The notes beneath the pieces are model-generated. The model did not search any database. It was given only the letters and a program-made list of their open reading frames with translations, and was not told the origin of the DNA. Made by a program: the position numbers and the translations under genes. From positions 1 to 64,000 of the forward strand of contig JACQFP010000061.1 of assembly GCA_016200005.1 (NCBI GenBank): a DNA stretch of 64,000 nt. The letters run 5' to 3'. Source of the DNA: Verrucomicrobiota bacterium. GTDB lineage: Bacteria; Verrucomicrobiota; Verrucomicrobiia; Limisphaerales; PALSA-1396. Below, in pieces: positions 1 to 64,000 of the stretch (position 1 is its first letter; every line of letters begins with the position of its first letter).

Positions 1-2
1 AG

Positions 3-77
3 TTACTGGATCGCGTGATCGCGGGAGTGAAGTTCGTCGATGGTGTCGAACTCAACCCCAAGGCAATAGCAGCGTAA
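3..77 (+). CDS. 3' end of an unidentified gene (partial)
   Basis: An open frame enters from the window edge and ends at TAA (75-77). It encodes 24 residues, including LDRVIAGVKFVDGVELNP, which read like a normal soluble C-terminus. Too little is present to name a family. It is called coding only because the frame is open, the codons resemble neighbouring genes, and a 233-base gene-free stretch follows. Confidence 0.35.
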   Translation, partial: LLDRVIAGVKFVDGVELNPKAIAA

Positions 78-310
78 ACACATTTACCCTTGGGATGCCC
101 TCCACCCCCCGCCATCCACAACTTTTGGAAATTTCTCGTCATCGAAATGCAACGCCTTCAGTTAAAGTCCGCATAATCTGCTGGGTAGAATGGGGCATTG
201 TCAATCGCTGTTTCCGGCGGTGCGACTGCCTTGCCTTCAATTGCATTGACTAGCAAAACCATCTGTGATTAATGAACTAGTTAAGACTTAAAACAGCCAC
301 GAAGGACTAT
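78..310. other. Intergenic region upstream of the LamG gene
   Basis: No open frame of note. The last 70 bases are A/T-rich compared with the surroundings and probably hold the promoter of the downstream exported protein, but no clear -35/-10 pair could be assigned. A weak purine run (GAAGGA) lies just before the ATG at 311. Confidence 0.4.
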
Positions 311-3300
311 ATGTCTATCCGACCAAACACATCTTCATTGACCGAAATCAAACTTAGAATCGCTCGTTGTTTTCTTGTGTGCTTTTTGTTTTTGCCGTTT
401 TGCGCCCAAGGCCAACTGTGCAATCCCGCGCCATCGGGCCTGGTCGGTTGGTGGCGGGCAGAAAGTAATGCGAATGACAGTGCGGATGGCAATCAAGGAA
501 CGCTGCAGGGTGGAGTGAACTTTGTGTTAGGTGAGGTGGGCCAGGCCTTCAACTTCAATGGAACCAATGCGTATGTTGAAATTCCCAGCAGTGCCAGCCT
601 CAAGATGACCGGCCCGTTTAGCGTGGAGGCGTGGGTGAACTACGAGAAGGTGACTGCACCGTACGGCGACATGATTGTCACCAAAGGTCAAGACGTCGAG
701 GCGCCGGTCGATTGGGCCCTCAGTGTCAGCGACCTGCAGAAGCTCAGACCGCACGTGAAAGTGGGGACGAGTTGGGTTGTCTTTGATTGTGCTACCACTC
801 TGAGCACCGGCGTTTGGTATCACGTGGCGATGGTGTATGACGGCTCGACCTTACGGGGCTTTGTGAATGGTGTCTCTGACGGGGCAGTGCCGGTTTCGGG
901 CCAGTTACAGGCGACGGACTTTCCTTTGAAGATTGGCGCCTACGCGCCCGTCAACGGAACAGCAAGCAAGAACTGGTTTGCAGGGCGCATCGATGAGGTT
1001 TCGATTTACAACCGCGCGCTTGCGACCAATGAAATTCAAGGCATCTACAACGCCGGCAGTGCAGGGAAGTGTCCGCCGCCAACCTGTGTTGCCCCTCCGT
1101 CGGGTTTGGTCAGTTGGTGGCAGGCGGAGAGCAACGCGTTGGACAATGCCGACGGTAATGACGGCATGCTGCAAAACGGGGCCACGTTTGCTGCCGGTAA
1201 AGTGGGCCAGGCGTTCAGTTTTGATGGAGTGGATGATGTAGTCATTGTGCCCGACGCGCCCAACTTGAGATTTGGTCCTACCTCCCCAATGACAGTGGAC
1301 ATGTGGGCTTTTCGCACTTCAACCAATGCGGCCCAGCACCTGATCGGCAAACGCTCGGGCTGCACGAGCAGTTCGACCGAAGGAACTTTCCAGTTGGTTT
1401 TTGACGGCGCGGGTGCAGGGCTGGCCTTCGGCCCGCCGGGCGGCTCGTGCGCCTGTTCGGGCCAGAGCTTGCCCCTCAACACTTGGACGCATCTGGCCGG
1501 CACGTTTGACGGCACCACCTTGCGCCTGTTTATCAACGGACAGTTGGCGGCGACGACTCCCGGCTCGCTGGGACCGGCGAACACGGCGCCTTTGAAGATC
1601 GCCGACTCGGGCACTTGTGGTGCGGACTACGGTGCGGCCTTTGGCGGGCTGATTGACGAGGTTTCTATTTACAACCGGGCACTTTCGACCAATGAGGTTC
1701 AAGCGATCTACAATGCCGGCGTGGCGGGCAAGTGCAGCGTCCCTCCTTCCATCAACTCGCAACCCGCAAGCCAAACGGCGCCCGTTGGTGCCAACGTTAC
1801 GTTTGCCGTTGTCGCGGCGGGCTCGAGTCCGTTGAGCTACGTATGGCGCTTTAACCAGACAAACATACTTGTTACTGCAACCAACAGTTCCTTCACACTG
1901 ACCAATGTACAGCTTGCTGATGCTGGCAATTACAGCGTCGTCGTCAGCAATGCGCTGGATACGGTGACCAGCAGCAATGCTATCCTGACCGTGATTCTGC
2001 CGATTTGTATTAACGCACAATCGAACTTGGTCAGTTGGTGGCAGGGTGATGGCAACGCGCTCGATTCAAGTAGTACTAATCACGGAACCTTGGTTGGAAA
2101 CGCAGGCTACGCGACGGGGAGAGTTGGGCAGGGATTTGTCTTTGACGGAAGTACAGACGGGGTGAATATCGGTAATCCCACCAACCTGAGGTTGCAGAAC
2201 TTCACCATTGAGGCTTGGATAAAGCGGGCAAATGCGAGCCGCGCAACGATAGATCCTGCCAATATCAATGGCTGCATCCTCTCTTACGGCCAGAATGGCT
2301 ACGGGTTTACCCTGCTTGATGATGGCAGATTGGACATCACGCAGGTCGGCGTGGGGGGAGTTTTCTCGTCGGCGCTCAGAATCACCGACACAAATTTTCA
2401 CCACGTGGCTTTGACCAAGTCGAACAGTGCAATCATGTTTTACGTTGACGGTGTAGGGGAGACAGCAAGTCCGTACAATCCTAACTTCACTTTCACTTCC
2501 TCGCTTGCGATTGGAGCGCGCGGGGATAATCTGACGGCTGGTTTCTTTGGCTTGATAGACGATTTGGCAATTTACAACCGCGCTCTTTCGACTAATGAAA
2601 TCCAGTCGATCTATTACGCGGGAAGTGCGGGCAAGTGCGGGTTGCCACCCACGATCCTGACCCCGCCGCAAAGCCGCACGGTTCGCGCTGGGACCAATGT
2701 TACTTTCAATGTTGTCGCGACTGGTACACCGCTCTTGAGTTATCAGTGGTGGTTTAACACGACGAATTCCATCAGCGGCGCCACCATCTCCTCGCTCGTG
2801 GTAAGCAATGTTCAGACGGCTCAAGCGGGAAACTACACCGTAGTTGTCAGCAACAACATCAACTCAGTGACGAGCGCTCCGGCCAATCTCAAGGTTCAAT
2901 ACATATTCGCGTTCGGCAACGGCCAAAGCCTGACCAACGCTCAATATAGCTTCGTTGGTTCCGTCACCATCCAGTTACAAACCATTTTCACCAACGGAGC
3001 GATTCTCTACACCCTGGATGGCTCGGCGCCGGACTTTGATTCGGCAGAATATTTTGGCACTTTCCTTGTTACGGATTCGTCTGTTCTTCGCGTCCTCACT
3101 TACAGCGCGGACTTTTCGCAGTCATCGGAGGCGGATCCGATCACCTTGACCATCATTCCTACCTATTCGCTGACGGCGACGACGGCGGGCGGAGGAACGG
3201 TTTCCGTAAATCCAACCAACGGCCCCTACGCGAGCAATTCGGTGGTCAATGTCACCGCCACGCCGACCAATGGCTGGACGTTCCTCGGTTGGACGGGGGA

Positions 3301-4048
3301 CGCGAGCGGCACCAACACGACGATTGGCGTGACGATGAATCGAAATAGATTTGTGCAGGCGCTTTTCGGCACGCGGCTGAGCACCACGGTGGCCGGTAAC
3401 GGCGCCATTACTTTCCTTGCCTCTGTATTTCCTCTTGGGGCGTTGTACCCCTTTGGCACCGTGGTACACCTTGACGCCGTGGCGCAATCAGGAAGCTATT
3501 TTGCCCTGTGGGGCAATGCTGCCAGTGGCAATACCAATCCTTTGAGCTTTGCCATGACCAAGGCCAACCCGACCATCTCTGCGCTGTTCACCACGTTAAA
3601 CGCCGGCGAATTCGCGCTGACGGTCATCCCTAATGGTTTTGGCCAGGTCACGGTCAACCCGCGGGCCAATCGATACACCAACGGACAGAACGTCACGTTG
3701 ACAGCCGTGCCGGATGCGGGACGACAGTTCATTGATTGGAGCGGTGATGCCACAGGCACGAACAATCCGTTGATCGTCGTGATGGACCAGAGCAAGACCA
3801 TCATGGCGGATTTCACCGGGCGGCCCGGCTTGATCATTGAGAACGGCCCCGACGCATTAAATGAAGAGGGCTTCCACCTGACGCTGACGGGAGATGTTGG
3901 CGGCCATTACCGGATCGACGTCTCCACGAACTTGCTGAACTGGTCCGCACTACTGACACTGACGAACAATACCGGCACCGTGCCCTTCATCGACCCCTCG
4001 GCCACGAATTCGTCTCTGCACCTCTACCGCGCGGTAACGGTCCCCTAG
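311..4048 (+). CDS. Exported multidomain LamG / Ig-like / InlB-repeat protein
   Basis: A 1245-residue protein probably delivered to the surface or secreted to bind carbohydrate or protein. A signal peptide covers about residues 12-34 (hydrophobic CFLVCFLFLPF, then CAQGQ). Three LamG-like jelly-roll domains lie near 37-253, 258-475 and 565-777, each opening with SGLV(G/S)WW or SNLVSWW and closing with IDEVSIYNRAL or a variant. Ig-like domains sit near 477-562 and 778-865 (AGNYSVVVSN). A chitobiase/hexosaminidase C-terminal-like segment (ILYTLDGSAPD) covers about 866-950, followed by three InlB B-repeat-like units (GWTFLGWTGDASG and similar) to about 1171. The tail (YRIDVSTNLLNW, then FIDPSATNSS) is a common ending of large verrucomicrobial exported proteins. 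No catalytic domain is visible, so an adhesin or binding role is inferred. Confidence 0.85.
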   Translation: MSIRPNTSSLTEIKLRIARCFLVCFLFLPFCAQGQLCNPAPSGLVGWWRAESNANDSADGNQGTLQGGVNFVLGEVGQAFNFNGTNAYVEIPSSASLKMTGPFSVEAWVNYEKVTAPYGDMIVTKGQDVEAPVDWALSVSDLQKLRPHVKVGTSWVVFDCATTLSTGVWYHVAMVYDGSTLRGFVNGVSDGAVPVSGQLQATDFPLKIGAYAPVNGTASKNWFAGRIDEVSIYNRALATNEIQGIYNAGSAGKCPPPTCVAPPSGLVSWWQAESNALDNADGNDGMLQNGATFAAGKVGQAFSFDGVDDVVIVPDAPNLRFGPTSPMTVDMWAFRTSTNAAQHLIGKRSGCTSSSTEGTFQLVFDGAGAGLAFGPPGGSCACSGQSLPLNTWTHLAGTFDGTTLRLFINGQLAATTPGSLGPANTAPLKIADSGTCGADYGAAFGGLIDEVSIYNRALSTNEVQAIYNAGVAGKCSVPPSINSQPASQTAPVGANVTFAVVAAGSSPLSYVWRFNQTNILVTATNSSFTLTNVQLADAGNYSVVVSNALDTVTSSNAILTVILPICINAQSNLVSWWQGDGNALDSSSTNHGTLVGNAGYATGRVGQGFVFDGSTDGVNIGNPTNLRLQNFTIEAWIKRANASRATIDPANINGCILSYGQNGYGFTLLDDGRLDITQVGVGGVFSSALRITDTNFHHVALTKSNSAIMFYVDGVGETASPYNPNFTFTSSLAIGARGDNLTAGFFGLIDDLAIYNRALSTNEIQSIYYAGSAGKCGLPPTILTPPQSRTVRAGTNVTFNVVATGTPLLSYQWWFNTTNSISGATISSLVVSNVQTAQAGNYTVVVSNNINSVTSAPANLKVQYIFAFGNGQSLTNAQYSFVGSVTIQLQTIFTNGAILYTLDGSAPDFDSAEYFGTFLVTDSSVLRVLTYSADFSQSSEADPITLTIIPTYSLTATTAGGGTVSVNPTNGPYASNSVVNVTATPTNGWTFLGWTGDASGTNTTIGVTMNRNRFVQALFGTRLSTTVAGNGAITFLASVFPLGALYPFGTVVHLDAVAQSGSYFALWGNAASGNTNPLSFAMTKANPTISALFTTLNAGEFALTVIPNGFGQVTVNPRANRYTNGQNVTLTAVPDAGRQFIDWSGDATGTNNPLIVVMDQSKTIMADFTGRPGLIIENGPDALNEEGFHLTLTGDVGGHYRIDVSTNLLNWSALLTLTNNTGTVPFIDPSATNSSLHLYRAVTVP

Positions 4049-4154
4049 CGCCTTGATTTGGGAGCTTGTCGATGGCTGTCTTCTGCGATTCAAGGCTGGC
4101 GGAAAAGCAGGATTTACTTTTCCTCCAATTGCCGGCTCAATCGACAACATCACT

Positions 4155-5360
4155 ATGAAAACGATGGCCGGCTTTCTTTTCGTCATTTCACTTTTGGGGA
4201 GCAAATTAGTTTTGTTGGGAGCAGACCCACCCGTCCCCACGTTTCGTGCGGTGGATGTCGATACAAAGATCGAAATTGGTTACGGGGTCGCGGTGGCCGA
4301 CGTGGATGGCGACGGCAAGCCGGACATTCTACTCGCGGACAAAAAGCAGTTCGTCTGGTACAAAAATCCAACATGGCAAAAGTTTGTGCTCGCCGAGAAT
4401 TTGACCAAGGAAGACAACGTGTGCATTGCGGCGGCGGACATTGACGGCGACGGCAAATGCGAAATCGCCGTTGGCGCGGGTTGGAATCCGGGCGACACAG
4501 TGAACAGTGGCGCGGTGTTCTATCTGGTTCCCCCGAAAGACCGGACGCAAAAATGGGAGCCGGTCGATTTGGCGCACGAGCCGACAGTGCATCGGATGAG
4601 GTGGGTGAAAAACTGGCAAGGAGAATATGAATTGGTGGTCGTACCGCTTCATGGTCGCGGCAACAAAAATGGCCAGGGCGAAGGAGTCAAAATCCTGGGC
4701 TACAAGAAATCAGTTGATCCAAAGGGCACGTGGACAACCCGGCTGATGAATGATGGGCTGCACATGACTCACAATTTCGAACCGATACAGTGGGATGACG
4801 ACGACGCGCAGGAGATGTTGCTCGCTTCGAAGGAGGGAGTCTTCGTGCTGAATTGGGACGCGGAAGCACGCGCCCTAAAACTCACGCAACTTTCCGGCAC
4901 TGAGAGTGCAGGCGCAGGGGAAGTTCGCTTGGGCAAGCTCACTGGGGACAGACGCTTCTTCGCCACGGTAGAACCGATGCACGGAACGAATCTGGTTGTC
5001 TATACTCCGCCGGCTGAGAACAGCGGAAAGAGTCTTTGGCAACGGAACGTTCTCGATTCCTCACTGGTTGACGGGCACGCGCTGGCTTGCGGTGATCTGT
5101 TGGGGATGAGTTCGGATCAAATCGTCGTTGGCTGGCGGGCGATGAACAAACCGGGCGTCAAGGTCGGCATCAAACTTTTTACGCCGCTCGATAACGAGGG
5201 CAAGAACTGGCGGCAAACGTTGATCGACGACAACACGATGGCGTGCGAAGATCTGACACTTGCCGATCTCAACGGCGACGGGAAACTGGATATCGTGGCC
5301 GCCGGTCGCGCCACGAAGAACGTGAAGGTTTATTTCAATGAAAGCGCGAAGGGTCAGTGA
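4155..5360 (+). CDS. Exported FG-GAP/VCBS repeat beta-propeller protein
   Basis: About 401 residues. The frame is open from 4053, but the ATG at 4155 is preferred because it gives a clean signal peptide ([22 protein letters not shown]). Calcium-loop motifs of FG-GAP/VCBS blades are visible: [14 protein letters not shown] and [15 protein letters not shown] near the N-terminus and [14 protein letters not shown] near the C-terminus. Such proteins fold as propellers and usually act in ligand binding at the surface; no enzymatic residues stand out. The stop codon overlaps a possible GTG start of the next gene, suggesting co-transcription with the beta-helix protein. Confidence 0.82.
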
Positions 5361-5389
5361 GAACGCTCCCGCTTATACGCGCTACAATC

Positions 5390-8158
5390 ATGAAACAATT
5401 TCTTAAGAAAAGCACCTTCATCGGACAATGTGGGCTGAGCCTTTCATTGGTCATTGCGGCAGGTTTGCTTTACCTGGCTCCGGCCGCATGGTCCGCGCAA
5501 GTCCGCGAGGAAATTACGTTGCACGTATCGCCCAACGGCAACGATGCCTGGTCGGGTCAGCCGAAAAATCCCGATCGCCCGCGCACCGACGGTCCGCTGG
5601 CAACATTGCGAGGAGCGCGCGATGCAGTACGCCGATTGAAGCAACACGCATCGTCGCCCACAACAATTCGCGTGTTGGTGGCGGGTGGAACTTATTCGAT
5701 GACCGAACCGGTGGTGTTCGCGCCGGGAGACAGCGGTCTGCCGGAGACGCCGGTAATTTACCAGGCCGCCCCGGGCGCCAAACCAGTCTTCAGCGGCGGA
5801 AGGAGAATTCTTGGTTGGAAAGCGGGCGCGAATGGAATCTGGTCCGCGCATCTGCCCGATGTGGCTGCGGGCAAATGGTACTTCGAACAGTTGTTCGTCA
5901 ATGGCCATCGCGCCGTACGCGCCCGAACACCCAATCAGTTTTATTTTTACATGCAGCACAAGGTGGAGGAGGGAATCGATCCATTAACCGGTCAAAAGGC
6001 GAATCTGGCCAGTCGCGCGTTTCGCGCGCGAGCGGAAGACATGGAACCGCTGTCCACGATTTCCACCAACCAACTCCGCGACGCAACGGTGGTAGTCTAT
6101 CATGCGTGGGAAATTTCCCGGCATCGCGTGGCAGCAGTTGATTCCGCGATGGCCACGATTGTAACCACAGGCGGCGCGCCGTGGGCGTTTATGCAGTGGG
6201 CACCAAACCAGCGGTATCATCTGGAAAATTTCAAGGCCGCCCTCGACGTGCCCGGCGAATGGTTTCTCGACCGCGACGGGACGCTTTACTACAAGCCACA
6301 ACCTGGCGAGAACCTGAACAAGGCTGAAGTGTTTGCGCCGGTCGCGGAACAGTTCGTCCGCTTCGAAGGCGAGCCGGAGAAGGGCCGGTTCGTGGAAAAC
6401 ATCACGCTCAAAGGGCTAGCGTTTCGTTACGGACAATACGTTCTGCCGCCGGAGGGTCACGCTGATGGACAGGCGGAGGCCAGCATTTCCGCTGTCATTA
6501 TGGCGGACGGCGCGAAGCACATTGCCATCGACGATTGCGAGATTGGCCACGTGGGGATTTACGGCGTTTGGTTTCGGCGCGGCTGTCAGGATTGCAGTCT
6601 GGTTCATTGCTGGTTGCACGATCTCGGTGCGGGCGGCGTGCGGATTGGCGAGGGTCGCATCGCGCCAAATCTGTCCGAGCGCACCGGCAACGTCACGGTG
6701 GACAACAACATCCTTCAATCCGGCGGGCGGATTCATCTCGGCGCGATTGGAGTATGGATCGGCCAAAGCGGCGACAATCGTGTGACGCATAATGACATTG
6801 GCGATTTTTATTATACGGGCGTCTCGGTCGGCTGGACGTGGGGCTACGGCGAAAGTCTGGCGCAGCGGAATCACATTGATTTCAATCACATTCACCATCT
6901 GGGCTGGGGCGTGTTAAGCGACATGGGCGGCGTTTACACCTTGGGCATTTCGGACGGGACAACCGTCAACCACAACGTCGTGCACGATGTTTATTCTTAC
7001 GATCTCTATGGTCGCGGCGGCTGGGGACTTTACAACGACGAAGGCAGCACGCACATCAACCTCGAAAGCAACTTGGTCTATAACGTCAAGACCGGTGGCT
7101 ATCATCAGCACTATGGAAAGGAAAACTTGATCCGCAACAACATCTTCGCTTTCAGCATGGACGGTCAACTGCAACGCTCACGCGTCGAGGACCACCTCTC
7201 CTTCACGTTTGAGTACAACATTGTCTATTGGAACGGTGGCAGGCTGTTCGGCGGTTCGTGGAAGGATGCCAACGTAAAGCTGGAAGACAATCTTTACTGG
7301 GACGCTTCCGGCAAACCGATTGATCTTCAGGGCATGAATTTTTCCCAGTGGCAGAAGGCGGGCAAGGATGCCGGCTCGATTGTGGCGAATCCGGAATTCA
7401 TCGGGCCGGAGCGGTTTGATTTCCATTTGAAGAAGAATTCGCCAGCATTGCGCCTTGGCTTCAAACCGTTTGATTTCTCACAGGCCGGCGTTTACGGCGA
7501 CGCTTCGTGGTTGAAACTCGCGCGGCGACTTCAGTATCCGCCCGTGACATTCGCACCCGAACCGCCGCCACTGAGTCTGCGCGAGGATTTTGAAACGACG
7601 CCCGTAGGCAAGCCGCCGAAGGAAGCGCAGATTTCGGTTGAAGGTAAAGGCGATTCGCTGTCGGTGACGGAAGAAGCCGCAGCTTCTGGAAAGCGCAGCT
7701 TGAAGGTTACCGATGCTCCGGGTCTGAAACACCGCTTCAATCCGCATTTTTATTACGTACCGCATCATCGTGAGGGAGTGACGCGTTGCGCATTCGACAT
7801 CCGCATTGAAGAAGCCACCGAGATGTTTTACGAATGGCGTGACGAGGCGAGCCCGTACCACGTCGGCCCGAGCTTCTCGATCAAGAACGGCAAATTGACC
7901 AGCGGCGGACAGGAGTGGATGACCATCCCCTTCAAAGAGTGGGTGCATGTGGAAGTCACCGCCGCTCTGGGGGCAAGTCGCCGCGGCAGTTGGAATCTCA
8001 GCGTGACCCTGCCGGGCCGTCCGGTGAAACAATTCACCGGCCTCAAAACGGGCAGTGCGGACTGGAAATCGCTCGACTGGCTGGGCTTCGTCAGCCAAGC
8101 CGACACCAAAACCATTTTTTACCTGGACAACCTGCAACTCGATAATGAAAAGCAGTGA
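5390..8158 (+). CDS. Secreted right-handed parallel beta-helix protein (probable polysaccharide-active enzyme)
   Basis: About 922 residues. The ATG at 5390 is chosen because it yields a short signal peptide ([20 protein letters not shown], ending near AAWSA); a GTG at 5357, overlapping the preceding stop as GTGA, is an alternative. The mature N-terminus has the [13 protein letters not shown] opening seen in pectate-lyase-like (DUF1565) proteins. The middle holds repeated Asn-rich turns ([31 protein letters not shown]) typical of beta-helix coils. The last 200 residues form a separate beta-sandwich-like domain beginning [12 protein letters not shown] lyase or glycosidase role is inferred; catalytic residues cannot be fixed by eye. 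Confidence 0.8.
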
Positions 8159-8268
8159 AGTTTGGTGGTATTGAAATTCTTCTCTCCTCTGTTCGCATTG
8201 CTTTAATCAATCCCCGACAAAGTTTTATCAATTAACGCCGGCAGCGTCGGAACGCTAGTTTCGAGCGC

Positions 8269-10107
8269 ATGAAAACCAATACGCTCGCTCCCTTCGAAAA
8301 ACGTCCACAAATGTTCCCGACTCCACCCCTTGACGGCATCGCAACCGAAGTTGGTTGCGGCGAAACTGTTTTCGCCTTCGAGAGAATAGCGACGCGCAAC
8401 GGCCTTGGAAGCACCGCGCGGTTGAAACTTGCACTGGCTACCGGGGAAGATCGCGAAACCATTTATCGTCTCCGGCACGACGTGTACGGAAAGGAACTAG
8501 TTCAGCATCCGACCAATGGCGACGGTCGGTTGCGGGATTCGCTCGACGAGGGAAACATTTACCTTGTTGCTTCCGTCGGCGAAGAACTGGTCGGCTTCAT
8601 CAGCGTGACGCCTCCAACTTCACAGACGTATTCCATCGACAAATATCTTTCGCGGGAAGAACCACCGTTTCCCTTCGACGACGGCCTTTATGAAGTCCGC
8701 TTGTTGACGGTCATCAAACCCAGTCGTGGTCGGCAAATTGCCGCGCTGCTCATGTATGCGGCGTTTCGTTGGGTGGAGGCACACGGGGGCGCGCGCATCA
8801 TGGCGATTGGCCGGGAGGAGATTCTCGACCTTTACCTTAAAGCAGGTTTGCAACCCATCGGCATCGCTGTTCGATCCGGCGCCGTCACTTACCAGGTTTT
8901 GCAGTCCCCCGTTGCCTCACTTCGACAACGAGCGGGATTGTTCGCGGGATTGTTCGACAGGATCGAGCGCGAAACGGATTGGCGACTCGCCATTCCGTTT
9001 CAAAAGCCGGCCTCCTGCTTTCACGGTGGAGCATTTTTCTCGGCGATTGGCGAGGAGTTTGAAACTCTGGAAAAGAGGCAAACCATCATCAACGCCGATG
9101 TGCTCGATGCCTGGTTTCCGCCGTCGCCCAAGGTAATCTCGGCGTTACAGGATAATCTTCCGTGGCTATTGCAGACATCGCCGCCGACCGGATGCGAGGG
9201 ATTGATAAAAACCATCGCGCGCGTCCGAGGCGTGAATGCCGACTGTGTTCTGGCCGGGGCCGGGTCTTCGGATCTGATCTTTCTAGCGTTTCGTCAGTGG
9301 CTCTCGCGGGATTCCCGCGTGCTGCTGCTCGATCCGACTTACGGCGAGTACGCGCATGTGTTGGGAAAAGTCGTTCGTTGTCAGGTTGACCGGCTGACGC
9401 TGTCGCGGCGCGACGGGTATCGTTTCGATCCAAGGCGGCTGGAGGAATATTTCGAGTATGACTACGACTTGATCGTGCTGGTCAATCCCAACAGCCCCAC
9501 GGGTCGCCATGTGGCGCGCGAGGAACTCGAAGGCGTTTTGCGGCGTGTGCCGGCCAACCTCCGCGTTTGGTTGGATGAAACCTACGTCGAATATGCCGGC
9601 GCGGATCAATCGCTGGAACGTTTCTCCGCCCAAAGCGAAAACGTCATCGTTTGCAAGTCGATGTCGAAGGTCTATGCCTTGAGCGGTGTCCGTGCGGCGT
9701 ATCTTTGTGCCGGACCCCAGCAACTTGAACAACTGCGCGCCATCACACCGCCGTGGGCGGTCAGTTTGCCCGCGCAATTGGCGGCAGTGCGGGCCTTGGA
9801 AGATTCGCCGTATTATAGCGGGCGATATGAGGAAACTCATCGTCTGCGGTCTCAGTTGGTTGAACAACTGTGCGGGCTGAATCTGGAAATCGTGCCGGGC
9901 GTCGCGAATTTCGTCCTCTGCCATCTTCCTGCCGACGGCCCGCACGCTTCAACGGTGGTGGCGCACTGTCGCGATCAGAATCTTTTTTTGCGGGACGCAT
10001 CGAACATGGGCTTGCAACTGGGCAAACACGCCCTCCGCCTCGCGGTCAAAGACGCTGAAAAAAACACGCAGATGGTCGAGATATTGAAACGAGTCTTGCG
10101 TGATTGA
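8269..10107 (+). CDS. GNAT-type acyltransferase fused to class I/II PLP aminotransferase
   Basis: A 612-residue two-domain protein. Residues about 45-210 resemble the GNAT/FeeM-like N-acyltransferase fold (TIYRLRHDVYGKEL, LVGFISVTPP, EVRLLTVIKPSRGRQIAALL). Residues about 275-610 form a fold-type I aminotransferase resembling histidinol-phosphate aminotransferase: AGAGSSDLIFLAF, LDPTYGEY, NPNSPTGR, LDETYVEYAG, and SMSKVYALSGVR with the PLP lysine at about 467. Both enzymes look complete, including the conserved Asn of NPNSPTG and the C-terminal Arg-containing ALRLAVKD. The fusion suggests transamination and acylation of one metabolite. No biosynthetic neighbour defines the substrate, and it is distinct from a plain hisC. 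Confidence 0.8.
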   Translation: MKTNTLAPFEKRPQMFPTPPLDGIATEVGCGETVFAFERIATRNGLGSTARLKLALATGEDRETIYRLRHDVYGKELVQHPTNGDGRLRDSLDEGNIYLVASVGEELVGFISVTPPTSQTYSIDKYLSREEPPFPFDDGLYEVRLLTVIKPSRGRQIAALLMYAAFRWVEAHGGARIMAIGREEILDLYLKAGLQPIGIAVRSGAVTYQVLQSPVASLRQRAGLFAGLFDRIERETDWRLAIPFQKPASCFHGGAFFSAIGEEFETLEKRQTIINADVLDAWFPPSPKVISALQDNLPWLLQTSPPTGCEGLIKTIARVRGVNADCVLAGAGSSDLIFLAFRQWLSRDSRVLLLDPTYGEYAHVLGKVVRCQVDRLTLSRRDGYRFDPRRLEEYFEYDYDLIVLVNPNSPTGRHVAREELEGVLRRVPANLRVWLDETYVEYAGADQSLERFSAQSENVIVCKSMSKVYALSGVRAAYLCAGPQQLEQLRAITPPWAVSLPAQLAAVRALEDSPYYSGRYEETHRLRSQLVEQLCGLNLEIVPGVANFVLCHLPADGPHASTVVAHCRDQNLFLRDASNMGLQLGKHALRLAVKDAEKNTQMVEILKRVLRD

Positions 10108-10166
10108 AATTTGTCTTTGAATTCTGCCGGATTCCCCGCCAACATCCGCGCTCGATTTTGAAGTAG

Positions 10167-10234
10167 TTGGAGTTCAAGCTTCAGCTTGTTCGGTAGCTTG
10201 AACACAACCCGACAAGCTAAAGCTTGAACTCCAG
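10167..10234. repeat. Palindromic intergenic repeat, AAGCTTGAACTCCA family, copy 1
   Basis: Left arm TTGGAGTTCAAGCTTCAGCT and right arm AGCTAAAGCTTGAACTCCAG are near-perfect inverse complements around a 20-base spacer. Closely related copies lie at 24647-24719 and 29534-29597. It ends just before the aspS start, so it could form a hairpin in the leader of that mRNA. Confidence 0.85.
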
Positions 10235-10246
10235 CAGAATAATTTC

Positions 10247-12046
10247 ATGAAGCGCACGCATCACTGCAACGAACTTCGCCCGGCCCACATCGGGCAGACC
10301 GCGACCTTGTCCGGCTGGGTCCATTCCCGTCGCGACCTGGGCGGCCTCATCTTCATCGACATCCGCGACCGCGAGGGGCGCACCCAGACGGTGTTCGATC
10401 CGTCGGATTTGCCAAAAGAACTTTTTGAGCGCGCCGCCGCGCTGCGCAGCGAATGTGTCATCAGCGTCACCGGCAAAGTCCGCCAACGACCCGAAGGCAC
10501 GAACAATCCCAAGATAGCCACGGGCGAAATTGAAGTCATGGCGAAGGAAATGGAAGTGCTGAACATGGCCGATGTGCTGCCGTTTCCGGTGGACGATCCC
10601 GAAGTGGCGAGCAAGGTGAATGAAGAGTTGCGCCTCAAATATCGCTACCTTGATTTGCGTCGCCCGGAGATGGCGCGCAATCTCCGCCTCCGCAGCAAAG
10701 TCGCCACCGCCACGCGGGTCTTCATGGACGAGCAGGGCTTTCTCGAGGTCGAAACGCCCTTGTTATTCAAGTCCACACCCGAAGGCGCGCGCGAATTTCT
10801 CGTGCCGAGCCGCGTCACTCCCGGAAGTTTTTATGCGCTGCCGCAGTCGCCTCAGCAATTCAAACAAATCCTGATGGTCGGCGGTGTGGAAAAATATTTT
10901 CAACTGGCCCGTTGCTTTCGCGACGAAGACCAGCGCGCCGACCGCCAACTGGAATTCACGCAGATTGACATCGAGATGAGCTTCATCGAGCGCGAGGACA
11001 TTTACGCGCTGATTGAAGGTCTGCTGAAGCGCGTCTGGAAGGTCGCGCTCAACCTGGACGTGCCGACGCCTTTCAAACGCCTGACGTTTCAGGAAGCCAT
11101 GAACCGTTACGGTATCGACAAGCCGGACACTCGTTTCGGCATGGAACTGGTGGACTTCACCGAGGAATTTCGCGCGAGCACGTTCAAAGTGTTCAGCGGC
11201 GCGGTCGCAAATGGCGGCGTGGTGAAGGCGCTCAACGCCAAGGGTCTCGCCGGCGCGACGCAAGGCCAGATTGAAACGATGACCGAATACGCCAAGAGCT
11301 TCGGCGCGAAAGGGCTGGCGTTCATCAAGGTCGAAGGTGGCGAATGGAAATCGCCCATCGTGAAATTCTTCAATGATGCCGAGAAAGCCGCGCTCACGAA
11401 AAAGCTGGCCATCGAGGAAGGCGATTTGGTTTTGTTCGCCGCCGATCAATGGCTCAACGCCTGCGAAATCCTCGGCAAGATTCGCCTCTACTGCGCCGAC
11501 GTTTTGAAGGCGCAAGGCAAGCTGACCATTCCCGCCGACCGCTACGATTTCCTATGGGTGATCGAGTTCCCGCTGCTCGGTTTTGACCGCGAGCAGAACC
11601 GCTGGTATTCGAGCCATCATCCGTTCACTGCGCCGGTGGCCGAGGACATTCCTTTTCTAAAGACCGACCCGAAGAAAGTTCGCGGCCAGCACTACGACAT
11701 CGTGGTGAACGGCACGGAACTCGGCGGCGGTTCGATTCGTATCCATCGCCCCGACGTGCAAAAGACCGTGTTCGAGGAAGTGCTGCAAATCCCGCCGGAG
11801 ATGGTGAAGGCGCGTTTTGGTTACATGCTGGAGGCGTTTCGTTATGGTGCGCCGCCACATGGCGGCATCGCGCTCGGCTTTGATCGGCTCATCGCAATTC
11901 TCTGCGGCACACCAAGTATTCGCGATGTGATTGCGTTTCCGAAAACGGCGAAAGGCGCTGACCTGATGACCGATTCACCAGCGGCGGTTGAGCCAAAACA
12001 ACTGCGCGATCTGCATATTGAATTGAAAGTGGCGAAAAAGGAGTAG
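10247..12046 (+). CDS. aspS: Aspartate--tRNA ligase
   Basis: Charges tRNA-Asp (or tRNA-Asp/Asn in a non-discriminating enzyme) in the cytoplasm. The 599-residue length matches bacterial AspRS. The N-terminal OB fold carries GWVHSRRDLGGLIFIDIRDR. Class II motif 1 is around RPEMARNLRLRSK and motif 2 is FRDEDQRADRQLEFTQID. The bacterial GAD insertion spans roughly residues 300-420, and motif 3 is GIALGFDRLIAILCG. The ATG at 10247 follows directly after the palindromic repeat. Convergent with rex. Nothing unusual in length or key residues. Confidence 0.97.
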   Translation: MKRTHHCNELRPAHIGQTATLSGWVHSRRDLGGLIFIDIRDREGRTQTVFDPSDLPKELFERAAALRSECVISVTGKVRQRPEGTNNPKIATGEIEVMAKEMEVLNMADVLPFPVDDPEVASKVNEELRLKYRYLDLRRPEMARNLRLRSKVATATRVFMDEQGFLEVETPLLFKSTPEGAREFLVPSRVTPGSFYALPQSPQQFKQILMVGGVEKYFQLARCFRDEDQRADRQLEFTQIDIEMSFIEREDIYALIEGLLKRVWKVALNLDVPTPFKRLTFQEAMNRYGIDKPDTRFGMELVDFTEEFRASTFKVFSGAVANGGVVKALNAKGLAGATQGQIETMTEYAKSFGAKGLAFIKVEGGEWKSPIVKFFNDAEKAALTKKLAIEEGDLVLFAADQWLNACEILGKIRLYCADVLKAQGKLTIPADRYDFLWVIEFPLLGFDREQNRWYSSHHPFTAPVAEDIPFLKTDPKKVRGQHYDIVVNGTELGGGSIRIHRPDVQKTVFEEVLQIPPEMVKARFGYMLEAFRYGAPPHGGIALGFDRLIAILCGTPSIRDVIAFPKTAKGADLMTDSPAAVEPKQLRDLHIELKVAKKE

Positions 12047-12080
12047 GGTTGTCCGCCCACGTGTCGAAATTGCCGTCGAA

Positions 12081-12713
12081 TCAATCCTGAATAAAATAAC
12101 TCAGGTTCTCCAGTTCGCTGGCGAGATTGACGTTGTTGACCATGACTTCCTCTGGCACGTGAAGGACGATCGGGGCGAAATTCAAAATGCCCGTGATGCC
12201 GCATTGCACGAGTGTGTTGGTCACTTCCTGCGCGACGGAAGCGGGCACGGTCAGAATGGCCATGCGCACGCGACGTTTGCTCACGAGTTCCGGCAGGTCG
12301 TCCATCTCCAGCACCGGCTGGGTGATTTTTTTATCGCGCCTCGGTTTCGCATCAATGTCGAACGCCGCCACAATTTCAAATCCTTCCTGTTCGAACCCGC
12401 GATAGGAAAGCAGGGCGAGACCGAGATTGCCGACGCCGACGAGGATGACCGGCTGGAGGCTTTTGGTGCCCAGCACATCGGAAATCATTTGCGAAAGTTG
12501 CTCGACGTCGTATCCAAGCCCGCGCGTGCCGAATTGACCGAAGTAGGTGAGGTCCTTTCGGAGTTGGGTTGATTTCACACCGGCGACGGTGGCCAACGCT
12601 TCGCTGGACACCGTGCGAATGGCATTGTCCTTGAGTCGTGCGAGGCAACGCAGATAAACCGACAGCCGATAAATCGTCTTGCGCGGAATTTCAGGGCGAT
12701 CGTTTCTTTTCAA
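12081..12713 (-). CDS. rex: Redox-sensing transcriptional repressor Rex
   Basis: A 210-residue DNA-binding repressor that senses the NADH/NAD+ ratio. The N-terminal winged helix includes IPRKTIYRLSVYLRCL and SSEALATVAGVKSTQLRKDL, followed by the family-typical YFGQFGTRGLGYDV. The Rossmann domain carries GVGNLGLALLSYRGFEQEGF and IVAAFDID. The domain-swapped C-terminal helix is the last 20 residues (NNVNLASELENLSYFIQD). It stands alone between aspS (convergent) and pheT (divergent). No clear TTGTG-N6-CACAA operator is visible nearby, so its targets are not shown by this window. Confidence 0.95.
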   Translation of the reverse strand: MKRNDRPEIPRKTIYRLSVYLRCLARLKDNAIRTVSSEALATVAGVKSTQLRKDLTYFGQFGTRGLGYDVEQLSQMISDVLGTKSLQPVILVGVGNLGLALLSYRGFEQEGFEIVAAFDIDAKPRRDKKITQPVLEMDDLPELVSKRRVRMAILTVPASVAQEVTNTLVQCGITGILNFAPIVLHVPEEVMVNNVNLASELENLSYFIQD

Positions 12714-12983
12714 AGCGGCAAAGGGATAATGGAAAAAAAGTGGGCAAGCAAGCCTGACCAGCAGACAGTGCGCGGCTGAGTTCTCTTTTCACTCGCGCGA
12801 GGTTACTGTTGGCAAGTTTGGATAAACCTGTTACCCATAAGCCTTGCATGAATCGAACAGATTTCACAACGACGCGGCAAACCATTTCGGCCTCGGCTGC
12901 AACGGCGGGCACCGTTCAGGTCGTGACGTGTTTGGGACTGAAGCCGTGATCGTGGGAATCGGCAGCCCTCTTGGATTTTAGTC
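12714..12983. other. Divergent intergenic region between rex and pheT
   Basis: 270 bases without a credible gene. It must hold promoters for rex (leftward) and pheT (rightward). No strong hairpin, T-box-like element or Rex box was recognised. Confidence 0.5.
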
Positions 12984-15440
12984 ATGAAAGTCACCCTGAA
13001 CTGGCTCAGACAATACGTTGATTTCAACTGGTCGCCCGAGGAATTGACCGCGCGTCTCACCATGCTCGGGCTCGAAGTCGAAGGCGTGCAAAAGCTCGGC
13101 GGCGAATTTGAAGGCGTGGTCGTCGCGCAGATACTATCGAGCGACAAACATCCCAACGCCGACAAACTTTCTGTTTGCAAGGTGGCCGATGGACAGGGTG
13201 AACGCCAGATCGTCTGCGGCGCGAAGAACTACCACGTCGGCGATAAAGTGCCGCTGGCCCTGCCCGGCTGCACGCTGCCCACGCCCGCCGGATCACCCCC
13301 GTTCACCATCAAAATCGGCAAGCTGCGCGGCGTGGAATCGCAAGGAATGATGTGTTCCGCCAAGGAACTCGGTCTCGCCGAGGACGCGGAAGGTTTGTTG
13401 ATTCTTCCGACCGGCGCAAAAGTCGGCCAACCCTTCGCTGAACATCTCGGTCGTTTCGCCGGCGATGTCGTTTACGACCTCGAAATCACCCCAAACCGAC
13501 CCGACCTCAACAGCGTCATCGGCATCGCGCGGGAAATTGCAGCCGTAACGGGAAATCCGCTGCGGATGCCGGAATTCAAAATTCAAAATTCAAAATTCAA
13601 AATTGATGAACTGGTCGCAGTCCGCATCGACGACGCTGAGCTTTGCCCTCGTTACACGGCGCGCGTCGTTAAGGGTGTAAATATTGGCCCAAGCCCGGAT
13701 TGGTTGCGTTCCACGCTGGAAAAAGTCGGCATCCGCAGTATCAGCAATGTCGTGGACGTGACGAATTATGTGATGCTTGAAAGCGGCCAGCCATTGCATG
13801 CCTTCGATTATCATCTCATCGCCAAGGGCAAGGACGACAAACCAACCATCGTCGTCCGCCGCGCGGTTGCGGGAGAAAGATTCAAGACGCTGGATGGGCA
13901 AGAGCGCACGCTTACGAATGAAATGCTTTTGATCGCCGACGAACAGCAAGGCATCGCGCTCGCCGGCATCATGGGCGGACAAAACACGGAGATCAACGAC
14001 TCCACCAAGGACGTGTTGATCGAGAGCGCTTATTTTTCGCCAACCCAGATCCGCCGCACGAGCAAGGCCTTGGGCTTGCGCAGCGAATCGAGCTACCGCT
14101 TCGAGCGCGGCGCGGACGTCGGCATCTGTGATTGGGCCAGCCAACGCGCGGCCCAATTGATTCTGGAAACCGCCGGCGGCCAGTTGGCCGGGGACGTGGT
14201 CGATGCTTATCCCCATCCGGTCGAAACTAAAACCGTTTCGCTGCGTGCTGAAAAGATCGCGCAGTTGCTCGGCGTTGCGATTTCGCGAGAGCAGGCGGAA
14301 GCCATGCTGAACAGCCTCGGCTTGAAAACCGCGGTCCGCGTGCCGCAGCCGTTGGACGGTTCGACAGACGCACCGTTGCCGCCGCTGAAATTCCGCATTC
14401 CGACTTTCCGCGTCGATCTCAAGCGGGAGGTCGATTTAATCGAGGAAATCACCCGGCTTTACGGTGTGGATAAGATTCCTGCCACAGCGCCGCGCGACGT
14501 GATTGGCTCAAACGCCTATGACGCGGTGCATGATCAACTGGCGGACGCCCGTCGCATTCTCACCGGCCTTGGGCTTTGCGAAGCGCAAGGACAGACGCTG
14601 ATTTCCAGCACGGAGTGCGGGGTGCGGAGTGCGGAAGCGGTCCGCCTTGCCAATCCGTTGAGTTCGGATATGGACGTGCTGCGCCCCAGCCTGCTGCCCG
14701 GATTGCTCGCTGCGCTGCGCCACAGTCTCACGCACAAGACTGAGGACGTGGCGCTCTTTGAGATTGGGCGGGTCTTTGCGCATCTGGACGGTCCGCCGCA
14801 GGAAGAGCGCCGCGTGGCGCTGGCGTTGACGGGCAGGCGACACCCCAGCTTCTGGAGCGGCGAGAATCGGGAGGCCACGTTCGACATCTTTGATTTGAAG
14901 GGGTTGCTCGAAGAATTCTGCGAGCAGTTCGGTGTGCGCGGATTGACTCATTCCCGTCGTGACGATGACCGCGCCCTTTATCTCGAATCCGCCGCGATCC
15001 TGTTGGGCAAACAAGTCATCGGTGAGTTTGTGCAACTTCAGCCGGTGCTCGCCCGGCGCTTTGACTTGCGGGCTGCCGTGTTGCTGGCGGAACTGAATTT
15101 CGATTTGCTGCTCGCCCGCCGCAACCCGTCCAAGTCGTTCAAGCCGCTCCCACTGTTCCCTTCCATCCGCCGGGATGTCGCCATGCTCGTGCCGGACGCG
15201 ACCACTCACGCAGCCGTGCTTCAGACGGTGAAACAGGCGAGGCCACAAAATCTGGAATGTGTGGAGTTGTTCGATATCTTCCGCGGCAAGAATGTGCCCG
15301 CTGGACAAAAGAGCATGGCTTATGCCTTCACGTATCGCCATTCCGAACGCACCTTGACCGATGCCGAAGTGAACAGTGCCCACGAAAAGCTGGTGGAAAA
15401 GTTCGGGACGGTTTTGCAAGCGGTGATCAGGGACAAATAG
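12984..15440 (+). CDS. pheT: Phenylalanine--tRNA ligase beta subunit
   Basis: An 818-residue large subunit of the (alpha-beta)2 PheRS. Start MKVTLNWLRQYVDF is canonical. The EMAP/OB tRNA-binding domain is at about 40-150 (SDKHPNADKLSVCKV, IVCGAKN), B3/B4 editing at about 205-400 (VVDVTNYVMLESGQPLHAFD, GIMGGQNTEI), B5 at about 405-500, and the C-terminal FDX-ACB domain near FPSIRRDVAMLV and FTYRHSERTLTDAEV. No pheS lies next to it. Two stretches look repeat-derived: about residues 197-206 (FKIQNSKFKI) and 543-553 (TECGVRSAEA), both encoded by low-complexity tandem DNA and absent from the usual family pattern as far as I recall. Confidence 0.96.
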   Translation: MKVTLNWLRQYVDFNWSPEELTARLTMLGLEVEGVQKLGGEFEGVVVAQILSSDKHPNADKLSVCKVADGQGERQIVCGAKNYHVGDKVPLALPGCTLPTPAGSPPFTIKIGKLRGVESQGMMCSAKELGLAEDAEGLLILPTGAKVGQPFAEHLGRFAGDVVYDLEITPNRPDLNSVIGIAREIAAVTGNPLRMPEFKIQNSKFKIDELVAVRIDDAELCPRYTARVVKGVNIGPSPDWLRSTLEKVGIRSISNVVDVTNYVMLESGQPLHAFDYHLIAKGKDDKPTIVVRRAVAGERFKTLDGQERTLTNEMLLIADEQQGIALAGIMGGQNTEINDSTKDVLIESAYFSPTQIRRTSKALGLRSESSYRFERGADVGICDWASQRAAQLILETAGGQLAGDVVDAYPHPVETKTVSLRAEKIAQLLGVAISREQAEAMLNSLGLKTAVRVPQPLDGSTDAPLPPLKFRIPTFRVDLKREVDLIEEITRLYGVDKIPATAPRDVIGSNAYDAVHDQLADARRILTGLGLCEAQGQTLISSTECGVRSAEAVRLANPLSSDMDVLRPSLLPGLLAALRHSLTHKTEDVALFEIGRVFAHLDGPPQEERRVALALTGRRHPSFWSGENREATFDIFDLKGLLEEFCEQFGVRGLTHSRRDDDRALYLESAAILLGKQVIGEFVQLQPVLARRFDLRAAVLLAELNFDLLLARRNPSKSFKPLPLFPSIRRDVAMLVPDATTHAAVLQTVKQARPQNLECVELFDIFRGKNVPAGQKSMAYAFTYRHSERTLTDAEVNSAHEKLVEKFGTVLQAVIRDK
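13571..13604 (+). repeat. In-frame (AATTCAAA)n tandem repeat inside pheT
   Basis: The unit AAAATTC is iterated about four times and is read in frame as FKIQNSKFKI. A related AATTCAAAATG/CATTTT element forms the intergenic repeat at 23583-23658. Confidence 0.75.
14611..14636 (+). repeat. In-frame CGGAGTGCGG repeat inside pheT
   Basis: Three tandem units of GGAGTGCGG / GGGTGCGG type are read as TECGVRSAE. This is a low-complexity insertion in the catalytic-core-like domain, kept in frame. Confidence 0.6.
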
Positions 15441-15718
15441 CGCCCCAGCCCAAGGCTGGTAAAGCGCTCGGGAAAATTGCCAAACCGTCGCGGTTGTTCA
15501 CTCCCAGAGACCCGGCGCAGGTAGTAAACAGTGTTGCAAGTTGCAAGTCTGGCGGTCGGATGTGTTGCAAATTGCATGGTAGCGCCCCCCCGCCATTCCT
15601 GTCCCTTCACAAGGGCAAAACTCTAACTTGCTGAAATTCAAGGAGCTATCGGGTGGCTGCATTTTCTGGCACACGTAACGCTCTACAAATTCCCCGAAGA
15701 CTTGTGAACGAGGTCCGC
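15441..15718. other. Intergenic region after pheT with short direct repeats
   Basis: 278 bases without a convincing gene. It contains GTTGCAAGTTGCAAG near 15533 and a related GTTGCAAATTGCA near 15564, similar in style to the other low-complexity repeats of this genome. No clear terminator is seen. Confidence 0.4.
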
Positions 15719-15967
15719 ATGAAACGAATGCAATTTCAGTTTGACGGAGCGAAGGCCTTGCGCGAAGTCCGACGCAACAACGTCGAATGGCGCGTGGACT
15801 TGGGCGTTTGCAGGGCAATCCAACAAGCAGAATTGACCGACCTGTTCAGAGTGGTTTGCGCACTGCCAAAGGCTGATGCGCGCGCATTTTGCAAGATGGT
15901 GGCCCGCAAACCGGTTGCTCGAAGCGGCCTGACGCTGACGAACCTTGCCAGGAAATTTCCATGTTGA
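15719..15967 (+). CDS. Small hypothetical protein (doubtful)
   Basis: An 82-residue frame starting at ATG 15719 ([17 protein letters not shown]) and overlapping the next start by a few bases. Codon use is acceptable and the product is soluble and basic, with no recognised domain. It could equally be non-coding sequence; the frame also opens farther upstream at 15653. Support is only its length, its position and the close coupling to the membrane peptide gene. Confidence 0.3.
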
Positions 15968-16122
15968 GCTGGACTTTGACATTTCTGACGATCGCATTGC
16001 TGGCGGCGCTGCTGGGGTTTTTCGGCGTCGCTGGCACCGCGGCTGCCATCGCCAAGGCGTTCTTTTTTCTCTTCATGATCATATTTGTGGTTTCCGTGAT
16101 CCTGGGTCGGAGAGATGCGTAA
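15961..16122 (+). CDS. DUF1328 (YtjA-like) small membrane protein
   Basis: A 53-residue hydrophobic peptide starting [20 protein letters not shown]. It has two membrane segments separated by the short loop [15 protein letters not shown] and a charged tail (LGRRDA). This layout and the AxxxGFxGxAGxAAxIAK pattern match DUF1328, a widespread family of unknown role often linked to envelope stress. The ATG at 15961 is chosen because the upstream part of the open frame has no family similarity. An inverted repeat follows about 90 bases downstream. Confidence 0.85.
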
Positions 16123-16209
16123 GGACAGACGTTGGGCAAAAGCGTTTTGAATTCGAAAATTCGGTCATAAATTTCACTGAAGCGCCAAGGAACTGGGTGG
16201 GTGGATCGG

Positions 16210-16261
16210 ATGGGTGAGTCGTCAGGCAACCGCATCGTGGCGGCCTGACTGACTCACCCAT
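16210..16261. terminator. Long inverted repeat downstream of the DUF1328 gene
   Basis: Left arm ATGGGTGAGTCGTCAGGC (16210-16227) pairs with right arm GCCTGACTGACTCACCCAT (16243-16261) with a one-base bulge around a 15-base loop. It has no T-run, so it may be an mRNA-stabilising or factor-dependent end or a repeat element rather than a classical terminator. The rest of 16123-16461 shows no gene. Confidence 0.5.
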
Positions 16262-16461
16262 GTCCTTTCTCAAATCTTCGGCCGGCTTCACGATTTCCAG
16301 ACGGAACACTTGGCCGGCTCGCTTTCCCCCTCGCCGCCCCGCCCCATCGGTCCCGGTGGAAGGGCTGAAACGGCATCGCCAATTCTCAATATTCTTTCTC
16401 GCCTGCGCGTTCGCCGCCCGCTATGCTTACCGTAAGCCAATGTGGAAGATGGGCTGAACGT

Positions 16462-17805
16462 ATGCGCCTGCTGATTATTGACGACGAAGAAAACATTCGC
16501 AAAACCACCGCTGTGGTGCTGGAAGGAATGGGCCACGAAACGGTCGGGGTCGAAACTGGCACCGCCGCCCTGAGGCAGCTTGAAAAAGCCAGTTTTGATG
16601 TCGCCTTCCTTGATTTGAAATTGAATGGGGAAAGCGGGCTTGAGCTTCTGCCCGAATTGCTCAAGAGCAGCCCGCAGTTGGATGTGGTCGTGTTCACGGC
16701 CTATGCCTCGATCGAAACCGCCGTGCAAGCCATGCGGCTGGGCGCAATCGATTATATCCCCAAGCCATTTACGCCGGAACAAATCCGGCAGGTGATCAGC
16801 CGGATCAACAAAACCCGCAAACTCGAAGGTCGCCTGGCCGATCTCGAATCCCGGCTTTCGGCAGATTCTCCCACTACAGACCTGTCCACTACCGATCCGG
16901 TCGTGCAGAAACTTCTGGATCTGGCGTTCAAAGCCGCCGCCACGCCGGCCACCATCCTGATCACCGGCGAAAGCGGCACCGGCAAAACCGTTCTGGCGCG
17001 CGGCATTCACGAACGCAGCCAGCAAAAGGACAATGCGTTCGTCATCGTGAGTTGCCCCAGCCTCTCGCGGGAATTGCTGGAGAGCGAACTCTTCGGCCAT
17101 GTCAAAGGCGCGTTCACCGGGGCGGTCGGCGAAACTTGGGGGAAAGTCGCGCGCGCCGACGGCGGCACCCTGTTTCTGGATGAGATCGGCGACCTGCCAC
17201 TGGAAATCCAATCCAAATTGCTCCGCCTGGTTCAGGACAAGGAATATGAGCGGGTCGGCGAAGCCAAGCCACGGCGCGCCAACGTCCGGTTGATCGCGGC
17301 CACCAACCAGAACCTCGAACAAGCCGTCCGCGAAGGCCGTTTTCGCGAGGATTTGTTTTATCGGCTGAACGTCATCTCCATCCCGTTGCCGCCGATGCGC
17401 GAGCGCATGGGTGATTTGCGCAAGATCGGTTCGGGGTATCTCCATTTCTTTGCGGCGCAATGCGGCAAGCGCATCAAGGGTTTTTCGCCCGAAGCCGAGC
17501 GGGCCATCCTGCATTATTCCTGGCCGGGCAACCTGCGCGAATTGCGCAACGTCGTGGAACGCGCCGTCATTCTCGCCGGCACAGATCACATTGAACTGGA
17601 TGATTTGCCGGAAAAAATAAGCCAATCCACCACTCAATTCGAGATCAAGGGCGTCGAAGTGGGCGCAAAAATCTCACTGGAAGACCTGGAAAAAGAGCAT
17701 CTGCGGCGGGTGATCAGCCGGACCGCGACGATGGAGGAAGCGGCGCAGATTTTGGGGGTTGATCCGGCCACTCTTTACCGCAAACGAAAGAAATTGGCGT
17801 TATGA
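16462..17805 (+). CDS. Sigma-54-dependent response regulator (NtrC family)
   Basis: About 447 residues. The ATG at 16462 starts the receiver directly ([15 protein letters not shown]); a further ATG at 16423 is less likely. The receiver phospho-acceptor Asp lies near residue 50 ([13 protein letters not shown]). The AAA+ domain has Walker [14 protein letters not shown], the sigma-54 contact loop GAFTGAV, and Walker [15 protein letters not shown]-terminal Fis-type helix-turn-helix ends in [19 protein letters not shown]. It activates transcription with RpoN after phosphorylation, almost certainly by the kinase 112 bases downstream. Targets are unknown, and no -24/-12 promoter was recognised nearby. 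Confidence 0.94.
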
Positions 17806-17917
17806 GTTCGCTCTCCCGTGTGATCCTCGAAGCGTTTAGTAGCAGAAATCTGGCAAGTGACTTGCCTCCCGCTCGTCGCGCCTGGCTTGGACTCGGCTCA
17901 ATCCGTCCACAACGATT

Positions 17918-19735
17918 ATGTTGCGCACGCGCTTGTTCCTGAACCTGGTGCCGTTCGTGGTGATTCTTCTGGCGGTCGGAGTTTATGCCATCGCGCTTTT
18001 CTCGCGCCTCACCGGCAGCGTGGACCTGATCGTCAGCGAAAACTACCGGAGCGTGGTGGCGGCCCAGCAGATGAGTGTGGCGCTGGCGGGAATGGACAAA
18101 GGCATGTTGCTTTGGCGGGAGATGGATCGCGACAACGGCAAAGCCAAGTTCACCGAAAGCCAAAAGCACTTTGAAGAGAACCTCCATCAGCAACTCAAGC
18201 GCATGGCATCGCCCGCCGTCAAGGAATTGAGCGGACAGCTCGCGACCAATTACTACGCTTTCCAACGCACCGGCAACTGGATTCTGTCCCTGCGCCAGCT
18301 TAAATTCCCGGAGGAGGAGTACGACCGCGAAATGGCGCCCCGGCTTCTGGAGATGAAGCAATTGTTGGAAAGAATCACCGACTTGAACAACCAGTCGATT
18401 CTTGCCACCAGACAAAGCCTTAAAGAAAACACGCGCGACGTCACCCGCCTGATGATCATCGGGATCGTGGTCGCGCTCACTATTTCTGGAATCGCCTGTT
18501 ACTATCTGGTCCGTTCCATCATGCAGCCGATTCAATCTTTGACCAAGGCCACCCGCGAAGTGGGGGAAGGCAATCTCGATCAACTTGTTGCCGTCTCCTC
18601 CAAGGATGAACTGGCGCAACTAGCCGAATCGTTCAACAAAATGGCCGTTCAACTCCAGGCCTACCGCCAGGGCACTACGGAAAAAATTGGCCGGTTGCAC
18701 CGCACCATGGAATCGACGCTTGCCACCTTTCCCGACCCCATCTTCGTGCTCGATAAGGAAGGCCGTATTGAATTAAAAAATCCGGCCGCCGAGGCCCTCG
18801 AGGCCAGCCTCAAGCTCAAAGGTGAATTGCCCGCTCGTTTGCGCGTGCTCATTCAGAAGGTGCTGGGAACCGGCGAAAACTTTTTGCCCAACAGCTTCAA
18901 GGAAGTCGTTTCCTTCCGGTTCAGCGGTCATGAGATCTTTTTTCTGCCGCGCATTCTCGCCATGCGAGACAAGGAGAACGTCCTGATTGGCGTCGCCGTC
19001 GTCTTGTATGACGTCACCCGCTTCCGGCTGCTCGACGATGTCAAAACCAACCTCGTGGCCACCGTCAGCCACGAACTTAAAACGCCCCTGACCAGCGTGC
19101 GGCTGGTATTGCATATTTTGCTCGAAAAAACCGCCGGCGCCCTCACGCCGATGCAACAGGACCTCCTCACCGCTGCGCGCGACGACGCCGAACGCCTGTT
19201 GCGAATTCTCAACAGCCTGCTCGACCTGACCTGGCTGGATGAAGGCAACCCCGGTTTGCACAAGGAGGTAATTGCTTCGGCCGACCTGGTCAGCAAGGTG
19301 ATGGAGGGGCTGCGCGAATCAGTGATGACAAAATTTCTGAAGATCAAAAGTGTCGTGGATCCGGATTTACCCGCCGTCATGGTGGATCGCCAGCGGATCA
19401 ACCATGTGTTCACCAACTTTATCAACAATGCCATAAAACATTCCCCTCCCCATGGGGAAATCACCTTGCGCGTGGCGCAGGTCGAGAACAACGGGGTGAA
19501 ATTCAGTGTGATTGACCAGGGCCCGGGTGTTCCGGAGGAATTTCAGGACCGTATCTTCGATCGATTCTTTCGCGTGCCCGGGCAGACCAAACGCGGCGTC
19601 GGGCTGGGTTTGTCCATCGCGCGGGAAATCGTCGAAGCCCATGGCGGACAGATCGGCGTGCGCAGCCAGGCCGGCCAAGGTAGTGAGTTTTACCTCGTGC
19701 TGCCGGCGGTGGAGCGTGAGGCGCTGGTGTCGTAG
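17918..19735 (+). CDS. Membrane sensor histidine kinase (HAMP-PAS-HisKA-HATPase)
   Basis: A 605-residue inner-membrane kinase. TM1 is at about 7-29 (LVPFVVILLAVGVYAIALF). A helical periplasmic sensor of about 150 residues resembles a four-helix bundle, and TM2 is at about 185-205 (IIGIVVALTISGIACYYLV). HAMP follows (SIMQPIQSLTKATREVGEGN), then a PAS domain (LATFPDPIFVLDKEGRIELK). The phosphorylated His lies in TVSHELKTPLTSVRL. The HATPase has the N box (NFINNAIKHSPP), G1 (DQGPGVPEE) and G2 (RGVGLGLSI). It is the probable partner of the adjacent NtrC-type regulator. Confidence 0.93.
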   Translation: MLRTRLFLNLVPFVVILLAVGVYAIALFSRLTGSVDLIVSENYRSVVAAQQMSVALAGMDKGMLLWREMDRDNGKAKFTESQKHFEENLHQQLKRMASPAVKELSGQLATNYYAFQRTGNWILSLRQLKFPEEEYDREMAPRLLEMKQLLERITDLNNQSILATRQSLKENTRDVTRLMIIGIVVALTISGIACYYLVRSIMQPIQSLTKATREVGEGNLDQLVAVSSKDELAQLAESFNKMAVQLQAYRQGTTEKIGRLHRTMESTLATFPDPIFVLDKEGRIELKNPAAEALEASLKLKGELPARLRVLIQKVLGTGENFLPNSFKEVVSFRFSGHEIFFLPRILAMRDKENVLIGVAVVLYDVTRFRLLDDVKTNLVATVSHELKTPLTSVRLVLHILLEKTAGALTPMQQDLLTAARDDAERLLRILNSLLDLTWLDEGNPGLHKEVIASADLVSKVMEGLRESVMTKFLKIKSVVDPDLPAVMVDRQRINHVFTNFINNAIKHSPPHGEITLRVAQVENNGVKFSVIDQGPGVPEEFQDRIFDRFFRVPGQTKRGVGLGLSIAREIVEAHGGQIGVRSQAGQGSEFYLVLPAVEREALVS

Positions 19736-19820
19736 CCAATCCCGCGCACAGGACGGCACCCCGCCCATCGCTGTCAAGGCCCTGGATCGGGAGGTCTTCA
19801 AACCCCCGGCGGTTGATTGC

Positions 19821-20957
19821 TCAAACCAGTTTCTTGTATTCCTTGGACGCCGCCAGCTTGGCCACCAGTTCCTTCACTTTTTGCACCTGGCTTTTGTGCG
19901 CCAGCAACACGGCATCGTCCGTTTGCACAAGGATGGCATCGCGCAATCCCACCACCGCAATCGGCGTGCGGGTTTTCGTGCGCGCATCAAAGATGAGGTT
20001 GCGCGCGCCATCCACGTGGATGAAATCCGCCACCGCGCAGTTGCCTTCGGCGTCGGCCTTGAGATGGCGCGCGAGCGCATTCCACGCCCCGAGGTCGTCC
20101 CACGCGAAAGCGCCATCCGCCACCACCACATTTTGCGCGTGCTCCATCAGCGCATAATCGATCGAGACTTTCCTGATGTCGGGATATTCTTTCGCGAGCG
20201 TCTTGGCGAGCTTCGCCGGGTTGTTTGCGACCTTAAACCAGCGCTGGCAGGCCTCATACATTTCCGGCTGATGTTTCTGCAATCCTTCGGTGATCGTCAC
20301 AAAACTCCAGATGAACATGCCCGCGTTCCAGCGGTACTGGCCGCTCTGCAGATACTCCAGGGCCTTGTCGAAATGCGGCTTCTCCGTGAATTGCTCGGCG
20401 CGGTGGAAAACCGTCTTATAGCTTTTCACTCCGGGCGGTGCCGGCAGCGCTTCACCGACGCGAATGTATCCGTAGCCCGTGTTTGGCTCGGTCGGCTTGA
20501 TGCCGATCGTGATGATGGCCTGCCCGCGCGAAGCCAGATCAAACGCATCAACCAACACCTGCTGAAACTTTTTCTCTTCCGGAATGACGTGATCGGCGGG
20601 CAACACCGACATGACACCGGTTGTCGAACGCGCTCCAACGAGCGCCGCGCCCAACGTGACGGCGGCACAGGTGTCACGGCCAACGGGCTCGGCGACGAGA
20701 TTTTGCTTCGGAATGTTCGGCAGTTGCTTACGAACTTCCGGCAACTGAACCTCGTTGGTGATGACGAAAATGTTCTTTGCCGGCACGAGCGGCAACACTC
20801 GATCCACGGCCTCTTGCAAAAAGGAGCGTTTGCCGAGCAATGCAAGGAGTTGCTTGGGCGTCTTCTCCCGGCTCACCGGCCAGAAACGCTCGCCCTTGCC
20901 GCCAGCCATGATAATGACGAAACGGTTTTTGATGTCGGTCTTAGGTCTTGCGCTCAT
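19821..20957 (-). CDS. manC: Mannose-1-phosphate guanylyltransferase
   Basis: A 378-residue nucleotidyltransferase making GDP-mannose from mannose-1-phosphate and GTP for glycan synthesis. The signature FVIIMAGGKGERFWPVSR is followed by TPKQLLAL. The GMP family marks PVGRDTCAAVTLGA, MSVLPADHVI and NTGYGYIRVG are present, as are a WNAGMFIW motif and the late WDDLGAWNAL. The length fits the short guanylyltransferase-only type without a fused isomerase domain. It lies on the minus strand after trpA with a repeat between, and is convergent with the histidine kinase. Symbol given by function; cpsB is a synonym. Confidence 0.92.
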   Translation of the reverse strand: MSARPKTDIKNRFVIIMAGGKGERFWPVSREKTPKQLLALLGKRSFLQEAVDRVLPLVPAKNIFVITNEVQLPEVRKQLPNIPKQNLVAEPVGRDTCAAVTLGAALVGARSTTGVMSVLPADHVIPEEKKFQQVLVDAFDLASRGQAIITIGIKPTEPNTGYGYIRVGEALPAPPGVKSYKTVFHRAEQFTEKPHFDKALEYLQSGQYRWNAGMFIWSFVTITEGLQKHQPEMYEACQRWFKVANNPAKLAKTLAKEYPDIRKVSIDYALMEHAQNVVVADGAFAWDDLGAWNALARHLKADAEGNCAVADFIHVDGARNLIFDARTKTRTPIAVVGLRDAILVQTDDAVLLAHKSQVQKVKELVAKLAASKEYKKLV

Positions 20958-20967
20958 AGGATTTTGA

Positions 20968-21051
20968 CCGCAGATGAACTCAGATGGACGCAGATGGGCT
21001 TTGGCTTGCGGTGTAGCTCATAAATCTGCGTTTATCTGCGTTCATCTGCGG
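20968..21051. repeat. Intergenic inverted ATCTGCG repeat
   Basis: CCGCAGATGAACTCAGATGG on the left and ATCTGCGTTCATCTGCGG on the right are inverse complements with internal tandem ATCTGCG units. It fills nearly the whole gap between trpA and manC and may form a hairpin in a shared transcript. Confidence 0.8.
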
Positions 21052-21056
21052 TAGAT

Positions 21057-21857
21057 TCAAATGGATTTCACTGCGTCAGCCAACAACTTCACAAACCCGC
21101 TTACTTTGCTTACCAACTCCGATGATTTGGCATGCTCGGCGATCTGGTTCACCACGGCACTGCCCACCACCACTCCGTCCGCCACTGACGCGACGAGCTT
21201 CGCCTGTTCGGGATTCGAGATGCCAAAGCCCACCGCGATGGGCAACGCCGTGTGCGCGCGAATCTTCGCGACCTGTTCCGCGAGGTTCGAGGCGACCTTG
21301 CTCTGCATTCCCGTCACGCCTTCGCGCGAGATGTAGTAGATGAAACCCGCACCGCGCTTCACGATGAATTCCATGCGATCCTCCGGTGTTGTCGGCGCGA
21401 TGAGGTAGATGTGGCACAGAGCCGCTTTGCGCATGAGCGTTTCGTAGTTGTCGCTCTCCTCGGGTGGCAGGTCCAGCACAAGCAAACCATCCACGCCGGC
21501 CCTGGCCGCGTCCGCGATGAACCGCTCCATGCCGACTTTATGAATCAGGTTGAAGTAGATGTAGAGCACGATGGGAATCTGGGACTGCTGGCGCACGGCC
21601 ACCACAGTTTCGAGAACTTTGGGTGGAGTTGTTCCCGACTCAAGACCGCGCTGCGCCGCAAGCTGATTCACCAGACCGTCCGCCAGCGGATCGCTGAACG
21701 GAACGCCGAGTTCCAAAATATCCACGCCCGCCTTGTCGAAAGCCAGACCGAGTTGGCGCGTGGCCTCCAGATTCGGATCACCCGCGCCGATATAGACGAT
21801 GAAAGCTTTTTTGCCCTCGCGCTTCAGTTTGGCGAAGCATTCCTCAATGCGATTCAT
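21057..21857 (-). CDS. trpA: Tryptophan synthase alpha chain
   Basis: A 266-residue TIM barrel that cleaves indole-3-glycerol phosphate and passes indole to TrpB. The start MNRIEECFAKLKREGKKAF at 21857 is chosen; the open frame runs farther upstream only through repeat DNA. Catalytic Glu is in DILELGVPFSDPLADG and catalytic Asp in GLLVLDLPPEE. The phosphate loop is VGFGISNPEQ and VGSAVVNQI. No trpB or other trp gene is adjacent, unlike the usual operon. Confidence 0.96.
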   Translation of the reverse strand: MNRIEECFAKLKREGKKAFIVYIGAGDPNLEATRQLGLAFDKAGVDILELGVPFSDPLADGLVNQLAAQRGLESGTTPPKVLETVVAVRQQSQIPIVLYIYFNLIHKVGMERFIADAARAGVDGLLVLDLPPEESDNYETLMRKAALCHIYLIAPTTPEDRMEFIVKRGAGFIYYISREGVTGMQSKVASNLAEQVAKIRAHTALPIAVGFGISNPEQAKLVASVADGVVVGSAVVNQIAEHAKSSELVSKVSGFVKLLADAVKSI

Positions 21858-21954
21858 GTGGCTGGATTGTTCCGTTGCCGGTTGCAGGTTGCAAGTTTGG
21901 AGTTCCGTATTTGCTCGGACACTGCTGGAGACAACAAACCACGCCCAAACTTCG

Positions 21955-22175
21955 GCCAGCCCCGTAGGGGCGCAATATTTATAGAAAGCTAATCCGATAA
22001 GGCCGTAAGCCCCGTAGGGGCGGCATCGGTCTCTCGGGTGCAATATTTCATTATGGTTGCGGTCTTGGTGAATGGAATTCTCGCGAGACGCCGGCCGTGA
22101 TCATATGTCGCCCCTACGGGGCTTGCGTCATGTTTGGAAACGGTTTCTATAGAGATGCCGCTCCTGACGGAGCTA
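21955..22175. repeat. Cluster of CCCGTAGGGGC palindromic repeats
   Basis: The self-complementary core CCCCGTAGGGGC occurs near 21960 and 22012 and inverted near 22111, with a degenerate relative (GCTCCTGACGGAGC) near 22160. Between cores are shared fragments such as ATATTTATAGAAA and TTTCTATAGAG. It occupies most of the 440-base gap 21858-22297 between trpA and the lipoprotein gene; no gene was seen there. Confidence 0.8.
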
Positions 22176-22297
22176 GGACTCATAACCGCTGAAAAACCAG
22201 CCTCGACAACCTCTTATATCCAGAATAGGGTCGCCTCATGAATAAGGATAGTCGGGACGAACCCGCTGTCCATTATCGGTTGACCGCATCAAACGCC

Positions 22298-22705
22298 ATG
22301 AAACCAAACTTCGCATTCCTATTGATTGTGGTTCTATTTGTCGTGGGCTGTGACACAATGAACTGGCAGCAGTATCGGATTGCAGGAGTGGCTGCTGGTT
22401 CACCAGATGCCGCAAAGCTGAGATCTGCGTTGCAGACTGTAGCTGATAAGGCCGGTCTGAAGGACCGCACAGCAGAATCGCGTGTGCCGGAGACTTTGTT
22501 TTTTTATACGCAGCCAGAAGTTAGAAATTTTCGTGTTGATCTTGGCGCGCGATTCTACCGCGACGATGTTTTGATAGACCTCGTGGGTGGTTTCGGACCG
22601 ACGCCGCCAGCATACAAGCAGGCCAAGCGTTTGTTGATGCCAACTCTCTCCGCGGAGTTTGGCTCACGCCTTTCTAACCCGCAGCCGTTCGTCCAGATAC
22701 CATGA
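22298..22705 (+). CDS. Small hypothetical lipoprotein
   Basis: About 135 residues. The ATG at 22298 gives a lipoprotein signal peptide (MKPNFAFLLIVVLFVVGC) with lipobox cysteine at residue 18; the upstream in-frame start would place it internally. The mature part is a compact alpha/beta domain of about 115 residues (NWQQYRIAG, then LQTVADKAGLKDRT, then VDLGARFYRDDVLIDLVGG). No named family was recognised. It is convergent with coaX. Confidence 0.7.
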   Translation: MKPNFAFLLIVVLFVVGCDTMNWQQYRIAGVAAGSPDAAKLRSALQTVADKAGLKDRTAESRVPETLFFYTQPEVRNFRVDLGARFYRDDVLIDLVGGFGPTPPAYKQAKRLLMPTLSAEFGSRLSNPQPFVQIP

Positions 22706-22736
22706 ACATGATGCCTAACTTGAGCATAGCTGGAGG

Positions 22737-23573
22737 TCATTTCGCAGCAGTATTCGCCATCCAAACCAGCCGCAATCCTTCGAGCGTTAGGTTTGGCTCG
22801 ACGGCGGAAATCTCCGGCAGCTTCGACGCAATCAACTTCGCGTAACCGCCCGTGGCCACAACGGGCAGTCGGCGTGTTTTCAATTCGCGCTTCAACTCCA
22901 TTATCAACTCCCGGATCAACCCGCGATAACCGTGCACCGCCCCGATCAACATGGCTTGTTCGGTGTTCTTGCCAATGACCGCCTGCACTTCGCGAATTTT
23001 GATTTTCGGCAGCAAGGCGCTCTTCTCGTGCAGATAGTCGGTCATGGCCGTCAAACCCGGCGCGATGATGCCACCGACGTAATTCCCCGCGCGGTCCACC
23101 ACGTCGAACGTCACCGCCGTGCCAAAATCAACGACCACTGCCGGCGCGCCGTAGTGATGTTTGATCGCGACGGCATTAGCCAAGCGGTCCGGGCCGATGG
23201 TTTCCGGCTGCGGATAATCAATGCCCACACCGCGCAACGTTTTCGGGGTCAGTTCGAGAGGGGACAAATTCCAAACCCGCTTTGCTGCCTTGTGAACAAG
23301 CGGCGTGGCGCGCGGCACGACGCTGCAAAGGGCGGCACCAGTCAGCGTAGCCGCCGACGTGAGGAGGCGGGCTTTCAACAATGCCCGTGGTTTCCGCCTC
23401 GTTATCTCGGCGGCTACGAGGCTCAATCCCGCCTCGACAAAGCGCCGCACTAATTTCGGTGCAGAACCATCGAACCACGCCGACGTGGCGATGTCCGTTT
23501 GTCTCACCACACGCTGGTGATTGGCCAACCCGACGTGCGTGTTTGTGTTCCCAATATCGAAAAGCAAAATCAT
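22737..23573 (-). CDS. coaX: Type III pantothenate kinase
   Basis: About 278 residues; first step of coenzyme A synthesis. The start MILLFDIGNTNTHVGLA fits the family's DxGNTxxxxG phosphate-1 motif exactly, so 23573 is preferred over an ATG 12 bases upstream. Further motifs are GVGIDYPQPETIGPDRLANAV (PxxxGxDR region), VVDFGTAVTFDVVD and GGIIAPGL. The insert between 55 and 85 (ARLLTSAATL region) is somewhat long. It lies downstream of birA on the same strand, the common coaX-birA partnership, separated by an AT-rich repeat. Confidence 0.94.
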   Translation of the reverse strand: MILLFDIGNTNTHVGLANHQRVVRQTDIATSAWFDGSAPKLVRRFVEAGLSLVAAEITRRKPRALLKARLLTSAATLTGAALCSVVPRATPLVHKAAKRVWNLSPLELTPKTLRGVGIDYPQPETIGPDRLANAVAIKHHYGAPAVVVDFGTAVTFDVVDRAGNYVGGIIAPGLTAMTDYLHEKSALLPKIKIREVQAVIGKNTEQAMLIGAVHGYRGLIRELIMELKRELKTRRLPVVATGGYAKLIASKLPEISAVEPNLTLEGLRLVWMANTAAK

Positions 23574-23582
23574 TGGGCAATT

Positions 23583-23658
23583 CAAAATGACAAATTAAAA
23601 ATGCAAAATGCCGAAGCTCCGCCGTAGGGCGGCTTTTTAATTTTTAATTTTGCATTTT
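23583..23658. repeat. AT-rich inverted repeat between birA and coaX
   Basis: AAATTAAAAATGCAAAATG on the left pairs with ATTTTGCATTTTTCATT on the right around a GC-rich centre that itself folds (GCCGTAGGGCGGC). It lies between the birA stop and the coaX start. It is related in composition to the ATTCAAA tandem inside pheT. Confidence 0.8.
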
Positions 23659-24639
23659 TCATTTCTCCAACGACACATCGCCGCCGATGATTGTTTCCAG
23701 ATGGCCGTGCTGTGTGCGCAACAGCAAAGCGCCATCCACATCCAGCGATTCGGCCCGTCCCTGGATTTGCCGGTCGCCCAACCGGATGACCACATTATGA
23801 CCGAGGGTTGCGCACTGCGACTCCCACTCGTCGGCCACGGTGGTAAACTGACCGGCACAAATGCGCGCGTAATCACGATCCAACTCCCGCAATATGTCCA
23901 CTGCCAACTCCGCCCGGTCCAGACCTTGGCCCGTTTCGATCTTCAACGAAGTGGCCAGCTTGCGCAGTTCGTGCGGAAATTCTCCCGCGCTCAGGTTCAC
24001 ATCCACACCGATTCCGAGGATGACATATTTCACCTTGTCCAACTCGGCGCTCAGTTCCGTGAGGATGCCGGCGACCTTCTTGCCCCGGATCAAGATGTCG
24101 TTCGGCCATTTGATTTCAGGTGTGACGCCGGTGTGCAGGCGAATTGCGCGGGACAACGCCGTTGCTGCGGCAATCGTCAGTTGCGTCGCTGCCGTGGGGC
24201 GCATCGCCGGGCGCAGCAGCAAAGAAAACCAAAGCCCTTTGCGAGGTGGCGACATCCACTTGCGACCAAGTCGTCCCCGGCCCTTGGTTTGCGATTCGGC
24301 AAAAACCACGACGCCTTCCTTGACACTGTCCCGCGCGAGTTTTTCGATGACGTCGTTGGTTGAAGTAGTTTCCTGAAACACGCGAATGTCGCGACCGATG
24401 ACCTTGGTTTTGCCGAGGCGGGAAAGCAAATCGTCGGCATGCAACTGATCCGGCGCGTTGACGAGCCGGTAGCCACGATGGGGACTGGCCTCAATGTCGT
24501 AGCCAAAAGAGCGCAATTCCTCAATCCGCGCCCAGATGGCCGCGCGGCTGATGCCCAGCGTTTGCGCCAAGTCCCCGCCCGAGACTCCGTCGTCCCGCGC
24601 GGCCCGCCGCGCCGATAAAATTTGTGCATCAGTCGTCAT
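23659..24639 (-). CDS. birA: Bifunctional biotin--[acetyl-CoA-carboxylase] ligase / biotin operon repressor
   Basis: About 326 residues. The N-terminal winged helix (GVSGGDLAQTLGISRAAIWARI) is followed by the biotin protein ligase core: QETTSTNDVIEKL, AESQTKGRGRLGRKWMSPP (GRGRxGRxW), IKWPNDILIRGKKVAGILTE, and GIGVDVNL. A C-terminal SH3-like domain ends near the stop. It biotinylates acetyl-CoA carboxylase and may repress biotin genes. ATG 24639 is preferred; the longer frame would start at a TTG inside a palindromic repeat. It sits between nadC (upstream) and coaX (downstream). Confidence 0.95.
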   Translation of the reverse strand: MTTDAQILSARRAARDDGVSGGDLAQTLGISRAAIWARIEELRSFGYDIEASPHRGYRLVNAPDQLHADDLLSRLGKTKVIGRDIRVFQETTSTNDVIEKLARDSVKEGVVVFAESQTKGRGRLGRKWMSPPRKGLWFSLLLRPAMRPTAATQLTIAAATALSRAIRLHTGVTPEIKWPNDILIRGKKVAGILTELSAELDKVKYVILGIGVDVNLSAGEFPHELRKLATSLKIETGQGLDRAELAVDILRELDRDYARICAGQFTTVADEWESQCATLGHNVVIRLGDRQIQGRAESLDVDGALLLRTQHGHLETIIGGDVSLEK

Positions 24640-24646
24640 GTGTTGG

Positions 24647-24719
24647 TTGGAGTTCAAGCTTCAGCTTGTTCCGAAAATCTCAATCCTACCCCCGAGCAAG
24701 CTAAAGCTTGAACTCCAAC
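24647..24719. repeat. Palindromic intergenic repeat, AAGCTTGAACTCCA family, copy 2
   Basis: Left arm TTGGAGTTCAAGCTTCAGCT and right arm AAGCTAAAGCTTGAACTCCA match copy 1 at 10167-10234 almost base for base, with a different 25-base centre. It lies exactly between the nadC stop and the birA start. Confidence 0.87.
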
Positions 24720-24720
24720 G

Positions 24721-25575
24721 CTAAGTTTCAAAATCCAGGGCGATGTCCACCGCGCGAGCCGAATGGGTGATCGCGCCGACGGAGATGTAATCCACGCCCG
24801 TCTCCGCGATGGCGCGGACATTGGCTAGGCTCACACCGCCGCTGGCTTCCGTTTTCGCGCGGCCCTTCGCCTTTTGAACGGACAAACGCAACTGGATCAG
24901 ATTCATGTTGTCGAGCAGAATGATGTCGGCGCCGGCTTCCACCGCTTGTTTCACCTGGTCCACAGTGTCAGCCTCCACTTCGATTTTTAGTGCCGGATAT
25001 CCGGCGCGGGCGCGCTCCACGGCTGCGGCAATTGGATTCGGTGATTCGTTCTTCAACGCGGCCAGATGGTTGTCCTTGATCAAAACCATGTCGAACAAAC
25101 CGAGACGATGATTATGCCCCCCGCCACATGTCACGGCATATTTCTCCAAACGACGCCAGCCGGGCGTGGTTTTGCGCGTGTCGAGAATTTGCGCGCGCGT
25201 CCCTCTCACCGCTTCGACAAACTGCGCCGTCAATGAAGCGATACCGGAGAGCCGCTGAACGAAATTCAACGCGACCCGCTCCGCGCTGAGAATCGTGCGG
25301 GCAGGTCCTTCCACGGTCAGCAACTGCTGGCCTTCCTTCACTGACTGGCCATCCTTGGCGACGCGCGCAATTTTTATGTCGGGTGAAAGCTCGCGAAACG
25401 CCGCCTCCGCCAGATCCAGACCGGCAACGACCAACGATTCGCGCGCCACCATGAACGCTTTGGCAACCGCGCGCTCCGGCACCGTCGCCAGCGTGGTAAC
25501 ATCGCCGCTGCCCACATCTTCCGTCAGTGCGGACTGCACATGGCGGCGAATCTCGTCAGCGGAAAGCGGTTCCAT
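24721..25575 (-). CDS. nadC: Nicotinate-nucleotide pyrophosphorylase (carboxylating)
   Basis: A 284-residue quinolinate phosphoribosyltransferase, the last step of de novo nicotinate mononucleotide synthesis. Family motifs are EDVGSGDVTT, ALNFVQRLSGIAS, ILDTRKTTPGWRRLEKYAV, GGGHNHRLGLFDMVLIKDNH, IEVEADTVDQ and ASGGVSLANV. Length and all basic substrate-binding residues look normal. It is the first gene of the minus-strand run nadC-birA-coaX, and is divergent from the SGNH hydrolase gene with about 105 bases between the starts. Confidence 0.97.
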   Translation of the reverse strand: MEPLSADEIRRHVQSALTEDVGSGDVTTLATVPERAVAKAFMVARESLVVAGLDLAEAAFRELSPDIKIARVAKDGQSVKEGQQLLTVEGPARTILSAERVALNFVQRLSGIASLTAQFVEAVRGTRAQILDTRKTTPGWRRLEKYAVTCGGGHNHRLGLFDMVLIKDNHLAALKNESPNPIAAAVERARAGYPALKIEVEADTVDQVKQAVEAGADIILLDNMNLIQLRLSVQKAKGRAKTEASGGVSLANVRAIAETGVDYISVGAITHSARAVDIALDFET

Positions 25576-25680
25576 GCCGCCAGCGTGATGAGAAACAGGA
25601 AAAAGGTAAATTCGAAAAGGCTGGCCACCATCGCAAACAAACGACTTTTACCCGTCACTGCTTCGTGCCAAAGTTCCATC

Positions 25681-26433
25681 ATGTTCAAACGATCTGCGCG
25701 ATGGAACGCATTATTGGTTTGCCTTGCGCTGGCAGGATTCGGCATTTCCCAAACCTCGTTGACGCTGCTGGCCCAGACCAAACCGGCGGAATCAAAATGG
25801 GAAGCCGACATACAGGCGTTCGAAGCGTCGGACAGAACCAATCCCCCGCCGAAAGGCGCGATTCTTTTTGTCGGCAGTTCCAGCATCCGGCTGTGGAAAA
25901 CCCTGGCGCAGGATTTTACCGGGCACCGAGTAATCAACCGGGGTTTCGGTGGGTCTCAACTGGCTGATTCTGTCACCTTCGCCGAACGCATCGTGATTCC
26001 CTATCGACCGAAGGTGGTTTTGTTGTATGCCGGCGACAACGACATCGCCGCCGGCAAACCGCCGGAACACGTTCTAGCCGACTTCAAATCCTTCGTGCAA
26101 AAAGTCCAAGCGACGCTTCCCGCAACTCGAATCGCCTACATCTCGATCAAGCCCAGCCTCGCCCGCTGGCGACTGGTTGAAAAGATGAAGGCAGCGAATC
26201 AGTTGATCGAAGCGTATTCGCGGAAGAACGAGAAATTGATGTTCATCGACGTTTTCGCACCCATGCTGGGGTCAGACGGTGAACCGCGAAAGGAACTGTT
26301 CGCTTCCGATGGTCTTCACCTCAACACAGAAGGCTACAAACTTTGGACTTCAGTGATCAAACCGTATCTGAACAAGCAACCCTCACCAAGCGAGACGACC
26401 TCGCCAAAATCGGCGGCGCAATCACTCCGTTAG
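25681..26433 (+). CDS. Exported SGNH/GDSL-type hydrolase
   Basis: About 250 residues. The ATG at 25681 is preferred because it starts a signal peptide (MFKRSARWNALLVCLALAGF) and avoids overlap with nadC. Block I is ILFVGSSSIRLW with the nucleophile Ser. The glycine block is VINRGFGGSQLAD, the Asn block is LLYAGDNDIAAGK, and the Asp-His pair is FASDGLHLNTEGY. Substrate is probably an ester on lipid or carbohydrate. The next gene begins 12 bases downstream, suggesting an operon. Confidence 0.88.
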   Translation: MFKRSARWNALLVCLALAGFGISQTSLTLLAQTKPAESKWEADIQAFEASDRTNPPPKGAILFVGSSSIRLWKTLAQDFTGHRVINRGFGGSQLADSVTFAERIVIPYRPKVVLLYAGDNDIAAGKPPEHVLADFKSFVQKVQATLPATRIAYISIKPSLARWRLVEKMKAANQLIEAYSRKNEKLMFIDVFAPMLGSDGEPRKELFASDGLHLNTEGYKLWTSVIKPYLNKQPSPSETTSPKSAAQSLR

Positions 26434-26445
26434 CAACACAGTGCG

Positions 26446-26949
26446 ATGGAAAGTTACTGGACCATTTTTTGGAAACTCATTCAGACGCCGTTTCAGCACG
26501 TCGAGTTGATTTGGGGCATTGTGCCGCTGTATTTCGGCTGGTTGCTTAACGAGTTGACCTCAAACAAAGCCTCGTTCCGCACCGCGATTCAAACCGGTTT
26601 CAGTTTCCTCTGGGCCGGTGCGCACTGGTCATACCAATATCTTTCCAAACGCCCCACGAGCGCGCCGCCGTTCAACATTGACACGCTGTTTGCCGTGAAC
26701 GTCATGGTCACGATTTTGGTTTTGGTGACCGGAATCGTGGCTCTGATTAGTGGGTTGCGCCATAAGTATCCGCGCGGTTGTTCGTTCCTCGGCCATTCCC
26801 GCTTCAGCAATTATTTCATGATTGCCATCTTTCCCATCCAGTCCGGCTATCTCAAATGGTCTTGGGACGTGGTCGCCACAATCGTGATCTTTGCCCTTCC
26901 GCTCTGGGTGTTGCTGCATTTCGGATTGATGCCGCTGCGAAGGAAATAA
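26446..26949 (+). CDS. Hypothetical integral membrane protein
   Basis: A 167-residue protein with about four membrane segments: WGIVPLYFGWLLNEL, the FSFLWAGAHWSYQYL region, VNVMVTILVLVTGIVALISG, and WDVVATIVIFALPLWVLLHF. An amphipathic N-terminus (MESYWTIFWKLIQTPFQHVE) precedes them. No enzymatic motif or named family recognised. It follows the SGNH hydrolase by 12 bases and is convergent with mutM. Confidence 0.75.
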   Translation: MESYWTIFWKLIQTPFQHVELIWGIVPLYFGWLLNELTSNKASFRTAIQTGFSFLWAGAHWSYQYLSKRPTSAPPFNIDTLFAVNVMVTILVLVTGIVALISGLRHKYPRGCSFLGHSRFSNYFMIAIFPIQSGYLKWSWDVVATIVIFALPLWVLLHFGLMPLRRK

Positions 26950-26962
26950 GCGAAGGTGAATC

Positions 26963-27817
26963 TCAACTGTGTTGACAGCGGGGACAGTAAAACGTGCTGC
27001 GCGCGGCTTGCACAAAACGCTTGATTGCAGCGCCACATTTTGAACACGGCTTCCCCTCGCGATCATAAACCAACAATCGCTCCTCGTAATAATCAGGCGA
27101 CTCCGCCGCCCGTCCATAGTAAAAAAGTCCATCGCGCTGGCCGGTCCCCGCCCAATCCAACGGCACCGTGCTTCCCAACTCGATGGCCTCCGACAACACA
27201 CCGCGAATGGCCTGCCACAAACGCTCGACTTGTTTTCGCGTCAGTCGGCGCGCCGCCAATCTCGGAGAAATGCCCGCGCGGAACAATGCTTCGCTGGCGT
27301 AAATGTTCCCCACGCCGACGACGAGCGATTGGTCAAGCAATTTCACCTTGATCGCCTGCGCAGACCGTTTCAGTGCCGACGCAAAATCCGCCACACGAAA
27401 ATCAGTCGTAAGCGGTTCCGGTCCGAGCACCGCGAGCGGGCTGGTGTCGAGTGTCAATCGTCCGAAATAGCGGGTGTCCTCATAAATCAAATTCATTTTG
27501 CCCAAGTTGATGATCACGGCAGTGTGGCGTGGCAATGCGCCGTTTCGTTCCTGCAAATAAATTCGCCCGGTCATTCCGAGATGACCCAGTAACACCAAGG
27601 GTTCGCGTTGACCGGCGCGGCGCAAATCGAACAGCAGATATTTGCCGCGTCGTGACACGCCGATAAATCGTGCGCCAAGCAAAGCCCGCGAAAGTTGGCG
27701 AGGCGTGGTGGGCGAAAGCACTTTGGTCCGGCACACCTCGACCCGGCGCACGCGCTTGCCTTTCAGCAGCGGCGAGAGGTGGCAAACCAGGACTTCAACT
27801 TCGGGCAGTTCAGGCAT
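26963..27817 (-). CDS. mutM: Formamidopyrimidine-DNA glycosylase
   Basis: A 284-residue base-excision repair enzyme removing oxidised purines (8-oxoguanine, Fapy). The N-terminus MPELPEVEVL gives the catalytic Pro and Glu. The lysine motif is SRRGKYLLFDL, the DNA-intercalation region is HLGMTGR, the helix-two-turn-helix is VVGVGNIYASEALFRAGI, and the C-terminal zinc finger is CSKCGAAIKR with CPRCQ. All hallmark residues are present. A phosphoribosyltransferase gene lies 6 bases upstream on the same strand. Confidence 0.97.
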   Translation of the reverse strand: MPELPEVEVLVCHLSPLLKGKRVRRVEVCRTKVLSPTTPRQLSRALLGARFIGVSRRGKYLLFDLRRAGQREPLVLLGHLGMTGRIYLQERNGALPRHTAVIINLGKMNLIYEDTRYFGRLTLDTSPLAVLGPEPLTTDFRVADFASALKRSAQAIKVKLLDQSLVVGVGNIYASEALFRAGISPRLAARRLTRKQVERLWQAIRGVLSEAIELGSTVPLDWAGTGQRDGLFYYGRAAESPDYYEERLLVYDREGKPCSKCGAAIKRFVQAARSTFYCPRCQHS

Positions 27818-27823
27818 GGAGAA

Positions 27824-28453
27824 TCACGCTTGACCGCGCAGCAGCGCGAGCACTTCCTCGTCGGTGGTCTGTGAAAAAAACTCGTAATAGCGGCCAACCG
27901 CGTCGAACCACGGATCGGTCAGTAGCGCGACCACCTTGTCGGCGACGCCGGACAATCGCTCAACCCCATTGGTCGAAGCCACCGGAACGGCGACGATGAC
28001 GCTCGCTGCGTTCTGTTTCTTGGCGGACAACACGGCGGCCTCGGTTGTCGCGCCGGTCGCCAGGCCATCATCCACAATCAGGACGTTCTTATCACGAAGA
28101 TTGGGAGCCCCGGTTTGATGAAACTCGGATTGGTAATGCCGCAACCGTTCGGTTTCCTCGGCAATGACTTCGTCCAGTTCGGCGCGGTCAACGCCGCTGC
28201 TTCTCATCGCGTCCGTGTCCAGCACCACTACGCCGTTATCGGCGATCGCGCCCACAGCAAATTCGCGATGACGTGGATGCCCGATCTTGCGGACTACTAG
28301 CACGGCCAACGGTAGGTGGAGAGTTCGTGCCACTTCCGCCGCCACAACGACGCCGCCGCGCGGCAATCCCAAGACCAGATCGATCTCAACTCCGGCGTCG
28401 GCGAGATGTCGCCCCAGTTTTTGCCCCGCTTCTTCGCGCGATGCAAAGGTCAT
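27824..28453 (-). CDS. Phosphoribosyltransferase-domain protein
   Basis: A 209-residue protein of the stand-alone PRTase family. The N-terminal VLGLPRGGVVVAAEVARTL and LAVLVVRKIGHPRHREFAVG are followed by the PRPP loop NVLIVDDGLATGATTEAA. It lacks the specificity loops that would name a purine or pyrimidine salvage enzyme; many such proteins have no proven substrate. It is co-oriented with mutM and ends 6 bases before that start, so the two are probably co-transcribed. Confidence 0.88.
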   Translation of the reverse strand: MTFASREEAGQKLGRHLADAGVEIDLVLGLPRGGVVVAAEVARTLHLPLAVLVVRKIGHPRHREFAVGAIADNGVVVLDTDAMRSSGVDRAELDEVIAEETERLRHYQSEFHQTGAPNLRDKNVLIVDDGLATGATTEAAVLSAKKQNAASVIVAVPVASTNGVERLSGVADKVVALLTDPWFDAVGRYYEFFSQTTDEEVLALLRGQA

Positions 28454-28513
28454 GGCGGATAGATAATCACAGTTTCAATTGAAGCCGAGGGGCACAACAC
28501 TCTTTGGTTTAAT

Positions 28514-28617
28514 TACCCAAAAGGTCGAATTGCCGTTTACACAAACACCCAGGTACCAAATTACCCAACCACCCAAACCCGTGTTGGGTATTTGAATCTT
28601 GGGTGATTGGGTATTTC
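28514..28617. repeat. Palindromic ACCCAA/TTGGGT repeat, copy 1
   Basis: ATTACCCAACCACCCAA (near 28560) is the near-exact complement of TTGGGTGATTGGGTATT (near 28599); additional ACCCAA units lie to the left. The same sequence family is at 52838-52887. It lies just after the pyrH stop, between pyrH and the phosphoribosyltransferase gene. Confidence 0.85.
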
Positions 28618-28624
28618 AATCCCT

Positions 28625-29410
<786 letters not shown>

Positions 29411-29533
29411 TCAAATCAAAGCCCCAGCCTTGTCAATGCAGCCAACCGCACGCGGCGGATCACGAAAGAAAGTCTGGGTGGTCTGTCTTGCTGTGCTCGC
29501 CAGTTGATTCCACTTCATTCCGCCAGCGCCAAC

Positions 29534-29597
29534 CTAAAGGTTGAACTCCAACGGAACCGACCTCGCGCAACGTTGGAGTTCACGCTTTAGCGTGTCC
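29534..29597. repeat. Palindromic intergenic repeat, AAGCTTGAACTCCA family, copy 3 (divergent)
   Basis: CTAAAGGTTGAACTCCAACG pairs with CGTTGGAGTTCACGCTTTAG around a 17-base centre. It is the same family as copies at 10167 and 24647 but with a changed core. It lies in the 285-base gap between pyrH and the protease-like pair, which otherwise shows no gene. Confidence 0.8.
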
Positions 29598-29635
29598 GAT
29601 GCGTGAAAGGGAATCCGGTGGATAGCATTATTTCT

Positions 29636-31117
29636 CTATTTGGCGGCCGCAGAAAAGACATGGTCCTTCTCGATGCCATACCGTTGCAGGACACGCCGGG
29701 TGGCTGTCTCCAGTTCTTGCGCATCAAGCACGAGTCGTTGCCACGTTTCACCTTTTTGGAATTCGAAGATGTGAAAGCCGTCGGCGGAATTTCGCAGCGC
29801 CTTTTCCAGATCAGGCAAACGGCTGATGCGTTGTCCGTTGACTCGCTCAACAACCAGGCTGCGCACGTCCTGGTAGCCCAGATTGTAAGCGTCGGGCAGC
29901 ACCTGGGACAACACCACGACCGCGGGTCGTTCCGGCGTTTGGTTTTCGTAGCGGAAGTACGCGAGGCGAAACGGGGCGCGTCGTTTCCAGTCTTGCCCCC
30001 AACTGCGCAGATAATTCCTGGACAACGGTTGAAAAACCAACCCACCGGCGATCAAGTATTCCGGCTCCTGGTCGAACTGCGCTTCCGGAACCAGCCGGGC
30101 GGCATCTTCGGCCTTGGGCAGCCGATACAACACTTCCTGGTTGTGGCCATCGCGCCAGATTTTCAACTTCACCTGATCGCCCGCCCATTTGTTTCGAGTC
30201 GAGATATTTTCCAGCATGAGATGCCCGTAATGGGGATCCACATAATCGCCCTGGATGTCGATATCAAAGCCATCGATCCGCAACAAGACGTCGCGCCGTT
30301 TCAACGCCGGCTCGCTTCCCGGAGTGGTTGGTGAATCGATGGTCAGCACGCCGCGACGGTCACCTCCGAGCTTCAGAAAGTCGAGGGTTTGAGGGTTTTC
30401 CGCAGGTTGCCAGGTAAAGTCAAAGTAACCCAATCCGTGATAGGCGCCGTTGCGCCGGGCTTCCAGGACAGAGCGAATAAACGGGGAAGGCAGTGCTTTG
30501 GGAGAATTTTCCGCGTGCGCGATGACCAGGCCGATGACCTTCGCACCCATGACGACCGGCTCGGACCAGCCGACGCGATCAATCTCGGAACTCAACTCGA
30601 GTTGGACCCGCGCGGCGTCGCTCCGCTCGCCGCTGCCAACGGTAAAGCGGTTAAACTCCGCCTTGCGGGATTCAAGATTGCCCGCGCGCCAGCGAAAAAT
30701 CCGGATGTCGCCGTCTTTGGTGATCGAGTCAGCCAGTTTGACCGGCTTTAATCCGTTCCAAAAAATTTCGTCTGAAGTGGTAATAATCGCCAGATTCGCG
30801 GGGTAATCGATCCATTTAACTTCAGCGTTCCACCATTGACCGCGCCCGCCTTTTTGCAACCGGATGAGCGTGTGATTTTCCAGTTCGTCCGCCGTGGTCA
30901 AAATCTCGCGCGGACCGATCACGATGCCGGCTTTGACGACAGTCTGCACCTGCTTCGACCAAGGCAGGAAGAAATCATATTGTTTGCGCGTCGCGTCGAG
31001 ACTGACAATGGATCGCTCCCAATCGCGCGTGTCCGAACGTGCAGCAGCGCGGCCAGAATCGCAAACCGGCGCCGACAGAATGATTGGCAATGCCAAAAGC
31101 AGGGTTCTTATTTTCAT
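29636..31117 (-). CDS. Catalytically dead HtrA-like protease paralogue with PDZ-like domains
   Basis: A 493-residue exported protein (signal MKIRTLLLALPIILSAPVCD). It aligns along its whole length with the upstream protease, but the triad positions are replaced: TNAHVV becomes TTADEL (Asp at 77 for His), CDLALL becomes ANLAII (Asn at 108 for Asp), and GNSGGP becomes GWSEP (Trp at about 185 for Ser). The PDZ-like region (PALKRRDVLLRIDGFDIDI) and a shared C-terminal domain beginning GLVFQPLSRNYL are kept. Its start overlaps the upstream stop by four bases (ATGA). A binding, regulatory or chaperone partner of the active protease is inferred. Confidence 0.85.
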   Translation of the reverse strand: MKIRTLLLALPIILSAPVCDSGRAAARSDTRDWERSIVSLDATRKQYDFFLPWSKQVQTVVKAGIVIGPREILTTADELENHTLIRLQKGGRGQWWNAEVKWIDYPANLAIITTSDEIFWNGLKPVKLADSITKDGDIRIFRWRAGNLESRKAEFNRFTVGSGERSDAARVQLELSSEIDRVGWSEPVVMGAKVIGLVIAHAENSPKALPSPFIRSVLEARRNGAYHGLGYFDFTWQPAENPQTLDFLKLGGDRRGVLTIDSPTTPGSEPALKRRDVLLRIDGFDIDIQGDYVDPHYGHLMLENISTRNKWAGDQVKLKIWRDGHNQEVLYRLPKAEDAARLVPEAQFDQEPEYLIAGGLVFQPLSRNYLRSWGQDWKRRAPFRLAYFRYENQTPERPAVVVLSQVLPDAYNLGYQDVRSLVVERVNGQRISRLPDLEKALRNSADGFHIFEFQKGETWQRLVLDAQELETATRRVLQRYGIEKDHVFSAAAK

Positions 31118-32592
31118 AAACGCCGGTCCTTGGGAACGCCATAGTTCTTCAAGATGTCCGCGTTGGCCGCATTGGCTTCCGCCCGGTCGAGCGTCTCGAA
31201 GGCGTGATTGGGCAGAAACTCGATCACATGGTGTGTGTTTGTCGCCGACTCGAAGGCGCGCACCACGTCTTCTAGTTTTTCGACCCGGATGCCGTTGATC
31301 GTATCGACCAACGCGCGCGCAGCAGTTTTCACGTTGGCATTGACCGGGTGGGCCAATGTCGAAACCAGGACGATGGGTTCTGGACGTGCCGTTTCCGGCG
31401 ATTCATAACGTCGGTAAAGTAATTCGTAAACCATCTCTGCATTGGCGGAGTCACGCCAGTTCCGACCGAACGTTTTCAAGTAATCCAAGCTCGCCGGGGT
31501 GAACACCAAACCGGCATAAACAAAATAGCGCGGCAACACGTCATATTGATTGCCCAGCAGCCGGTCGGCGCCATAAACCGACGCCGCAACGGGAAGCTCG
31601 ACTTCTTTTCCTTGCCGCCAGATTTTTACCGGCAGACTTTCACCCTGCTGGACAGTTTGAAACGCCGCCGCCACGGCGACCCGATTGCCATCATACATCA
31701 CCGTCCCATCGCTGCCGACGGAGTAGGGGCCGACCTGTAGCAGTACATCGTCCCGCCGGAATAATTTTTCGCCGGTGGAATTCGGCAAAGTACTGTCGAT
31801 GCACGCGCCAACGTTGTCGTCCGGCAATTTCAAGTAACGCCGGTAGGCAGGATTTTGCAGCGGCATGAGCCGGATGCCCACCGTGGCGAATCCGTGATAG
31901 CTCCCATCTTCAATGTCTTTCAAAAAATGTTTGATCACGGGAGGCGGAATGAAAAAGCCTGTGTTTTCGAGACCGGGCATGCCCTGAAACGCCACACCCA
32001 CCACCAGATCGTCCTGCAAGACCGGCCCGCCGCTGTTGCCGGGATTGATCGCGGCATCCGTCTGCACCGCCAGGAACGACCGGTTGCCGGGATGCGCGTA
32101 AGCCTGCACCTCGATGCGCGACACCACCCCGCGAGTGTAAGAAATCTGTTCGCCACCTGCAGGATAGCCGCAAGTCACAACCGCGGACCTGACCTTGGGC
32201 AGTTCACCGAAACTGAGCGCCTCCAGACCATCGAAGAAGTGTTCGTCCTCAACTTCGAGCAGCGCGAGGTCGCAATCGTGCGCCACAAAAAGAACTTTGG
32301 CCACATAAGGACGCGGGTCCTGAAAGCGGCGCACCAAAATCTGGCGCGCCCAACTCACGACATGGGCGTTGGTCATGATCCGTTTGCCCTGGATGACAAA
32401 GCCCGTTCCACTGCTGCGCCGGACTGCATCAAACCGCCACGGGGCGTCCCAAATCGGCTGCTGACTGAACGTCATGATCTGGACGACCGAGCGTTGCGGT
32501 TCCGCGCCGAACGCGGCAACCACGAAAGTGGTCAACAGAAAGAGAAAGCAGAATTTTCTCGGCACGCGGCGAAAATGCTGAGTGCGGCTCAA
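31114..32592 (-). CDS. HtrA-like trypsin-fold serine protease with PDZ-like domains
   Basis: A 492-residue exported protease. A signal peptide covers residues about 12-30 (KFCFLFLLTTFVVAAFGA). The catalytic triad is intact: His77 in MTNAHVVS, Asp108 in HDCDLALLEV, Ser187 in NPGNSGGPVLQ. A PDZ-like segment follows (EKLFRRDDVLLQVGPYSV), then a C-terminal domain beginning YAGLVFTPASLDYL that is shared with the downstream paralogue. The layout is like DegP/Deg-type plant and bacterial proteases, but the C-terminal half is longer than a single PDZ. It is translationally coupled to the inactive copy. A role in envelope protein quality control is inferred. Confidence 0.9.
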   Translation of the reverse strand: MSRTQHFRRVPRKFCFLFLLTTFVVAAFGAEPQRSVVQIMTFSQQPIWDAPWRFDAVRRSSGTGFVIQGKRIMTNAHVVSWARQILVRRFQDPRPYVAKVLFVAHDCDLALLEVEDEHFFDGLEALSFGELPKVRSAVVTCGYPAGGEQISYTRGVVSRIEVQAYAHPGNRSFLAVQTDAAINPGNSGGPVLQDDLVVGVAFQGMPGLENTGFFIPPPVIKHFLKDIEDGSYHGFATVGIRLMPLQNPAYRRYLKLPDDNVGACIDSTLPNSTGEKLFRRDDVLLQVGPYSVGSDGTVMYDGNRVAVAAAFQTVQQGESLPVKIWRQGKEVELPVAASVYGADRLLGNQYDVLPRYFVYAGLVFTPASLDYLKTFGRNWRDSANAEMVYELLYRRYESPETARPEPIVLVSTLAHPVNANVKTAARALVDTINGIRVEKLEDVVRAFESATNTHHVIEFLPNHAFETLDRAEANAANADILKNYGVPKDRRL

Positions 32593-32750
32593 ACGGTCAA
32601 GCCTTAAGGTGATGACCTGCCCGTGGCCAACACCTCTGAGACGCGCGAATACCGATTGTAGCTTTGGACAAAGGCTCGCCCAAAGCCAATGGGAGTCCAG
32701 TTCAAAAAGTCACCGTCGGCGCATAATGCGACGGATCAAGCAAATTCACA

Positions 32751-32783
32751 GGCGGCCATCGGAAGCGGAGGCCGCCGTTTTTT
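32751..32783 (+). terminator. Terminator-like hairpin upstream of the DUF262 gene
   Basis: GGCGGCC (32751-32757) pairs perfectly with GGCCGCC (32770-32776) and is followed by G and six T. On the plus strand this has the form of an intrinsic terminator or attenuator in the leader of the DUF262 gene. Its core GCCATCGGAAGCGGAGGCC closely matches the hairpin at 34992-35020 on the other side of the cassette. Confidence 0.65.
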
Positions 32784-32826
32784 CTTGCTGGCCAACCTAG
32801 ACAATCCGGCGGCAAGATCATGGCCT

Positions 32827-34629
32827 ATGACGAGCCCGTCCCAGAAATATTCCGTCAACCAGTACCACATCGAAGTGATCCTCGCGTGGATTCAGTCGCG
32901 TGAGATCGCCATTCCCGAAATTCAACGCCCGTTTGTGTGGGACGCCAGCGCCGTTCGCGACTTGATGGATTCGCTCTACCAAGGCTTTCCTATCGGCTAC
33001 CTGATTGCGTGGAAGAACCCGAATATCCGTTTGAAGGATGGCACTGTGTCTGAAGGGAAGAAGGTGCTGATTGACGGACAACAGCGCGTGACGGCCCTCA
33101 CCGCCGCGATACTCGGCCAACGCGTCGTGGATAAGGAGTACCGCCGCGTGCGAATCAACATTGCTTTCAATCCCTTAAAGAAACAGTTCGAAGTGCAAAA
33201 CCCGGCCATCCTGAAGGATTCCAGTTGGATACCAGACATCGCAGAACTGTTCCGCACGGAGTTGGACATCTTCAAACTCGTCGGCGACTACTGCGCCAAG
33301 AATGCTGGCATTTCGCAGCAGGAAGTTTTTAACCGTGTTCAGCGCCTCCAGCAGGTTAAGGGCAAGCAGATTGGTTTGATCGAACTGGACGCCGACCTCG
33401 ACATCGAAACCGTCACGGAGATTTTCGTCCGAATCAATTCCAAGGGCGTGATGTTGAGCCAGGCCGATTTCGCCATGTCGAAGATCGCGGCCAACGAGGA
33501 ATATCAGGGCTCGCATCTGCGAAAGTGCATTGATTACTTTTGCCACCTTGCAATAGCCCCGGAGTTCTACGACCAGATTCGTGACTGCGATCCAGAGTTT
33601 GCCGCCACGCCCGATTTTCAGCGCATGGCCTGGCTGCGGCACGAGAACGATGACCTTTACGATCCAGGGTACTCGGACGTTTTGCGCGTGGCCTTCACGT
33701 CAGAATTCCAGCGCGGCAAGCTTTCTGACTTGGTCAGTCTGCTCTCAGGCCGTAACTTTGAGACGAAGACCTTTGAAGAACCGATTGCCGAGCAATCATT
33801 CGCGCGGTTGCGGCAAGGAGTTGAAAACTTCAGCAATGAAACAAACTTCAAGCGGTTCATCATGATCCTGCGCGCGGCGGGATTCGTGGACTCGAGTTTG
33901 ATCCGCTCGCAAAACGCCGTGAACTTCGCTTACATTCTGTTCCTTAAGCTCCGGGCAGCCGACGTGCCTCCACAAATGATCGAAAGCGCTGTGCCCCGGT
34001 GGTTCGTCATGAGCATCCTCACTGGGCGATACAGTGGCTCACCGGAATCTTCATTCGATTTCGATATCAAGCAGGTCGCCACGCGAAACATTGATGACGT
34101 GCTGCGCGATCACGAGGCAGCAGAGCTTTCGGAAGCCTTTTGGTCGGCGTCGCTTGTCCAGGCGTTGCAAACTTCGGTCGCCAGCAATCCCAATTTTCTC
34201 GTTTTCCTGGCCGCGCAGATTCGATCAGGCGACAAGGGCTTCTTGTCCAAGGAAATCTCCGTTCACGATCTCGTGACGCACAAAGGCGACATCCACCACA
34301 TTTTCCCCAAGGACTACCTCAAGAAAAATGGTCTTGGCAAAGCCGACTACAACCAGATCGCCAACTACGCCTACATGCAATCAGAGATCAACATCCGCCT
34401 CGGCAACCGCGCGCCGAAGGAATACTTCGAGGGGCTGCGTGAACAATGCGCGGGTGGCGATTTGAAATTCGGAAGCATCAACTCAACGGAAGTTTTGACC
34501 TCCAATCTCCGCATGAACGCCGTTCCTGAATCTATCGTTAATTACGAACTCAACGAATACGAAACTTTCCTGAGCGAACGGCGCCGCCTGATGGCGGCGA
34601 AGATGCGGGAATACTATTTCAGCCTTTGA
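32827..34629 (+). CDS. DUF262 / HNH (GmrSD-like) protein, probable defence nuclease
   Basis: About 600 residues. ATG 32827 ([20 protein letters not shown]) is preferred because the family begins there. The N-terminal DUF262 domain has [20 protein letters not shown], then [10 protein letters not shown] and the nucleotide-related DGQQRVTAL (Asp83-Leu91). A conserved [19 protein letters not shown] follows. The C-terminal region holds HHIFPKDYL (His490, His491), an HNH-type motif as in DUF1524-like nucleases, then [13 protein letters not shown]. GmrS/GmrD-type proteins restrict modified DNA using DUF262 and HNH activities; here one polypeptide carries both. Phage defence is inferred from this and the neighbouring genes. 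Confidence 0.87.
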
Positions 34630-34699
34630 AAGACGCATCAAGGACTCTACGGTCACAATACGAGACGAAGTGGAACTCGCCTCAAACGAAAGGTGAAGT

Positions 34700-34969
34700 A
34701 TGGCAGAAAAAGTTACATGTATTGTCAAAGGAGAGGCACATCTCCATTCGGATTGTCGCTGTATCACTGAAATCCAGACAGATGGATGGAGGAAATACAC
34801 GAGATTGGAAGCATACAACAAAGTGACGGCATCACCCGGTTCAATAATCGTGGAAGGTGCGGGTGAAACAGCGACACTTATCCCAGCCGAACGACTGGGA
34901 ACAAAATATGTGAAGACTCGTGCGGATGATACGAAAGATGACAATCTGTTGAATGTTAAAGAATGCTGA
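34700..34969 (+). CDS. DUF3892-like small protein
   Basis: An 89-residue protein. The pattern CIVKGEAHLHSDCRCITEIQ, a central DGWRKYTRLEAYN, and the ending YVKTRADDTKDDNLLNVKEC match the general form of DUF3892 (I-x-I region, then V-x-T-x-x-D and NL-x-x-L-x-x-C). Function unknown. It follows the DUF262 gene by 70 bases and is followed by a terminator-like hairpin, so the two genes may form one transcript. Confidence 0.72.
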   Translation: MAEKVTCIVKGEAHLHSDCRCITEIQTDGWRKYTRLEAYNKVTASPGSIIVEGAGETATLIPAERLGTKYVKTRADDTKDDNLLNVKEC

Positions 34970-34991
34970 GATGATTGTCCTAGTCGAGAAA

Positions 34992-35020
34992 GCCGCCTTC
35001 GGAAACGGAGGCCACTTTTT
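34992..35020 (+). terminator. Probable intrinsic terminator after the DUF3892 gene
   Basis: GCCGCC pairs with GGAGGC (one mismatch) around TTCGGAAAC, followed by CACTTTTT. The core GCCTTCGGAAACGGAGGCC differs at two of 19 positions from that of the hairpin at 32751-32783. Confidence 0.65.
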
Positions 35021-35050
35021 ATTCCGGCAAATCCAGTCGCGCGCCAAATT

Positions 35051-36100
35051 TCAGATGCTCCCAGCCGGGAAAAGTTTGCTGTGGAATTCTGAAAGAACTG
35101 AGTAAGTGATTCGGGCAGTCTCCAGAATTTCATTCTTCTCGACGCGCACCTCTTTTCCTTCAGCCTCGCCCGAACGAACTCTTTCGATATACTTTCGATC
35201 CACGACACCAAGATTGTGCGTGATTGGATGACGCTTCTGAAATACGCGGTCTAGCTTCCCCTCGTCCGCAGAACCAGCAGCGAACAACGAAATACCGCCA
35301 CAGAATTCAGGGATAATCGAAGCAGCATTTGAAACCGATTGCAAGCGGCTGCCAATTTTCTTCATTGCCGCATCAATTTCATCACTGCTGTCCCCGTTGG
35401 CCTTCCGGTGGCGGCGGATTTCAATTTTGAGAGTCGCCTCAAAAATGGAGACCAAATCTTCGAGCGCATTTTCCAGATCACGGGCCGCCACCCGCGCGCC
35501 GAGTTCCTGCTTTCTTCTATCTACGTCACCAATGATCGCCTCGATGACGCGAATCTCACCTCGAATATGGGTCGTGAAAATATCCTTACCGCAGTCGGGA
35601 CACCAAACTGCAAATCCATACACCGAGTGATCCAGTGTGCAGTGGGGGCACACAAGGTCTCGTTGCAGAATATCTTCATTCGGTCTTCGGACAGTTTGCG
35701 GAGGATTGGATTTTATTTCCATATCCACAGAAATAAGTCCGTCCACGAGCCGCTTCTTTCCCGAATGACCGAGGCCAAGCGACTCACGCAACATCCGCTC
35801 AACTCCGATTTTTGCTTCGCGCGCTACCAAGTCTTTGGCGTAACGAATCTGCTCCTTCGTGTGAAAATCAGACGGCTCAGCCGCTTTCTGGCAATAAGGG
35901 CAGTATGCAACAGTTTGGCCGCCGATTATCCCCGTGCCGAGTGTGACTTTGAAATAGCCGGGAGAACATTCTTGATTCGGGCACTCACGAGCGACTCGCC
36001 CGTCTTCATCCTTGGGAATCGAGACGCTCATGGAATACTGGTCTCGGCCAGTTTTCTTGGCCTTCAGAGGCGCTCCTTCTTGAAACATCTCAAACGACAT
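35051..36100 (-). CDS. Two-zinc-ribbon protein with C-terminal HEPN-like domain
   Basis: A 349-residue protein, not matched to a named family. Two Cys4 zinc ribbons are visible: C40/C45 with C67/C70 (ECPNQEC and YCPYCQ), and C151/C154 with C167/C170 (CPHC and CPDC). The C-terminal 160 residues are helical and contain the R-x4-H motif KRHPITHNLGVVDRKYI (Arg290, His295), which resembles HEPN-superfamily RNases (typical form RHxxxHNxGxVDxxY). It is the last gene of a three-gene minus-strand run with 26-base gaps. An RNA-cleaving toxin or effector is inferred; the zinc ribbons may sense nucleic acid or protein. Confidence 0.7.
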   Translation of the reverse strand: MSFEMFQEGAPLKAKKTGRDQYSMSVSIPKDEDGRVARECPNQECSPGYFKVTLGTGIIGGQTVAYCPYCQKAAEPSDFHTKEQIRYAKDLVAREAKIGVERMLRESLGLGHSGKKRLVDGLISVDMEIKSNPPQTVRRPNEDILQRDLVCPHCTLDHSVYGFAVWCPDCGKDIFTTHIRGEIRVIEAIIGDVDRRKQELGARVAARDLENALEDLVSIFEATLKIEIRRHRKANGDSSDEIDAAMKKIGSRLQSVSNAASIIPEFCGGISLFAAGSADEGKLDRVFQKRHPITHNLGVVDRKYIERVRSGEAEGKEVRVEKNEILETARITYSVLSEFHSKLFPAGSI

Positions 36101-36126
36101 GCACTACCTGATTTTTGAGTTAACCG

Positions 36127-36393
36127 TCACGGCTGAATAACTCGCATGGAATGGCGTATGGTGGCTTTGCCGCCGCCTAAATCCAGAACGACGTTCCAAT
36201 AGCCCGAATGAGGAGGAGTCAGACGCGCTGGGAAATGAGTAAAGAAGCCACCGTAGTAATGATGAGAACGTCCTGCTTTGTAGTTTGAGTAATCGGAATC
36301 GTCCATGAGAGTGACATTGGCTTGGGTGTCGCAATCAACCTCAACAACTTCGCCGTCTTTTAGGAAGAGTCTTTTTTGTAAGTGGTCAGACAT
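36127..36393 (-). CDS. DUF1883-like protein
   Basis: An 88-residue protein. The family-like pattern is clear: LKDGEVVEVDCDTQANVTLM, then DDSDYSNYKAGRSHHYYGG, then PHSGYWNVVLDLGG. DUF1883 domains occur alone or fused to TIR domains in defence-type proteins, which supports a signalling or recognition role here. It sits in the middle of the HEPN cassette, 26 bases from each neighbour. Function is not proven. Confidence 0.78.
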   Translation of the reverse strand: MSDHLQKRLFLKDGEVVEVDCDTQANVTLMDDSDYSNYKAGRSHHYYGGFFTHFPARLTPPHSGYWNVVLDLGGGKATIRHSMRVIQP

Positions 36394-36419
36394 AATTGTG
36401 ATATTTGTTTGGTGTTTCG

Positions 36420-37055
36420 TCAGAGGACTAGATGACGCGCCGCAGCGTCGAGCAACGAAATGGTGTCACGCAGCACAGGTTGGCCATTCCAATTGTGTGC
36501 GACCAAGAAGCTGCCGGGTGTGATGTTCGTCATTGCGGGTGCCGGTATTGAAAAAGGTTTGCCCTGGCATAAACGGAGAAAGCTGTCCCACGCTGCATCG
36601 CTTCGGTGTGCAACGGCGTTGCGAACGCGTTTGAGTAAATCAAGATCGCCTCGGCGCGGGAGCGGTGTCGCGGAGAAGCGGTTGCCTGCGCCAAGAAATT
36701 CGTTTGCCCGCGATACGATAACCGCGTAATCCGACCACTCGATGAATCTTTGTGGATGATCTGGATGGTTGAGGAGTTGGTTCGCGAGACGCCAAGGCGC
36801 ATCCGCTGTGCGAAACTGTTGAATCTCGCAGTGAAGTTTAGATGTAACACTGGTAGCAAGGTCTTCAACGAGCACGTAATGCGTGAATTGTTCCCAGTGA
36901 GTCCAGGCGGACAGGAACAGACCCTCGGCAAGCAAGTGCAGATCAGTTTCAGCAAGAAATCCAGCCGGACCTGTGTTTTGAGTGACCGTAGTTAAAACGT
37001 TGCCAACATGTGTCAGCGTGTCGAGAAACTCATTACGCAGGTTTTGCTGACTCAT
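36420..37055 (-). CDS. HEPN-domain (RiboL-PSP-HEPN-like) protein
   Basis: A 211-residue, mostly helical protein. The N-terminal half has LAEGLFLSAWTHWEQFTHYV, typical of the first helices of MAE_28990/MAE_18760-type HEPN proteins. The active-site motif LLKRVRNAVAHRS gives R145-x4-H150. HEPN proteins of this kind are often RNases in abortive-infection or toxin-antitoxin systems. It is first in the minus-strand three-gene cassette. The final 40 residues (NITPGSFLVAHNWNGQPV and on) may be a small extra domain. Confidence 0.8.
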   Translation of the reverse strand: MSQQNLRNEFLDTLTHVGNVLTTVTQNTGPAGFLAETDLHLLAEGLFLSAWTHWEQFTHYVLVEDLATSVTSKLHCEIQQFRTADAPWRLANQLLNHPDHPQRFIEWSDYAVIVSRANEFLGAGNRFSATPLPRRGDLDLLKRVRNAVAHRSDAAWDSFLRLCQGKPFSIPAPAMTNITPGSFLVAHNWNGQPVLRDTISLLDAAARHLVL

Positions 37056-37070
37056 AGACGGAATTACCTT

Positions 37071-37160
37071 TCATTTCTTTCTCTGCACCTTCGCCGCGAC
37101 TTTCAGGCGCAGCGCGTTGAGCCGGATGAAGCCCGTGGCGTCGTCCTGGCTGTAGGCTTT
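37071..37160 (-). pseudogene. argG: Orphan 3' end of argininosuccinate synthase
   Basis: Reading the minus strand, 29 codons before a TGA (37071-37073) give KAYSQDDATGFIRLNALR and then LKVAAKVQRKK. This is the typical C-terminal end of ArgG (AxSQxDAxGFIRLNxLRL). The preceding sequence has no ArgG similarity, so only the tail is present. It marks a recombination or integration scar beside the HEPN cassette; a complete argG must lie elsewhere if the pathway works. Confidence 0.8.
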
Positions 37161-37341
37161 GGTCGGGGTCGGCTTTCTTCGCCATGCACGGAGTTTAACG
37201 TCCCGGCCTGTCGAAAGCAATTGCGCGCAACTAACCCGAAGAGGCAGACGGATTAGCAGACTGACAGATCAATATCGCAGGGATTGGGAAAACGGAAATC
37301 TTCCTCGCCGGAGTTAACTGCGTCTGGTAAACATCTTGCAC

Positions 37342-37494
37342 ATGAACCGGCTTTTCTTTGGCGACAATCTGGGTTGGCTGCGCGACCCCAAGGAATTTCC
37401 CGACGAGAGCGTTGACCTCGTTTATCTCGACCCTCAAAATGCTCAAATACTTTCTTGTTCTTACCACAAGGCGGCGGAAGGATGTCCCTCATGA
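37342..37494 (+). pseudogene. N-terminal remnant of a DNA methyltransferase
   Basis: ATG 37342 opens MNRLFFGDNLGWLRDPKEF and continues through PDESVDLVYLDP. This is the standard start of a beta-class DNA methyltransferase, up to the first two residues of its DPP(F/Y) catalytic motif. The reading then changes to unrelated QNAQILSCSYHK and stops at TGA 37492-37494. The missing C-terminal part resumes at about 39343. The stop overlaps the start of the inserted methyltransferase as ATGA. Confidence 0.82.
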
Positions 37495-38570
37495 TGGCCA
37501 ACAATCCATTACCACGGTTAGACGAGCGACCCGACGTTCGGGCCATGCTGCTACCTTTTTGCCGGCTCAAGCCGGGGGCAGTCTGGATAGACCCCATATC
37601 GGGTCACACGGTGGGATGTCTGGACGCTTCGAACCCTGACGATATTGCAGCGTTGATGGATGGGCAGAAGGCGGAGTTGGCCATTCAGGACCCGCCCTAC
37701 AACCTTGTCGCATTCAAGGAAAGGACTGTCGGCGAGTTCATTGCATGGTGCAAGCGGTGGGTGCAGCGTACGCTGGAATCACTGGCTCCGAACGCCTCCC
37801 TGTATGTCTGGCTGGGTGCAGACCAAAGGGAGGGCTTCCAACCGTTGCCCGACTTCATGATTATGATGAGGTCCCTACCAGTAGCAACCCGCAGCTTCAT
37901 CACAATGCGAAACCAGCGCGGCTACGGGACGCAGAAGAATTGGATGGCCGTCCGTCAGGAACTGCTCTACTATACAAAGGGCACCCCGATTTTCAACGTC
38001 GAGGCCGAATACACCGACATCCCTAAAATTCTTCGCGGCTACTACAAAGAGGTCAACGGGCAAGTCACTGAGAACATGCAGCGTAGCAAATCGGAGAACA
38101 TCCGGGCAGGCAACGTGTGGGTCGACATTCAGCAAGTGTTCTACCGGATGGACGAAAACGTCAACGGGTGCTACGCACAAAAGCCCTTGAAGTGCATTGA
38201 CCGCATCGTTCGAGCATCTTCGGACCCTGGCGGCCTCGTGGTGGACTTCTTCGCCCACTCGGGCACCACACTTCTGTCCTGTGAGATTTTGAAGCGACGC
38301 TGCTTCACCATCGACACGGATCCAGTCTTTTGCGAAATCACCATCAGGCGGCTTGAGCATTACCGCAAGACCGGTCGGCTGGGCTGGCAGAACACTCACG
38401 CATTCGAGCACGATCTTCCTGTCCAATTTGAGCCGGTTGAACAAGAACCTGTCGGAAAGGAACCAGTGGTGATCGCGCCGACAAAACCAACCACGCTGGA
38501 ACCTACCCGGCAACGCGGGAGGCGGCCCAAGCCCAAGGCGGAACCAGCAATGCAAGCCAGCTTTTTTTGA
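37491..38570 (+). CDS. Type II DNA adenine-type methyltransferase (beta class), inserted R-M module
   Basis: About 359 residues. ATG 37491 is chosen because GGAAGG lies nine bases upstream and it overlaps the remnant stop; ATGs at 37482 and 37494 are possible. Motif IV QDPPYNLV is near residue 66, and motif I FFAHSGTTLLSCEIL near 255 follows it, the beta-class order. DPPY suggests N6-adenine or N4-cytosine methylation. A Pro/Lys-rich tail (RQRGRRPKPKAEP) ends the protein. The next gene, a PD-(D/E)XK protein, overlaps by four bases, so the two form a restriction-modification pair. Confidence 0.88.
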   Translation: MMANNPLPRLDERPDVRAMLLPFCRLKPGAVWIDPISGHTVGCLDASNPDDIAALMDGQKAELAIQDPPYNLVAFKERTVGEFIAWCKRWVQRTLESLAPNASLYVWLGADQREGFQPLPDFMIMMRSLPVATRSFITMRNQRGYGTQKNWMAVRQELLYYTKGTPIFNVEAEYTDIPKILRGYYKEVNGQVTENMQRSKSENIRAGNVWVDIQQVFYRMDENVNGCYAQKPLKCIDRIVRASSDPGGLVVDFFAHSGTTLLSCEILKRRCFTIDTDPVFCEITIRRLEHYRKTGRLGWQNTHAFEHDLPVQFEPVEQEPVGKEPVVIAPTKPTTLEPTRQRGRRPKPKAEPAMQASFF

Positions 38571-39289
38571 TTGTGGAAAAGCTCAAACAAGAATTGGACC
38601 GGCTTATTGCCACATTGCCAAACGAAAAGAATTTCCGGTCCAAGTTGGAGAGTCTCGTTTCAGTATATCCGTTTAATGAGTATGAGTATGTCATCTCGGC
38701 ACTACTGGGCGCCGACAAACTGACTTTTAACGACTACGTCGAACTGCGGGACGCCTACATTGCCAGGAACAAGTTTCTTTACATTTTCGAGATCGGTGCG
38801 CCACGGGGCTTCGGGGAGTCTTGGGCACAAGGGCATCTGTCTGAACTTGTCCCTGACATGGTGTCGCCCAGCAAGAAGTTGGACCCCAGCTATTCTGGAG
38901 AATACGATTTCTTTCTGGACAGCAATATCAAGATTGAGGTTAAGGCTTCCCGCGCGGTGGATTTCGACACCACGGAGCCACTTTACGTCAAAGCCCTGTC
39001 CAACGATTCGACAAAGGACTTTGACATGAATTTCCAGCAGGTGAAACCAGGTTGCTGTGACGTGTTCATCTGGCTGGGGGTCTGGCGGGATAGAATTCGC
39101 TATTGGGTCTTGGCATCGAAAGAAGTCTCAGGCAACAAATATTACTCGACTGGCCAGCATCGGGGCAATACAGGAGAGGGACAACTGCACATCAGACGAG
39201 ACAACATGAAAGAATTCGAGAAGTATGAAGCGCGCTCGAATGCTTTACTGCAAGCCATTAGAGACGCGTACAAGCGGCAGCACAGTTGA
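38567..39289 (+). CDS. Probable type II restriction endonuclease (PD-(D/E)XK)
   Basis: About 240 residues. The frame opens at TTG 38567, overlapping the methyltransferase stop; GTG 38573 is an alternative start. The nuclease core is SGEYDFFLDSNIKIEVKASR: Asp of YDFF, then E-V-K ten residues later, the PD-(D/E)XK pattern. An upstream acidic helix (NDYVELRDAYIARNKF) and a later QVKPGCCDVFIWLGV support the fold. It is called a restriction enzyme because of the coupled methyltransferase; the recognition site is unknown. The stop overlaps the next frame. Confidence 0.82.
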   Translation: MIVEKLKQELDRLIATLPNEKNFRSKLESLVSVYPFNEYEYVISALLGADKLTFNDYVELRDAYIARNKFLYIFEIGAPRGFGESWAQGHLSELVPDMVSPSKKLDPSYSGEYDFFLDSNIKIEVKASRAVDFDTTEPLYVKALSNDSTKDFDMNFQQVKPGCCDVFIWLGVWRDRIRYWVLASKEVSGNKYYSTGQHRGNTGEGQLHIRRDNMKEFEKYEARSNALLQAIRDAYKRQHS

Positions 39290-39840
39290 CCGACAAGCGG
39301 AGTCTTTGTCACAAATACCGGTCATTGAACCAAGTCACCGGACTCCTGTTGGTTGACCCGTTCTGCGGTTGCGGCACGACAGTTCACGCAGCGCAAAAGA
39401 CGGGTCGCCAGTGGATCAGCATTGATGTCACGTTTCTCGCCATCAACTTCATCAAACGCCGCCTGTGCGATGCGTTCGGCGAGGAATTGCAATTTGAGGA
39501 AAAGGGTCAGCCCACGGATTTCGCCAGCGCGCAACGGCTGGCGGAACTGGACAAGTTCCAATTCCAGCATTGGGCGCTCTCGCTCATTGACGCGCGTCCA
39601 CTCAAGGAAGGCGACGGCAAGGGCGCGGATCGCGGCGTGGACGGCTTGCTGTATTTCTACGAGTCCAAGGATGAGCGGCGCAAAATCATCGTGCAGGTCA
39701 AAGGCGGCGGCGTGAAGCGGAATGACGTGGCGACGTCGCTCGGCGACGTGAACAATCAGAAAGCGGCGGGCGGAATCCTCCTCACGCTGGAAAAGCCCAC
39801 CAATCCGAGAATGGTTTCAACCTGCTCTACCCTTGAATAA
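39286..39840 (+). pseudogene. C-terminal remnant of the interrupted DNA methyltransferase with Mrr-like domain
   Basis: From about 39343 the frame reads LLLVDPFCGCGTTVHAAQK and continues through WISIDVTFLAINFIKRRL, the motif I region expected in the second half of the methyltransferase begun at 37342. A Mrr/PD-(D/E)XK-like domain follows (DRGVDGLLYFYESKDE, then KIIVQVKGGGVKRNDV, GDVNNQKAAGGILLTLEKPT). The native end is also lost: after about 39813 it reads MVSTCSTLE and stops. A putative TTG start overlapping the endonuclease stop could still express this fragment. Confidence 0.8.
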
Positions 39841-39914
39841 AGATGCCAGTTCCCTACAGCCACAATCAAATTCAGTATCAATGACACCGCCAACATTGCA
39901 AACCCCACCACCAG

Positions 39915-40085
39915 CAATATCTCCTTCACGATTCGAGCTTCGTTCACGCCGGTTAATTTTTCTTTCAACCCGTGCTCCTCGACGAACAATTCGTCGTGCT
40001 TCAAGCCCAGCAAGTGGAGCAGGATGGCGTGCCAGTCCGGAACACTGACACGATTCTCGACCGTAGCCAGGCCGAGTCCGTATAG
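39915..40085 (-). pseudogene. C-terminal remnant of a DUF1501 (sulfatase-like) protein
   Basis: The minus strand reads LGLATVENRVSVPDWHAILL, then HLLGLKHDELFVEEHGL and KEKLTGVNEARIVKEIL. This is the usual end of DUF1501 proteins of Planctomycetes and Verrucomicrobia (VxVxDxHATxLHxLGLDHxxL, then LTxVxxxxVVKEIL). No start or N-terminal part is present and the frame reads on past the usual end. It abuts the tsf remnant. Confidence 0.75.
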
Positions 40086-40086
40086 T

Positions 40087-40437
40087 TCAAACCGCCAAAC
40101 TTTCACCCACCTGAAATCGGACAAAGCGACGAATGGCGATTTCGTCGTCCAGTTTTTTGGCCACGGACGCGGCATGTTCCTTGACCGTGACTTCGGAATT
40201 TCGTTTTACGAAACCCTGATCCAGCAAACAATAACCTTGGTAAAATTTTTCCAGTTTGCCTTCGACAATCTTGGCGATGGCTTGGGGAGGCTTGTTCTTC
40301 ACCTGTTCCGCCGCGATTTCTTTTTCCTTGGCCAGCAACCCCGGGTCAACCTGGTCGCGTGACACGACAAACGGATGGCCCGCGGCGATTTGCAACGTGA
40401 TGTCGCGCACCAGTTGTTTGAAATCATCATGCGCCAC
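40087..40437 (-). pseudogene. tsf: C-terminal remnant of elongation factor Ts
   Basis: About 116 residues match the second half of EF-Ts: DDFKQLVRDITLQIAAGHPF, KEKEIAAEQVKNKPPQAIAK, IVEGKLEKFYQGYCLLDQGF and the end RRFVRFQVGES. The N-terminal UBA-like domain and the TDFVA signature are missing; similarity begins right at the position following them. An open frame from ATG 40458 could express the piece, but an EF-Ts without its N-terminus would not exchange EF-Tu nucleotide. A full tsf must exist elsewhere. Confidence 0.82.
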
Positions 40438-40513
40438 CGTCGCCTCCTTGCCCCACATTCTCCGCCGCTCAAAAAAGGGTGGAAAGATGCGTGGTCATCG
40501 GGGAAAGTCAGGC

Positions 40514-42262
40514 ATGACAGAGACAGTGAGTTCGAAATCACCCGTAACCTCGGTCGAGGAAATACAGCAAGGTTGGCACGAGTTGAAGCTGCGGGTCGGT
40601 CAACTGGAAGCCGAGCGCAGTGCGCTCGAACAAGAGAACAAGGCGCTGCGCTTCCTGTTGGAAAGAGTCATCGAGCACCGGCAAAAATCCCACAGCGAAC
40701 TGGTGCTCCTGCTGTCCGGCATGGTCAGCAAACTGCCCATCAATGACGTCGGGGTGATCGTTTCCAAACTGGTGGAACACAACAAAAACGTCAGCGAAAT
40801 CTGCGCCACGCTGGCCAAGGGCAAAGCCGACGCCGATTTGCCCCAGCCAGAGATTCTGAAGGCGCTGGACCAGACGAAGCGTGACCTTGTGGCGGCCTTG
40901 AAACCGGCGGTTGATGAATTGATCCAGTTGGATACGCCGTTGGAAACCGCCATGTTGCGGTCGCTGGTCGAGAAACCGGAGTTGTTTTTTTCGCCGGCCG
41001 TGGTGCGGGCCAATCGTTGTTTCGTCAAAGGGCAGGTGGCGCGGGAGCGGATCGTCAGGGAATTTGGCGAGGAAGCGTTGAGCTTCTTCAATGACATGAC
41101 CACCGATCCAAAACTGAATCCGCGTCCAAAATCAGAAGAGATAGTTCTGACGTTTAAAAATGATTTCGAAGCGTTGTTTCAACAAAACACCGCCCTGCTG
41201 CCGGACAAACGAGCGGGCCTGCTGGCGCTTTACCAGCGCATTCAGCGCAGTAAAGGTGAGCCGGCTCGCGCGCAGAAGAACGCTTTCTACAAACTGTCGT
41301 TCCTCCTTGAGTTGCTTCATTATTATGAAAACCAGAATACCGAAACGCCGGAGGGCGTCTTTGCCCAGCGATTACCTGTGCTGATTGAACATCTGGTTGT
41401 CCCGGGCGCGCAAGATGACCTGGATGAACAACTGATTCTTCAGGCGGAGGGCTTGCTGGCCTTCGTCACCAGGCCGGAGCATCGTCTGATGATCGCGAAC
41501 AACGTCGGCAAAACCGGGCGTGCGGGAAAAACGCTGCGGTATGTGCTCAAGCTCCGGCTGGCCAAAAGCCCCGCCACCCAAAATGAAATCATCCCGGAGT
41601 TCGTCAAACATCTCCTGCCGTCGCCCCAAAAACCGCCGCCACCACCAACCCTGGCGGCTGTTTTGCGCCTGCTTCACCCCGACACGCAACGGCGCGTGGT
41701 GCATGCCCTCATGGATTTTGACAAGCTTCGGCGGGAGGAAGCGGAGGCCTTGGGTCGGGCGCTCGCGAAGGAGTTGGGTCTCACGGGGCTGGAGCAGGAG
41801 GCCAAGGCACCGCTCCACGTCACGGCGGAGATGGAGCGGGAGATGGCCTGGGGCCGGATCAAAGCCATGATTACGGGCCGGGATGAACCCGCGGCCATCG
41901 CCGCCGCCATTCGCGACCGGTTGCGGAAAAAATACGAATCAGACGAAATCAGGCAGAGTTGGATGACCCTGATCGAAGCGGACGCGATTTCGCTGATCAG
42001 AATCTTTTGTCAACTGCCCTATCTTCCCGATGGCAGCACCGATCCGATTGCCCAGGCGATGATGGGAACCTACGTCATGCGGCTCACGCATGAGAAGTAT
42101 GCGGCCACCTATATCAAAGTCGTGAACAGCCTGAAAAACATGTTCAAGGCCAAATCCGACAGTCCCACCTTGCTCAATTTTATCCGACTGGTGAAATGGG
42201 TGGATGCCGAGGCGGCAAAAAAACTGAGCACGGATATCGGGATGGCGGCCCCTGTGAAGTAG
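40514..42262 (+). CDS. Large hypothetical protein with N-terminal coiled coil
   Basis: About 582 residues from ATG 40514 (an ATG at 40487 with GGTGG upstream is also possible). Residues about 20-60 form a coiled coil (RVGQLEAERSALEQENKALR). The rest is predicted to be helical with no transmembrane segment, a Pro stretch (SPQKPPPPPTL) near the middle and a helical C-terminus. It contains no enzyme motif that I recognise. It starts just beyond the fragment zone of the island and reads away from it, so it may be the first backbone gene on this side. It has no clear operon partner. Confidence 0.7.
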   Translation: MTETVSSKSPVTSVEEIQQGWHELKLRVGQLEAERSALEQENKALRFLLERVIEHRQKSHSELVLLLSGMVSKLPINDVGVIVSKLVEHNKNVSEICATLAKGKADADLPQPEILKALDQTKRDLVAALKPAVDELIQLDTPLETAMLRSLVEKPELFFSPAVVRANRCFVKGQVARERIVREFGEEALSFFNDMTTDPKLNPRPKSEEIVLTFKNDFEALFQQNTALLPDKRAGLLALYQRIQRSKGEPARAQKNAFYKLSFLLELLHYYENQNTETPEGVFAQRLPVLIEHLVVPGAQDDLDEQLILQAEGLLAFVTRPEHRLMIANNVGKTGRAGKTLRYVLKLRLAKSPATQNEIIPEFVKHLLPSPQKPPPPPTLAAVLRLLHPDTQRRVVHALMDFDKLRREEAEALGRALAKELGLTGLEQEAKAPLHVTAEMEREMAWGRIKAMITGRDEPAAIAAAIRDRLRKKYESDEIRQSWMTLIEADAISLIRIFCQLPYLPDGSTDPIAQAMMGTYVMRLTHEKYAATYIKVVNSLKNMFKAKSDSPTLLNFIRLVKWVDAEAAKKLSTDIGMAAPVK

Positions 42263-42541
42263 CGCAGCTTCACAACGGTCGTGATGTAGTGGGCGCGGAC
42301 CTCAGCGGACGATCGCGTAGGGACACGCGACGCCAGAGCGATTCCCAGACTAGATTTTGGAATAGGCGGCACCAAGCGACCAATGAAAAGCGCCGATAAA
42401 TCGGACGCACACCAGACGTGTCGCGAGGTTTAACCGCCATCAGCATTCGCGAAGCGTCTGGAGTGCGTGCGCTTGAGCGCCGCTCACTTATTTTCTCGGA
42501 GATGACTTCTGGCAATTGCTGTTACGAGGTTAAGGCCACTG
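42263..42541. other. Intergenic region with a GCGTCTGGAGTGCG-type repeat
   Basis: 279 bases between convergent genes with no credible gene. Bases 42449-42485 contain CGCGAAGCGTCTGGAGTGCG followed by TGCGCTTGAGCGCCGCT. I recall this sequence type as a repeat of Pedosphaera-like genomes; only one copy was noticed here. Confidence 0.5.
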
Positions 42542-43795
42542 CTACTTCGCCGCCTTCACGTCGTAACACCAAAGGGAGCCGAAGTCGCGGATGTAAAGCC
42601 GGCCGTTGGCCACGACCGGATAAGCCCAGGCCTTGGACTGTCCGCGCTCCGGCAGGTTGGGCGGCGTGAAATGTCCCTTCTCGCGATACGCCTCCGGCGA
42701 CGGTTCAACCAGCATCACGTCTCCGGTCTCGTTGTGGAGATAAAGGCGACCGTCCGCCACCAACCACGAGGCCGGAGTGGCGCGTTCCTCCCATTTGATC
42801 TGGCCGGTTTTGAATTCAACGCACAACAACGCCTGAGCCGTCGAGCCGTAAAAGTAGTCGCCGACTTTCACCACGCCCCCGATGCCAATGGGCAGCTTGG
42901 GTGAGAAGTACTTTTCTTCGGTTTCGAACACGCCGTCTTTCTTCGCGATTCTGGTCAACGCACCGCCCGCGCGATACGCGCCGCTGTAGATGTCAGCGCC
43001 GTCGGCCAGCGGCGTGAGAATGACCGCCGGGCTTTTCCCCGCGGATTTGTCGTAACGCCAGAGGAACTTTCCGGACTTCGCGTTCACAGCGACCAGACCC
43101 TTGGCAAGGAACTGGACGATTTGCCGAACGCCACCATCCTCCACGATAATCGCCGAGGCGTATGCGGCTTCATCACCGCCCGGCACGGGACACTTCCAGA
43201 TCCGCTCGCCCGTTTTCTTCCGCAAAGCCACCAACGTGGCATTGCTGCCGCCCGGCGTGCATACGAGCGCATCGCCGACGATCAACGGCGATTCCGCGTA
43301 AGCCCACTCGCCGGGTTTGCCCCCGAAGTCCGTGCGGAGATTTTTTTGCCAGCGCACTTTGCCCGTGCCCGACTCCAGACACGCCAGATCACCATCCGAA
43401 CCGAGCGCATAGAGAACCTTTCCTGCCACGGTCGGCGTGGAGCGGGCCGCGGGATAATTCGGGTCCTGTTTTGGATTGCCCACCTTGCCGAGGCGTGTCT
43501 GCCAGATTCGTTTGCCGTCCTTGACCGCGCGCGCCTGCACGAACTCATTGTCGAGTCCCGCGTTCCCCAACAGATAGAGCCGATCTCCAACCACGGCGGG
43601 CGTCGAGTAGCCGCTGCCGGCGTCGGTGATCTGCCACCGCAGCTTCGGGCCGTCCTTTGGCCATTCTTGCAGCAGGCCGGTTTCCTGGGCAATCCCGTTA
43701 CGCTGTGGCCCGCGCCATTGCGGCCAGTCGCCCGCCCCGACCGACACAACGGTTGCCAACACGAGAACAGCCGGAATTCCAAACGATCGTTTCAT
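42542..43795 (-). CDS. Exported PQQ-like beta-propeller (BamB-type) protein
   Basis: A 417-residue protein. The signal peptide MKRSFGIPAVLVLATVVSVG is followed by the marker GDWPQWRGPQRNGI common in planctomycete and verrucomicrobial PQQ-propeller proteins. Repeated blades have the A-x-D/N-x-x-T/S-G-x-x-x-W form: LESGTGKVRWQKNL, ALRKKTGERIWKCPV, AVNAKSGKFLWRYD, EFKTGQIKWEE. It probably binds a ligand or scaffolds proteins outside the cytoplasm; no quinoprotein dehydrogenase residues are obvious. Confidence 0.87.
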   Translation of the reverse strand: MKRSFGIPAVLVLATVVSVGAGDWPQWRGPQRNGIAQETGLLQEWPKDGPKLRWQITDAGSGYSTPAVVGDRLYLLGNAGLDNEFVQARAVKDGKRIWQTRLGKVGNPKQDPNYPAARSTPTVAGKVLYALGSDGDLACLESGTGKVRWQKNLRTDFGGKPGEWAYAESPLIVGDALVCTPGGSNATLVALRKKTGERIWKCPVPGGDEAAYASAIIVEDGGVRQIVQFLAKGLVAVNAKSGKFLWRYDKSAGKSPAVILTPLADGADIYSGAYRAGGALTRIAKKDGVFETEEKYFSPKLPIGIGGVVKVGDYFYGSTAQALLCVEFKTGQIKWEERATPASWLVADGRLYLHNETGDVMLVEPSPEAYREKGHFTPPNLPERGQSKAWAYPVVANGRLYIRDFGSLWCYDVKAAK

Positions 43796-44132
43796 AATGA
43801 CTGGATGTTTGCCGGCGAATTATTGTCCCCCGGCACCGCGCGGCGTCAAAACTTTTCTAAGAGCGCGTACGGAAATACGACGGCGAGGGGGATTCTACCG
43901 TTTATGTCCACGCTTTGGCGTGCGTCGGTCGTGCTTGCCGGCTAAAGCCGGGACGCCAAACGGCTTTTCCGTGCATGCTCTGACGCGCTGAGCAACCTCA
44001 AAGCGTGTGTTCATTGCAGCGCCGATGGCTTTTCTTATAGGTTGGAATGTAGGTAACGGAAAAGATACGCTGCGCAGCACCGTAGCACTTGCATTTCTCA
44101 ATCACAGTTTGATGCGCAAGCCCTGAAATCCA
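43796..44132. other. Intergenic region with short hairpin repeats
   Basis: 337 bases between divergent genes with no credible gene. CACGCTTTGGCGTG (43909-43922) and TTGCCGGCTAAAGCCGGGA (near 43935) each form small hairpins; the second resembles GCCGGCTAGAACCGGC near 61566. Promoters of both flanking genes must lie here but were not resolved. Confidence 0.5.
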
Positions 44133-44984
44133 ATGCAAACCCGCAAATGGTGGCTAACGCTGCTGGTCGTCGCCGGAGTTTTGATAGCGATGGGCTTGCT
44201 CATCTTCAAATCACGCCAGCTTCCGCCAAGTCCACCGTTGCCGTCGCCAAATGGCTACGATGATTTTCTGAAGGCCACGCAAGTACTCACCCGCGATAAT
44301 CAGGAAGCGCTTAAGTTGGTGCGGGTCGGTTTGAGTCGCTATTGTCGCGTGCCAACGATTTACACTGAGTCATACATGACAGTGCACTTGCCCGAACTCT
44401 CATCCTTCAAGGTGCTGGCACAAACCCTTGTTGCGGAGGGACAATTGGCCGAGAACGAACACCGGACGAACGACGCCTCGGTAATTTATCTGGATACGAT
44501 GCGTTTTGGTCAGAAACTTAGCCACGGCGGGTTGATGCTGGATGGGTTGGTGGGCATCGCTTGCGAAAACGTCGGCTTTGTACCTCTGAAACGCTTATCG
44601 GCCAGTCTGGACGCCAAACAATGTCGCGAGGTGATTCAAGCTCTGGAAGCTTTGGAGAAAAACCGCGAACCGGCTGACGAAATCATGCAGCAGGAGAAAC
44701 ATTGGGGGAGTCGAACCTTGGGTGTGAAGTATCTTTTTTATTATGTGCAGAACTTGGTGCTGACTCGGACCTTGAACCCTTACAAAGCATCCATGCAAAG
44801 ATTTGAGCAGAAGATCCAAATCGTGCAAATGCAGAATCGATTATTGATGATTCAGCTTGCCGCTCGCGCCTACGAACTGGAAAAGGGCCACGGCCCCAAG
44901 AGTATCGCGGAGTTGGTGTCCGACTATCTCAAAGCCATTCCGAAAGACCCGTTTACCGGAACAAACATGGTTTATCGACCGTGA
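44133..44984 (+). CDS. Hypothetical membrane-anchored protein, tandem paralogue 1
   Basis: A 283-residue protein with one N-terminal membrane segment (WWLTLLVVAGVLIAMGLLIF), then a short Pro-rich linker (RQLPPSPPLPSPNGYDDF) and a helical extracytoplasmic domain. The C-terminus reads AYELEKGHGPKSIAELVSDY followed by LKAIPKDPFTGTNMVY, a pattern reminiscent of the C-terminal ends of pseudopilin-like DUF1559 or general-secretion proteins. No named family is assigned. The next gene, 22 bases downstream, encodes a clear paralogue. Confidence 0.75.
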   Translation: MQTRKWWLTLLVVAGVLIAMGLLIFKSRQLPPSPPLPSPNGYDDFLKATQVLTRDNQEALKLVRVGLSRYCRVPTIYTESYMTVHLPELSSFKVLAQTLVAEGQLAENEHRTNDASVIYLDTMRFGQKLSHGGLMLDGLVGIACENVGFVPLKRLSASLDAKQCREVIQALEALEKNREPADEIMQQEKHWGSRTLGVKYLFYYVQNLVLTRTLNPYKASMQRFEQKIQIVQMQNRLLMIQLAARAYELEKGHGPKSIAELVSDYLKAIPKDPFTGTNMVYRP

Positions 44985-45006
44985 ATCAACTTCCTCAGAC
45001 TCGCTC

Positions 45007-45903
45007 ATGAAAATTCAGAAACGGATCATTATTCTGGCGGTAATGGCGTTTGTGGCGATCTTGGGTTCGTTGGTAATAGCGGTCAAGCGTTCGCCAAGTC
45101 GCGCGCCGTTGCCGTCGCCGAACGGCTACGATGATTTTGTGAAGGCGGGGCTGGCATTGACCGGTGGTGCATCCGGCTACGGCTACATGACTCGTGAGGA
45201 ACTTCGCGTGGTGGTGACCAAAGATGCTGCTCCGCTTGAACTCGTGCGAATTGGATTAACCAAGGAATGTCGCGTTCCGATTGAGTATTCAGTAAATTAT
45301 CTCTGGAGCCACGCGCCAGAGCGGGCTGCGATAAGACATCTGGCTTTTACCCTTCTCGCGGATGGCGAACTCGCTGAAATGGAAGGACGAAACAGTGAAG
45401 CAGCGCGAGCTTACCTGCAGTGCGTGCAACTCGGTCAGGAAACTAGCCGCGGTGGAGTTTGGACAGACAAACTTGTCGGGATCGCTTGTGAAGCCTTCGG
45501 TTCGACTCCGTTACAAAACCTCCTGACGAATCTTACTGCCAGGGAATGTCGTGACGTTATTCAGAGTTTGGAGACCATTGAGAAGCATCGAGAATCATTT
45601 GGCGATATAATGGAGCACGAGAGAGACTTTTCTCGGCGCGTATTCCCATTTTATCAACGAGTTGTTGGAAGCATTCTGCGCTTTTTCAACTTTGTTGGGA
45701 TAAAGCAGGCTGAACAAAAAGCTTTCCAGAAGTTTCAAACTCAAGACCGACGACGACGAGAATTGCTGATTGACGTCGCCTCCCGCGCTTACGAATTGGA
45801 AAAAGGCCGACGGCCCAAAAGCATTGCGGAGTTAGTGCCTGACTACCTCAGAGCGATTCCGAAAGACCCGCTCACCGGAACGAACATGATTTACACACCG
45901 TGA
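45007..45903 (+). CDS. Hypothetical membrane-anchored protein, tandem paralogue 2
   Basis: A 298-residue protein. ATG 45007 gives a signal anchor (MKIQKRIIILAVMAFVAILG). It shares with paralogue 1 the PLPSPNGYDDF linker, the CRVP..Y region, the AxExxGFxPLxxL-like middle segment, and the ending YELEKGRRPKSIAELVPDYL followed by RAIPKDPLTGTNMIY. The two are a tandem duplication that has diverged moderately. The cupin gene follows after 12 bases, so all three may be one transcript. Confidence 0.75.
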   Translation: MKIQKRIIILAVMAFVAILGSLVIAVKRSPSRAPLPSPNGYDDFVKAGLALTGGASGYGYMTREELRVVVTKDAAPLELVRIGLTKECRVPIEYSVNYLWSHAPERAAIRHLAFTLLADGELAEMEGRNSEAARAYLQCVQLGQETSRGGVWTDKLVGIACEAFGSTPLQNLLTNLTARECRDVIQSLETIEKHRESFGDIMEHERDFSRRVFPFYQRVVGSILRFFNFVGIKQAEQKAFQKFQTQDRRRRELLIDVASRAYELEKGRRPKSIAELVPDYLRAIPKDPLTGTNMIYTP

Positions 45904-45915
45904 AGGAGAAATGTT

Positions 45916-46257
45916 ATGGCCAACTACATGATTGCTCAACTGGACGAGATTGAACCGGTGCGGTGTCCTTGCGGCTTCGCCAGCCGCGCCTTTGCAGCGC
46001 CGGACAATACCGTGGCCACGATGCACCTCGTGGAGATCCAGCAAGATTCCCGCACCCATTATCACAAGCGGATGACGGAGCTGTATCTGGTGTTGGAAGG
46101 TGAAGGGCAGATTGAACTGGACGGCCAGTTGTTTCCGCTCAAACCGATGACCGCCATTTTCATCAAGCCCGGCTGTCGCCATCGCGCCATCGGAAAACTG
46201 AAACTCATCAACGTGCCAATCCCCGCCTTCGACGAAGCAGACGAGTGGTTTGATTGA
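45916..46257 (+). CDS. Small cupin-domain protein
   Basis: A 113-residue single-domain cupin. Metal-binding motif 1 is HYHKRMTELYLVLEGEG (His-x-His-x4-Glu) and motif 2 is PGCRHRAIG (Pro-Gly-x2-His), joined by LDGQLFPLKPMTAIFI. Such small cupins are isomerases, dioxygenases or sensors; the substrate cannot be read from the sequence. A two-cysteine N-terminus (CPCG) is notable. It follows the paralogue pair by 12 bases. Confidence 0.85.
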   Translation: MANYMIAQLDEIEPVRCPCGFASRAFAAPDNTVATMHLVEIQQDSRTHYHKRMTELYLVLEGEGQIELDGQLFPLKPMTAIFIKPGCRHRAIGKLKLINVPIPAFDEADEWFD

Positions 46258-46270
46258 GGCCGGAAACGCC

Positions 46271-46338
46271 AACCCCTCCCCCGTCCTGACGGACACCCTC
46301 TCCCCCATCCGATGGGGAGAGGGGAAGGGGGGAGGGGC
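46271..46338. repeat. CCCTCTCCCC palindromic repeat
   Basis: CACCCTCTCCCCCATCC pairs with GATGGGGAGAGGGG, flanked by further CCCCTCCCCC and GGGGGGAGGGG arms. It lies between the cupin gene and queD (convergent). The same type is inserted in frame in the luxE-like gene at 50217-50259. Confidence 0.82.
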
Positions 46339-46389
46339 CGATGGACTGGTTGTACCGACAATCACTGGCAATTGATATCAGTTCATTCC

Positions 46390-46749
46390 TCAACCGCGAT
46401 AAACGCACCGCGCAGTACAAGTCTCAGCGACGATCACTTCCGTCAATAACGGCAGCTTCGGTTTCAATCGCTCCCAAATCCAGACCGCGACATTTTCGCT
46501 CGTCGGGTTTTCCAGACCGGGAATTTCGTTCAGGTAGCGATGATCGAGCTGCTCCCAAAGCGGTTTGAACGCCTCGCCGATGTCCGCATAATCCATCAAC
46601 CAGCCGAGCTTCGGATTGCATTCGCCGGCGACCACAATTTCTGCCTGAAAACTGTGTCCGTGCAACCGCCGGCATTTATGTTTCTTCGGCAGATGCGGCA
46701 GCAGGTGGGCCGCTTCAAACTGAAATGTTTTTCGTAATTCCATTTTCAT
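46390..46749 (-). CDS. queD: 6-carboxytetrahydropterin synthase (QueD/PTPS family)
   Basis: About 119 residues. The zinc ligands are visible: FQFEAAHLLPH, then KCRRLHGHSFQAEIV (Cys and His-x-His). Later WLMDYADIGEAFKP, DHRYLNEIPGLENPTSENVA and IWERL match the family, and the final EVIVAETCTARCVY carries the catalytic Glu region. The protein acts in queuosine or deazaguanine synthesis, or in pterin metabolism in some clades. ATG 46749 is used; 46743 is equally possible. The longer frame runs through a repeat. Confidence 0.9.
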   Translation of the reverse strand: MKMELRKTFQFEAAHLLPHLPKKHKCRRLHGHSFQAEIVVAGECNPKLGWLMDYADIGEAFKPLWEQLDHRYLNEIPGLENPTSENVAVWIWERLKPKLPLLTEVIVAETCTARCVYRG

Positions 46750-46760
46750 ACAAATCAAAC

Positions 46761-46845
46761 GGAGCGTTGGAGTGTTGGAGTATTGGATCGATGGGATAAG
46801 CTGTCCTTCATCCATCACTCCATCACTCCATTTCTCCATTACTCC
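46761..46845. repeat. Tandem and inverted GGAGTNTTGGAG / CTCCATCACTCCAT repeat
   Basis: GGAGCGTTGGAGTGTTGGAG on the left faces CATCACTCCATCACTCCATT and ACTCCG on the right. It fills the gap between queD and luxC. Confidence 0.75.
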
Positions 46846-46854
46846 GTTCCGTCT

Positions 46855-48216
46855 TCACTGTTCCCAATCCGTCCATGTCACCAGGTCGCCGAGTGCGGGA
46901 CGACCGTCATGGCGCCAGGTCAGCGGCGGATTTTGCATTTGGCCGAGCGGGCAAACCCGTGTCACGCCCCAACGCGCCAGTTGCGTGGCCAGTTCCGGCG
47001 CTTTGTCTTCCGGGGCGGCGAGTCCGACCGTGGAAACTTTTCCGTGAACACTGTCGGCGCATTGCAACGCCTCGGTCAAGTTGGCAACACCCTTCACATA
47101 AATAAACCGGTTCAAGCAGGACAACTGAAAGCGGGGATCGGCCTCGTAAACCACCGTCCAGGCGGTCGAATCTTTGCTGCACCAATGGCGCGTTTCCGGC
47201 GAATGTGCCGCCCGCACTTCGTAGAAGCCACGACGGGACGCAATCATGGCGGCGGTCTCGGTGGCAACGGGGCCGCGTGGTTCGGATTCCTCGCGCCGCG
47301 CCAGTTCTCCGGCGAGCAATTCTGCAAAATGTTCGGCGGACACGCTGCCGCCGTGCCCGACGTAAATCACGTGCGGCGAAAGACAGCCCAGTTGATTCCA
47401 CGCCACGATGTCGCTCGCCGCTTGCGCCACAAGGTTCTTCGTATTGAACCCGGACAAAGCTCCGCTCGCAATGTAACCAAAGCTGACGCGGTGGCCGTAA
47501 CCCAGCAAACGGACTCTTGGGGGAACGTGACACTGGATCTCGGCCAAAGTTTCGTCACTGCCGGTAACCGTCACGCAGTCCGCTTCATTGAACAGCGCTG
47601 CTTCCAATGCGGCGTTTCCGCCACGCCATTCCGCAATTTCCAGGCACGTGCCGAGTTTCGGTTCGGCCTCGTACAATGAATGCGCCAACAAACGCGGCAA
47701 CAGCGACGTGCCGCTGGCGCACTTCACGAATTGTGCCGAGCGGAGCAACAAACCGAGCACGATGCTCATCAGCGTCGGGCTTGGAATGTTGCCGGCGGCG
47801 ATATGCACGAGCAGTTCAGGCCCATTCGCCAGCGCAGCGCGTTTGGATTTCTGTTCCTCGGTGTTCGCGCTCAAGTTGTCGAGCCGTTGGGCGTGACCGA
47901 GTTCCTGGATCAATAACGCCTGCAGATTCTCGCTTGTCAGTTGCCGGAAAAACGCATCCAGACCGGCGGCCAACACGGGAGCCGAAAATCCCGTGGCGTT
48001 TGGCCCTTGCTCCAACGCCATTTTGCGGAATGGATAATCCCCACGCAGCCAGTTTGCTCCCGTCTCGCTCAAGAGTTTGATCAAAGTTTGCGTGGAACGG
48101 TGTTGAAGGTAACGCTCACGATTGCGTTTAAGCGTTTGACACGCCTCGGTGATCAGCATCGCGCTCAACGTTGCCTCCGCTGGCAAATCGGCCATGAAAT
48201 AATTCGGCAGGTTCAT
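46855..48216 (-). CDS. luxC: Acyl-CoA / acyl-protein reductase (LuxC family)
   Basis: A 453-residue NADPH-dependent aldehyde-forming reductase. Family features include LSAGNIPSP-like HIAAGNIPSPTLMSIVLGLL, the EWRGGNAALEAALF region, VTGSDETLAEI, LLGYGHRVSFGYI, and the catalytic Cys of QLGCLSPHVIYVGHGG. It would reduce activated fatty acyl groups to aldehyde. It overlaps the MFS gene by four bases and is third in the operon luxE-MFS-luxC. No luxA/B luciferase or luxD thioesterase is present, so bioluminescence is not implied. The symbol names the family. Confidence 0.88.
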   Translation of the reverse strand: MNLPNYFMADLPAEATLSAMLITEACQTLKRNRERYLQHRSTQTLIKLLSETGANWLRGDYPFRKMALEQGPNATGFSAPVLAAGLDAFFRQLTSENLQALLIQELGHAQRLDNLSANTEEQKSKRAALANGPELLVHIAAGNIPSPTLMSIVLGLLLRSAQFVKCASGTSLLPRLLAHSLYEAEPKLGTCLEIAEWRGGNAALEAALFNEADCVTVTGSDETLAEIQCHVPPRVRLLGYGHRVSFGYIASGALSGFNTKNLVAQAASDIVAWNQLGCLSPHVIYVGHGGSVSAEHFAELLAGELARREESEPRGPVATETAAMIASRRGFYEVRAAHSPETRHWCSKDSTAWTVVYEADPRFQLSCLNRFIYVKGVANLTEALQCADSVHGKVSTVGLAAPEDKAPELATQLARWGVTRVCPLGQMQNPPLTWRHDGRPALGDLVTWTDWEQ

Positions 48217-49478
48217 GGGGGATCAGGCGCGCGGAGAACGGAGGCGGGCGTCGCTCCGACATCAGGATTGATCTGCTCTTCGCGTTTGCGAATGGCGTGC
48301 AGACAGGGCAGTCCCGCCAGCGACAAAACGACGAACAATGCCAGCAGGCCGTAGATGGGAAAGTAGGCGGTCGGTTCAACGGCTCGCGCACCCAATCCCT
48401 TCACCCATTTGCCGACCAGCCAGTGCGACAGGTTGCCAATCAACCCTCCCACCGTGATGAAAAAACCGAACACACGCCCGCGCACGGCGTCGGGCACCGA
48501 TTCCATCAGCGCCGCCTCGATCATGGGATAGCCGGCGAGGAAGAAAAATCCATAAACCAGCAACGCAGGAATGATCCAGTTCCCCGGCACATGGGGAAAG
48601 ACCGCCATCACGATCGCGGCGATGACCAGCACCAGAAATGTCCAGCGCACGCGTCCGCGATCGCTCAGATGCCCGAACAACGGATTGCTGACCACCGACG
48701 CGATGAAGATGCAACTCAGCGCCAGGCCGGTCTCTTTGAGCGTGAAGCCGCGAGCGTTTTGGAGGAACAGCGACCCCAGACTACCCATGCCGGTACCGGC
48801 AAAGTCGCGCATGCTGAAGGCGAAACTCATCCCAATGAAGAAGAGCCACAGTGCCGGCGTCGCAAACATTTTCTCCTCCGGCATTTTGGTTTTCTCGACG
48901 GCTCTGGGCGCGGGTTGTTCCTCGGCAAACCAGGCAAAGAGTCCGGCGGCGACGATTCCCAACAATCCCAGTTCCAGGATTGGAGCGCGCCAACCGGCGG
49001 TGGCCGCGCGCCAGCCGGTGTAGATCGGGCCGATGAAAAAACCGATGCTGGCGCCGACACCGACCAGCCCCAGGGCCTTGCCCGTGCCCGTGGGAAACAA
49101 GCGCGCCACCATCGCCGTCGCCGCCGGATGATAAAAACTGCCGCCAAAGCCGGAGAGAATCATGCACGCAACCGCGCACGGATAATTTGGTGAGAACGCG
49201 AGTCCGACGAAACCCAGTCCATTGATCGCGAGTCCGTAACCCAGCAGTTTTTTGCGGCTAATGCGATCAGCCAGGATGCCCATCGGATAACTCGGAATGA
49301 AATAGCCGGCCATCATCACCGTCACCAGCAGCGTGGCTTGCCCCACGCTTGCCAGTTTGAAGTCCGCCTGGATCAGCAAATACAACGGCAGCAACGCCAC
49401 GTGGTAAATGTGCGTGAACGCGTGCAGCACCCCCGACAACCAAAGCGTGCGCGTTTTGTGGTTTCGCTCAGGATTCAT
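48213..49478 (-). CDS. MFS transporter (fosmidomycin-resistance-like)
   Basis: A 421-residue 12-helix permease. The first segment starts TLWLSGVLHAFTHIYHVALL, as in FSR-type transporters, and the inter-helix motif A is GILADRISRKKLLGYGLAIN. Another cytoplasmic motif, GHLSDRGRVRWTFLVLV, marks the second half. A central loop contains RAVEKTKMPEEK. The substrate is unknown; its place between an acyl-activating enzyme and an acyl reductase suggests export of an acyl-derived product. It starts one base after the luxE stop and overlaps luxC by four bases. Confidence 0.88.
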   Translation of the reverse strand: MNPERNHKTRTLWLSGVLHAFTHIYHVALLPLYLLIQADFKLASVGQATLLVTVMMAGYFIPSYPMGILADRISRKKLLGYGLAINGLGFVGLAFSPNYPCAVACMILSGFGGSFYHPAATAMVARLFPTGTGKALGLVGVGASIGFFIGPIYTGWRAATAGWRAPILELGLLGIVAAGLFAWFAEEQPAPRAVEKTKMPEEKMFATPALWLFFIGMSFAFSMRDFAGTGMGSLGSLFLQNARGFTLKETGLALSCIFIASVVSNPLFGHLSDRGRVRWTFLVLVIAAIVMAVFPHVPGNWIIPALLVYGFFFLAGYPMIEAALMESVPDAVRGRVFGFFITVGGLIGNLSHWLVGKWVKGLGARAVEPTAYFPIYGLLALFVVLSLAGLPCLHAIRKREEQINPDVGATPASVLRAPDPP

Positions 49479-49479
49479 T

Positions 49480-50799
49480 TTAACTTGCCATCAACGAACA
49501 GCCGCGTGGCTCGGCGGCCTTTGCCCGACCAATGAGTTCAAAACCATCGCCGCGGCGAACTCCCAAATCTTCCGTTTGAACCGCCATGACCGACCAGACA
49601 TTCGCCAAATCGAAAACCCGAATCAACCCCGTTTCGCCCTCACCGACCTCGTGTCCGGTTTCCGGAGAAATGATCTGCGCGCGCGCCCACGGCGGGAAGC
49701 GGAAGCAAGGTTGAGGGTTGAGAGTTGAGGGTTTAGAGTTTGCGTCGCCACCAGCAATTCGATCGTATGCTTGTGAACTCAATTCGCTCATGCCGTATTC
49801 ACAGACGATGTGGGTTGGCGGAATGCCGAGTCGTTCGGTGATGAGCGCGTGCAGTTCCGCTTTGAGCAATTCACGCGAACGTCCCTTGTATCCGCCCGTT
49901 TCCAAAACGCGCGACCCACGCGGCAGAGGAATTTGTTTTTCGCCAAGATGATCCAGCAGATGAACAAAGCCAAAGGCTGTGCCCAAAAAAACCAACGGTT
50001 GCTTCGGCGATTCGCGCAAAGCCGCCATTGTTTTCTCTGAGTTTACCGACCATGCGCCATCGCCAGCCACTTGACCTGTGAAAATCGAATCGCGCGTTCC
50101 AAATTCGCGCCGAACCGTTTCAAACATGTGCACCAACGATGAATCCGGCGCTTCCGTCGGCGATGGCGTCAACGACAGGATCCGGAATTTGTTCTTGAAT
50201 TGCTCGTGCGCGGATGACCCTGCTCCCTCTCCTGGGGGAGAGGGCCGGGGTGAGGGCGGTCGTTCACCACCAACTTTCACCCGTCCCACTGACCGCTCGG
50301 TCAGCAGGTGTACGGCAAACCACGACAGCAGTGACGCTTCGTAAACCGCCAGTGATTCAGCGTCGTGGAAATGTCGGCTGGGCCGCTGCTCCGTCGTGCC
50401 GCTGGAATGAAAAATGGTTGTGCATTCGGCCGGCGGCAGGCTGGTCAATTCCAATTCTTTGAACGCCGAGGTTGGAATCGCGGGAATGTTCGCCCAGTCG
50501 GTGATTGTTTCCGGCGACACGCCGCGCGCCTGGCAAAACCGGCGATAGGGAGCGTTGTGTGTGAATTGCAGTGCAAAAAGCGTAAGCGCCATTTGATTGA
50601 ATTCGTAGTCGCTGCGGAGCGCGGACAGCCTTGTCCGCACGTCAACTCGTGGGCGACATCTGGCGGACAAGGCTGTCCGCGCTCCGGCGTTGTGGATTGG
50701 CTCTGACTTGATTCCGCGTTCGGGGGAATGAATGAACTCGCGCCAGCGCGCGGCGAAATCCGACAATGTAGTACAAGTTGTCATGCGGTTTTGATCCAT
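49480..50799 (-). CDS. luxE: Acyl-protein synthetase (LuxE family) with repeat-derived insertions
   Basis: A 439-residue acyl-adenylating enzyme; ATG 50799 is used (50784 is possible). Family features are LFALQFTHNAPYRRFC, IPAIPTSAFKEL, the adenylation motif IFHSSGTTEQRPSRH, LVFLGTAFGFVHLLDHL, LETGGYKGRSREL and EYGMSELSSQAYD. Three in-frame stretches come from genomic repeats: residues about 39-63 (24-base perfect inverted repeat), 181-196 (PPSPRPSPPGEGAG) and 353-365 (NSKPSTLNPQPC). These lie between family blocks, so the enzyme may still work. First gene of luxE-MFS-luxC. It activates fatty acid for the LuxC-type reductase. Confidence 0.85.
   Translation of the reverse strand: MDQNRMTTCTTLSDFAARWREFIHSPERGIKSEPIHNAGARTALSARCRPRVDVRTRLSALRSDYEFNQMALTLFALQFTHNAPYRRFCQARGVSPETITDWANIPAIPTSAFKELELTSLPPAECTTIFHSSGTTEQRPSRHFHDAESLAVYEASLLSWFAVHLLTERSVGRVKVGGERPPSPRPSPPGEGAGSSAHEQFKNKFRILSLTPSPTEAPDSSLVHMFETVRREFGTRDSIFTGQVAGDGAWSVNSEKTMAALRESPKQPLVFLGTAFGFVHLLDHLGEKQIPLPRGSRVLETGGYKGRSRELLKAELHALITERLGIPPTHIVCEYGMSELSSQAYDRIAGGDANSKPSTLNPQPCFRFPPWARAQIISPETGHEVGEGETGLIRVFDLANVWSVMAVQTEDLGVRRGDGFELIGRAKAAEPRGCSLMAS
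49709..49741. repeat. GAGGGTTGAGAGTTGAGGG repeat inserted in frame in luxE
   Basis: Tandem GGTTGAG/GAGTTGAGGGTTTAGAG units are read on the minus strand as SKPSTLNPQP. It is the third repeat within this gene. Confidence 0.75.
50217..50259. repeat. CCCTCTCCTGGGGGAGAGGG palindrome inserted in frame in luxE
   Basis: CCCTCTCC-TGG-GGGAGAGGG is a short hairpin followed by CCGGGGTGAGGG. On the minus strand it is read as SPRPSPPGEGAG. The same family is intergenic at 46271-46338. Confidence 0.85.
50615..50686. repeat. 24-base perfect inverted repeat (GCGGACAGCCTTGTCCGC type) inserted in frame in luxE
   Basis: Arms 50615-50638 and 50663-50686 are exact inverse complements, each containing GCGGACAGCCTTGTCCGC or its complement, around a 24-base centre. 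It is translated on the minus strand as GARTALSARCRPRVDVRTRL and on to SALRS. Confidence 0.9.
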
Positions 50800-50832
50800 G
50801 TGCCGGCTGGTTTTCCGCTACAGCCGTGGAAA

Positions 50833-50862
50833 GTGTCGAATGTCGAATGCCGAATGTCGAGC
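50833..50862. repeat. GAATGTCGAATGCCGAATGTCGA tandem repeat
   Basis: Three to four GTCGAATG/GCCGAATG units lie in the gap between the divergent luxE and DUF456 genes. It resembles the other low-complexity repeats of the window. Confidence 0.65.
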
Positions 50863-50950
50863 GGGAAAAATGAAAGCGAAAACCCACTCTTCTTGACCCA
50901 AGCGCAAAACTTTTTTAGTCGAAACGCCGCAAGGCTGGTAAAGTTGCTTT

Positions 50951-51463
50951 ATGACGGCCGAACAAATCATCGGTTTATCGCTCGCGTTGCTGGTGATGTG
51001 CGTGGGTATGGCTGGCAGCATTTTGCCTGGCATTCCCAGCACACCGCTCGTTTTGATCACGGCCATCGGTCATCGCCTTTACTTCGGCGCGACTGGACCT
51101 GGAAACTGGGTGCTGATGATTCTGGCAGCGATCACCGCGTTTTCGTTGCTGGTCGATTATCTGGCCAGCATGTATGGCGCGAAGAAACTGGGCGCCACCT
51201 GGCGCGGCGTCCTCGGCGCGGTGGTAGGCGGGTTGGTTGGGATCTTCTTCAATCTGCCGGGAATTCTGCTCGGTCCGTTCATTGGTGCGGTTGTGTTTGA
51301 AATGGCGGCCGGACGAAAATTCAAGGAGGCCGGCCGAGCCGGGTTGGGGGCGACGCTCGGCTTGCTCGGCGGCGCCGTGGTCAAGCTCGGCGGTTGCGTG
51401 GCGATGATGGGATTGTTTACCTGGGATGTGATTCAGCGTTGTTTGAATCAAGTTCCGGCCTGA
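50951..51463 (+). CDS. DUF456 family membrane protein
   Basis: A 170-residue hydrophobic protein with four to five membrane helices. Family-like motifs are GMAGSILPGIPSTPLVLITA at the N-terminus, then LVDYLASMYGAKKLGATWRG and the Gly-rich GAVVGGLVGIFFNLPGILLG and GPFIGAVVFEMAAGR. Function is unknown across the family. It stands between the luxE operon (divergent) and pgk (same strand). Confidence 0.88.
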   Translation: MTAEQIIGLSLALLVMCVGMAGSILPGIPSTPLVLITAIGHRLYFGATGPGNWVLMILAAITAFSLLVDYLASMYGAKKLGATWRGVLGAVVGGLVGIFFNLPGILLGPFIGAVVFEMAAGRKFKEAGRAGLGATLGLLGGAVVKLGGCVAMMGLFTWDVIQRCLNQVPA

Positions 51464-51570
51464 AGGTGACGGGCGACGACTTCCTTCCTGGCAATCTTCG
51501 TGAATCGATTCGCTTCAATTCGCCTTTGACTCATTGGCCCGCTTCGCTATCCTCTCGCCCCTGTTTATCT

Positions 51571-52827
51571 ATGGCAAAGCTGACGGTCAATGATCTCAAT
51601 GTTCGCGGCAAACGTGTCCTGGTGCGCGTCGATTACAACGTGCCGATGGAAGAAAAGGATGGTCAAATGATCATCAATGACGACACGCGCATCCGGGAGA
51701 CGTTACCCACGTTGGAACTGCTGATCAAGCAAGGCGCCAAAACCATTCTCGTGGCGCATCTCGGTCGTCCCAAAGGACAACGCGAGCCGTCGATGTCGCT
51801 CCGTCCAGTTGCCGCTAAACTTGCCGACATGCTGGGCCGACCGGTGGCGTTTGTTGATGATTGCATCGGCGAGAAGGTGGAAAAGACGGTTGGCGTGTTG
51901 CAACCCGGTGATGTGTTGCTGCTCGAAAACGTCCGCTTCTACAAAGAGGAAGAGACAAACGATCCTGTTTTCGCCGGGCAACTCGCCAAGGTCGCCGAGG
52001 TTTACGTGAATGACGCGTTCGGCGCCGCTCATCGCGCTCATGCTTCCACTGTGGGAGTGGCGCAGGTGGTTGCGCGTCAAGGCGGTCAATGCGCTGCCGG
52101 CTTGCTGATGGAGCGTGAACTGAATTTTTTGGGCGAGGAACTGGAAAATCCAGCGCGCCCGTTTGTTGTCATCCTTGGCGGCGCGAAGGTGTCCGACAAA
52201 ATCAACGTAATTGATCGGCTGTTGGAAAAGGCGGACACGATTCTTATCGGCGGCGCGATGGCTTACACGTTCAAGCTGGCGCAAGGATTCAAAGTCGGGC
52301 AGTCGCTTGTCGAACCCGACAAGATTGAAGTGGCCAGGGCCGCTCTGGAAAAAGCGAAAGCCAAAAAGGTGGAGTTCCTGCTCCCCTCCGATAACATCGT
52401 GGTCACGCCGATCAAGACAGACAAGTTGAACAAGAAAGGCAAGCCGGTCATCGAATTACAAGACCCACGCACCAACACAGAGCCGAACATTGCCGATGCC
52501 GAAGAGGGTGTCGATATTGGCCCTGCCACAATCCAGACCTACGGTAAAATCATCGCTGGAGCCAAAACAATCCTGTGGAACGGCCCGATGGGAATCTTCG
52601 AAGACCCGCGTTTTGCGGCGGGAACGTTCGCGGTCGCAAAGGCGGTTGTCGAAGCAACGCAGAAGAACGGGGCCAAGAGCATTATTGGTGGCGGCGACAG
52701 CGTGAAAGCCTTGAATCAGGCGGGACTGTCGCATCAGGTCACTTTCACGAGCACGGGCGGCGGCGCCAGTCTGGAGTTTTTGGAAGGCAAAGTGTTGCCC
52801 GGCGTGGCGGCGTTGACGGACAAATGA
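51571..52827 (+). CDS. pgk: Phosphoglycerate kinase
   Basis: A 418-residue glycolytic enzyme transferring phosphate from 1,3-bisphosphoglycerate to ADP. The start at 51571 gives the standard [20 protein letters not shown]; the upstream frame is not conserved. Motifs are [55 protein letters not shown], and the ATP loop [11 protein letters not shown] with GGGDSVKAL and [13 protein letters not shown] near the C-terminus. It leads the plus-strand run pgk-tpiA-secG-opp-gap. Confidence 0.97.
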
Positions 52828-52837
52828 AATTGAAACT

Positions 52838-52887
52838 ATTACCCAAGTACCAAAGTACCCAATTGGGTATTTGGGTGGTTGGGTAAT
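52838..52887. repeat. Palindromic ACCCAA/TTGGGT repeat, copy 2, between pgk and tpiA
   Basis: A nearly complete 50-base palindrome: ATTACCCAAGTACCAAAGTA on the left, and GGGTGGTTGGGTAAT at the right end. It is the same family as at 28514-28617. It could form a stable mRNA hairpin between the two glycolytic cistrons. Confidence 0.87.
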
Positions 52888-52906
52888 TCTTCCCGTGGAC
52901 TGAAAC

Positions 52907-53671
52907 ATGGACAAAGACCGCAAACTGATTTTCGCCGGCAACTGGAAGATGAACAAGACCGTGGCCGAGGCGCTCGACCTGGTCCATGATTTGTCGCTCG
53001 AACTGGCCAACATTCGGGAAGTGGACATCGTGGTTTGTCCGCCGTTCACGGCGCTGTCGGAGGTTTCCAAGGCCATCCTGGATTCCAATTTCCGCCTCGG
53101 CGCGCAAAACATGAGCGAGCACAGCTATGGCGCCTACACCGGCGAAATCGCCGCCGGTATGTTGAAAGAGTTTTCCACCCGCTACGTCATCCTCGGCCAC
53201 TCGGAGCGCCGACAATATCAGAAGGAATCCGATGCTTTGATCGCGCAAAAAGTTCTGGCAGCTCATGCCGCGTCACTCAAGCCCATCGTGTGCGTGGGCG
53301 AAACGCTCGCGGAGCGGGAAGGTGGACGGACGAATTCAGTTTTGGAGACGCAGGTAAACGGTTGTCTTTCCGGCCTGAGCAAGGAGCAGATGGAGGAAAC
53401 CATTATTGCTTACGAACCGGTGTGGGCCATCGGCACGGGCAAAACCGCCACCGCCGGGCAGGCGCAGGAAGCACACGCGTTCATCCGCGGGTTGATTGGG
53501 AAACTGTTTGACGAAACAGTTGCCCGCCGCGTTCGCATCCAATATGGTGGCAGTGTGAAACCGTCCAACGCCCGCGAGTTGATGAGCCAGCCCGATGTGG
53601 ATGGCGCGCTGGTGGGCGGCGCGTCGTTGGAAGCCCGCAGTTTCACGGACATTATTAAAAATTCGATCTAG
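52907..53671 (+). CDS. tpiA: Triosephosphate isomerase
   Basis: A 254-residue TIM barrel interconverting DHAP and glyceraldehyde-3-phosphate. Family motifs are FAGNWKMNKTVAEAL (catalytic Lys in NWKMN), YVILGHSERRQYQKES (catalytic His), YEPVWAIGTGKTATAGQAQE (catalytic Glu with loop 6), and the phosphate-binding RIQYGGSVKPSN and GALVGGASLE. It lies between pgk and secG. Confidence 0.98.
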   Translation: MDKDRKLIFAGNWKMNKTVAEALDLVHDLSLELANIREVDIVVCPPFTALSEVSKAILDSNFRLGAQNMSEHSYGAYTGEIAAGMLKEFSTRYVILGHSERRQYQKESDALIAQKVLAAHAASLKPIVCVGETLAEREGGRTNSVLETQVNGCLSGLSKEQMEETIIAYEPVWAIGTGKTATAGQAQEAHAFIRGLIGKLFDETVARRVRIQYGGSVKPSNARELMSQPDVDGALVGGASLEARSFTDIIKNSI

Positions 53672-53679
53672 GCAAAAAT

Positions 53680-54126
53680 ATGAGTCTCTTTATAGGTTTT
53701 TTGACGGTCGTGTTGGTGCTCGACAGTTTGTTGCTGATCTTGCTGGTGCTGATTCAACTGCCGAAAAAGGAGGCGGGCGCTGGCGTGGCTTTTGGCGGCG
53801 GCGCAACCGATGCGCTGTTCGGCGCCGGTTCGGGCAATGCGCTGACGAAAATCACCAAGTATGCCGCCACCATCTTCTTTTCTCTGTCACTGATCATCTC
53901 GATTTTATACGCGCGGAATAACCCAAAGGATGATACCGAGCTTCGTAAGAAAATCGCCGCGGCCGCGGCCGCCACGGCGCCCGGTCCAGGCGCAACTTTG
54001 CCGCCTCCAGCATCCGCCCCGAGCAACATCTCGTTGACCATTCCAGCCGTCAGCGCCTCAAATCCGCCCGCCGCGACGACGACCAATCCTCCGGCGACGA
54101 CTCCGCCGGCTACAACGCCGAAATAA
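53680..54126 (+). CDS. secG: Preprotein translocase subunit SecG
   Basis: A 148-residue inner-membrane subunit of SecYEG. TM1 is FLTVVLVLDSLLLILLVLIQL, followed by the family loop PKKEAGAGVAFGGGATDALFG and GNALTKITKY, then TM2 ATIFFSLSLIISILYA. The C-terminal 60 residues are a low-complexity Ala/Pro/Thr tail (AAAAAATAPGPGATLPPPAS, ending in TTNPPATTPPATTPK), longer than in most SecG. It starts 8 bases after the tpiA stop, a common tpiA-secG linkage. Confidence 0.95.
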   Translation: MSLFIGFLTVVLVLDSLLLILLVLIQLPKKEAGAGVAFGGGATDALFGAGSGNALTKITKYAATIFFSLSLIISILYARNNPKDDTELRKKIAAAAAATAPGPGATLPPPASAPSNISLTIPAVSASNPPAATTTNPPATTPPATTPK

Positions 54127-54139
54127 ACATTTCGGCGAC

Positions 54140-55906
54140 ATGAAGCCGATGCCCAGCGTCCGACTTGAAACACAGAGGCCAGAAGGCAGAGGGCAGACGA
54201 CAGGGATGGGCAGACAAAGGGCTTGCGGAATTTTTTCTGCATTCTGCATTCTCTATTTAGCGTTCCTGCTGACCGGTTGCCTGAAACCCGAACCGTCCGC
54301 AGATCTGGTCATCGTCAACGGCAACGAGCCGGAGTCGCTTGACCCCGCGATCATTACGGGACTCTCCGAGATGCGGCTCACGCAGGGTTTGTGGGCGGGA
54401 CTTACGCGACTCCATCCGAAAACCGTCGCGCCGATTGCCGATCTGGCGGATCGCTGGGAGATTTCCCCAGACAAAAAGGTTTACACTTTTCACATCCGTA
54501 CAAATGCGCTCTGGTCCACCGGCGAACCGATTACGGCGGAGGACTTCGTTTATTCCTGGATCCGAGCGATCAATCCGGAAACCGCCAGTGATTACGCCGG
54601 ACAACTTTTCCCCATCAAGAACGCGGAGGAATTCAACGCCGGCAAAATCAAAGACTCGTCGCTCGTCGGCGTGCACGCGCTCGACCCGCGGACGTTGCGG
54701 GTGGAATTGAACCAGCCGACGGCGTTCTTTCTCGATCTGTGCGCGTTTCCGACGTTGAACATCGTCCCGCGAAAGACCATCGAGCAATACGGTGATCGTT
54801 GGCTGATGGTGCGGCCATTGCCCGCCAGCGGCCCTTACGAATTGGTGACGTGGCGTCTCAATGACAAAATCCGGATGCGCAAAAATCCGCGCTACTGGGA
54901 CGCGGCCAATGTACGCACCGAGGTTTTTGATTTCCTGCCGATCGGCTCGCCCAACACGGCGCTGAACCTGTACGAGACCGGTGCAGCCGACGTGGTTTGG
55001 GACAAGGATTTGATTCCAGTTGAATTGTTGGATGACCTGAAAAACCGGCCGGATTATCACACGTTCACGTACCTCGGCACTTACTTTTTCCGCTTCAACG
55101 TGACCCACAAACCGTTTGATGATCCGCGCGTCCGCAAAGTGTTCGCGTTGGTGATCAATAAAAAAAGGCTGGTTGAAAAAATCACCAAGGCCGGTGAGCA
55201 GGCCGCCTCTCACTTCGTGCCGCCGGGCGTCGCCAATTATCAGCCGGTGCCGGGACTTGGATTCGATCCTGAAAACGCGCGGCGACTTTTGGCGTCGGCG
55301 GGCTTTCCGGGCGGCAAGGGCTTTCCCCGATTGCAATACAAATTCTTTGCCGCGGCGGGCGGCGCCGCCAAACTCCACGCCAAGATTGCCGTGGAATTAC
55401 AGCAGATGTGGCGCGACGAGTTGGGTGTCGAGATCGAGCTTCAGCAGATCGAGCGCAAGGTATTTTACGCGGTCCAGTCCAAGCTCGATTACGACCTCTC
55501 GCAGTCCAGTTGGATCGGCGATTACAACGACGCGAATACATTCCTCGACATGTTCATGACCAACAACGGCAACAACCGCACCGGTTGGGGCAACGCGCGT
55601 TACGACGAACTCCTCCGCGCGGCCAATAAGGAAACCGACTTGAAGCTCCGTGAAAAATTATTCCAGGAGGCGGAGTCGTTGTTGATTCGCGACGAACTGC
55701 CCATCGTGCCGCTTTATTTTTATGTCGGGTTCAATTACTATGATCCAAACAAGGTGGCGGGGATTTATCCGAACATTCTCGATCAGCATCCCTTGCAGGA
55801 CATTCGCAAAATCTCCGGCAGCAGCCGACGCAAGGAGGCCCTTGCTGCTTCTGCGGATCGCCAGGAAAGGCATAGCCTCCTCATGCCGGCTGCGACGAGA
55901 AACTGA
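54140..55906 (+). CDS. oppA: Oligopeptide ABC transporter substrate-binding lipoprotein (OppA family)
   Basis: A 588-residue SBP_bac_5 protein. The lipobox LAFLLTGC places the lipid cysteine at residue 47; a start at ATG 54206 would give a more usual signal length. Family motifs are GNEPESLDPAIITGLSEMRL, PITAEDFVYSWIRAINP, FDDPRVRKVFALVINKKRL, RTGWGNARYDELLRAANKE, and LIRDELPIVPLYFYVGFNYY. Both ends carry repeat-like DNA: the N-terminus before the signal (QRPEGRGQTTG) and the final 35 residues (SSRRKEALAASADRQER and MPAATRN). It precedes oppB and oppC. Confidence 0.92.
   Translation: MKPMPSVRLETQRPEGRGQTTGMGRQRACGIFSAFCILYLAFLLTGCLKPEPSADLVIVNGNEPESLDPAIITGLSEMRLTQGLWAGLTRLHPKTVAPIADLADRWEISPDKKVYTFHIRTNALWSTGEPITAEDFVYSWIRAINPETASDYAGQLFPIKNAEEFNAGKIKDSSLVGVHALDPRTLRVELNQPTAFFLDLCAFPTLNIVPRKTIEQYGDRWLMVRPLPASGPYELVTWRLNDKIRMRKNPRYWDAANVRTEVFDFLPIGSPNTALNLYETGAADVVWDKDLIPVELLDDLKNRPDYHTFTYLGTYFFRFNVTHKPFDDPRVRKVFALVINKKRLVEKITKAGEQAASHFVPPGVANYQPVPGLGFDPENARRLLASAGFPGGKGFPRLQYKFFAAAGGAAKLHAKIAVELQQMWRDELGVEIELQQIERKVFYAVQSKLDYDLSQSSWIGDYNDANTFLDMFMTNNGNNRTGWGNARYDELLRAANKETDLKLREKLFQEAESLLIRDELPIVPLYFYVGFNYYDPNKVAGIYPNILDQHPLQDIRKISGSSRRKEALAASADRQERHSLLMPAATRN
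54170..54256. repeat. Low-complexity GGCAGAGGGCAGA / ATTCTGCATTCT repeat under the oppA signal peptide
   Basis: AGGCCAGAAGGCAGAGGGCA and later TTCTGCATTCTGCATTCTC are two low-complexity tracts flanking the region that encodes the lipoprotein signal sequence. They resemble the short-unit repeats seen elsewhere in this window. Confidence 0.55.
55821..55893. repeat. Inverted repeat forming the oppA 3' end
   Basis: GCAGCCGACGCAAGGAGGC (55821-55839) and GCCTCCTCATGCCGGCTGC (55875-55893) are inverse complements with about three mismatches. It is translated as the last residues of OppA and lies just before the oppB start. Confidence 0.78.
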
Positions 55907-55908
55907 CC

Positions 55909-56823
55909 ATGTATTTTCTCAAGCGCCTTGTCGTCCTCGCGCCGTTGTTGCTGGTCATCAGCTTTCTGGCGTTCGTGCTGGTTCGATTGTCGCCGGGCGG
56001 GCCGTTTGACCGCGAACGCAAGCCGGCGACGCCCGAAATCGAACGCAACCTCAAAGCGAAATATCATCTTGATGAGCCGGTCTGGAAGCAATACGGCCGC
56101 TTCCTCAGCGACCTGCTGCATGGCGACTTCGGTATGTCGCTCAAGTATCGCAATCACACCGTCAACGATATTATCGCGCAAGGTCTGCCCGTCTCGGTCG
56201 TCCTGGGAATGTTGGCGTTCGGCTTCGCGATGGGGGTCGGCCTGCCGGTCGGCTTCATCACGGCGGCGAAGCGCGGGCGCTGGGAAGATTACACCGGAAG
56301 TGTCCTGGCCGTGCTGATGGTGTGCATTCCGGGTTTTGTGGTGGCGCCACTGCTGATCATGTTCTTCGCGATCAAATGGCGGCTGTTGCCAGTCGCGTTG
56401 TGGGGCTCACCGTGGCAGGTCATCCTGCCGACGATTGCGCTCGGCCTGTATTTCTCCGGCAAAATTGCCCGGCTGCTCCGCGAAGGGATGTTGAACACCA
56501 TGCAGGCGGAATTCATCACCACCGCGCGCGCCAAGGGCCTGAGCGAAAATTCCGTCCTGATCAAACACGTGTTTCGACTCGCGGTGTTGCCCGTGGTTTC
56601 TTACGCCGGCCCGTTGCTGGCGGATCTGTTGACCGGCTCGTTCGTGATTGAAAACATTTTTCAACTGCCGGGCATCGGCGTGTTCATCGTCAACGGTTCG
56701 TTGAACCGCGATTACACGATGGTGGTCGGCCTGGTGGTGCTTTACGCCGCGCTGCTGGTGGTGCTGAACCTCGCGGTGGACCTGGTCTATACGTTGCTCG
56801 ATCCGAGGGTGAAGTATGAGTGA
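55909..56823 (+). CDS. oppB: Oligopeptide ABC transporter permease (OppB family)
   Basis: A 304-residue permease starting MYFLKRLVVLAPLLLVISFL. The typical early motif RLSPGGPFD is followed by LKAKYHLDEPVWKQYGRFLS and DLLHGDFGMSLKYRN. Six membrane helices are present. The EAA-type loop FITTARAKGLSENSVLIKHV is intact. It starts 3 bases after oppA and overlaps oppC by 8 bases, so the three are one transcript. Confidence 0.96.
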   Translation: MYFLKRLVVLAPLLLVISFLAFVLVRLSPGGPFDRERKPATPEIERNLKAKYHLDEPVWKQYGRFLSDLLHGDFGMSLKYRNHTVNDIIAQGLPVSVVLGMLAFGFAMGVGLPVGFITAAKRGRWEDYTGSVLAVLMVCIPGFVVAPLLIMFFAIKWRLLPVALWGSPWQVILPTIALGLYFSGKIARLLREGMLNTMQAEFITTARAKGLSENSVLIKHVFRLAVLPVVSYAGPLLADLLTGSFVIENIFQLPGIGVFIVNGSLNRDYTMVVGLVVLYAALLVVLNLAVDLVYTLLDPRVKYE

Positions 56824-57751
56824 AGAACTCAAGAGTCGGGAGCCACGAGTCGAGCGTCCGGGCGCGCGGGCCTGGAGCCGATTCAAGCGCAACCGGCCGG
56901 CCGTTCTCAGTGCGTGGATTCTGATCGCCGTAATCGCGTTTGTCTTACTCTGGCCGTTGTTTTCGGTTTACCGACCCGACACGTTGTCCGACGCGCAATT
57001 CCAACCGCCGAGCGCTCAACATTGGTTCGGAACGGACGTGCATGGGCGCGACTTGCTGGTGCGAGTCTGTTACGGCGCACATATTTCGTTGCTGGTCGGC
57101 ATCGTGGGCGCGGGTGTGAGCCTGATCATCGGCGTGTTCTGGGGCGCCATCGCGGGCTACATGGGCGGACGGGTCGATGGGGTGATGATGCGGCTGGTGG
57201 ATGTGCTTTACTCGCTGCCGTCGATCATCTTTGTGATCGTGTTGATCACGACGCTCGAAGGGCTGTTCAGAGACTGGCTCGCAACGGTCGCGTCACCCGG
57301 GTTGGCGAAAGCGACGCGGCTGCTGTTCTTGTTCATCGGGCTGGGTGCGGTATCGTGGCTGACGATGGCGCGAATTGTTCGCGGGCAGGTGTTGTCGCTG
57401 CGCGCGCGCGCCTTTGTGGATGCCAGTCGCGTCCTGGGCGCGAGCCATGCGCGGATTTTATTGAAACACATTCTGCCGAATGTCTGGGGCGTGGTGATTG
57501 TCTATCTGACGCTGACGGTGCCGGCTATCATATTGTATGAATCGTTTCTGAGTTATCTCGGTCTGGGCATCCAACCGCCGATGGCCAGTTGGGGCTCGCT
57601 CATCGCGGAAGGTGCCGATCAAATGAACCCCATTCGGATTTACTGGTGGCTGATTACGTTTCCGGGTGGACTGCTGGTTTTGACTTTGCTGGCGTTGAAT
57701 TTTTTGGGCGATGGATTGCGCGATGCTTGGGATGTGCGCGGCGGAAGCTGA
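56816..57751 (+). CDS. oppC: Oligopeptide ABC transporter permease (OppC family)
   Basis: A 311-residue permease. The cytoplasmic N-terminus (GARAWSRFKRNRPAVLSAW) precedes TM1. OppC motifs are HWFGTDVHGRDLLVRVCYGA, SLLVGIVGAGVSLIIGVFWG and DVLYSLPSIIFVIVL. The EAA loop is FVDASRVLGASHARILLKHI. An ending YLGLGIQPPMASWGSLI is family-typical. An insert near residues 140-165 (EGLFRDWLATVASPGLAKAT) lies between helices. The genes for the ATPases OppD/OppF do not follow; gap comes next. Confidence 0.96.
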   Translation: MSEELKSREPRVERPGARAWSRFKRNRPAVLSAWILIAVIAFVLLWPLFSVYRPDTLSDAQFQPPSAQHWFGTDVHGRDLLVRVCYGAHISLLVGIVGAGVSLIIGVFWGAIAGYMGGRVDGVMMRLVDVLYSLPSIIFVIVLITTLEGLFRDWLATVASPGLAKATRLLFLFIGLGAVSWLTMARIVRGQVLSLRARAFVDASRVLGASHARILLKHILPNVWGVVIVYLTLTVPAIILYESFLSYLGLGIQPPMASWGSLIAEGADQMNPIRIYWWLITFPGGLLVLTLLALNFLGDGLRDAWDVRGGS

Positions 57752-57799
57752 TTTTGATTTCCGCCACCGGCGGGAGAAGTCCCTTTTCGCAGTTCTTCG

Positions 57800-58919
<1,120 letters not shown>

Positions 58920-58967
58920 GCCAGCAAGGAATTCGCCAGACAGCGACCCGGAAACAGCTGCCGTTTC

Positions 58968-61349
58968 TTAATTTGCCCCGGCAGGGTCATTAACGGAAAG
59001 GATGGTTCCTTTGGGCAACACGGAAAGATAATCGACGAGGATGTGTTTGGTTTCTTCCAAGGCAACGTCCACCTGCGGCGGTTTGTCCTCGTCGTCTTCG
59101 TCCAGATCACTTTCCGAATGCACGAACGTCTGACGCGGTATCAGGGTTCCCGAATTGGTTCTTGCGTTGGGCAGAATAGAGTAGTTATTAGGATTCAAAT
59201 TATTCTTCCTAGCGATGGCGACGCTGTTGGTCTTGGCGACCGGCGCCGGGAGGCCGGGCAAATCAACCTGCTTCAACGTCAGTTCATAAAGTTTTTCTTT
59301 GCTCTCCTTGCGGGCCAGGCGCTCCTTGTCACGCGCCTTCTGGCGGGCTTCGGCTTCCTCCTGTTCCTTGAGCCGTTGTTTTTCATTCAGCGAAACGGTT
59401 TTATCGGCCAGCGCTTTCTTGACCTGCTCGATGTCTTCGCGCACATAGGCAAAATCTTTTTCCGCAGCCACGCGTTTGGCGGAGCGTTTTTCCAATTCAG
59501 CCAGATACGGCTGAACCCGGTTGACTGGCTCAAATTCAGTGCTGGGGACGGTGTCCCACGGCAACGGGTTTTCCAATGACGTTTCGCCGACTTCCAAGGA
59601 ATCGTTGACCGAAGGCAGCACGATGTCCGGGATCACGCCTTTCAATTGAGTCGAGGAACCTTTCGGGCGGTAAAATTTCCGGATGGTGACTTTGAGCGCG
59701 CCCGGCAGCGAAGCGGAATCGCCAGCGGAGGCGATGAGAGGCGACCGCATGAAAGGGGCGAGTTGTTGCAGCGCCTGCACTGTTCCCTTGCCGTGAGTCG
59801 AGGCGTCGCCCACGAGCAGCGCGCGCCCATAATCCTGCAAAGCGCCCGCGACGATCTCGGAAGCGGAAGCGCTGAAGTGGCTGGTGAGCACGATGAGCGG
59901 CCCGTCATACAGCACGGAAGGGTCCTTGTCATCGTCCACGATCCGCTCGCCATTGGAGTCGCGCACCTGGACGACCGGGCCTTCCTTGATGAACAGCCCG
60001 GTGAGTTTGACGGCTTCTTCGAGCGAGCCGCCGCCATTGCGGCGCAAATCCAGAATGATGCCGCTGACTTTTTCGGTCTCCAACTTTTTGATCAGCCGCG
60101 CCACGTCCTCGGTGGTGCTTCGGGGTTCGGTTTTGTCCTGCTTTCCCGCCATGTCGAAGCTGGCGTAGAAAGAAGGCAGATCAATGATTCCCAGGCGCAC
60201 GCTCGCGCCCTTGCCACTGGGATACTCGATGATTTTCGCTTTGGCCTCCTGATCCTCCAATTTGATTTCATCTCGGAACAAGCTCACCTGCACGCGCTTT
60301 GCGGGATCCGTCGCGTCGGCGGGAATGACGGTCAATCGCACCTCGGTGCCTTTCGTCCCGCGAATCATGCCCACCACTTTGGAAAGCGGCATGTCCACCA
60401 CATCCACTGGAGTTTGATCGCCTTGTCCCACAGCGACGATGCGGTCCTTTTCCTTGAGTTTTTTGCTCTTGGCGGCCGGACCGGGCAGCAACCGCCGGAT
60501 CGTACAATATCCGTCTTCAGACACCAGTTCAGCGCCAATGCCTACGAGCGCGAGGTTCATGCCGATGGAAAAATTCTCCAACGTCGATTTGCCAAGGTAA
60601 TCGGAATGGGGATCGTAAACGTGCGCCAGCGAGGTCAGATAGACCTCCAGCACATTGTCGCGGTCCCAATCCTTGAACGTCTTCAAAATGCGCGCGTAAC
60701 GGCGCGTGAGAATCTCGACGATTTCCTTGGCCATGTCGGTGGCTGGCTTTTCCTTGGCGGATTCGCCCTTCGTTGATTTCGGTTTTTCCTTGTTCAGTTT
60801 TTCCTGAAGCATTTCGTAACGCAGCCGGTCGTGCCAGAGTTGGCGGGCTTCGGTGATGTCTTTGGGATAGGGCAACTCATGACGATTGAGGGTGACGCGT
60901 TCGTTGCCGTTGAATTCCAGCTTCTCCGTTTTGAGCAGGGCATCCGCATAAGCGACGCGCTGTTCCAGGCGCTGAATGAAGCGGGCGGCGATATGGTAGG
61001 CAGGTGAAGTCTCGCCGCGCTTGGTCATATCATCCAGTTTGGTGCGGTACAGTTCAAATTCGGCCAGGTCGGACTGGAGGAAATGAATGTGCTGGGGGTC
61101 GAGTGAATTGAGGTAGCGGTCCAGGAACTTGCTGGAAACCGCATCATCAAACTTCTGCTGCAAATAGTGGTTGCGCTCCAGAATCTTCGCCGTCAACCGC
61201 GCCACCTCGCCCTGGCTCGGTCCCGGTATCAATTGGGTCGCGTCGGTGGTGGTCGCGGTCTTGTTGGTGGCAGTGGCGCGGGCAGCGGGATCAGCCGCGC
61301 AGAGCGGCAACGCCAGTTTGAAACAAATTAAAAAAATTAAAATTTTCAC
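58968..61349 (-). CDS. prc: Carboxy-terminal processing (tail-specific) protease, S41 family
   Basis: A 793-residue periplasmic protease. Signal peptide MKILIFLICFKLALPLCAAD. The N-terminal helical domain includes FLDRYLNSLDPQHIHFLQSD and DPHSDYLG. The PDZ domain has IGAELVSEDGYCTIRRLLPG and GDQTPVDVVDM. The peptidase core has ILDLRRNGGGSLEEAVKLTG, then LTSHFSASASEIVAGAL (nucleophile Ser in SASASE) and GDASTHGKGTVQ (catalytic Lys). A basic, charged C-terminal domain with coiled-coil (LKEQEEAEARQKARDKERLA) matches the DUF3340 region of Tsp/Prc. It processes or degrades envelope proteins. Confidence 0.94.
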   Translation of the reverse strand: MKILIFLICFKLALPLCAADPAARATATNKTATTTDATQLIPGPSQGEVARLTAKILERNHYLQQKFDDAVSSKFLDRYLNSLDPQHIHFLQSDLAEFELYRTKLDDMTKRGETSPAYHIAARFIQRLEQRVAYADALLKTEKLEFNGNERVTLNRHELPYPKDITEARQLWHDRLRYEMLQEKLNKEKPKSTKGESAKEKPATDMAKEIVEILTRRYARILKTFKDWDRDNVLEVYLTSLAHVYDPHSDYLGKSTLENFSIGMNLALVGIGAELVSEDGYCTIRRLLPGPAAKSKKLKEKDRIVAVGQGDQTPVDVVDMPLSKVVGMIRGTKGTEVRLTVIPADATDPAKRVQVSLFRDEIKLEDQEAKAKIIEYPSGKGASVRLGIIDLPSFYASFDMAGKQDKTEPRSTTEDVARLIKKLETEKVSGIILDLRRNGGGSLEEAVKLTGLFIKEGPVVQVRDSNGERIVDDDKDPSVLYDGPLIVLTSHFSASASEIVAGALQDYGRALLVGDASTHGKGTVQALQQLAPFMRSPLIASAGDSASLPGALKVTIRKFYRPKGSSTQLKGVIPDIVLPSVNDSLEVGETSLENPLPWDTVPSTEFEPVNRVQPYLAELEKRSAKRVAAEKDFAYVREDIEQVKKALADKTVSLNEKQRLKEQEEAEARQKARDKERLARKESKEKLYELTLKQVDLPGLPAPVAKTNSVAIARKNNLNPNNYSILPNARTNSGTLIPRQTFVHSESDLDEDDEDKPPQVDVALEETKHILVDYLSVLPKGTILSVNDPAGAN

Positions 61350-61568
61350 AGCAAATATTTTGTCGATACGATTTGACCGCTCAATTTAGCACACCTTCGA
61401 CCCATTGCCGCCACCGTTGTTCAACCGTGAGGCCAATACCGTCTCTCTATGTCCCTGAGTCCTCATTCTCCATTTTTCAAGACGATTGGCAAAGTGAAAG
61501 TGCTGAACGGTTTCCAGCTTGCACCTTGAAGTCTTGAAGAAACTTTCCGAACCGGAAAGGCTTGCCGG
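61350..61568. other. Intergenic region between the GH9 gene and prc
   Basis: 219 bases between two minus-strand genes with no credible gene. GCCGGCTAGAACCGGC (near 61564) is a small hairpin overlapping the GH9 stop, possibly a terminator without a T-run. The A/T-rich stretch right before the prc start may hold its promoter. Confidence 0.45.
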
Positions 61569-64000
61569 CTAGAACCGGCTGTTATTCCTGCCGGCACCGT
61601 CGAGTGCGCTGAGCGCCAGCAGATACCACATGTTATGCACCAGCCAGGGTTCGCTGGTGCGGTACGAAGGAGCGCGATTGCCGCCACGGCTCAGGTCGAA
61701 GCCGGGACGGTCGGCCATGCCCAGTTCGCGCACGAAACCGTTGGGAATGGTGCCCGGCACGGCGCCGCGCTCGCGACCGGGAATCATGTTGTAACGATGA
61801 TGATAGCGTGGCGGATTGACGGACCCCAGTCCTTCAAACATGCAAAGGTTGTAAGGATTCTTGCCCAGGATCCAATCGACCTGGTCGGTCGCGAACTGCC
61901 ACGCGCGTTTGTCGTAAGTGAGTTGATAAATCAAAGCCGCCGCCCACGCGCGCTGCAGCAGTTGGAAGTTGTTGCCGAGGTCGGAGGGAAAGAAGTTGTC
62001 CGTCTTACCGACGGTTTGTTTGCTCAATCCAAACGCATTGTCCGCCGTGCTCACGCAGAACGTAACGTAATCCTTGAGCGCGCGTTTGATCCTGGGGACG
62101 AGCGGTTCGTTGGGATAATCCAGCGCGTACTGCGCCAGCGCACCGGCAGTCAACTCACCGAATCCTCCGAAGGCGCCCCGCGAAATTCCGTTCGTCGTTT
62201 GCGAGGCGAGCAGGCTATCGGCGCTGCGGCGGGCGTAATTCAGAAAAACTTCGTGTTGCGTCACCTGGTGCAGTTGCAAAGCGCTCAACAGCAGATGTGG
62301 GCTGCCAACCTGCGTGCCGGCCTTCGTCGCATGGTTCCAAAGCCGCACCGCATGGTCGAGATAGTCGCTCTTGACGCTGCGCTGCTTCAGCAGTTCAGCC
62401 AGCCGCGCCCAGCCGCCGATCGCGAGCGGTGAGTTGCCTTCGCCTGGCTGCACCACTGGATCGTCCGCCGTGCCGATGATGTTGTCCGTGTGCGCCTCTG
62501 GAATTGACCACTTGGTCCAGTTGCGGCCGGGACCCTGACTCACCGTGTTGCGCAAGGCGCCGCTTTCCGGGATTTGCATTTTGGCCACAAATTGCGCACC
62601 CCATTGCGCTTCTTCGAGCGCGTCGGGCATACCGTCGCCATTGCGGTCGAATTTCTTGAAATAATCCGGCGCGTCATCGTAAGCGGAGAGCAGCGCGTAC
62701 AGCACACCGCCGTCGCCATTCTCATACATCAGTTTGTTGTAATCACCCGCGCTGTGCCAGCCGCCGGTCGCGTCGATGTGCTGGCCGTCCGGCAGCAAGG
62801 CGTCATCCAGATGACAGGCTTTGTGCCAGCCGGGCACGGCGAAGCCGCACCGTTGAACGAAGAAGAAATCAACGGCGCTCTTCGCCGTTTTCTCCAACAG
62901 TTCGTGGCGACCGACCGGAAACGAGAAGGATTGCCCGTCCGTGTTCCCGATCCGCGCCCGCACACGGTAACTGCCAGTCTGCTGCAACGGAGAAAAATCC
63001 GCCCGCCAGAAGTACCAGCCCCAGTCATCCGGCTGCCCACCGTAGATGCGACCGGCGGACGAAATGTCCTGCCGCCAGACGACCGTGCGATCGGGCGTCA
63101 ATACCTGGACGGCAATGGTCGTCGCGCCCGTGGGAAAAAAGTTGGCCGCCACGACGGCGCTCTTCGGCCCGTCCTGTTCGTAACCCGCCTGGTTGACGAA
63201 GACGCGCACCAGCGGCCAGCGGGGGCGCAACCGCACGAGATCGAAATCATCAAACCACACCTTGCCACCGCGCGCCACGGCTACGAGTCGCACCGTCGCT
63301 GCGCGCGATGGCGGCAACAGCGGAATGAGCGAAATGCGTTGCCAGTCCTGGCCGTGGATCGGCGCGCTGGCATCCACGCGCACCACTTTCTGCAGGTCAT
63401 CCAACCAGCAGGCGAGAATTTGTGCGCTGGCCGATGCTTCGCCGCGCGCCCAGCCGGACAACTCCAGCTTTTCGGTCCACGCCGCCAGACCGTAGTTGAT
63501 GGAGGAAATGGCGTACCAGTCGCCGCTGGGGTTGAGTTGCACGCTGGTGGCATTGGTTTCGCCCCCAGCGAGCCTGCCTTCGTGTTTGATCTCCGCATCG
63601 AGGCGATGCGTGCCGGCGCGGCGGCCGGTCAGGAGCTTGTCGTCCTTTTCCTCGTTCCAAAATGAGATGCGACCCCGCGCGTCGCCTTCGGCCAGTTTGT
63701 TGCCGATGAAACTGGCCGCCACTGGCGCAAGGGCCGCGTCGTCGAGGTCGGCGCGACCCTGCACCCAAAAACCGACGCGCGCCGAGGTGGCGTTGCCCGC
63801 ATTCCACTCCACAGCAGCGTAGCGCCAGTCAGCCGCGTGATGGACCGCCGGCGTTGCTTCGACACGGATGACTTTTCCGGCAGCGTCCAGCAACTCGACG
63901 TTCAGGCGAGCCTGGCCATCACGGCAGCGCAGCCAGCCGTCCAGGCGGTAATCCGTTTGCGATTGCAGGGGGATGTTTTGGCTCGCCCAGACGACATCGC
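61569..64000 (-). CDS. Glycoside hydrolase family 9 protein (partial; start beyond window)
   Basis: At least 809 residues; the frame is open to the window edge (upstream codons read RLDGWLRCRDGQARLNVEL). The N-terminal half holds carbohydrate-binding or jelly-roll-like modules and then a cellulase Ig-like domain (VFVNQAGYEQDGPKSAVVA). The (alpha/alpha)6 catalytic domain has DATGGWHSAGDYNKLMYENG, WILGKNPYNLCMFEGLGSVN with PPRYHHRYN, and a terminal YRTSEPWLVHNMWYL with the probable acid Glu. The first Asp of the usual DAGDY motif is Ser here; the second, the base, is kept. It probably hydrolyses beta-glucan or another polysaccharide. Confidence 0.87.
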   Translation of the reverse strand, partial: DVVWASQNIPLQSQTDYRLDGWLRCRDGQARLNVELLDAAGKVIRVEATPAVHHAADWRYAAVEWNAGNATSARVGFWVQGRADLDDAALAPVAASFIGNKLAEGDARGRISFWNEEKDDKLLTGRRAGTHRLDAEIKHEGRLAGGETNATSVQLNPSGDWYAISSINYGLAAWTEKLELSGWARGEASASAQILACWLDDLQKVVRVDASAPIHGQDWQRISLIPLLPPSRAATVRLVAVARGGKVWFDDFDLVRLRPRWPLVRVFVNQAGYEQDGPKSAVVAANFFPTGATTIAVQVLTPDRTVVWRQDISSAGRIYGGQPDDWGWYFWRADFSPLQQTGSYRVRARIGNTDGQSFSFPVGRHELLEKTAKSAVDFFFVQRCGFAVPGWHKACHLDDALLPDGQHIDATGGWHSAGDYNKLMYENGDGGVLYALLSAYDDAPDYFKKFDRNGDGMPDALEEAQWGAQFVAKMQIPESGALRNTVSQGPGRNWTKWSIPEAHTDNIIGTADDPVVQPGEGNSPLAIGGWARLAELLKQRSVKSDYLDHAVRLWNHATKAGTQVGSPHLLLSALQLHQVTQHEVFLNYARRSADSLLASQTTNGISRGAFGGFGELTAGALAQYALDYPNEPLVPRIKRALKDYVTFCVSTADNAFGLSKQTVGKTDNFFPSDLGNNFQLLQRAWAAALIYQLTYDKRAWQFATDQVDWILGKNPYNLCMFEGLGSVNPPRYHHRYNMIPGRERGAVPGTIPNGFVRELGMADRPGFDLSRGGNRAPSYRTSEPWLVHNMWYLLALSALDGAGRNNSRF

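Follow-up and report, generated by a model that had tools for sequence, protein, structure and literature searches.

Three short, mutually unrelated DNA repeats lie within one gene of a verrucomicrobial genome, and all three appear to be read as protein. How did they come to be there, and why does the gene tolerate them? The window analyzed here, a stretch of 64,000 nucleotides from contig JACQFP010000061.1 (assembly GCA_016200005.1, order Limisphaerales), belongs to a draft genome that totals 6.54 Mb in 87 contigs. A first-pass annotation made from the letters alone had described three repeat families inserted in frame in one luxE-like gene, and had taken them as a sign of active spread of very small repeats with selection for frame. 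In this report, we confirm that the three families are unrelated, that the elements (termed A, B and C) are all read in one open frame of the LuxE-like ORF, and that each recurs genome-wide. We consider it probable, at about three chances in four, that they are small dispersed repeats lodged in tolerant loops and filtered by reading frame, stop codons and protein fold.

The LuxE-like gene and its surroundings

The ORF matches the PF04443 (LuxE) profile with 61.4 bits (gathering score, 24.9), and the AlphaFold (AF2) model of its product (pTM 0.84) has an ANL/PaaK-type fold. The protein scores 53.4 against a cut-off of 550 for the NCBIfam LuxE equivalog and thus falls short of it; its nearest relatives are from Limisphaerales/Verrucomicrobiota. 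The features discussed below are as follows.

49480..50799, minus strand: LuxE-like acyl-protein synthetase ORF, 439 aa (PF04443 match, AF2 model, conserved N-terminal “NRM”)
49709..49741, minus strand: element C, heptad array (CTCAACY)n, encoding about aa 353-364 (PSTLNPQP); TRF period 7
50217..50259, no strand assigned: element B, hairpin CCCTCTCC-TGGG-GGAGAGGG plus tail GGGTGAGGG, encoding about aa 181-194; dispersed copies
50605..50614, plus strand: putative remnant (GTAG tag plus hairpin) of an earlier GTAG-REP, left of element A (GTAGTCGCTG vs GTAG-REP GTAGCAGC)
50615..50686, no strand assigned: element A, GGAG-tagged twin hairpin (REP-type doublet), encoding about aa 38-62; perfect inverted repeat
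50687..50709, plus strand: REP-like tail right of element A, GCGTTGTGGATTGGCTCTGACTT, resembling the tails by A copies L061, L062 and L071 and the GTAG-REP tail ...GTGAGAAGGCTCTGA
50779..50827, minus strand: conserved 5' leader of the LuxE-like gene, GGCTG hairpin, common to 21 luxE loci
50834..50860, plus strand: a fourth repeat, the intergenic heptad array TGTCGAA/TGCCGAA, upstream of the LuxE-like gene; TRF period 7

The gene caller placed the luxE start within element A; homologues have a conserved N-terminal helix upstream of A. The true start is probably the ATG at 50784, because the “NRM” is conserved there, and a start at this codon keeps A and everything downstream of it translated. 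The gene adjoins luxC-like (acyl-CoA reductase) and MFS transporter genes in an operon-like row (46855-49478, minus strand), whose role is possibly fatty-aldehyde production unrelated to light.

The leader takes the form GGCTGTNGCGGAAAACCAGCC...AAAACCGC-ATG at 21 luxE loci including that of the window, 20 of them aligned. Its hairpin stem covaries, with two pairs changed on both sides and 98.5% of cells paired, against 14-38% in slid controls. The loop, GCGG, is complementary to the CCGC directly before the ATG start codon, which suggests a pseudoknot that would control translation. An Rfam search with the leader returned no match. When the leader model R1 was run against 195 genomes of the phylum, the one strong match was the present genome, a member of the training set; the rest were weak, and no other genome of the order was among those listed.

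Families behind the three elements

The inverted repeat of element A is perfect, as had been claimed: its 24-nt arms (50615-50638 and 50663-50686) are 100% complementary and flank a 24-nt spacer, and a single arm itself folds as a hairpin (GCGGACA-GCCT-TGTCCGC). With up to 3 mismatches allowed, the 18-nt core of the arm has 83 matches in the 6.54-Mb genome, compared to 15 for a reversed-pattern control. We read 27 copies as paired inverted doublets, in which the arms are conserved and the centers variable. Across the order, A is patchy, occurring in 25 of 116 genomes and 20 of 81 genera, with reversed controls giving 0-1 match per genome and strand. The element thus has the build of a REP, i.e. 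a multi-copy palindromic unit of 20-40 bp whose oppositely oriented units form doublets. Because its arms start with GGAG, and not with the GTAG or CGTC tag of the GTAG superfamily, we call it REP-type rather than a GTAG-REP. GGAG-tagged hairpins are themselves enriched in the genome (56, vs 4-28 for nine other tags).

GTAG-tagged REPs are present as well: a 1.26-Mb sample of the genome contains 66 of their arms (up to 3 mismatches; control, 4). Composite repeats at loci L050, L056, L058, L060, L062 and L071 have GTAG-REP-like flanks around a GGAG-REP doublet, and elsewhere such flanks surround AAATCCG heptads. The long conserved flanks of some A copies had raised the possibility of a 150-bp element; we rejected it, as the flanks look like GTAG-REP doublets enclosing A. 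A flank-score classifier missed the luxE copy because of its closeness to the N terminus. In the literature, the mobilization of REP doublets is attributed to Y1/RAYT transposases (PMC3733652), and the genome holds four Y1_Tnp genes; no REP tightly flanking these four was found, and a GGAG arm is located some 1.2 kb away from one of the genes.

The hairpin of element B, likewise reported earlier, consists of CCCTCTCCTGGGGGAGAGGG at 50225-50244 and the tail at 50248-50256; its full pattern, allowing 3 mismatches, has 36 copies in the genome and none in the control. A second B-type hairpin, CCCTCTCCC...GGGAGAGGG, lies between genes at 46296-46323. In the homologue at L018, loop B reads SPPGWERGE, a peptide that at the protein level looks like another B-type element.

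Element C is indeed a tandem, with a unit of seven bases by TRF (GGTTGAG, or CTCAACY on the coding strand) and not the ten first proposed. Three units of CTCAACY have 79 exact (overlapping) matches genome-wide, and within the order they occur in 31 of 116 genomes. We discarded the reversed-pattern control for this motif as not independent, because CTCAACT is circularly mirror-symmetric. To place C among other heptads, we used 1.26 Mb of contigs from the same genome (loci L089-L148 plus the window) together with copy-centered loci; the gene caller, trained on this genome, found 997 genes and 88-90% coding in the 1.26 Mb. Perfect runs, defined as 14 or more matches at lag p with p from 4 to 30, numbered 33 in the 1.26 Mb at p=7 (23 in genes, 10 outside) and were otherwise scarce: 4 in genes and 2 outside at p=14, 0-2 in genes at every other p, and 0 in codon-shuffled genes. 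Such over-representation of the 7-bp unit over other unit sizes is typical of heptanucleotide SSRs. Their described, mainly intergenic location was not found here. The first-pass annotation had proposed counting copies inside and outside genes, and 63 of the 97 TRF arrays of period 7, 14 or 21 lie within genes (a few of period 14 and 21 being ordinary coding repeats), 45 of them deep inside the gene, flanked left and right by coding sequence. Their hosts include the gene for RdgB and the housekeeping genes uvrA (UvrA), pheT (PheT), der (Der) and rlmN (RlmN), in which the arrays are in frame. In the window, pheT carries two different arrays, AATTCAA at 13573-13604 and CGGAGTG at 14611-14635 (plus strand).

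What process makes these arrays? Their lengths peak near 30-32 nt, only about four units; CTCAACY (23 arrays) and AAATCCG (13) dominate; and we found no shared flanks among them. The start phases are biased, 8 of 14 TCACG arrays beginning one step earlier, mostly as CATCACG. Local polymerase slippage with a 7-nt step and no dispersal, which a 2007 survey suggested for the bacterial heptamer excess (as cited in PMC4692102), would account for the strict period and the unshared flanks. It does not sit easily with the dominance of a few motifs that recur across genera, or with four AAATCCG arrays that are spacers inside GTAG-REP doublets, and we regard it as possible but doubtful. These four arrays indicate that some heptads may move with REPs. 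We rejected travel solely as REP-doublet spacers, because just 4 of 95 arrays are bordered at either end by GTAG-REP-type arms. The length peak, the few dominant motifs and the unshared flanks, taken together, are predicted by neither transposition nor simple slippage. We raise, tentatively, a more specific proposal: that Limisphaerales possess a dedicated process by which short arrays built of 7-nt units are written or spread into DNA, coding sequence included, and that protein loops accumulate them and have them rewritten with other motifs between sister species. Such a process would typically lay down about 30 nt, in 4-5 units whose motifs belong to a small shared repertoire, and its candidates would be a template-guided polymerase or a REP-linked mechanism; as 7 is coprime to 3, its arrays would be phase-neutral and for that reason would accumulate in protein loops.

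Reading frame, loops and the sister species

Since 7 and 3 have no common factor, the seven-residue cycle that a heptad array encodes is identical whichever of the three frames is read, and a stop-free strand is thus open in every frame. A simple filter model, with random insertion into a genome that is 88.5% coding and survival when the insertion is in frame (1/3) and sense-open (1/2), predicts a ratio of copies in genes to copies outside near 1.3 for arrays with one stop-free strand and near 2.6 for those with two open strands. By gene position we counted 54 heptads in genes, 23 outside and 6 at gene edges; with edges excluded, the split is 38:12 for one open strand and 16:10 for two. From these ratios, genes show no clear shortage of heptads apart from that due to the frame filter. 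Among the intragenic one-strand arrays, 35 of 38 have the stop-free strand in sense, a bias that in part follows from how an ORF is defined; it speaks for purifying loss where a copy breaks the frame. The observations agree with copies inserting first, and those that break the frame or introduce a stop being removed afterwards. The earlier “selection for frame” survives in the sense that frame-breaking copies are lost, and is best read as the survival of in-frame, stop-free insertions where loops tolerate them. The claimed spread of very small repeats holds as dispersal within the genome and, patchily, the order; nothing we found supports the word “active”.

Genes with a heptad, a B element and a REP together are rare, but the LuxE-like gene is not unique: 3 of the 997 sampled genes have all three (0.019 expected if the classes were independent), namely this gene, uvrA and a gene at C47:20040-22673. 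The LuxE-like gene was chosen for this very property, and the fair count is the two others. The uvrA of this genome (L112, 5591-8977, minus strand) holds five heptad arrays of several motifs, one B and five REP arms. Across uvrA of 30 Limisphaerales we found 26 lag-7 arrays (29 minus 3 runs of N), and at the other lags from 5 to 12 only the 3 N-runs and one lag-12 array. One UvrA loop carries CTCAACY here, CCGCACT in the sister species and AAAACTC or GATCACG in others; one relative has a non-repeat loop of similar length. Thus, sister species carry different heptads at the same UvrA loop, and the motifs turn over.

The clustering of the three classes in a subset of genes, and the presence of a DNA repair gene among the hosts, as has been reported for REPs (PMC3733652), could mean that the inserts are kept for a benefit of their peptides or of the repeat DNA itself, e.g. 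as regulatory sites, in phase variation or in protein interaction. We judge this unlikely. The same loop holds different heptads, and hence different peptides, in sister species; arrays of about four units are short for slippage switching; and the split between genes and other DNA fits the simple frame filter.

Element A behaves differently from the heptads in its location: 20 of its 27 copies are outside called genes, 5 are inside and 2 at an edge. It is thus rarer in genes than the frame filter alone predicts, and its predominantly extragenic location is a further hallmark of REPs. The likeness to the protein-coding palindromic elements of Rickettsia (RPEs) that had been drawn does not survive this count. 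As in an RPE, a palindromic repeat is read in frame as part of a protein within an ORF; RPEs, in contrast, are found preferentially in genes and in frame, whereas A is mostly extragenic and has the architecture of a tagged REP doublet. On this comparison of location and architecture, we hold homology with RPEs to be very improbable.

The protein itself appears to accommodate all three elements in its loops. The AF2 model has pLDDT below 50 at residues 1-6, 31-42, 171-179 and 354-361, and A, B and C lie in or adjoin the last three of these segments. An alignment with 34 other homologous sequences places them in three length-variable stretches between conserved blocks, in keeping with what had been claimed. 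At site C, other genera have other heptads or none. The sole genome of the same genus that we compared, that of the sister species (G001), has a luxE about 68-70% identical, with B at the same place and, at C, the point at which its assembly breaks off, a CTCAACY heptad. Its random contigs have few heptads, 3 period-7 arrays in 188 kb, so that heptads must vary strongly in number, either from one sister species to the other or from region to region.

The sister gene is without A and is 75 nt shorter there, in frame. We rejected it as an empty site, as it carries at this place a GTAG-REP, CGTAGCAGCCGACGTGAG / CGTAGCAGCCGACGTGAGAAGGCTC, an exact 18/18 match to the GTAG-tagged REP. In the window, A is still bordered by GTAG at one end and by a REP-like tail at the other. 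The simplest reading of these sequences is that A inserted, nested, into an older GTAG-REP; the difference could instead reflect a deletion in the sister, and the polarity of the change is our inference.

That the residues belong to the LuxE family and merely resemble repeats scarcely deserves credence: B and C do recur in the sister species, but the 33 homologues from outside the genus have other residues or none at all three sites, which disposes of the objection that the sequence is ancestral; dozens of unrelated sites carry the same DNA; and the AF2 block means are about 44-58 for the three segments, against more than 90 for most of the core.

We therefore return to small dispersed repeats in tolerant loops, and propose the following course. 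The LuxE-like protein would have three surface loops that tolerate changes in length, in which such repeats lodge. Loop A would have received a GTAG-tagged REP, which stands alone in the sister, and then, in the lineage of this genome, a GGAG-tagged REP doublet of 75 nt nested in that REP; a GC-rich hairpin from another dispersed family would have entered loop B, and a heptad array loop C. The REP doublets were presumably copied by the genome's Y1/RAYT-type transposases, and the heptads would arise or spread by a process strictly bound to steps of 7 nt. Any copy that shifted the frame, introduced a stop codon or struck the folded core would be lost, and in-frame, stop-free copies in loops would survive, probably almost neutrally.

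Known repeats and significance

Intragenic copies of GTAG- and CGTC-tagged REPs have been described in Opitutus terrae (Verrucomicrobiota) and Rickettsia conorii, and some published REPs lie in frame within ORFs, often in repair genes including uvrA, also in a verrucomicrobium (PMC3733652). Those are short, tagged, dispersed palindromes, often inverted doublets with a spacer, and the GTAG-REPs of this genome have the same build. The present case differs in that A is tagged GGAG, in that REPs here are nested and can enclose heptads, and in that one and the same site holds different REPs in sister species. With MITEs, A shares its shortness, terminal inverted repeats, multiple copies and non-autonomy; no target-site duplication was seen by eye in the flanks of the 27 copies.

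Heptamer repeats are also known from bacteria: TAACTGA in Beggiatoaceae, cyanobacteria and Bacteroidetes (PMC4679880), and GGGAATC in Xanthomonas, mostly as four units, and GGGGAYT in Nostoc (PMC4692102). As here, a 7-bp unit is favored and the families are dispersed. The described repeats are mainly intergenic, with one motif per genome, whereas this genome has many motifs, about two thirds of its arrays in genes and many of them deep inside conserved enzymes, and motifs are replaced between sister species. In the collection of papers searched, none joins “heptanucleotide” and Verrucomicrobiota. Thus, intragenic REPs and bacterial heptamers are each known, and in-frame, motif-swapping heptads within conserved genes are apparently new.

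These observations carry a warning for annotation, since peptides like STLNPQP, SRITHHA, KSEIRNP and SALRTPH stem from the in-frame translation of repeat DNA and are not protein motifs. In at least some genomes of the order, each sampled megabase holds heptad arrays by the dozen, and conserved genes, uvrA for one, are among their sites. The preference of bacteria for 7-bp tandem repeats has, as cited in PMC4692102, been an open question since the 2007 survey. With sister genomes that carry different heptads at one loop, the origin, turnover and tolerance of these repeats become measurable by the comparison of orthologues.
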